The notes beneath the pieces were generated by a model. The model did no database searches. It had not been told where the DNA came from and saw nothing but the letters and a program-made list of their open reading frames with translations. DNA of 18,715 nt from Microcaldota archaeon (GTDB lineage: Archaea; Micrarchaeota; Micrarchaeia; Micrarchaeales; Micrarchaeaceae): contig JASHUQ010000078.1 in assembly GCA_030039935.1 (NCBI GenBank), positions 1 through 18,715 of the forward strand, written 5' to 3'. Positions 1 through 18,715 of this stretch are shown piece after piece; the first letter of the stretch is position 1, and the number at the start of each line of letters is the position of its first letter. The position numbers and the translations under genes were made by a program.

Positions 1-480
1 GGATCCCACTTCTTGTACATAAGCGGCGTGGCAGGATTGGCAGCGATTATAGCGGTATCAATATTCATAGTGGTAAGGTACAGGAAAATGTTCCTTGTTC
101 TTCCCATATTGATGACAACTGCGATGGAGCTGTTCATAATAGTTTCGATCATTGGATTGATTGGAACAATAGACCTTGCTGCCGTTGCAGGAATGATAGC
201 TGTAGTTGGAACTGGGGTAGATGCGCAGATAATAATAACGGATGAGGTCGTCGCAAGGGGGGGATTGCAAACATCTGCAAAGACCCTTCTTGGAAACGCA
301 TTCTACATTGTCTGGGCCGATGCCGCTCTGCTTATAATAGCAATGCTGCCCCTCTTCTTTTCTACCTCTCTTGTATCTGTAATAGGATTCTCGGAATCAA
401 CAATAATAGGGGCTTTGCTTGGAGTTCTTATAACAAGGCCGGCATATGGTGCCATAATAAGCAAGCATTATTCAGAATAA
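1..480 (+). CDS. secD: SecD, protein-export membrane protein (3' end, 5' truncated)
   Basis: The reading frame is open from base 1, so this is the C-terminal part of a gene that begins outside the window. About 160 residues are visible, with five or so hydrophobic helices and the motif GTGVDAQIIITDEV, which matches the conserved TM4 region of archaeal SecD (usually TGVDDQI.ITDE). SecD is an RND-superfamily protein that works with SecF beside the SecYEG channel to help move secreted proteins across the membrane. One normally acidic position in the motif is Ala here (GVDAQ instead of GVDDQ). The gene ends 7 bp before the NMD3 gene, suggesting co-transcription. The family call is confident; SecD rather than SecF is based on the ITDE motif. 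Confidence 0.85.
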   Translation, partial: GSHFLYISGVAGLAAIIAVSIFIVVRYRKMFLVLPILMTTAMELFIIVSIIGLIGTIDLAAVAGMIAVVGTGVDAQIIITDEVVARGGLQTSAKTLLGNAFYIVWADAALLIIAMLPLFFSTSLVSVIGFSESTIIGALLGVLITRPAYGAIISKHYSE

Positions 481-487
481 TGATTCC

Positions 488-1147
488 ATGATAAAGTACT
501 GCCCGATTTGCAACAGGTCCAGCGACAAGTTTAGGTTTGTTGGAGAATTCTGCGAGGTTTGTGTTGCAGACAAGATGAAGAAGAATATTCCGGATAGAAT
601 AGAAATAGAGAGGTGCAAGTCCTGCGGAAGAATAAGGGCAAAGGAGGGCTACATTCAATTGGACAATGGAACTCTTAGAGAGGCCGTAAAGAGATCCCTT
701 GGAACAAAGTGCGAGGTAAAGATAGTAAAGCAGAAGGAGAAAAGCGCGGTAGTGAACTTCCATTGCGAAGCCGATTATGGGTATGCGGATTTTGACAAAG
801 AGATAATGCTAAATTTCAAGAAAATAATGTGCATAGACTGCTATAGAAAAACATCGGGCTATTACGAAGCGCTTGTGCAGCTTAGGGGAGTGCAGCAAAA
901 GGCAGACAAGGCAATGAGCAAGATAACAAGATATGTGGAAAAGAATGGGGCTTTCATCTCAAGGATAGATGAGACGGAACATGGAATAGACATTTACATA
1001 AGCGACAAGGAGATGATGAACCATTTCTTCCAGCTGTACAAAATGAAGCCAAAAAGATCATTCACTTTGCACGGAGTCAAAAACGGGAGAAGGATTTACA
1101 GGAATGTTTATCTTTTGAGGTTTGATAAAGAGCTTACAGCAGATTAG
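488..1147 (+). CDS. NMD3 family protein, ribosome biogenesis
   Basis: A 219-aa protein with the zinc-binding cysteine pattern of the archaeal NMD3 family: CPIC near residue 5, FCEVC near 20, CKSCGR near 43 and CIDC near 116, the last followed by the signature R.TSGYYEALVQLRG. Eukaryotic NMD3 is the 60S export adaptor and binds the large subunit at the joining face; archaeal homologues are thought to act in late large-subunit maturation. The part after residue 130 resembles the shorter archaeal forms without the eukaryotic export signals. The ATG lies 7 bp after the SecD stop, so the two genes probably share a transcript. Confidence 0.85.
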   Translation: MIKYCPICNRSSDKFRFVGEFCEVCVADKMKKNIPDRIEIERCKSCGRIRAKEGYIQLDNGTLREAVKRSLGTKCEVKIVKQKEKSAVVNFHCEADYGYADFDKEIMLNFKKIMCIDCYRKTSGYYEALVQLRGVQQKADKAMSKITRYVEKNGAFISRIDETEHGIDIYISDKEMMNHFFQLYKMKPKRSFTLHGVKNGRRIYRNVYLLRFDKELTAD

Positions 1148-1201
1148 CCATTTATCTTAGGAATACAGTATTCCATTCTGGCATGTTTATTGCAAGCTCA
1201 T

Positions 1202-1213
1202 CGCCGTGCGGCG
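1202..1213. other. Small GC-rich inverted repeat between convergent genes
   Basis: CGCCG-TG-CGGCG lies just past the stop of the minus-strand gene and 55 bp past the NMD3 stop. With a 2-nt centre it would form a stem of at most 4 bp. No poly-T run follows, so it is only weakly supported as a transcript-end structure. Confidence 0.25.
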
Positions 1214-1215
1214 GT

Positions 1216-1743
1216 TTAACTACCAGTCTGTCCTTTTCCTACACGCAAAAGATCAACAATTAGCGGCTTGGTTTCAAGCTGCGCCACAAGAGCGGTATCG
1301 CCAGCTCTGTAGTTCGTAAAGACAACTAGGCCGTCCACAAGGTCGAAACTGGCGATCAAAGGCCTCTTCTCCCTTATTGCATTTCTGATTGATAGTTCAT
1401 TAAGTATCAGGGTTTTTTCTGGCGCTATAATTCTCCATTCATTTAATGATACAAGATAGATTCCTCTTTCTTCTCCTTCTCGCACTATTTTGTAATATAA
1501 GTTACCATCTTCATCTGGTTTACCAAGAGCAAGGAGTTCTTCTATTCTTTCTGTACTTGCAAATCTCCATCTTTCGCCTTCATCTTCTCTCATTTCTTCT
1601 ACATAGCTCCTAGACATAACTATAGATATCAAGTCTGCAACGTTTTCGATTTCTGAAACTCTTTGATAATTCACTTCAACAGTTGATGACCTAACAGCGG
1701 GGGTTTCTCCTATTTTGATAGCAGATGCGGTTACTTGAGGCAT
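1216..1743 (-). CDS. Unrecognised 175-aa soluble protein
   Basis: I do not recognise this protein. It is soluble and acidic, with no signal peptide, membrane helix or cysteine. Residues 1-30 look extended; 30-75 are helical with an acidic stretch (EEMREDEGERWRF); the rest alternates short strands (LYYKIV, GIYLVSL, EWRIIAPE, GLVVFTNY), suggesting a small alpha/beta domain. The ATG is supported by a GGTGAG Shine-Dalgarno three bases upstream and by a TATA-like stretch. It is a single-gene unit, convergent with NMD3. Codon use (many GAA and AGA, many A/T third positions in the middle) seems different from the neighbouring GAG/AAG-rich genes, which could reflect transfer. That impression is by eye, not a calculation. 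Confidence 0.7.
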   Translation of the reverse strand: MPQVTASAIKIGETPAVRSSTVEVNYQRVSEIENVADLISIVMSRSYVEEMREDEGERWRFASTERIEELLALGKPDEDGNLYYKIVREGEERGIYLVSLNEWRIIAPEKTLILNELSIRNAIREKRPLIASFDLVDGLVVFTNYRAGDTALVAQLETKPLIVDLLRVGKGQTGS

Positions 1744-1745
1744 TT

Positions 1746-1790
1746 ACTCACCGTATTATCTGCTCTTTTATAAGATATTTATAGTGTTTG
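1746..1790 (-). promoter_or_regulatory. Promoter and Shine-Dalgarno of the 175-aa gene
   Basis: Read on the minus strand, an A/T-rich TATA-like segment (ACTATAAATATC and TTATAAAAG, about 1768-1786) lies 25-40 bp upstream of the ATG at 1743. GGTGAG sits three bases before the ATG, one of the clearest ribosome binding sites in the window. Confidence 0.5.
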
Positions 1791-1846
1791 TTTATCTTTG
1801 CTTAAATTGCGTTTGGGCTCTATCGCCTTTGCAAATGAGACAAAGG

Positions 1847-2326
1847 TTATGAAGATTCCTGAATGTAAACACAGGGTATGTTGGAATTTGTAGGACACGC
1901 ATTCTGCGCACTGATATTGACAAGATAGGTTCCAGGGTTCTCTATTCCTTCAAGATAGCCGCTGATGTTTATTGGAGTGTATGAGGTAATGTAGCTTGAT
2001 CCAGCGCTTGTGCTTATTACAAACACAACTTCGTGGCCCACTCCGTTTGAAAGAGTGCCAACGTATATCCCTTGCACGCCAGGAGGAACCTGGACAAGCA
2101 CAAGCTGCTTTGCCGGAAATCCCTCTGATCCTACTGTAGTTGCTATGCTTGCGAGCTTGCTTGTCGCTGCCTGGGATTCTGCAGAAGAAAGTGATGAGTT
2201 TGAAGATGATATCTGGACAAACGCGAGCACAACTATCGGAAGAAGGATTATGAGGCCAAAAGAAACGGTGATAAGAAGCTCGAAGCTTGATTGCCCTTTC
2301 AGCTTGCTAACATGCATGTTATTCAT
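1847..2326 (-). CDS. Type IV pilin-like protein with class III signal peptide
   Basis: The N-terminus has a short basic leader followed by KLKG|QSSFELLI and a hydrophobic helix of about 20 residues. This fits the archaeal class III signal peptide, in which a FlaK/PibD-type peptidase cleaves before Q and a Glu sits at position +5. The rest (about 125 aa) is Ser/Thr-rich and beta-prone with two C-terminal cysteines (NACP, IPCV) and two NIS glycosylation sequons, as expected for an extracellular pilin domain. The start is uncertain: GTG at 2332, ATG at 2326 and ATG at 2317 are all in frame. The first two overlap the end of the upstream CBS gene, the last leaves a 1-bp gap; all keep the signal peptide. 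No pilus ATPase or TadC-like gene is in the window. Confidence 0.75.
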   Translation of the reverse strand: MNNMHVSKLKGQSSFELLITVSFGLIILLPIVVLAFVQISSSNSSLSSAESQAATSKLASIATTVGSEGFPAKQLVLVQVPPGVQGIYVGTLSNGVGHEVVFVISTSAGSSYITSYTPINISGYLEGIENPGTYLVNISAQNACPTNSNIPCVYIQESS

Positions 2327-3494
2327 ATTCACTACCCTGATCCATCCCTTCCTTAAATTGGGTGACTTTTCTTATAGAGAGATACCTCTCCTTTTTCTTC
2401 TTTACCTCTTTCATAAGCTTATTCAGTAAAAGATTAAGAGTCTTCTCCAATGTAAAGTCGCTGGCGTTGATGTAGATTGTCCCCTGTTTCTCCATAGACA
2501 ATCTTGAATGCATCTCGTACCTATCGCCTTTTATCTTCTTTATGTTCAGGTTTATGTAAAGAGCCTTTGCCCCTTTTATCTTCTCCGCCTTTCTCATGAA
2601 CGCCTTAAGCGCATCCCTTATTTCCTCTTCATACTCGTATGTGTTTTCATCAAGCCCGGATATGAACACCTGGTTTTCTTCTATTCTTCTTCTTGACACG
2701 AGGCTTCCGAATATGTCGAAAACTGTGAGTATTCCAATCGGCCTTGCGTTTCTCACAACTATAAGAGATGATATGTTCTTCTCTATCATTATTCTTGACA
2801 CATCTGAAAGGTTCTTGCTGTAGTCTATGACAATCGGATTTTTGTTTGCAACGCTAGACAATGGAATGTTTGAAGGGTTGTATATCTGCGTTTTCATCTC
2901 TGGTAATCTCTCAGTCCTTTGAAGATAGTTGTGTGCTATGTCATAATTGGTTATTATTCCGAAGAGCCTGTTCTTCTGAACAACCACAAGCCTGCTGATC
3001 TTGTTTGCTCTCATCACAGCCCTTGCCTGTGACACATTTGAATTTGCATCTATTGCAATGACAGGAGTTGTCATCACTTCGCTTACAGGTATGTCGTTCA
3101 GGAAACCCAGCGATAGAAGCATTTTGAGAAGCGTAAACCTTTTCAGTATTCCTTTTATACCATATCCAGTGGAATATGGCAGGGCCTTTGTCCTGACCCT
3201 ATAGAAATCATGAAGAACCTCGTCAACCGAATTGCTGTTTGTTATGACTGGAGCCTTTATCGCGAATCCTTCGGCATTGTTATTGTTCCTTGCGCCAACA
3301 CGGAAACCACCGCTGAAATTGTGTATTGCCTTGTTGTCTATTATTCCAAAATATTTGCTGTTCTTGTTTATAACAACAGCGCCATACCTGTCTACTGATG
3401 AGATTATCCTTGTAATTGGGGTCTTGCTGTCAAATACCTCTGTTTTTGATATAAGCTCTTGCGGTATAACGGGATGTATCGATTCTGAATCCAA
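2319..3494 (-). CDS. Four-CBS-domain protein with C-terminal HPF/RaiA-like domain (putative ribosome hibernation factor)
   Basis: The 391-aa protein has four CBS units at about residues 9-60, 78-130, 136-190 and 210-265. The last two are clearest (VSEVMTTPVIAID...RLFGIITNYDI; PLSSVANKNPIVID...RPIGILTVFDI). CBS pairs form Bateman modules that bind adenine nucleotides. Residues 275-370 (QVFISGLDEN... ALYINLNIKKIKGDRYEM... TIYINASDFTLEKTLNLLL) have the beta-alpha-beta-beta-beta-alpha pattern and basic tail of the HPF/RaiA ribosome-associated fold. CBS-containing hibernation factors are reported in archaea, so nucleotide-sensed ribosome silencing is plausible. The start is TTG, supported by GGTG six bases upstream; no ATG lies near. 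The gene overlaps or abuts the pilin gene downstream. The CBS call is firm, the HPF-like call moderate. Confidence 0.8.
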   Translation of the reverse strand: MDSESIHPVIPQELISKTEVFDSKTPITRIISSVDRYGAVVINKNSKYFGIIDNKAIHNFSGGFRVGARNNNNAEGFAIKAPVITNSNSVDEVLHDFYRVRTKALPYSTGYGIKGILKRFTLLKMLLSLGFLNDIPVSEVMTTPVIAIDANSNVSQARAVMRANKISRLVVVQKNRLFGIITNYDIAHNYLQRTERLPEMKTQIYNPSNIPLSSVANKNPIVIDYSKNLSDVSRIMIEKNISSLIVVRNARPIGILTVFDIFGSLVSRRRIEENQVFISGLDENTYEYEEEIRDALKAFMRKAEKIKGAKALYINLNIKKIKGDRYEMHSRLSMEKQGTIYINASDFTLEKTLNLLLNKLMKEVKKKKERYLSIRKVTQFKEGMDQGSEYE

Positions 3495-3499
3495 TCCAG

Positions 3500-3540
3500 C
3501 ACCTATAAATAAAATATAAACGATAAAGTATAAATAAGAA
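3500..3540. promoter_or_regulatory. Divergent promoter region: CBS gene (-) and tRNA-Cys (+)
   Basis: The 66 bp between the CBS start and the tRNA hold A/T-rich TATA-like boxes in both directions. On the plus strand AAGTATAAATAAG (3526-3538) is centred about 28 bp before the first tRNA base, the normal archaeal distance. On the minus strand TTTATATTTTATTTATA (about 3504-3520) precedes the CBS start, and GGTG (3500-3503) acts as its Shine-Dalgarno. Confidence 0.55.
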
Positions 3541-3560
3541 GCAATAAAAGGTATTGCGTT

Positions 3561-3631
3561 GCCAGGATGGCAGATCGGCTATGCGGCCGCCTGCAGAGCG
3601 GCATAGGGGGGTTCAACTCCCTCTCCTGGCT
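3561..3631 (+). tRNA. tRNA-Cys (anticodon GCA)
   Basis: The full cloverleaf can be drawn by hand. Acceptor stem GCCAGGA (3561-3567) pairs with TCCTGGC (3624-3630). The D stem is GCA/TGC with a fourth non-canonical pair. Anticodon stem GCCGC/GCGGC encloses loop CTGCAGA, giving anticodon GCA at 3593-3595. The variable loop is ATAG. The T stem GGGGG/CCCTC has one G-T pair around loop TTCAACT. The discriminator base at 3631 is T (U73), the main identity element for cysteinyl-tRNA synthetase. CCA is not encoded and there is no intron. It carries the left boundary of a small insertion: its 3' 47 bases recur at 4254-4300. Confidence 0.95.
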
Positions 3632-3660
3632 TTCTGAAGAAGCTCGTCTTTTATGATGCC

Positions 3661-3684
3661 TTTATAAGTATTTTTACTTATAAA
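3661..3684. promoter_or_regulatory. Perfect 10-bp inverted repeat over a TATA-like box (probable operator)
   Basis: TTTATAAGTA-TTTT-TACTTATAAA is a perfect 24-bp palindrome ending 26 bp before the TTG start of the first gene of the module. Its left arm is itself TATA-like (TTTATAAG), so a dimer bound here would block transcription initiation. This is the arrangement expected for an autoregulated toxin-antitoxin operon. It could alternatively be a terminator for the tRNA, although the stem is entirely A/T-rich apart from one G-C pair. Confidence 0.55.
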
Positions 3685-3710
3685 TACTCACATTTTGAAT
3701 TGGTAATCTC

Positions 3711-4004
3711 TTGGGGTTTATAATTGCTAAGTATAACAAAAAGGTAACTTTTACTGTAGAGGGAGTTAGGCACATCGTATTTAGACATCCTGAAATAGAT
3801 GGATTGCTGAAAGAAATCGGAGAGACTTTGAAAACGCCGGAGTTGGTAATTACGAGTAAATACGATAAGAAAGTGTGGATTTACTATAAGTTTTATGAAA
3901 CCCACAAAGGTTATTTAAGCGTTGTAGTCAAAATATTCAATGGCGAAGGCTTGCTATTGACAAGCTATATCACAGATAGGATAAAGACTGGTGAAAAGGT
4001 ATGA
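3711..4004 (+). CDS. PBECR/DUF4258-like small protein, putative RNase toxin
   Basis: A 97-aa basic protein. The pattern VEGVRHIVFRHPEI, then VWIYYKFYE, YLSVVVKIF and a terminal LLTSYITDRIKTGEKV resembles the small barnase/EndoU/colicin/RelE-like nucleases grouped as PBECR, and DUF4258-type proteins. There an early HI..RHPE helix and a late TAY.T..IK.G strand are conserved and possibly catalytic. The start is TTG; no better in-frame start exists after the upstream stop. The gene shares a 4-nt ATGA overlap with the DUF2283 gene behind it, so translation is coupled. It lies inside the tRNA-Cys-bounded insertion, as expected for an addiction or defence cargo. Toxicity is inferred from family resemblance and neighbourhood only. 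Confidence 0.65.
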   Translation: MGFIIAKYNKKVTFTVEGVRHIVFRHPEIDGLLKEIGETLKTPELVITSKYDKKVWIYYKFYETHKGYLSVVVKIFNGEGLLLTSYITDRIKTGEKV

Positions 4005-4237
4005 AAGAAAAATTAAGATTTATGTTCGATGAGAAAGGAGATATATTAGACATATCTATAGGGAAACCAAAGAAAGCTATTTCGAAACAACTGGAAGACG
4101 ATATACTTGTTAGGATCAGTCCAAAAACAAAGAAAATAATCGGATTTACTATACTTAATTTTAGAAAAAGATTCAAGGAGTCAAAATCAGCTAAAGAGAT
4201 AAACACACCAATCAAAGCAAGCATCAGCTTGGCGTAG
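4001..4237 (+). CDS. DUF2283 family protein, putative antitoxin
   Basis: A 78-aa protein with the DUF2283 layout: an N-terminal strand with F.FDEKGDILDISIG, a middle LEDDILVRISP, then KKIIGFTILNFRKRF. DUF2283 proteins are small beta-rich proteins often coded beside DUF4258 or related nuclease-like genes, and are generally assumed to be their antitoxins. The start ATG overlaps the stop of the preceding gene (ATGA). The C-terminus (ESKSAKEINTPIKASISLA) is longer than the core and may be disordered. The stop lies 16 bp before the duplicated tRNA half, so the gene is the last item in the element. Confidence 0.7.
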   Translation: MKEKLRFMFDEKGDILDISIGKPKKAISKQLEDDILVRISPKTKKIIGFTILNFRKRFKESKSAKEINTPIKASISLA

Positions 4238-4253
4238 TCCACATCTGTTATGA

Positions 4254-4300
4254 GGCCGCCTGCAGAGCGGCGAATAGGGGTTCAACTCCCTCTCCTGGCT
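4254..4300 (+). pseudogene. Displaced 3' half of tRNA-Cys (att-site repeat)
   Basis: This direct copy of bases 3585-3631 contains the whole anticodon arm, T arm and 3' acceptor strand including the T discriminator. No 5' half (GCCAGGA and D arm) precedes it. The variable region is GAAT instead of ATAG, which leaves an A-C mismatch at the base of the T stem (GGGG pairs, the fifth pair is lost). That fits a non-functional displaced half. A working split-tRNA 3' half is unlikely because an intact tRNA-Cys exists 670 bp away. Confidence 0.75.
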
Positions 4301-4301
4301 C

Positions 4302-4766
4302 TTACACATCAAGCACAACGGTTATCTCATATTCGTGGTCCTTGTCTTTGTAGTCAATTCCTCTTTCTTTGAATTTTAGATCGAATTTTGACACTCCTTT
4401 TACCTCAAACTTGGCAAATTTCTGGTCCTTTTCTTTTGCATGGCATTTCGCAAAGAAAAATGTCTTACCCCTCCAGTTTTTGTACATGGTATCGGTAACC
4501 TTATATGCAAAAAGACCATTTGCCTCTGCTTGTGAAAGCGCTGACTGCAGTGTTTCCCACATAAGGTCGGTTATGCTGCTTCCTTGCACGTCCGCCTTTA
4601 TCTCAAACAGATGCTCCTTTGACTTCCACTTTTCAAGTTTCTTTATATCTGCAATAGTGTTGAACATTGCAAGAAGCGCATTTTCGAAAAGCGTTTCAAA
4701 TTCATCAGCATAAGCTAGGAACTCTATATCCGCAGTATGGTCAAGATACTTGTATCCTTCTGACAT
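4302..4766 (-). CDS. Archease, activator of the RtcB RNA ligase
   Basis: A 154-aa protein of normal archease length, starting MSEGYKYLDHTADIEF. The DHTADI motif carries the conserved metal-binding Asp, and the C-terminal KDKDHEYEITVVLDV holds the second acidic cluster. Archease promotes guanylylation and turnover of RtcB, the 3'-phosphate ligase that joins tRNA exons in archaea. No rtcB is in the window. The ATG is preceded by GGTG six bases upstream and a TATA-like TTAATAAAGTATT. It is convergent with, and ends 1 bp from, the displaced tRNA-Cys half, so its original downstream neighbour was the tRNA gene. Confidence 0.92.
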   Translation of the reverse strand: MSEGYKYLDHTADIEFLAYADEFETLFENALLAMFNTIADIKKLEKWKSKEHLFEIKADVQGSSITDLMWETLQSALSQAEANGLFAYKVTDTMYKNWRGKTFFFAKCHAKEKDQKFAKFEVKGVSKFDLKFKERGIDYKDKDHEYEITVVLDV

Positions 4767-4779
4767 AAAGCACCATTTT

Positions 4780-4884
4780 TCAATACTTTATTAACCTTAA
4801 CCTCTAATAAATATTGTCCTGTGAAGACAAGAGTAACTACTGAACTATGATGAAGACCATTTCGGCCGAGGACATTTGGTGCTA
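4780..4884. promoter_or_regulatory. Divergent promoter region: archease (-) and archaeosortase (+)
   Basis: TATA-like boxes face both ways: TTAATAAAGTATT on the minus strand (about 4782-4794) and CTCTAATAAATATTG on the plus strand (about 4802-4816). The plus-strand gene would then have a leader of roughly 45 bases. GGTG at 4878-4881 lies 3 bases before ATG 4885 and favours that start over the TTG and GTG further upstream. Confidence 0.4.
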
Positions 4885-6423
4885 ATGATGGAGGGAAATT
4901 CCAGAAAGCTAATAGGGATTATGTTTATTTTTGCCGGGCTTGCCATCGCAATGGTAAACATAATGCTTATAACGAATTTCTCGATTCTTGACACCAATCC
5001 GACTACATATGTCATTGTCCCAATGCTTATGCTGTTCGCGCTTTTGATTTTCTCTTTAAAGGAAAAACTCGTTTTTTCATACAACAAAAGAAACGTTTTA
5101 TTTGGGCTTGTGCTTTTCATAATTTATATTTTATTAATCTCGTATTTGAGGGGCGCATTGTCGTCAGTTTTTGGCACATATGGGATATACGCACTTATAC
5201 TTCCGGTTTTGATCTCCTCTTTTGTAATCATTTTCTTTGGAATTGATGGTATAAAGAGGCTGAAAACTTTGATTATATACTCACTGTTCTGCTCACCCCT
5301 AATTCTCATGCCCATATTGTACCAGAATTCCGCATTCGCCAATGCAAATGCATATTTTGTTTATGATGTGCTCAAGCTTTTCGGCGCCCCAGTATCAATC
5401 AATGGAATTGTGATAACATCTGCGCTCAACACGAGCATATCAATAGCTACCACTTGCGCCCCGCTTGGCATCTTTGCTGCACTAGTAATGTTTCTTGTTC
5501 CAGTTGCATATTTGTATGAAGGAAAGCTTTCCAGAAAAGCGCTTTGGATATTGTCTGGGATTGTTCTTTTGCTCTTATTCAACCTCATGAGGATGTTCGT
5601 AATATCGCTTTCCTGGGCGTATTATGGGATTGGTCCAGCTGTAACACTGTTCCACATATTTGCCGGTCAGATTCTTTTCTATATAGCAATAATAGCCATG
5701 CTTCTAGTTGGAACAAAATATGGACTGGTTATAAAGAGGATCAAAAAGGGAATGTTTGGTATCATTGCAAAGGACTTTGGGAAAAGAGGAATGAATGGAA
5801 TCGCACTTCAGTCCTTTCTTGTAATAGTGCTTGGGGTTATTGGCTTGCTTTTCACCCTTCCGTATTTGAATATCGTCAATGCATCTCCGACATTTTTCTA
5901 CAATGAGATAAACTCAACAGCATACCTTTACAGTTTGAGAGGTATAGGGAGCGCTCTTTCCTTGGTAAGCAGCAATGTAATATTCATAGGATCCACGTAT
6001 GCTGGTGCTGGATTCGCGTTGGTGAACCAGTCAAACCTTAACAATTCTGTATATGTGATTGCGAATGTGAGTTCTAGTCCGTCACTAGGCAGACTCATAA
6101 CAAATTACACAGATATCTATGATATGCATTCTTACATTCTAAGGAATGGGATAACCCTGCACGGTGCAATAGAAATGTCAGGCAACCTAAGTTTCGATGT
6201 AGATTATTTTGCAATCCCGTATAACGTATCTGGCGGTTTTGTTTCAGTGGATTATGAGGTGTTTAAATTGGAAACACAATATTCACCTTGCAAAATAGGC
6301 TATTCCTCTATCGGCGCTTTCAACTACATAGAATCGATGATATACAACATATTGAATGGAAGGCTCGCATACAGCAACTCCGGATTTATATGCAAGGCTT
6401 ACGAGCTTGCAGAGCCGAGATGA
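4885..6423 (+). CDS. Archaeosortase/exosortase family transpeptidase with extra C-terminal extracytoplasmic domain
   Basis: A polytopic membrane protein of 512 aa from ATG 4885. Residues 1-270 hold about eight hydrophobic helices and the exosortase/archaeosortase catalytic triad in order: Cys191 in TTCAPLG, Arg236 in FNLMRMF and His257 in LFHIFAGQ. These enzymes cut a C-terminal tripartite signal (short motif, TM helix, basic tail) on surface proteins and may attach them to lipid. After one more TM helix near residue 313 there are about 180 residues with several N-X-S/T sequons, predicted outside the cell, which minimal archaeosortases lack. The ATG is chosen because GGTG lies just upstream. 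A Nudix-UDG gene begins 4 bp after the stop. No substrate with a recognisable sorting signal is in the window. Confidence 0.85.
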   Translation: MMEGNSRKLIGIMFIFAGLAIAMVNIMLITNFSILDTNPTTYVIVPMLMLFALLIFSLKEKLVFSYNKRNVLFGLVLFIIYILLISYLRGALSSVFGTYGIYALILPVLISSFVIIFFGIDGIKRLKTLIIYSLFCSPLILMPILYQNSAFANANAYFVYDVLKLFGAPVSINGIVITSALNTSISIATTCAPLGIFAALVMFLVPVAYLYEGKLSRKALWILSGIVLLLLFNLMRMFVISLSWAYYGIGPAVTLFHIFAGQILFYIAIIAMLLVGTKYGLVIKRIKKGMFGIIAKDFGKRGMNGIALQSFLVIVLGVIGLLFTLPYLNIVNASPTFFYNEINSTAYLYSLRGIGSALSLVSSNVIFIGSTYAGAGFALVNQSNLNNSVYVIANVSSSPSLGRLITNYTDIYDMHSYILRNGITLHGAIEMSGNLSFDVDYFAIPYNVSGGFVSVDYEVFKLETQYSPCKIGYSSIGAFNYIESMIYNILNGRLAYSNSGFICKAYELAEPR

Positions 6424-6427
6424 TCCT

Positions 6428-7387
6428 ATGAAGTTCATATATGATGGAGGAATGGTTGTATATACAAACAGGAAATCAAAAAGGATGTTCCTTTTCCTAA
6501 ACAGGAGCGAGGGATGGCTCGACATGCCAAAGGGCCATATAGAAAAAAATGAAACCGCGCTCGATGCTGCTATTAGAGAGACATTCGAGGAATCAGGCCT
6601 TAAAGCCAATCCGGACAAGTTTTTCAAGTATGCTACTGATTACTGGTATAATGAAAACGGCGAAAAGACAAAGAAAACGATTACATTTTTCCTTTCAAAA
6701 GTTCCTGGAAGCTCAAAAGTAAAGGTTTCGTGGGAGCATTCGGGATACGAGTGGCTGGATTTTGGCAATTCGATGAAAAGATTGAAGTTCGATGACCAAA
6801 AGAAACTAATCAAAGCAGCAAATGAGTATATAGACAAAAAAGAGCTTATTGAGAAGCTCAACAATGAATACAAATCGCTTCCATCAAAATACAAGGATTG
6901 GAATCTCAGCAGCAACTTTGTTGCCGGAGAAGGCCCACTCGATGCCAAGGTTATTGTTATAGGCCAGGCTCCAGGCAGAAACGAGGACATAGAGGGAAGG
7001 CCGTTTGTTGGGATAAGCGGAAAGCTTCTTGACAACTTAATAAATAAAAGCGGATTGAAGAGAAGCGAGGTTTATATAACAAGCGTTGTCCAATTCTTCC
7101 CTCCAAAGAATAGGATGCCGAGCGATAGGGAGATCGCGGCCTGCAAGCCTTTTCTGATAAAACAGATAGGCATAATCAGGCCAAAGCTGATAGTCCTTCT
7201 AGGGTCGCTTGCCGCAAAAGAGCTTTGCGGAGAGAAATCAGTCACGAAAACGCACGGATCGATTATAGAGAACGTATACAAGTACTACATAACGCTGCAT
7301 CCAGCAGCCGCTGTTCGAATGAAAAAGAATGTTCCAATAATTGAAGGTGACTTCAGGAAGCTTAGGAGCATACTTTCTGATATATAA
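6428..7387 (+). CDS. Nudix hydrolase fused to family 4-like uracil-DNA glycosylase
   Basis: A 319-aa two-domain protein. Residues 1-135 are Nudix, with a complete box G36..E42..RE..EE.G (GHIEKNE, RETFEESGL) preceded by DMPKGH, as in Ap4A-hydrolase-type members. Residues 160-319 are a UDG: GQAPGRNED (179-187) and GRPFVG (190-195) form motif A, VYITSVV follows, and HPAAA (291-295) is motif B. Family 4 enzymes excise uracil from DNA and carry a 4Fe-4S cluster held by four Cys. Here the N-terminal CxxC and the Cys of VVKCRPP (reading VVQFFPP) are missing, and only Cys239 in AACKPFL remains. The ATG at 6428 is chosen because earlier in-frame codons lie inside the archaeosortase gene. The fusion suggests combined nucleotide and DNA clean-up, which is inferred. 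Confidence 0.85.
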   Translation: MKFIYDGGMVVYTNRKSKRMFLFLNRSEGWLDMPKGHIEKNETALDAAIRETFEESGLKANPDKFFKYATDYWYNENGEKTKKTITFFLSKVPGSSKVKVSWEHSGYEWLDFGNSMKRLKFDDQKKLIKAANEYIDKKELIEKLNNEYKSLPSKYKDWNLSSNFVAGEGPLDAKVIVIGQAPGRNEDIEGRPFVGISGKLLDNLINKSGLKRSEVYITSVVQFFPPKNRMPSDREIAACKPFLIKQIGIIRPKLIVLLGSLAAKELCGEKSVTKTHGSIIENVYKYYITLHPAAAVRMKKNVPIIEGDFRKLRSILSDI

Positions 7388-7398
7388 CCATTGGGGTT

Positions 7399-7421
7399 GG
7401 AGCCCGAATCTCACGGGCTCC
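7399..7421. terminator. Strong 8-bp hairpin between convergent genes
   Basis: GGAGCCCG-AATCTCA-CGGGCTCC is a perfect GC-rich stem with a 7-nt loop, 11 bp past the UDG stop and 22 bp from the end of the convergent regulator gene. It is symmetric and could end or stabilise transcripts in both directions. No U tract follows, so it may instead be an mRNA 3'-end structure or part of a small RNA. Confidence 0.45.
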
Positions 7422-7443
7422 GATTACTGTGGGGGTGAAACAA

Positions 7444-7980
7444 TTAGCGTAACGCCTCTGCGGGCGTTATAAACTGTGTTGTAGTCGCCTTGCCAGCATT
7501 AAGTTTGTAATAGACCCTTTTGCCAAGCTGATACCTGTCTAGGATTCCCTCCCTATACAGCTTGTTGAGATGCGTAGATGCAGCGTTTCTTCCTTTATAA
7601 TTCATCTCTTTCTTTATGTCATCGGCGCAGGCCATGCCTCTCCTCTGCACGGCCTGTATGATCTGCGCGTCAAGCGCAGATACGGGTACCTCTTCTTTCA
7701 CGCCTCTGACATTGGTCGTTTCCTCGGGTTCGGGGTCTTCATCATAGTAAATTTCGTGAAGCCCCTGCTCTATCCTTGCCATTTTGTCCATAATTCCTTT
7801 TAGTATCATTGTGGTCTTTCTGTTCTCATCTATTATATATTTCATAAGATTGGCGCTGTTTGTGGCAGCCACATCCTTCTCGCTGATGAACTGCTTCTCG
7901 CTAGTCTTAATATCTTGAATATCATGAAGCTTTTTCTTTATCTCAACAAGTTCCCTGTTCAGCTCTTTTTTTGAACGCAT
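7444..7980 (-). CDS. Coiled-coil winged-helix transcription regulator
   Basis: A 178-aa protein from ATG 7980 (the upstream TTG at 7998 is less likely). Residues 1-95 are charged and helical with heptad-like spacing (KKELNRELVEIKKKLHDI, NRKTTMILKGIMDKMARIEQGL), suggesting a coiled-coil dimer. A Glu/Pro-rich linker (DEDPEPEE) leads to a winged-helix domain at about 105-170: VSALDAQIIQAVQRRG, DIKKEMNYKGRNAASTHLNKLYREGILDRYQ, then a wing KRVYYKL. The order resembles MarR/ArsR-like regulators, but I cannot name a family. Tandem near-palindromes lie 40-60 bp upstream of its start, consistent with autoregulation. It is convergent with the Nudix-UDG gene and divergent from the KH-top6B pair. Confidence 0.75.
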   Translation of the reverse strand: MRSKKELNRELVEIKKKLHDIQDIKTSEKQFISEKDVAATNSANLMKYIIDENRKTTMILKGIMDKMARIEQGLHEIYYDEDPEPEETTNVRGVKEEVPVSALDAQIIQAVQRRGMACADDIKKEMNYKGRNAASTHLNKLYREGILDRYQLGKRVYYKLNAGKATTTQFITPAEALR

Positions 7981-8018
7981 GATCCCAACCCAATTCAATC
8001 ATATCCATGCTGCATATG

Positions 8019-8051
8019 AATCATGATTTAATCACGATTTTAATTGTGCAT
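8019..8051. promoter_or_regulatory. Tandem palindromic sites upstream of the winged-helix regulator (probable operator)
   Basis: AATCATGATT (8019-8028, perfect palindrome) is followed at an 11-bp step by AATCACGATT (8030-8039, near-palindrome) and then a weaker AATTGTGCAT. An 11-bp period puts the sites on the same DNA face. They lie between a TATA-like box (AACATTTAAATAC on the minus strand, about 8058-8070) and the regulator start, where bound protein would block initiation. Confidence 0.5.
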
Positions 8052-8200
8052 AGACAAGTATTTAAATGTTACTAAAAACCTAAAATAGAGGAACTTTTTA
8101 CATTTTCCTTTGTTCCGCTAATTTTTTGCTGTTTTTTACACAATTTCTATTCTAAATATAGAGGTTTTATTAATGTTAATTGGAAATATAACAAGAACTT
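8052..8200. promoter_or_regulatory. A/T-rich intergenic promoter region for the KH-top6B operon
   Basis: About 200 bp separate the regulator start from the KH gene. The right part is strongly A/T-rich with several T tracts. GGTTTTATTAATGTTA (about 8163-8178) is the best TATA-like box on the plus strand, 30-45 bp before the KH start. I see no open reading frame or structured RNA here. Confidence 0.4.
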
Positions 8201-8210
8201 AGTGAAGTCA

Positions 8211-8732
8211 ATGGAAGACATCTACATACCAAGAGAAAGGCTGGATATCCTAAAAAGCGACAAGAGGCTGTTCAGGCAAATGGAATCAATATGCGATTGC
8301 AAGATAGAGATAGAATCAGATAGGCTTTGCCTTACCGGAAATGCATATTCCGAGTTCTTGGCAAAGAACATAGTGTTCGCTTTCGGAAGAGGATTCGACC
8401 TGAATGCGGCAAGGCTACTCTCAGATGAGGACTACTACTTCTCCTCTATAGACCTAAAACATGTGCTTGGAAGCGAGAAGAGAGTGAAGCAGATAAAAGC
8501 GAGGATAATAGGGCAGAGCGGAAGGACAAAGGGTTATATAGAAAATGTAAGCTCTGCAAAGATAAGCGTTTATGGGGATACTGTAAGCTTTATAGGAAGC
8601 GTAGAAGAGATAAACGAGGCAGAAACAGCCGTGAATACCCTCATAGATGGAGGAACGCACAAGCTTGCGTATCTAAGAATGGAGGCTGCACACAGGAAGA
8701 ACAAGGAAAGAGCACACAGCCCTGGATTTTAG
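8211..8732 (+). CDS. KH-domain protein, archaeal PNO1/DIM2 (KRR1-like) homologue
   Basis: A 173-aa protein from ATG 8211 (GTG 8202 is an in-frame alternative). Two KH-like units are visible: a degenerate N-terminal one (IYIPRERLDIL...CKIEIESDRLCLTG) and a C-terminal one with the GxxG loop in KARIIGQSGRTKGYIEN followed by ISVYGDTVSFIG. This matches archaeal PNO1/DIM2 homologues, which bind the 3' region of small-subunit rRNA precursor during 30S maturation. It ends 8 bp before top6B, so the two are co-transcribed; this pairing is common in archaea. Confidence 0.85.
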   Translation: MEDIYIPRERLDILKSDKRLFRQMESICDCKIEIESDRLCLTGNAYSEFLAKNIVFAFGRGFDLNAARLLSDEDYYFSSIDLKHVLGSEKRVKQIKARIIGQSGRTKGYIENVSSAKISVYGDTVSFIGSVEEINEAETAVNTLIDGGTHKLAYLRMEAAHRKNKERAHSPGF

Positions 8733-8740
8733 GCGATCAA

Positions 8741-10351
8741 ATGGCAGAGCAAAGAAATGCGGATGAGATATTCAAGGAGTTCAAGGAGCATTCTATTGCA
8801 GAGTTCTTCAAGAAGAACAGGCAGATGTTGGGCTATTCCGGAATGGTGAGGTCGCTTGTAACAGTAGTCCATGAATATGTGACAAACTCTTTTGACGCAA
8901 CCGAAGAGGCGCACATTCTCCCAGACATTGAGGTCGAGATAACCCAGATTGGAGACAGCAAGTACAAGGTAAAAGTCAGCGACAATGGCCCAGGAATCCC
9001 GAAGAAGTTTATTGGAAAGGCCCTGGCAACGATCCTTGCCGGAACAAAGTTCCACAGGTATGTGCAGCAAAGAGGGCAGCAGGGAATAGGTGCTGCGGGG
9101 TGCACCCTCTTTTCTCAGATAACAACAGGAAAGCCCATACTCGCCCAATCTGGAACTGGAAAAGAGAGCTATGCATGCGAACTCTCAATAGATACAATGA
9201 AGAACATCCCGATTGTAAAAAACCTCGTCGACGTAGACCAGAAATTCAAAGGGCTGTCTATTGTGGGAGAATTCGCGGATGTAAAATACGAGAATAGCGA
9301 TCATGGGGTCTATGAATACCTGAAAAGAACCGCGCTGTCAAACCCGCATTCCCAGATAAAGTTCAAGGACCCAGAAGGAAAGGAATATGTCTTTATGAGA
9401 TCTGTAAAGGAAATGCCACAGAAGTCAAGGCCGATCCAGCCGCATCCTCTCGGGCTTTCTGTCAATGACATTCTCGAGTTTGCGCATTCAAGCCAGAGCA
9501 GGAAGATCTCATCATTCCTTGTCGAAACTTTTGCAAGAACCACATCAAACAAGGTATCGGAGCTAAAAGAGATTGCAAAAACAGTCGACTTTGACAAATC
9601 CCCAAAAGAATTGAACTGGACAGAAGCAGAAGAATTGATAAAGGCTATAAGGGCAATCAGGTGGATCGCTCCAGATGCAAGCTCGATAATTCCAATAGGG
9701 GAAAGCAGGATAAAGCTAGCGCTCAAGAACATACTGAACCCAGAGTTCATGAACGTTGTTGAAAGAAAGCCGTGTGTTTTTAGGGGGGGAGTGCCGTTTG
9801 TAGTAGAGGCTGCTGTTGCATACGGGGGAAATTCTGGAAAAAAGGAAGAGAATGGCTATTCCGGGACAATCCTGAGGTTTGCAAACAGGGTTCCTCTTCT
9901 TTTTGATGCGAGCAGCTGCGCGATAAGCAAGTCTATAAATGAGATTGACTGGAAAAGGTACAACATCGACATGGAGACGCAGCCGGTAAGCATTTTCGTA
10001 AATGTTTCCTCTGTTTACATCCCGTATTCTGGGGTTGGAAAGGAGGCGATTTCGCAAGAGACAGAGATAATTGACGAGATAAAGCTTGCGGTGATGGAGG
10101 CGGCGCGGGGAGTCCAGAGATATGTGAGAGGAAAGGAGCAGGTAGCGTTCAATGCAAATAGGTATAAGGCAATAGCCAGATACGTGAAGCAATTGTCAAG
10201 CGACATTGGCGATCTGACTGGCTCTGACAAAAGAGGAATAGAGACAAAGCTTGACAAAATAATAACAAAGCACTTCCCAAAGATGAAAGATGAAAATGAG
10301 GAAAAGTACGAAAATAGTAATGAAGAAGAAAAAGATGAAACTGCAGATTGA
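8741..10351 (+). CDS. top6B: DNA topoisomerase VI subunit B
   Basis: A 536-aa protein, the usual length. The Bergerat/GHKL ATP-binding motifs are intact: HEYVTNSFDA (about 44-53, with catalytic Glu and Asn), DNGPGIP (81-87) and QRGQQGIGAAG (110-120). The H2TH and transducer regions follow, with the conserved switch-lysine-type segment near VERKPCVFRGGVPFVVEAA. It ends in an acidic tail (NEEKYENSNEEEKDETAD). Together with subunit A it forms an A2B2 type IIB topoisomerase that relaxes and decatenates DNA. The expected top6A is not downstream; a hicBA module lies there on the opposite strand, 11 bp away. Confidence 0.95.
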   Translation: MAEQRNADEIFKEFKEHSIAEFFKKNRQMLGYSGMVRSLVTVVHEYVTNSFDATEEAHILPDIEVEITQIGDSKYKVKVSDNGPGIPKKFIGKALATILAGTKFHRYVQQRGQQGIGAAGCTLFSQITTGKPILAQSGTGKESYACELSIDTMKNIPIVKNLVDVDQKFKGLSIVGEFADVKYENSDHGVYEYLKRTALSNPHSQIKFKDPEGKEYVFMRSVKEMPQKSRPIQPHPLGLSVNDILEFAHSSQSRKISSFLVETFARTTSNKVSELKEIAKTVDFDKSPKELNWTEAEELIKAIRAIRWIAPDASSIIPIGESRIKLALKNILNPEFMNVVERKPCVFRGGVPFVVEAAVAYGGNSGKKEENGYSGTILRFANRVPLLFDASSCAISKSINEIDWKRYNIDMETQPVSIFVNVSSVYIPYSGVGKEAISQETEIIDEIKLAVMEAARGVQRYVRGKEQVAFNANRYKAIARYVKQLSSDIGDLTGSDKRGIETKLDKIITKHFPKMKDENEEKYENSNEEEKDETAD

Positions 10352-10362
10352 CAAATTTTTAA

Positions 10363-10587
10363 TTATTTATTTATGAATTTTTCTAACTCATCCCAGCTAG
10401 ATCCTATATCTTCCAATATCCATCCTATTGGTTTCTTCCAAAGTTCCTTGTAATTTAAGACAGTTGCTCTCCTTCCGTCTTGATGAACGAATTTTTCATG
10501 CGAACCTCGCATGCCTGCTGACTGGAATCCTTTGGATAATAGGAAATCTACTATCAATTTTCTTTTTATTGGTCGCATTCTCGACAT
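10363..10587 (-). CDS. hicA: HicA-type mRNA interferase toxin
   Basis: A 74-aa basic protein with the HicA double-stranded-RNA-binding-like fold signature: KLIVDFLLSKGFQSAGMRGSHEKF, with the catalytic His in GSHEKF, then RRATVLNYKELWKKPIGWILEDIG. HicA toxins cut mRNA and tmRNA when not held by HicB. The ATG at 10587 lies 9 bp after the hicB stop; a second Met at codon 4 is possible. The order is antitoxin then toxin, the reverse of the commonest hicAB order. The gene is convergent with top6B. Confidence 0.85.
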   Translation of the reverse strand: MSRMRPIKRKLIVDFLLSKGFQSAGMRGSHEKFVHQDGRRATVLNYKELWKKPIGWILEDIGSSWDELEKFINK

Positions 10588-10596
10588 TGAATCGGC

Positions 10597-10827
10597 TTAC
10601 GCCAAGGCCTCCATTACAGTTGCTTTTGCCTTATTAACGGTAGCCTTGCTATAGTGCTTCTCGTTCTGCAGCACATCAAGAATCATAAGCTTTGCGACAT
10701 CCCTTAAATTCTGCACAAGTTCCTTCATGTTCCTTCCTTGTGTACTTGCGTGTAGTTCTTTTATTCTGCCAGCGTAGCCCAATTTACCTTCCTTCTGAAC
10801 CACAGCGTTAAATCCATATATTTTCAT
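10597..10827 (-). CDS. hicB: HicB-type antitoxin
   Basis: A 76-aa protein of the HicB RNase-H-like fold: MKIYGFNAVVQKEGKLGYAGRIKEL, then ASTQGRNMKELVQNLRDVAKLMI, which corresponds to the usual GC.TqG.t.eEA..n..ea....l. There is no C-terminal ribbon-helix-helix or HTH domain, so if it represses its own operon, binding must come from another surface or partner. The start is probably leaderless or nearly so, because the TATA box lies only about 30 bp upstream and no Shine-Dalgarno is visible. Confidence 0.82.
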   Translation of the reverse strand: MKIYGFNAVVQKEGKLGYAGRIKELHASTQGRNMKELVQNLRDVAKLMILDVLQNEKHYSKATVNKAKATVMEALA

Positions 10828-10840
10828 ACTGACACATTAT

Positions 10841-10873
10841 ATTAACGCAGTTTAAGTATTTAAGATTAACGCA
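10841..10873 (-). promoter_or_regulatory. hicBA promoter with two direct repeats flanking the TATA box
   Basis: ATTAACGCA occurs twice in the same orientation (10841-10849 and 10865-10873), 24 bp apart. Between them, on the minus strand, is CTTAAATACTTAAA, a good TATA-like box about 30 bp before the hicB ATG. Repeats around the TATA box suggest an operator for autoregulation. Confidence 0.5.
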
Positions 10874-10913
10874 ATATATGTGGCTTTTTCCTGTTTCTAA
10901 CATCAACCTTTCG

Positions 10914-13271
10914 TCACGCCAAAACATCTTCAGGATTGTCAGAATCTACAAGTTTCACTTGTCCGACAGATATGTACATCCTCAATTCCTCTATTTCCTG
11001 CGTTGCCGATCTGTTCATTATGTCCTTGAATTCCTCAAGTTTGTCTGAATTCAGGAATGCTATGTATGTTTTTGAGTCAGGGAAAACAGGAACCCTCTGG
11101 AACTTGCTCGTCCTTGAATATATTACAATGTAGACTCTTTCGTTGTGGAGCGTGGCTATTATGTCTGACTTGTCGCTCGCGTCTATCTCAGTTGTGAATA
11201 CATATGCATGGGTAAGGAAGTATATCCTTAGTTTTTTGAATGTTGCAAGGTACTCTATGTCGTGGCTGCTCTGGGTGACCCACTGCTTTGGCGCATACAG
11301 CCCGTCTGCGCTTACCAGAAAGCCCTTTGAGGTGAGCTGGTTCATAAGGACCTCTATATTGCTGTGTGTTAGATTCACGGGCATGCTGTTGTATCTGATG
11401 TTGTTTGCTATCGCGACCTTCACTTCGTCAACAGAAAGCGGCATGTACTTCCAGTGGTTGTAGATGTTGAGCTTGTCGAACGTTGATACAACTTCGTTAG
11501 CCTTCAGCTTTATTGCTGTCGTATCGGTGCTCTTCATGGGAGGTATGTCTATGTAGAACTCGTCCCTTATAGGAACTCTTACAACAGTTATTAATACAAA
11601 TATTATCACAACCACAACAGCAAGCTCGACATATTGTGTTGGTATGCTGAATGCCTGTGATGCAGGCTTCGCAGTGTAGCTGAATGTGCTTGCGAGCATG
11701 TTTATCGAGAATGTAAGATTGCCCTTTGGGGTCTGCGCACCCTTTGGCAATGCATACACTATTGTTCCGTTGCTTATCGTGCCTGTGCTTTTGTATAGGT
11801 TGTTGACAGTTATATTGTATGGTATATTCGTCAATTGGGTTCCAGATGATGTTATAGAGAATGTGAATATTCCGCTCGTTGAATTTCTGCTTGTGAGTGA
11901 TATTACTATTGGTGATACATTGAACTGCGCAGCCGCGTACTGGCCGTTGTAGAACCCAAGCACTTGTGCGATATACTGCCCTGGAGGAATGTCAAGAGTT
12001 ATAGGCGCCTGTATTGTTATGTTGCCTGTAGAGTTAAAGGACGATAAAGGAATAGTCTGCACCTGCGTAAGGTTTTCATTGTATATTGCTAGGTGCAATG
12101 AATAGCCTTTCTTTTGCGTCGACCTTTGAATTATGCTTATTGTCGGGGTTGGGCTCACTGAGGTTGCTGGCGTTACGCTTTGCGCTATCGACATTGTCCC
12201 GTTTATCGAGAAGTTTACATTATAATCGTGATAGGTGTAGATATCGCTTGAATTGCCTATCGAATATCCGTTATTTGTGTAAACAGTTACTCTTCCATAC
12301 CCAATCTTATTGTTTGATGAAAGATTATCCAATACTGGTATAGATATTGGATCTAAAGCAAATCCGAATTTTCCTGTCTGGTTTATTGCAATCGTGTTTG
12401 AACTTCCATATGTATAGCTTGGAATCCAGAATAGCTGCGATATCGCCTTCGCAACATCATGGCCAGCATCGCTTGCATTCCTCCATTCTGTTATGTAATT
12501 CGGGAATATGAGTATTGAGCCGTTGTATTGGCTTGTGTATGACAGTGCGCCGTATCTCTTTCCAGTGGCAAGATAGTATGTGCTCTTGTTGAAGAAAAAT
12601 CCAGTATTTGCATATGTGGAGTTCTTCTGCAGCCATAAAAGATATGAAGGAATGCTGGATTGCGGAATGCTTACAAGAACATCGCCCTGCGCAACAAAAG
12701 AGAAATTGCCACCAGCATAGACTATGTCTATTCCTTTATTTAACAGGTAATTTATCAGCGTGTCGTTCTTTCCTGTTACATTTGAAAACATTGATGATGG
12801 CATGGCGCTGTCCAGTATTACAAGAACTGAATCCTTTGGCATGCTCTGAACATTCTGCATGTTTATAAGAGACACAGAAGAGTTGCTTGGCACAACGCCG
12901 TAGAGAGCGAGATCGTTTTCCACGCTGTTTATTATGCTCCCTAGATTCTGGCAATAGCTTGGGCAGTTGTCGCTCACATTAAGTATGTAGAAGTTTTTCG
13001 GGGGAGGCTGCTGGAAGATCGTCGCGTTGGCGTATATTGAAGAGATGTTGTTTATGTTATATGAAAAAAGCACATATGGCTTGATCTCGCTGCCGAAATC
13101 GTATGACAAAAGGTTTGTAGACTCTAGGGATGTGCTCAGGCCTGAGTGCAGAACCGATCCTGATGTCTTTGTGGGGGATGCGCTTCTAAGGCTCAATCCC
13201 GCATATGAGACTAGTATTACCACTGCTATGAATACAATTATAAATGCAATATACATCTTTTTAACTCGCAT
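10914..13271 (-). CDS. Large bitopic surface protein with cytosolic winged-helix-like tail
   Basis: A 785-aa protein. Residues 1-30 are a basic stretch plus a hydrophobic helix (signal anchor). Residues 31-545 are Ser/Thr/Asn/Tyr-rich with more than 20 N-X-S/T sequons and one CPSYC pair, so they lie outside the cell and are probably glycosylated. A second TM helix at about 547-566 leads to a 219-residue cytosolic region; its first part (SVDEVKVAIANNI ... NIEVLMNQLTSKGFLVSADGLY) looks like a winged helix. Between residues 130 and 330 strands such as DSVLVILDSAM and GIDIVYAGGNF suggest a Rossmann-like fold. I do not recognise the family. It is the last gene of the minus-strand locus, 11 bp after the 52-aa gene, and could be a cell-surface adhesin or sensor for the machine upstream. 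Confidence 0.75.
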   Translation of the reverse strand: MRVKKMYIAFIIVFIAVVILVSYAGLSLRSASPTKTSGSVLHSGLSTSLESTNLLSYDFGSEIKPYVLFSYNINNISSIYANATIFQQPPPKNFYILNVSDNCPSYCQNLGSIINSVENDLALYGVVPSNSSVSLINMQNVQSMPKDSVLVILDSAMPSSMFSNVTGKNDTLINYLLNKGIDIVYAGGNFSFVAQGDVLVSIPQSSIPSYLLWLQKNSTYANTGFFFNKSTYYLATGKRYGALSYTSQYNGSILIFPNYITEWRNASDAGHDVAKAISQLFWIPSYTYGSSNTIAINQTGKFGFALDPISIPVLDNLSSNNKIGYGRVTVYTNNGYSIGNSSDIYTYHDYNVNFSINGTMSIAQSVTPATSVSPTPTISIIQRSTQKKGYSLHLAIYNENLTQVQTIPLSSFNSTGNITIQAPITLDIPPGQYIAQVLGFYNGQYAAAQFNVSPIVISLTSRNSTSGIFTFSITSSGTQLTNIPYNITVNNLYKSTGTISNGTIVYALPKGAQTPKGNLTFSINMLASTFSYTAKPASQAFSIPTQYVELAVVVVIIFVLITVVRVPIRDEFYIDIPPMKSTDTTAIKLKANEVVSTFDKLNIYNHWKYMPLSVDEVKVAIANNIRYNSMPVNLTHSNIEVLMNQLTSKGFLVSADGLYAPKQWVTQSSHDIEYLATFKKLRIYFLTHAYVFTTEIDASDKSDIIATLHNERVYIVIYSRTSKFQRVPVFPDSKTYIAFLNSDKLEEFKDIMNRSATQEIEELRMYISVGQVKLVDSDNPEDVLA

Positions 13272-13282
13272 TGAAACACTGG

Positions 13283-13441
13283 CTATGCTGTTGCCTTTGC
13301 CTGGTTCTCCTCCTCTCCCTTCTTTCCGAACATCTTGATGAACATGTTTGTGATAAAGTTGTTCTTCTCCCCTACTCTTTTCACTATGTTGTAGGTTTTT
13401 AGATATCTTACCCTTTTATTTATAGTTACAGCGTATTTCAT
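13283..13441 (-). CDS. Small basic 52-aa protein between two locus genes
   Basis: Translation from ATG 13441 gives a lysine-rich peptide beginning MKYAVTINKRVRYLKTYN, with an amphipathic middle (NNFITNMFIKMFGKK) and ending ENQAKATA before TAG. It fills the gap exactly: one base separates its ATG from the upstream stop and 11 bp follow before the surface-protein gene. That spacing is the main evidence that it is real. No family is recognised; the basic amphipathic segment could lie along the membrane or bind a partner. Confidence 0.6.
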   Translation of the reverse strand: MKYAVTINKRVRYLKTYNIVKRVGEKNNFITNMFIKMFGKKGEEENQAKATA

Positions 13442-13442
13442 G

Positions 13443-14180
13443 TTACCCCTTCGCTTCTATGTATCCTAGAGACACCATCTTGTTGAGTATCTGCTCTATT
13501 CTTGGGCTTGGAACTTTGTGCACCTTGCAAAATTCATTTATGTCTATCGTGTTGTCGTGCGTTTCTATCCAGTCCTGCACCATCACCATCAGAGATTCAT
13601 CGGAATACGCTTCCAGTGTTTTCAACCTGTCAGATAATTCCTTGTTTTCCGTAGACAGCTGCATTCCTTGAACAGTAAGATTTTTGTTCGACGCTGTAAG
13701 CTCTATGTTGAGCCTTTTTATTTCTCTATATTCATTGAAAAGAGAGTCATAGTTGTTGAACAGTGCGCTGTAGCTCTGCGATATTGAATTTACAACATCG
13801 TCTATCGCGGAATCGACATGCTGGAAAAGCTCTGTGTTGTCCGGCTCGTACAAATCAGTTATGAGGGAAAGCGTGCTAAGCAGGTTCTTCACGATATACA
13901 GGCGCCGCATCTTTACACTGGAATCATGTGCAATAGAATACTGCACATTGATGTTGTCCCTTTCAAGCGTTATTATGAAGAAAAGGAAAGGCCTTTTTTG
14001 TATGTCGCGGCTCTCTATCCTTAGTATTGTTGTGCTGTCTGATGCGGCCCTTATGTAGAAAAGCTCAAGCGAGGAGAGCCTCTTTGCTATGTCTGAAAAT
14101 GTTCCGATGGTATTGCTCTTTATGTTGATTTCCTCCACATCTGGCTCTATGAACCCGATCTTTTCCTGACTCTCTGCCAA
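13443..14180 (-). CDS. Coiled-coil protein with C-terminal winged-helix-like domain
   Basis: A 245-aa soluble protein. Residues 1-110 form an alpha/beta domain (LELFYIRAAS, TILRIESRDI, PFLFFIITLERDNINVQYSI), 115-195 are helical with heptad character (FNEYREIKRLNIELTASNKNL, STENKELSDRLKTLEAY), and 198-245 look like a winged helix (LMVMVQDWIETHDNTIDINEFCKVHKVPSPRIEQILNKM, then SLGYIEAKG; quoted here as two runs around one domain). The start is TTG, supported by GGTG two bases upstream; no ATG is near. A TATA-like box lies at the right distance, so this gene may begin a second transcript in the locus. I do not recognise the family; it could be a regulator or a cytosolic scaffold. Confidence 0.7.
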   Translation of the reverse strand: MAESQEKIGFIEPDVEEINIKSNTIGTFSDIAKRLSSLELFYIRAASDSTTILRIESRDIQKRPFLFFIITLERDNINVQYSIAHDSSVKMRRLYIVKNLLSTLSLITDLYEPDNTELFQHVDSAIDDVVNSISQSYSALFNNYDSLFNEYREIKRLNIELTASNKNLTVQGMQLSTENKELSDRLKTLEAYSDESLMVMVQDWIETHDNTIDINEFCKVHKVPSPRIEQILNKMVSLGYIEAKG

Positions 14181-14205
14181 AACACCACAGTAATCATTAT
14201 GAACC

Positions 14206-14228
14206 AGTATTTTAATACTTTTAGTATT
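14206..14228 (-). promoter_or_regulatory. Internal promoter with three alternating hexamers
   Basis: AGTATT-TT-AATACT-TTT-AGTATT forms two overlapping inverted repeats in the 54-bp gap before the coiled-coil gene. On the minus strand it contains TATTAAAATAC, TATA-like, centred about 30 bp before the TTG start, so transcription would begin only a few bases before the GGTG Shine-Dalgarno. Confidence 0.45.
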
Positions 14229-14234
14229 GCTCCT

Positions 14235-14624
14235 CTATCTGGATTTTCGCGATCCTTGGGAGGGTTTTTCGCTGACTGGCACAGCAAGCAGCGGTACATA
14301 TGAAACCAAGGAAAGTATATACATGAACACTATTATTATGAATCCAAAAAGGAATGCTGAGGGCATTTCCCTTGATGCCAGTATTATGAATATGGCGAAA
14401 AGGAACCCTATGATCAGGTATGCAACCTGCTTTCTCTCAAAGCTCTTCCTTGCCTTGTAATATTTCGGGAAGCATTCCTTGCATACTACTGCTCTATTTG
14501 GATTCTTTGCCCTTACTGTATGGGAGTTTATCCACCTTATCGCCTTGACAACATTGTCAACCTTTATGTCAAGCCCGTTCTTTTCCTGTGCGCATATTAT
14601 GCATTTTGGATTCTTCTTTTCCAT
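14235..14624 (-). CDS. Zinc-ribbon protein with two C-terminal membrane helices
   Basis: A 129-aa protein. CIIC (residues 8-11) and CKEC (48-51) form a four-Cys zinc site around an IRWINSHTVRAKNPNRAVV core. Two hydrophobic helices follow at about 67-84 and 90-115, with a basic Ser-rich tail, so the ribbon faces the cytosol and the protein is membrane-anchored. Similar Cys-rich two-TM proteins are, to my recollection, common hypothetical proteins in DPANN genomes, but I cannot name a function. The ATG follows the upstream stop by 7 bp with GTGAG just before it. Confidence 0.7.
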   Translation of the reverse strand: MEKKNPKCIICAQEKNGLDIKVDNVVKAIRWINSHTVRAKNPNRAVVCKECFPKYYKARKSFERKQVAYLIIGFLFAIFIILASREMPSAFLFGFIIIVFMYILSLVSYVPLLAVPVSEKPSQGSRKSR

Positions 14625-14631
14625 TGTCTCA

Positions 14632-14940
14632 CTAATCGAATTCTATGCTAGCAGTATACAGCTTTCCTGTCTCGGCTGCTATCTTGCTCTCATCTGTCAT
14701 GTTCAGTATCTCGCTTATAAGAATGTCGTCCATGTTGAGCCTTCTGAACACATTGGCTATCCTTTCCCTCGACAATCCCGTCTTTTCTAGTAGTGTTGTG
14801 AACTGTATCACATTTATATGCCTGTGCTCCTTCTCCATGCTGCTGAAAAGAGCGGCTATGCTCTTCTCTGTAAGCCCGTAGGCTATGAGTATCTTCCTAA
14901 GTTCCAGCCTGCTTACCGTGAATGTGTTAGGATTTGGCAT
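14632..14940 (-). CDS. Small helical protein homologous to the C-terminal domain of the adjacent ATPase
   Basis: A 102-aa all-helical protein from ATG 14940, with GGTGGAG directly before it; GTG at 14949 is an alternative. Residues 13-80 (ELRKILIAYGLTEKSIAALF onward to ISEIL) align without gaps over 68 positions to the last part of the ATPase coded just upstream (EIRNKFIEYNMNVENINDIF onward to ITRII). About 16 residues are identical and the hydrophobic spacing is the same throughout. It therefore looks like a stand-alone copy of that domain. The gene overlaps the ATPase stop by 14 bp, so translation is coupled. It could compete with, cap or complement the ATPase tail. Outside this resemblance I recognise no family. 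Confidence 0.7.
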   Translation of the reverse strand: MPNPNTFTVSRLELRKILIAYGLTEKSIAALFSSMEKEHRHINVIQFTTLLEKTGLSRERIANVFRRLNMDDILISEILNMTDESKIAAETGKLYTASIEFD

Positions 14941-16447
14941 CTCCACCACTATATGATATTATCCTTGTTATTATTTGATCCTCAATGCTAAGGCTCTTAA
15001 GGAATGCTACAATGCTCGGGTTTACAACTCCATTTGATTTCAATATTCTTATGAAATCGAGTATTTTCATGGCCCTTCCGCTGGAATCGAACGATGCGAA
15101 TATGTCGTTTATGTTTTCAACGTTCATGTTGTATTCTATGAACTTGTTCCTTATTTCATCTCTTTCCAGCTGGTACTCTTTCTGAATTATTCCAGCAGAG
15201 ATCTCGCTCTGTGTGAGTACATCTGTCAGGTCAAGCGAGTAGACAAACAATGGTCCTTCTCCGTGTATCTTTTCAAGCACAAATGTACTTGGAAAGCTTA
15301 TGCTTGTCTGGAATGTCATGTGCACTGCCGCTTGTCCTACCCCGAATTTGTTTATGTCCTCTTTTACGAAATCCGAGAACTTCAAAGACCTCTGTATGTA
15401 TTCGACGTAGTTCTCGTCCTTTAGCCTGAAAACGAATGTAGTTCCCATAAGCGAGAATATTGTCTCGCTCACATCCAATGGGCTTTGCGATGCGACTATA
15501 AGCCCATACTGGTATTTTCTTCCTTCTCTTGCGAATGTTATTGCGTCGCTTCTTTCATCTGAGGCAACCTTCCAGGCCTCGTCAAGAACGACTATTGCCT
15601 TGAGCCCTTTTGACTCGCTCCATCCTTCCGATCTCATTTTCTCCTTGAGTGTCTGCAATATGAAAAGCGCTGCTAGGGCCCTGAACTTCTCGTCAGGAAG
15701 TCCAGACAGGTCGATGTCAACAAGGCCCGATTCAGCAAGCTTTCCTAAATCGAGGGAGCTTTTCCTTGCAAAGTAGTCTTCTCCTTCCCTTGCGAACTGC
15801 CTTAACCTGTGTATCGAGCTCTCCAGCTCTGCTGGATATTCATAGGTTCCCTCCTGCAGCTTCTCCTCAAGCAATGATATTACATTCTTAAGCGTAGGCA
15901 CCTCTTTTCCCAAAGGGGGATTTTCATACAGTACAAATCCCTCATTCACATATGCCTGCTCCAATGCATCCTGTGTCAGGCTTTGCTGCAGTGTGTATGT
16001 TCCTATATCTGTGAGTATGTCCAATGAGGTTATTATCTGCTTTACCCTATCAAGCGGCTTCATCCCGGCAAGGTCCATTATGTTTAGATAGTCGCCCTTT
16101 GCAAGCGATATCACCTTTCCCCTTGTCTGCTCGACCCATGACTTGTATTCTCCTGCAAAGTCTATGATTATCGCATTAGAGTTCCATACATAATTAGCCC
16201 TTCTCAAAAGCGTCTTTACAAGGAAGCTCTTTCCCGACCCTGTTATTCCAAAAACTCCTATGTGCGGGTTTGCAAGGTTCAGGAATGACCAGCTGAATGG
16301 AATCTTGAATATGCTTGTAGTTCCAATATATATCGCTTGGAATGGATCGTTCATAAGCGCGCTTGCCGGAGGCTCGGGAGGCCTTGATAGGAACGACCTC
16401 TTGCCTATTTCATAGCTCATTATATTTTGAAGTTTTAGCAGCGTCAT
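14927..16447 (-). CDS. VirB4/HerA-type P-loop ATPase (DUF87-like), motor of the locus
   Basis: A 506-aa protein from ATG 16447, chosen because the stretch upstream overlaps the previous gene and GAGGGATGA lies just before it. HIGVFGITGSGKSFLVKTLL holds the Walker A motif (about 67-74), IVVLDEAW the Walker B (285-292), VASQSP (318-323) the polar sensor of VirB4/HerA ATPases, and FRLKDEN a candidate arginine-finger region. These are hexameric motors that drive type IV secretion, conjugation or DNA processing. The large N-terminal domain of VirB4/TraC proteins is missing: only about 60 residues precede Walker A. Two membrane proteins coded directly upstream may supply it. Residues 431-498 form a small helical domain repeated in the next gene. 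No nurA is nearby, which argues against the HerA-NurA repair pair. Confidence 0.85.
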   Translation of the reverse strand: MTLLKLQNIMSYEIGKRSFLSRPPEPPASALMNDPFQAIYIGTTSIFKIPFSWSFLNLANPHIGVFGITGSGKSFLVKTLLRRANYVWNSNAIIIDFAGEYKSWVEQTRGKVISLAKGDYLNIMDLAGMKPLDRVKQIITSLDILTDIGTYTLQQSLTQDALEQAYVNEGFVLYENPPLGKEVPTLKNVISLLEEKLQEGTYEYPAELESSIHRLRQFAREGEDYFARKSSLDLGKLAESGLVDIDLSGLPDEKFRALAALFILQTLKEKMRSEGWSESKGLKAIVVLDEAWKVASDERSDAITFAREGRKYQYGLIVASQSPLDVSETIFSLMGTTFVFRLKDENYVEYIQRSLKFSDFVKEDINKFGVGQAAVHMTFQTSISFPSTFVLEKIHGEGPLFVYSLDLTDVLTQSEISAGIIQKEYQLERDEIRNKFIEYNMNVENINDIFASFDSSGRAMKILDFIRILKSNGVVNPSIVAFLKSLSIEDQIITRIISYSGGDAKS

Positions 16448-16451
16448 ATTC

Positions 16452-17285
16452 TCATCCCTCTTTGCTGAACTGCGAGACAAGCTCGTTTACTGTTGTAGGC
16501 ATTGAGAAGTTGAACATAAAAAGGGTGTACAACTCCCTTCCTATTACTCTGTTCAATTGAACATCTAGAGAACTGAAAGCAACCTGCAGCTCCTTTATCT
16601 GCGAAGCAAGGTTGTCTATCGCAGACTTTTCGCTTATGCCTACTGCTGTTGTCTCTATGTACATCAAAGATGATATTGGCTTCTCCCCAGATGATATCCT
16701 GTCTATCCTTGCCTGTATTACATTTATCTTCCTCCTTATATCTGTCACGGCTATTTCTGACTGCTTCTGGCTCTGCATCTCCCTGTTTAGCTGGAATTCC
16801 TGAAGACCCCTCTTTGCCTCAAGCTCGTCCCTTACTTTCTGCACATCGCTCGCAACGCTCATGAGATGGAACTTGAAAGGGAAGCTCAATGTCATCACAG
16901 CTCTTTCCCATTTCTGCGGAGCCTCGACAAGCTTCTCTTCCTGCGATTCATCCTGCTGCTCTTCCTTGAATATGTATGGGAAAAGGTTGGCGGTCACGAA
17001 CCCCGTGGCGTAGTACAATCCCGACACATTCTTCAATATCGAATCCTGCTTTTTCGTTATAATGTAATCCTTTGCAGGCTGGAATGTTATGCCAAACGTT
17101 TTTGTGAAAAGGGGGAAAACAAGGAAATCCGCCCAGTTTATTATGAGAATAAAGGCAACAGCTATGAGGGAAAGCAGTGCTGCAATCGCAGACCATGGGC
17201 TCCCGAACGTTTGAAGCGTTCCGAATGCTATGAATATCACGATGAGCGACAATATAAGATAGAACACCTCCTCTTCATCCATCAT
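16452..17285 (-). CDS. Two-TM membrane protein, VirB4 N-terminal-domain-like (second copy)
   Basis: A 277-aa protein. Two hydrophobic helices (about 7-26 and 30-58) are followed by a cytosolic region. ILKNVSGLYYATGFV resembles the first strands of VirB4/TraC N-terminal domains; a long helical part (VQKVRDELEAKRGLQEFQ) follows, then SSLMYIETTAVGISEKSAID. The layout mirrors that of the protein coded just upstream (TM-TM, KTGYTATVYINI, helices, LSTYATLSATGIKEYEAI), so the two look like paralogues. The start has a perfect GAGGTGAT Shine-Dalgarno followed by ATGATG; the second ATG (17282) has better spacing. The first ATG overlaps the preceding stop by 4 nt. It ends 4 bp before the ATPase start. 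The VirB4 resemblance is by pattern and needs a profile search. Confidence 0.65.
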   Translation of the reverse strand: MMDEEEVFYLILSLIVIFIAFGTLQTFGSPWSAIAALLSLIAVAFILIINWADFLVFPLFTKTFGITFQPAKDYIITKKQDSILKNVSGLYYATGFVTANLFPYIFKEEQQDESQEEKLVEAPQKWERAVMTLSFPFKFHLMSVASDVQKVRDELEAKRGLQEFQLNREMQSQKQSEIAVTDIRRKINVIQARIDRISSGEKPISSLMYIETTAVGISEKSAIDNLASQIKELQVAFSSLDVQLNRVIGRELYTLFMFNFSMPTTVNELVSQFSKEG

Positions 17286-18124
17286 ATCACCTCTTCCTCT
17301 ACCTTCTCAGTCATCTCCTGTGAAATCGTCGAGAATGGAATTAGGTATTCCGGCTCGACAAACCTCAGCATATCCTTTCCTGTGATTATGCTTGGCGTGA
17401 CTCCCAAAACAGATCCGATTCCTGACATCGCCTCCCTTGCCTTTTGCTGTGCAACCGCTATAGCCTCGTATTCCTTGATTCCTGTTGCAGATAATGTTGC
17501 ATATGTTGAAAGCTCGAGGGATGATATCTTGCTTACGCTCTCCAATACATTCCTCCACATTGAAAGCTTACCCTTTACAATCTCAAGGGAGTTTTGATCC
17601 GCATCCTTTTGCATAAGCTCCGCCTCCTCGTTCTCCGCAGCGCTTATCGCATCCCTTATTGACTGTATATACGAGTCTTTGTTCATCATGTACATCTGTG
17701 TTGTGAAGCGTATAGGCTCTCTGCTTATTCCAGCAAGGCGGCTGACCTGCCTCGAGAACTCTAGCCTCTCCTCGTCTGTCATGTCTGTTGCAGACTTGTA
17801 CAAAGGAATGTTGATATAGACTGTAGCTGTGTATCCGGTCTTGTCCTTCTTTATTATAGCGTCCTCTGTCGCAGAAAGCCAGTACGGCTGCTCGTTGCTC
17901 AGCACAACGTTCTTTCCCCTTTGCTGCAGCATAGGAATTATAAGATATGAATAGTACCTTGAAGAAAACGCCATGACATCGAACACAAGGGACACTATTA
18001 GAAGCACGATTTTCAGGTATCCTGGAAGAACAGACAATGGAATTGTGACAGCTACAAGAAGAAATACAAGAGACACAGCAAGGAAACCAAGCATGACAAG
18101 CAGTTTTGCATTCATATTTTCCAC
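17282..18124 (-). CDS. Two-TM membrane protein, VirB4 N-terminal-domain-like (first copy)
   Basis: A 280-aa protein with two hydrophobic helices in residues 8-58 (as in PrgI-like subunits of Gram-positive and archaeal conjugation systems), then a cytosolic domain. Strands at TGYTATVYINIPLYK, a segment FSRQVSRLAGI...PIRFTTQMYM, a helical hairpin rich in Glu/Ala, and LSTYATLSATGIKEYEAIAVA are arranged like the N-terminal, non-ATPase part of VirB4. The start is GTG 18124 or ATG 18115 (GAGTGG just upstream of the latter). The stop overlaps the next start by 4 nt. A 45-bp gap with a TATA-like AGATTAAAATAC separates it from the upstream polytopic gene. The function as a membrane anchor for the ATPase is inferred. 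Confidence 0.65.
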   Translation of the reverse strand: MENMNAKLLVMLGFLAVSLVFLLVAVTIPLSVLPGYLKIVLLIVSLVFDVMAFSSRYYSYLIIPMLQQRGKNVVLSNEQPYWLSATEDAIIKKDKTGYTATVYINIPLYKSATDMTDEERLEFSRQVSRLAGISREPIRFTTQMYMMNKDSYIQSIRDAISAAENEEAELMQKDADQNSLEIVKGKLSMWRNVLESVSKISSLELSTYATLSATGIKEYEAIAVAQQKAREAMSGIGSVLGVTPSIITGKDMLRFVEPEYLIPFSTISQEMTEKVEEEVI

Positions 18125-18169
18125 TCTTTGCTATCTGATTGCTCTGGGAATGTATTTTAATCTTATTAT

Positions 18170-18715
18170 CTAGACGAAACTCCTCATCCTTCCTATTCCA
18201 TAGGCGAATCCTCCTATGAACTGCGCCGCCTCGTTTATGAATGCGTATGTTACAGCTATTATTAGAATTGGATAGAAAAGTATGAGCAGCCAGAAGGATG
18301 ACAATCCCGATTGCACGTTTGACAAAGCTAGAGCCAGGGGGCTATCTGCGCTCAGCGCATTGCTCTGCGATCCTGTTCCTGTACCCCACCTGTTCAGCTG
18401 CGCGTATGATGAAGAAAGGCTTGACAGTATTTGAGGAGAGGTGAAATAGTAGGCAATTCCAAATAGGATTGGCATTACAAGATAGAAGGCTATCCCTATT
18501 GCAAGCATGACCCCTCCGAGAGCCCTTGTCGGGAGTATGGCCCTGAACACTATTCCTGGAACAATGAAAACTGGAATTGCGGCAATAGTGAAGAAAACAA
18601 GAAGATAGTACTGTGCGTATATTGCGGCAATACCATCAATTATGAATGTCCCTACTATGTTTGCCGGCTGTATGAAAAATGTTTCCAATGGCAGCTGGTA
18701 TGCGGTTTGGCCAAG
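18170..18715 (-). CDS. Polytopic membrane protein, VirB6/CedA-like by context (5' truncated at window end)
   Basis: The frame stays open to the last base, so the N-terminus lies beyond the window; about 181 residues are visible. Hydrophobic helices occur around LLVFFTIAAIPVFIVPGIVF, the long GGVMLAIGIAFYLVMPILFGIAYYF, and FWLLILFYPILIIAVTYAFI, with a Gly/Ser/Asn-rich linker between. The segment VFRAILPTRALGGVMLAIGIA resembles a motif I associate with polytopic proteins near archaeal VirB4-like ATPases. With a VirB4-type motor coded three genes downstream, a channel role such as VirB6 or CedA is the best guess. It remains a guess without a profile search. Confidence 0.55.
   Translation of the reverse strand, partial: LGQTAYQLPLETFFIQPANIVGTFIIDGIAAIYAQYYLLVFFTIAAIPVFIVPGIVFRAILPTRALGGVMLAIGIAFYLVMPILFGIAYYFTSPQILSSLSSSYAQLNRWGTGTGSQSNALSADSPLALALSNVQSGLSSFWLLILFYPILIIAVTYAFINEAAQFIGGFAYGIGRMRSFV

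Follow-up and report, generated by a model that had tools for sequence, protein, structure and literature searches.

The closest described counterparts of the locus examined here are type IV secretion systems and their derivatives in archaea and bacteria. The Ced system of Sulfolobales (CedA, A1, A2, B, D and E) is a chromosomal archaeal derivative that combines a pilin with VirB6-like and VirB4-like components, and separate parts of its VirB4 N-terminal domain are carried by two proteins, CedB and CedD (PMC11868833, in excerpt). The Ted system of Thermoproteales (TedA, B and C) likewise encodes a pilin and VirB6-like and VirB4-like proteins in one region, near which HerA, Rad50 and ParA genes have been reported (PMC9905601, in excerpt). 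Among bacterial systems, the Trw/VirB apparatus of R388 builds its VirB6 as a homopentamer (PMC9259494, in excerpt), and the rvh system of Rickettsiales, which are obligate symbionts with reduced genomes, has multiplied VirB6, with five in Rickettsia (PMC2653234, in excerpt). Patescibacteria, another reduced and host-dependent lineage, widely carry a type IV secretion system of the MPF-FATA kind, with VirB4 in 2,417 of 3,035 assemblies (PMC12102498, in excerpt). Finally, a DPANN case is known from nanohaloarchaea, where a giant surface protein with a VirB4/TraG-like ATPase links a large ectodomain to a VirB4-type motor (PMC10266531, in excerpt).

The stretch of DNA analyzed here (the window) is a whole contig of 18,715 bases from a member of the Micrarchaeota. 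We consider it probable that a locus at its end represents the motor half of a type IV secretion-like machine that these archaea carry on the chromosome and inherit vertically. A first-pass annotation, which placed the DNA in a probable DPANN archaeon, had proposed a membrane-spanning transfer-type machine whose subunit set differs from known VirB, Ced or Ted systems, and the analysis supports both points. Unlike in Ced, the parts resembling the VirB4 N-terminal domain would reside on two-transmembrane (2-TM) proteins that are free of an ATPase; six VirB6-like paralogs and the extra genes g1 to g4 are present, the ATPase scores far below the CedB and CedD cut-offs, and NurA was not found. Ted has one TedA and is most similar to a smaller operon described below. 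Compared with R388, a PF03432 relaxase is lacking (0 of 17 genomes), a PF02534 coupling protein is nearly so (1 of 17), and VirB5, 8, 9, 10 and 11 were not identified. The rvh system is bacterial, with five rather than six VirB6 genes and a different gene set. The patescibacterial system is bacterial as well, no VirB3-VirB4 fusion was found there, and the excerpted text of PMC12102498 mentions no six-gene VirB6 array. In the nanohaloarchaeal case, ectodomain and ATPase form one chain, a VirB4 N-terminal domain is found on a second, neighboring ATPase, and the excerpted text mentions no VirB6 array. Among the matches listed in the open PMC literature, excluding preprints, there is no description of this system in Micrarchaeota.

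Gene content and order

The ORF list of the window gives a compact run of eight minus-strand genes, g8 to g1, at 10914..18715 (Table 1). Nine genes had been counted previously; the tight packing is confirmed, but the count is eight, and the only other minus-strand ORFs of at least 60 aa are three that are nested within g1, g6 and g7. The polytopic membrane protein, the two 2-TM proteins, the DUF87/VirB4-type ATPase and the very large surface protein that had been named are all present. Genes are separated by 45 bp (g8-g7), 7 bp (g4-g3), 54 bp (g3-g2) and 171 bp (g2-g1), or overlap by 4 bp (g7/g6) and 23 bp (g5/g4). With a TTG start, g5 overlaps g6 by 29 bp, whereas the gap is 4 bp if g5 begins at the ATG at 16447, which is the likely true start and lies near the start of the relatives' proteins (the window row of the ATPase alignment lacks the first codon). 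Searches of Pfam and NCBIfam returned no model over cut-off for g1 to g4 or g6 to g8.

Table 1. Genes of the minus-strand run in the window
Gene	Position	Strand	Description	Basis or remark
g8	18170..18715	-	Final 181 aa (C-terminal) of a VirB6-like polytopic protein, the sixth and last of its array	5' end cut by contig end
g7	17282..18124	-	Two N-terminal TM helices (VirB3-like arrangement) and a cytosolic domain	Predicted fold resembling the VirB4 N-terminal region
g6	16452..17285	-	Paralog of g7; 2 TM and a related cytosolic domain	Sequence comparison
g5	14927..16480	-	VirB4/HerA-superfamily ATPase	Pfam, NCBIfam, PDB sequences
g4	14632..14949	-	Stand-alone copy of the g5 C-terminal domain	Sequence matches to g5 and orthologs
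g3	14235..14624	-	Small; CxxC pairs, two TM helices	Alignment, class loci
g2	13443..14180	-	Cytosolic; long polar helical middle and winged-helix-like C-terminal end	Weak Pfam match below cut-off
g1	10914..13271	-	Surface protein, 785 aa	Hydrophobic segments, class loci

Gene order is conserved in relatives across the class. Among the named loci with room for the genes in question, 59 of 60 have g4-g3-g2-g1 behind the ATPase in the same sequence as in the window, and 73 of 76 have the g7-g6 pair in front of it; some named loci are the same contigs as class loci (for example, L063 and L043), so that counts on named loci and counts on class loci are not independent of each other. With the order fixed to this degree, the gene run is not due to chance. 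As had been anticipated, the locus also extends past the window, and relatives carry further genes upstream.

The ATPase and its membrane partners

The g5 protein passes the Pfam cut-offs for PF01935 (4e-17), PF12846, PF19044 and PF10412, and it contains the motifs GITGSGKS and VVLDEAWK, which we take to be a P-loop and a Walker B-like motif, respectively. It is of the VirB4 type only at the superfamily level, with HerA equally close by sequence. Among NCBIfam models, CedD ranks first (67.2 bits), followed by a VirB4-like conjugation ATPase (54.3) and HerA (52.1), and all these scores are far below cut-off; the CedD cut-off is 600 bits, and that for CedB is 700 bits, against which g5 scores 49.6. 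The curated CedD cut-off was exceeded in none of four genomes. Among PDB sequences, HerA-type proteins come first (best 47 bits), with VirB4 at 31.6. Sequence alone would be compatible with either affiliation, VirB4 or HerA. Because the domain match starts at residue 65, there is no room in g5 for a VirB4 N-terminal domain.

A candidate for this domain is found in the neighboring genes. The g6 and g7 proteins form one family, and the copy that adjoins the ATPase is of the g6 type in 19 of 20 class loci. For this family no Pfam model was named, PDB sequences yielded 27 matches (best E 0.05) with zero from type IV secretion, and comparison of the g7 profile with single R388 sequences was negative. 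The alignment comprised the g7 of the window, 65 of 73 full-length g7 rows and 28 of 120 listed search matches. By structure, the first 13 Foldseek matches of the g7 model are all chains of the R388 type IV secretion system, and the model superposes on the VirB4 N-terminal region. The membrane genes can be linked in this way to VirB4 and VirB6 folds, g7 to the former and the polytopic protein, by a weaker match, to the latter. To judge from the g7 model, it is as if VirB4 were divided into a membrane adaptor, formed by the 2-TM proteins, and a separate motor. Such a split would extend the report on CedB and CedD.

The VirB6-like array and the pilins

The most unusual part of this system lies mostly upstream of the window, where six VirB6-like genes are kept in order in place of the usual one. 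In relatives, five more paralogs of the truncated g8 gene lie beyond the position of the contig end, and the last 335 bp of another contig, C47, match g8 at 98.8% and are accompanied there by two further array members. All 22 complete arrays fetched (18 genomes; 11 arrays from the class-locus set and 11 from a second set) are tandem arrays of exactly six VirB6-like genes, a count made by searching for VirB6-like clusters, which loci without clusters could not enter; L055, which repeats L177, was counted once, and the count excludes the truncated contig C47 and three VirB6-like genes that stand alone. The third array member of L054 (975 aa) was added by hand after the first clustering had missed it; the profile search has it, on the same contig (L118). 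In a tree of the VirB6-like proteins, built from these 22 arrays, sequences group by array position, with 10 changes compared to a minimum of 5 and a shuffled mean of 85.7, and the position-6 clade, which includes g8, has a support of 99. A separate alignment of the VirB6-like family used 79 of 220 full-length rows.

Assignment of the polytopic family to VirB6 rests on fold and context rather than sequence, and should be regarded as putative. No Pfam model was named for the family, PDB sequences gave zero matches, and its profile was negative against single R388 sequences, with one reference sequence per comparison. The predicted structure of one array member (pLDDT 87) aligns with 244 of 261 residues of an R388 stalk chain whose length identifies it as TrwI/VirB6. 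In R388, the gene at 6127-7155, recorded as 'type IV secretion system protein', is read as TrwI/VirB6 from its size and place. Furthermore, the N-terminus of the VirB6-like family aligns with pilins (74.6%), a relation that has also been published for CedA/CedA1 and VirB6/VirB2 (PMC9905601, in excerpt).

Genes for VirB2/TrbC-like pilins are absent from the window and occur upstream of the array in some relatives; near the array or beside g6, they are present in 9 of 20 class loci. At E<=0.1, 7 of 11 members of the pilin family match T4SS_pilin and 6 of 11 match TrbC (PF04956), with a best value of 7e-6. The first match among PDB sequences is TrwL/VirB2, although a weak one (E 0.014), and comparison with TrwL by hhalign gave 64% and 57%. 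Similar parts recur in the smaller operon, which consists of a pilin, one VirB6-like, one 2-TM and one ATPase gene and was seen at eight loci, in stretches picked because a second ATPase or VirB6-like match had been seen. One of its pilins reaches the curated cut-off of PF04956 (27.9 bits). The presence of the same types of parts in this operon supports the identities given to the genes of the main locus.

Distribution and inheritance

The ATPase gene is a core gene, present in 57 of 60 relatives and, within the class, in 167 of 196 genomes; in some of the latter the match is weak (down to E 1e-21) and could reflect a paralog. Its identity falls with taxonomic rank, and families f1 and f2 each form one clade. 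The locus is also present in complete genomes, among them those of ARM-1 and Candidatus Micrarchaeum sp. A_DKE. Furthermore, the ATPase and the VirB6-like genes co-occur. VirB6-like genes were found in 16 of 16 ATPase-positive genomes, chosen from the 167, versus 1 of 16 ATPase-negative genomes, which were those of the 29 negatives that were listed outside the order (Fisher p 5.7e-8); three of these 16 negatives give a weak partial match to the ATPase profile (E 1e-12 to 1e-13).

Possible functions

If the fold assignments are correct, g5 would act as a ring motor on the cytosolic face of the membrane, and g6 and g7 would supply the VirB4 N-terminal domain that it lacks and anchor it under a pore. 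This pore would be made from the six VirB6-like paralogs in their fixed order, with g8 as number six, and most simply as one hetero-oligomer. VirB2/TrbC-like pilins, whose genes lie close to the array or at other sites in the genome, might polymerize on the pore into a conduit, the large ectodomain of g1 would be displayed for contact, and g2, g3 and g4 could be accessories of assembly or of the motor. From these parts, we infer a machine that carries macromolecules through the membrane during contact with a second cell, for which the host is the most likely partner. The cargo might well be nucleic acid that is taken up; effectors exported to the host are a more guarded suggestion, and other cargo seems unlikely.

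One way to read the locus is as a g5-powered importer that, like Ced and Ted, takes up DNA, here from kin or host and for repair or nucleotides. We hold this reading as a tentative possibility. The first-ranked NCBIfam model is indeed CedD, the chromosomal set of pilin, VirB6-like and VirB4-like genes is shared with importers, separate VirB4 N-terminal parts likewise occur on CedB and CedD, and importers would fit the results for PF03432 (0 of 17 genomes; the control was positive in only 1 of 14 genomes) and PF02534 (matched in 1 of 17 genomes). However, no competence or repair gene was recognized in the operon, and NurA, proposed to take part in generating ssDNA in donors of the Ced and Ted systems (PMC9905601, in excerpt), was not found. 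Since NurA (PF09376) was not found in any of 21 genomes of the order, while the control search succeeded in 7 of 14 known genomes, donation by kin through a NurA route is unlikely.

A machine that exports effectors to the host, similar to those of Patescibacteria and Rickettsiales, is also conceivable, albeit doubtful. The locus is core in a lineage thought to be host-dependent (PMC8975820, in excerpt), its operon includes the large surface protein g1, and multiplied VirB6 is shared with Rickettsia. Also, a patescibacterium needs its type IV secretion cluster for epibiotic growth, whereas the coupling protein is not essential (PMC12102498, in excerpt). The near lack of a PF02534 coupling protein counts against export; the single match, in G060, scores 22.8 bits against a cut-off of 20.1 and lies inside a 3271-aa ORF. 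Regardless, a superfamily ATPase such as g5 may serve in the coupling role, because g5 itself passes the cut-off of PF10412, the family of the coupling-protein DNA-binding domain (27.6 versus 20.5).

It is very improbable that g5 is a HerA-type ATPase of DNA repair or chromosome segregation with unrelated membrane neighbors. HerA models score nearly as well as CedD and VirB4, and HerA chains in PDB score better, but the failure to find NurA in 21 of 21 genomes searched argues that g5 is not the HerA of a repair pair and largely rejects this reading. HerA carries an N-terminal barrel, for which a domain that starts at residue 65 leaves no room. Also against it are the conserved association of the ATPase gene with genes for 2-TM proteins, VirB6-like proteins and pilins, seen in both operon types, and the joint absence of ATPase and VirB6-like genes. 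Similarity to conjugation machinery would speak for a remnant of an integrated conjugative element, the least credible reading, which is largely rejected by the core distribution, the fixed order, the two families that each form one clade, the lack of PF03432 in 17 genomes and the lack of any relative among viral contigs.

For the type IV secretion-like machine that we favor, the six VirB6-like proteins could, speculatively, form one hetero-hexameric pore with a single copy of each in fixed order, in six-fold register with a hexameric motor in which VirB4 is split into membrane adaptors and a bare ATPase, as a dedicated conduit to or from archaeal hosts. Six ordered paralogs are relevant to the architecture of VirB6 pores, given that in R388 a homopentameric pore sits over a hexameric motor. 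As a core machine of Micrarchaeota, the locus offers a concrete and testable entry to the question of molecular exchange between DPANN archaea and their hosts, and it is a good candidate for the route by which these tiny dependent archaea exchange material with other cells.

Surface and accessory proteins

The g1 and g3 genes are each present in 20 of 20 class loci. In g1, an ectodomain of ~500 aa lies between the N-terminal and the second hydrophobic segment, followed by a C-terminal domain of ~200 aa that is probably cytosolic. The description of g3 as a zinc-ribbon membrane protein holds for its CxxC pairs and two TM helices, but the cysteines are only partly kept: across 14 aligned sequences, one is present throughout and a second almost throughout. 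Similarly, of two winged-helix-like modules proposed in the first-pass annotation, the C-terminal end of g2 retains that description, whereas g4 is better regarded as a copy of the ATPase C-terminal domain, matching g5 residues 436-510 at E 6e-4 and distant g5 orthologs at E values down to 2e-12. In most smaller operons, g2 also follows the ATPase. In six genomes from other families, the ATPase is immediately followed by a match to its C-terminal part.

Conservation of the gene run

The source genome amounts to 712 kb in 118 contigs, and the window is one complete contig of 18715 bases (G000:C93) whose minus-strand genes g8 to g1 occupy the stretch between its end and position 10914. In Pfam, g5 is a HerA/VirB4-superfamily ATPase (PF01935, 4e-17; PF12846, 8e-14), and no Pfam or NCBIfam model matches the other seven genes (g1-g4 and g6-g8) over cut-off. 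The ATPase is present in 57 of 60 relatives (38/38 of those at least 90% complete) and in 167 of the 196 genomes of the class (84/91 of those at least 90% complete). Among the matches listed, its identity is 68-77% within the genus and drops to 47-55% in the rest of the class; in the ATPase tree, each of the two families with the densest sampling forms one clade. The best 80 relatives in named genomes, including the complete ones of ARM-1 and Candidatus Micrarchaeum sp. A_DKE, carry the label Candidatus Micrarchaeota or that of one of its subgroups, apart from some assigned to Marsarchaeota and one listed simply as archaeon.

The order g5-(g4)-g3-g2-g1 is held in all 20 class loci, where g6, one of two 2-TM paralogs, adjoins the ATPase in 19 (the exception is L049). 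In the named loci, g4, a stand-alone copy of the ATPase C-terminal domain, follows the ATPase in 78/80. Where enough sequence is present, g4-g3-g2-g1 follow it in 59/60 (exception L101), the g7-g6 pair precedes it in 73/76, and in 52/56 five or more VirB6-like genes are found upstream. At locus L053, unassigned ORFs of 368 and 308 aa interrupt the order, which is otherwise conserved, at g8/g7 and g3/g2, respectively. The parts are dispersed in ARM-1 (L166, L167, L180, L119): the six-gene array lies at ~343-350 kb and the ATPase operon at 427 kb, its main ATPase lacking adjoining g6/g7, while a smaller operon (~382-385 kb) and a further pilin gene (677 kb) stand apart from both.

Genes beyond the contig end

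The g8 gene closes an array of polytopic paralogs in relatives; many of these have a 6-TM protein of ~243 aa ahead of the array, and some a small pilin-like protein. Within the source genome, a 335-bp match (98.8%) joins contig C47 to the window end, and C47 carries two more array members upstream of g8; the end of contig C117 holds pilin and 6-TM genes together. Seven of 11 pilin homologs match T4SS_pilin and six match TrbC/VirB2 (E<=0.1). Against PDB sequences, the top of 11 pilin matches is TrwL, the VirB2 pilin of R388 (E 0.014); hhalign comparisons with TrwL gave 64% and 57%. In distant families, VirB6-like arrays also have large proteins next to them (L169:2227-6519, L171:12673-17592, L173:17332-19899, L174:13373-17491); these begin like lipoproteins and measure 856-1640 aa, some being truncated where the sequence stretch ends.

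Evidence for one machine

The case for a single machine is best supported by a smaller operon, in which one gene each for a pilin, a VirB6-like protein, a g6/g7-like protein and an ATPase are consecutive in 8 of 18 mapped loci (L167, L207, L208, L209, L210, L212, L213, L214). The gene for the cytosolic protein g2 comes next in six of these eight, in L210 behind a g4-like copy, and L210 and L214 include additional large-type genes. The ten remaining mapped loci hold parts of the set, some dispersed or cut by contig ends. Where the sequence past the operon was read, the genes that follow are housekeeping-like. Among five smaller-operon pilins, one lies exactly at the TrbC cut-off (27.9 bits) and none of the remaining four does better than E 0.2 against T4SS_pilin. 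The L210 operon, comprising pilin, VirB6-like, 2-TM, ATPase, ATPase-C-terminal copy, g2 and a protein resembling the surface protein g1, is an intermediate between the smaller and large types.

The ATPase and VirB6-like genes also co-occur (Fisher p 5.7e-8, uncorrected for relatedness). VirB6-like matches occur in each of the 16 ATPase-positive genomes chosen (7-14 per genome), and 15 of 16 ATPase-negative genomes have none, the exception being G106 (73% complete). For 15 of the 16 positives the number is 7-8 or 12-14, roughly as expected for one or two arrays plus a single gene, with fragments blurring the counts.

Relation to known systems and possible role

The system is probably type IV secretion in a new variant form. 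Its functional parts resemble those of Ced and Ted, but VirB4 appears to be divided into adaptor and motor, the VirB6-like genes form a conserved set of six, and the accessory genes are its own. Among the papers listed in searches of open PMC articles, none describes it in Micrarchaeota.

Because this is a core chromosomal machine of the type IV secretion kind in archaea thought to be host-dependent, its presence suggests exchange with the host. The near absence of a separate coupling protein (PF02534 in 1/17 genomes) leans toward uptake; g5 itself scores over cut-off for coupling-type PF10412. Parallels with Patescibacteria and Rickettsiales point toward export. PF03432 relaxase was found in 0/17 genomes, with a thin control (1/14 positive), NurA in 0/21, and no relatives in viral contigs. 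In genome G060, a VirB4/coupling-protein-like ATPase stretch (C6, ~8785-8976; L193) lies inside a 3271-aa open frame, recalling the giant surface protein of nanohaloarchaea that contains a VirB4-like domain.

Other features of the window

Just downstream of g1, two small ORFs are a possible toxin-antitoxin pair, and the exosortase-type protein may be an archaeosortase, in which case it could serve to anchor surface proteins. The two predicted tRNA genes lie ~600 bases apart.

Additional features predicted in the window
Feature	Position	Strand	Match
tRNA-Cys(GCA)	3561-3631	plus	
tRNA-Cys(GCA)	4227-4301	plus	
Exosortase-type transmembrane protein	4876-6423	plus	PF09721, 2.6e-19
NUDIX domain fused to uracil-DNA glycosylase superfamily domain, one ORF	6356-7387	plus	
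HicA-toxin-like ORF	10363-10587	minus	PF07927, 4e-5, below cut-off
HicB-sized ORF	10597-10827	minus	No Pfam match
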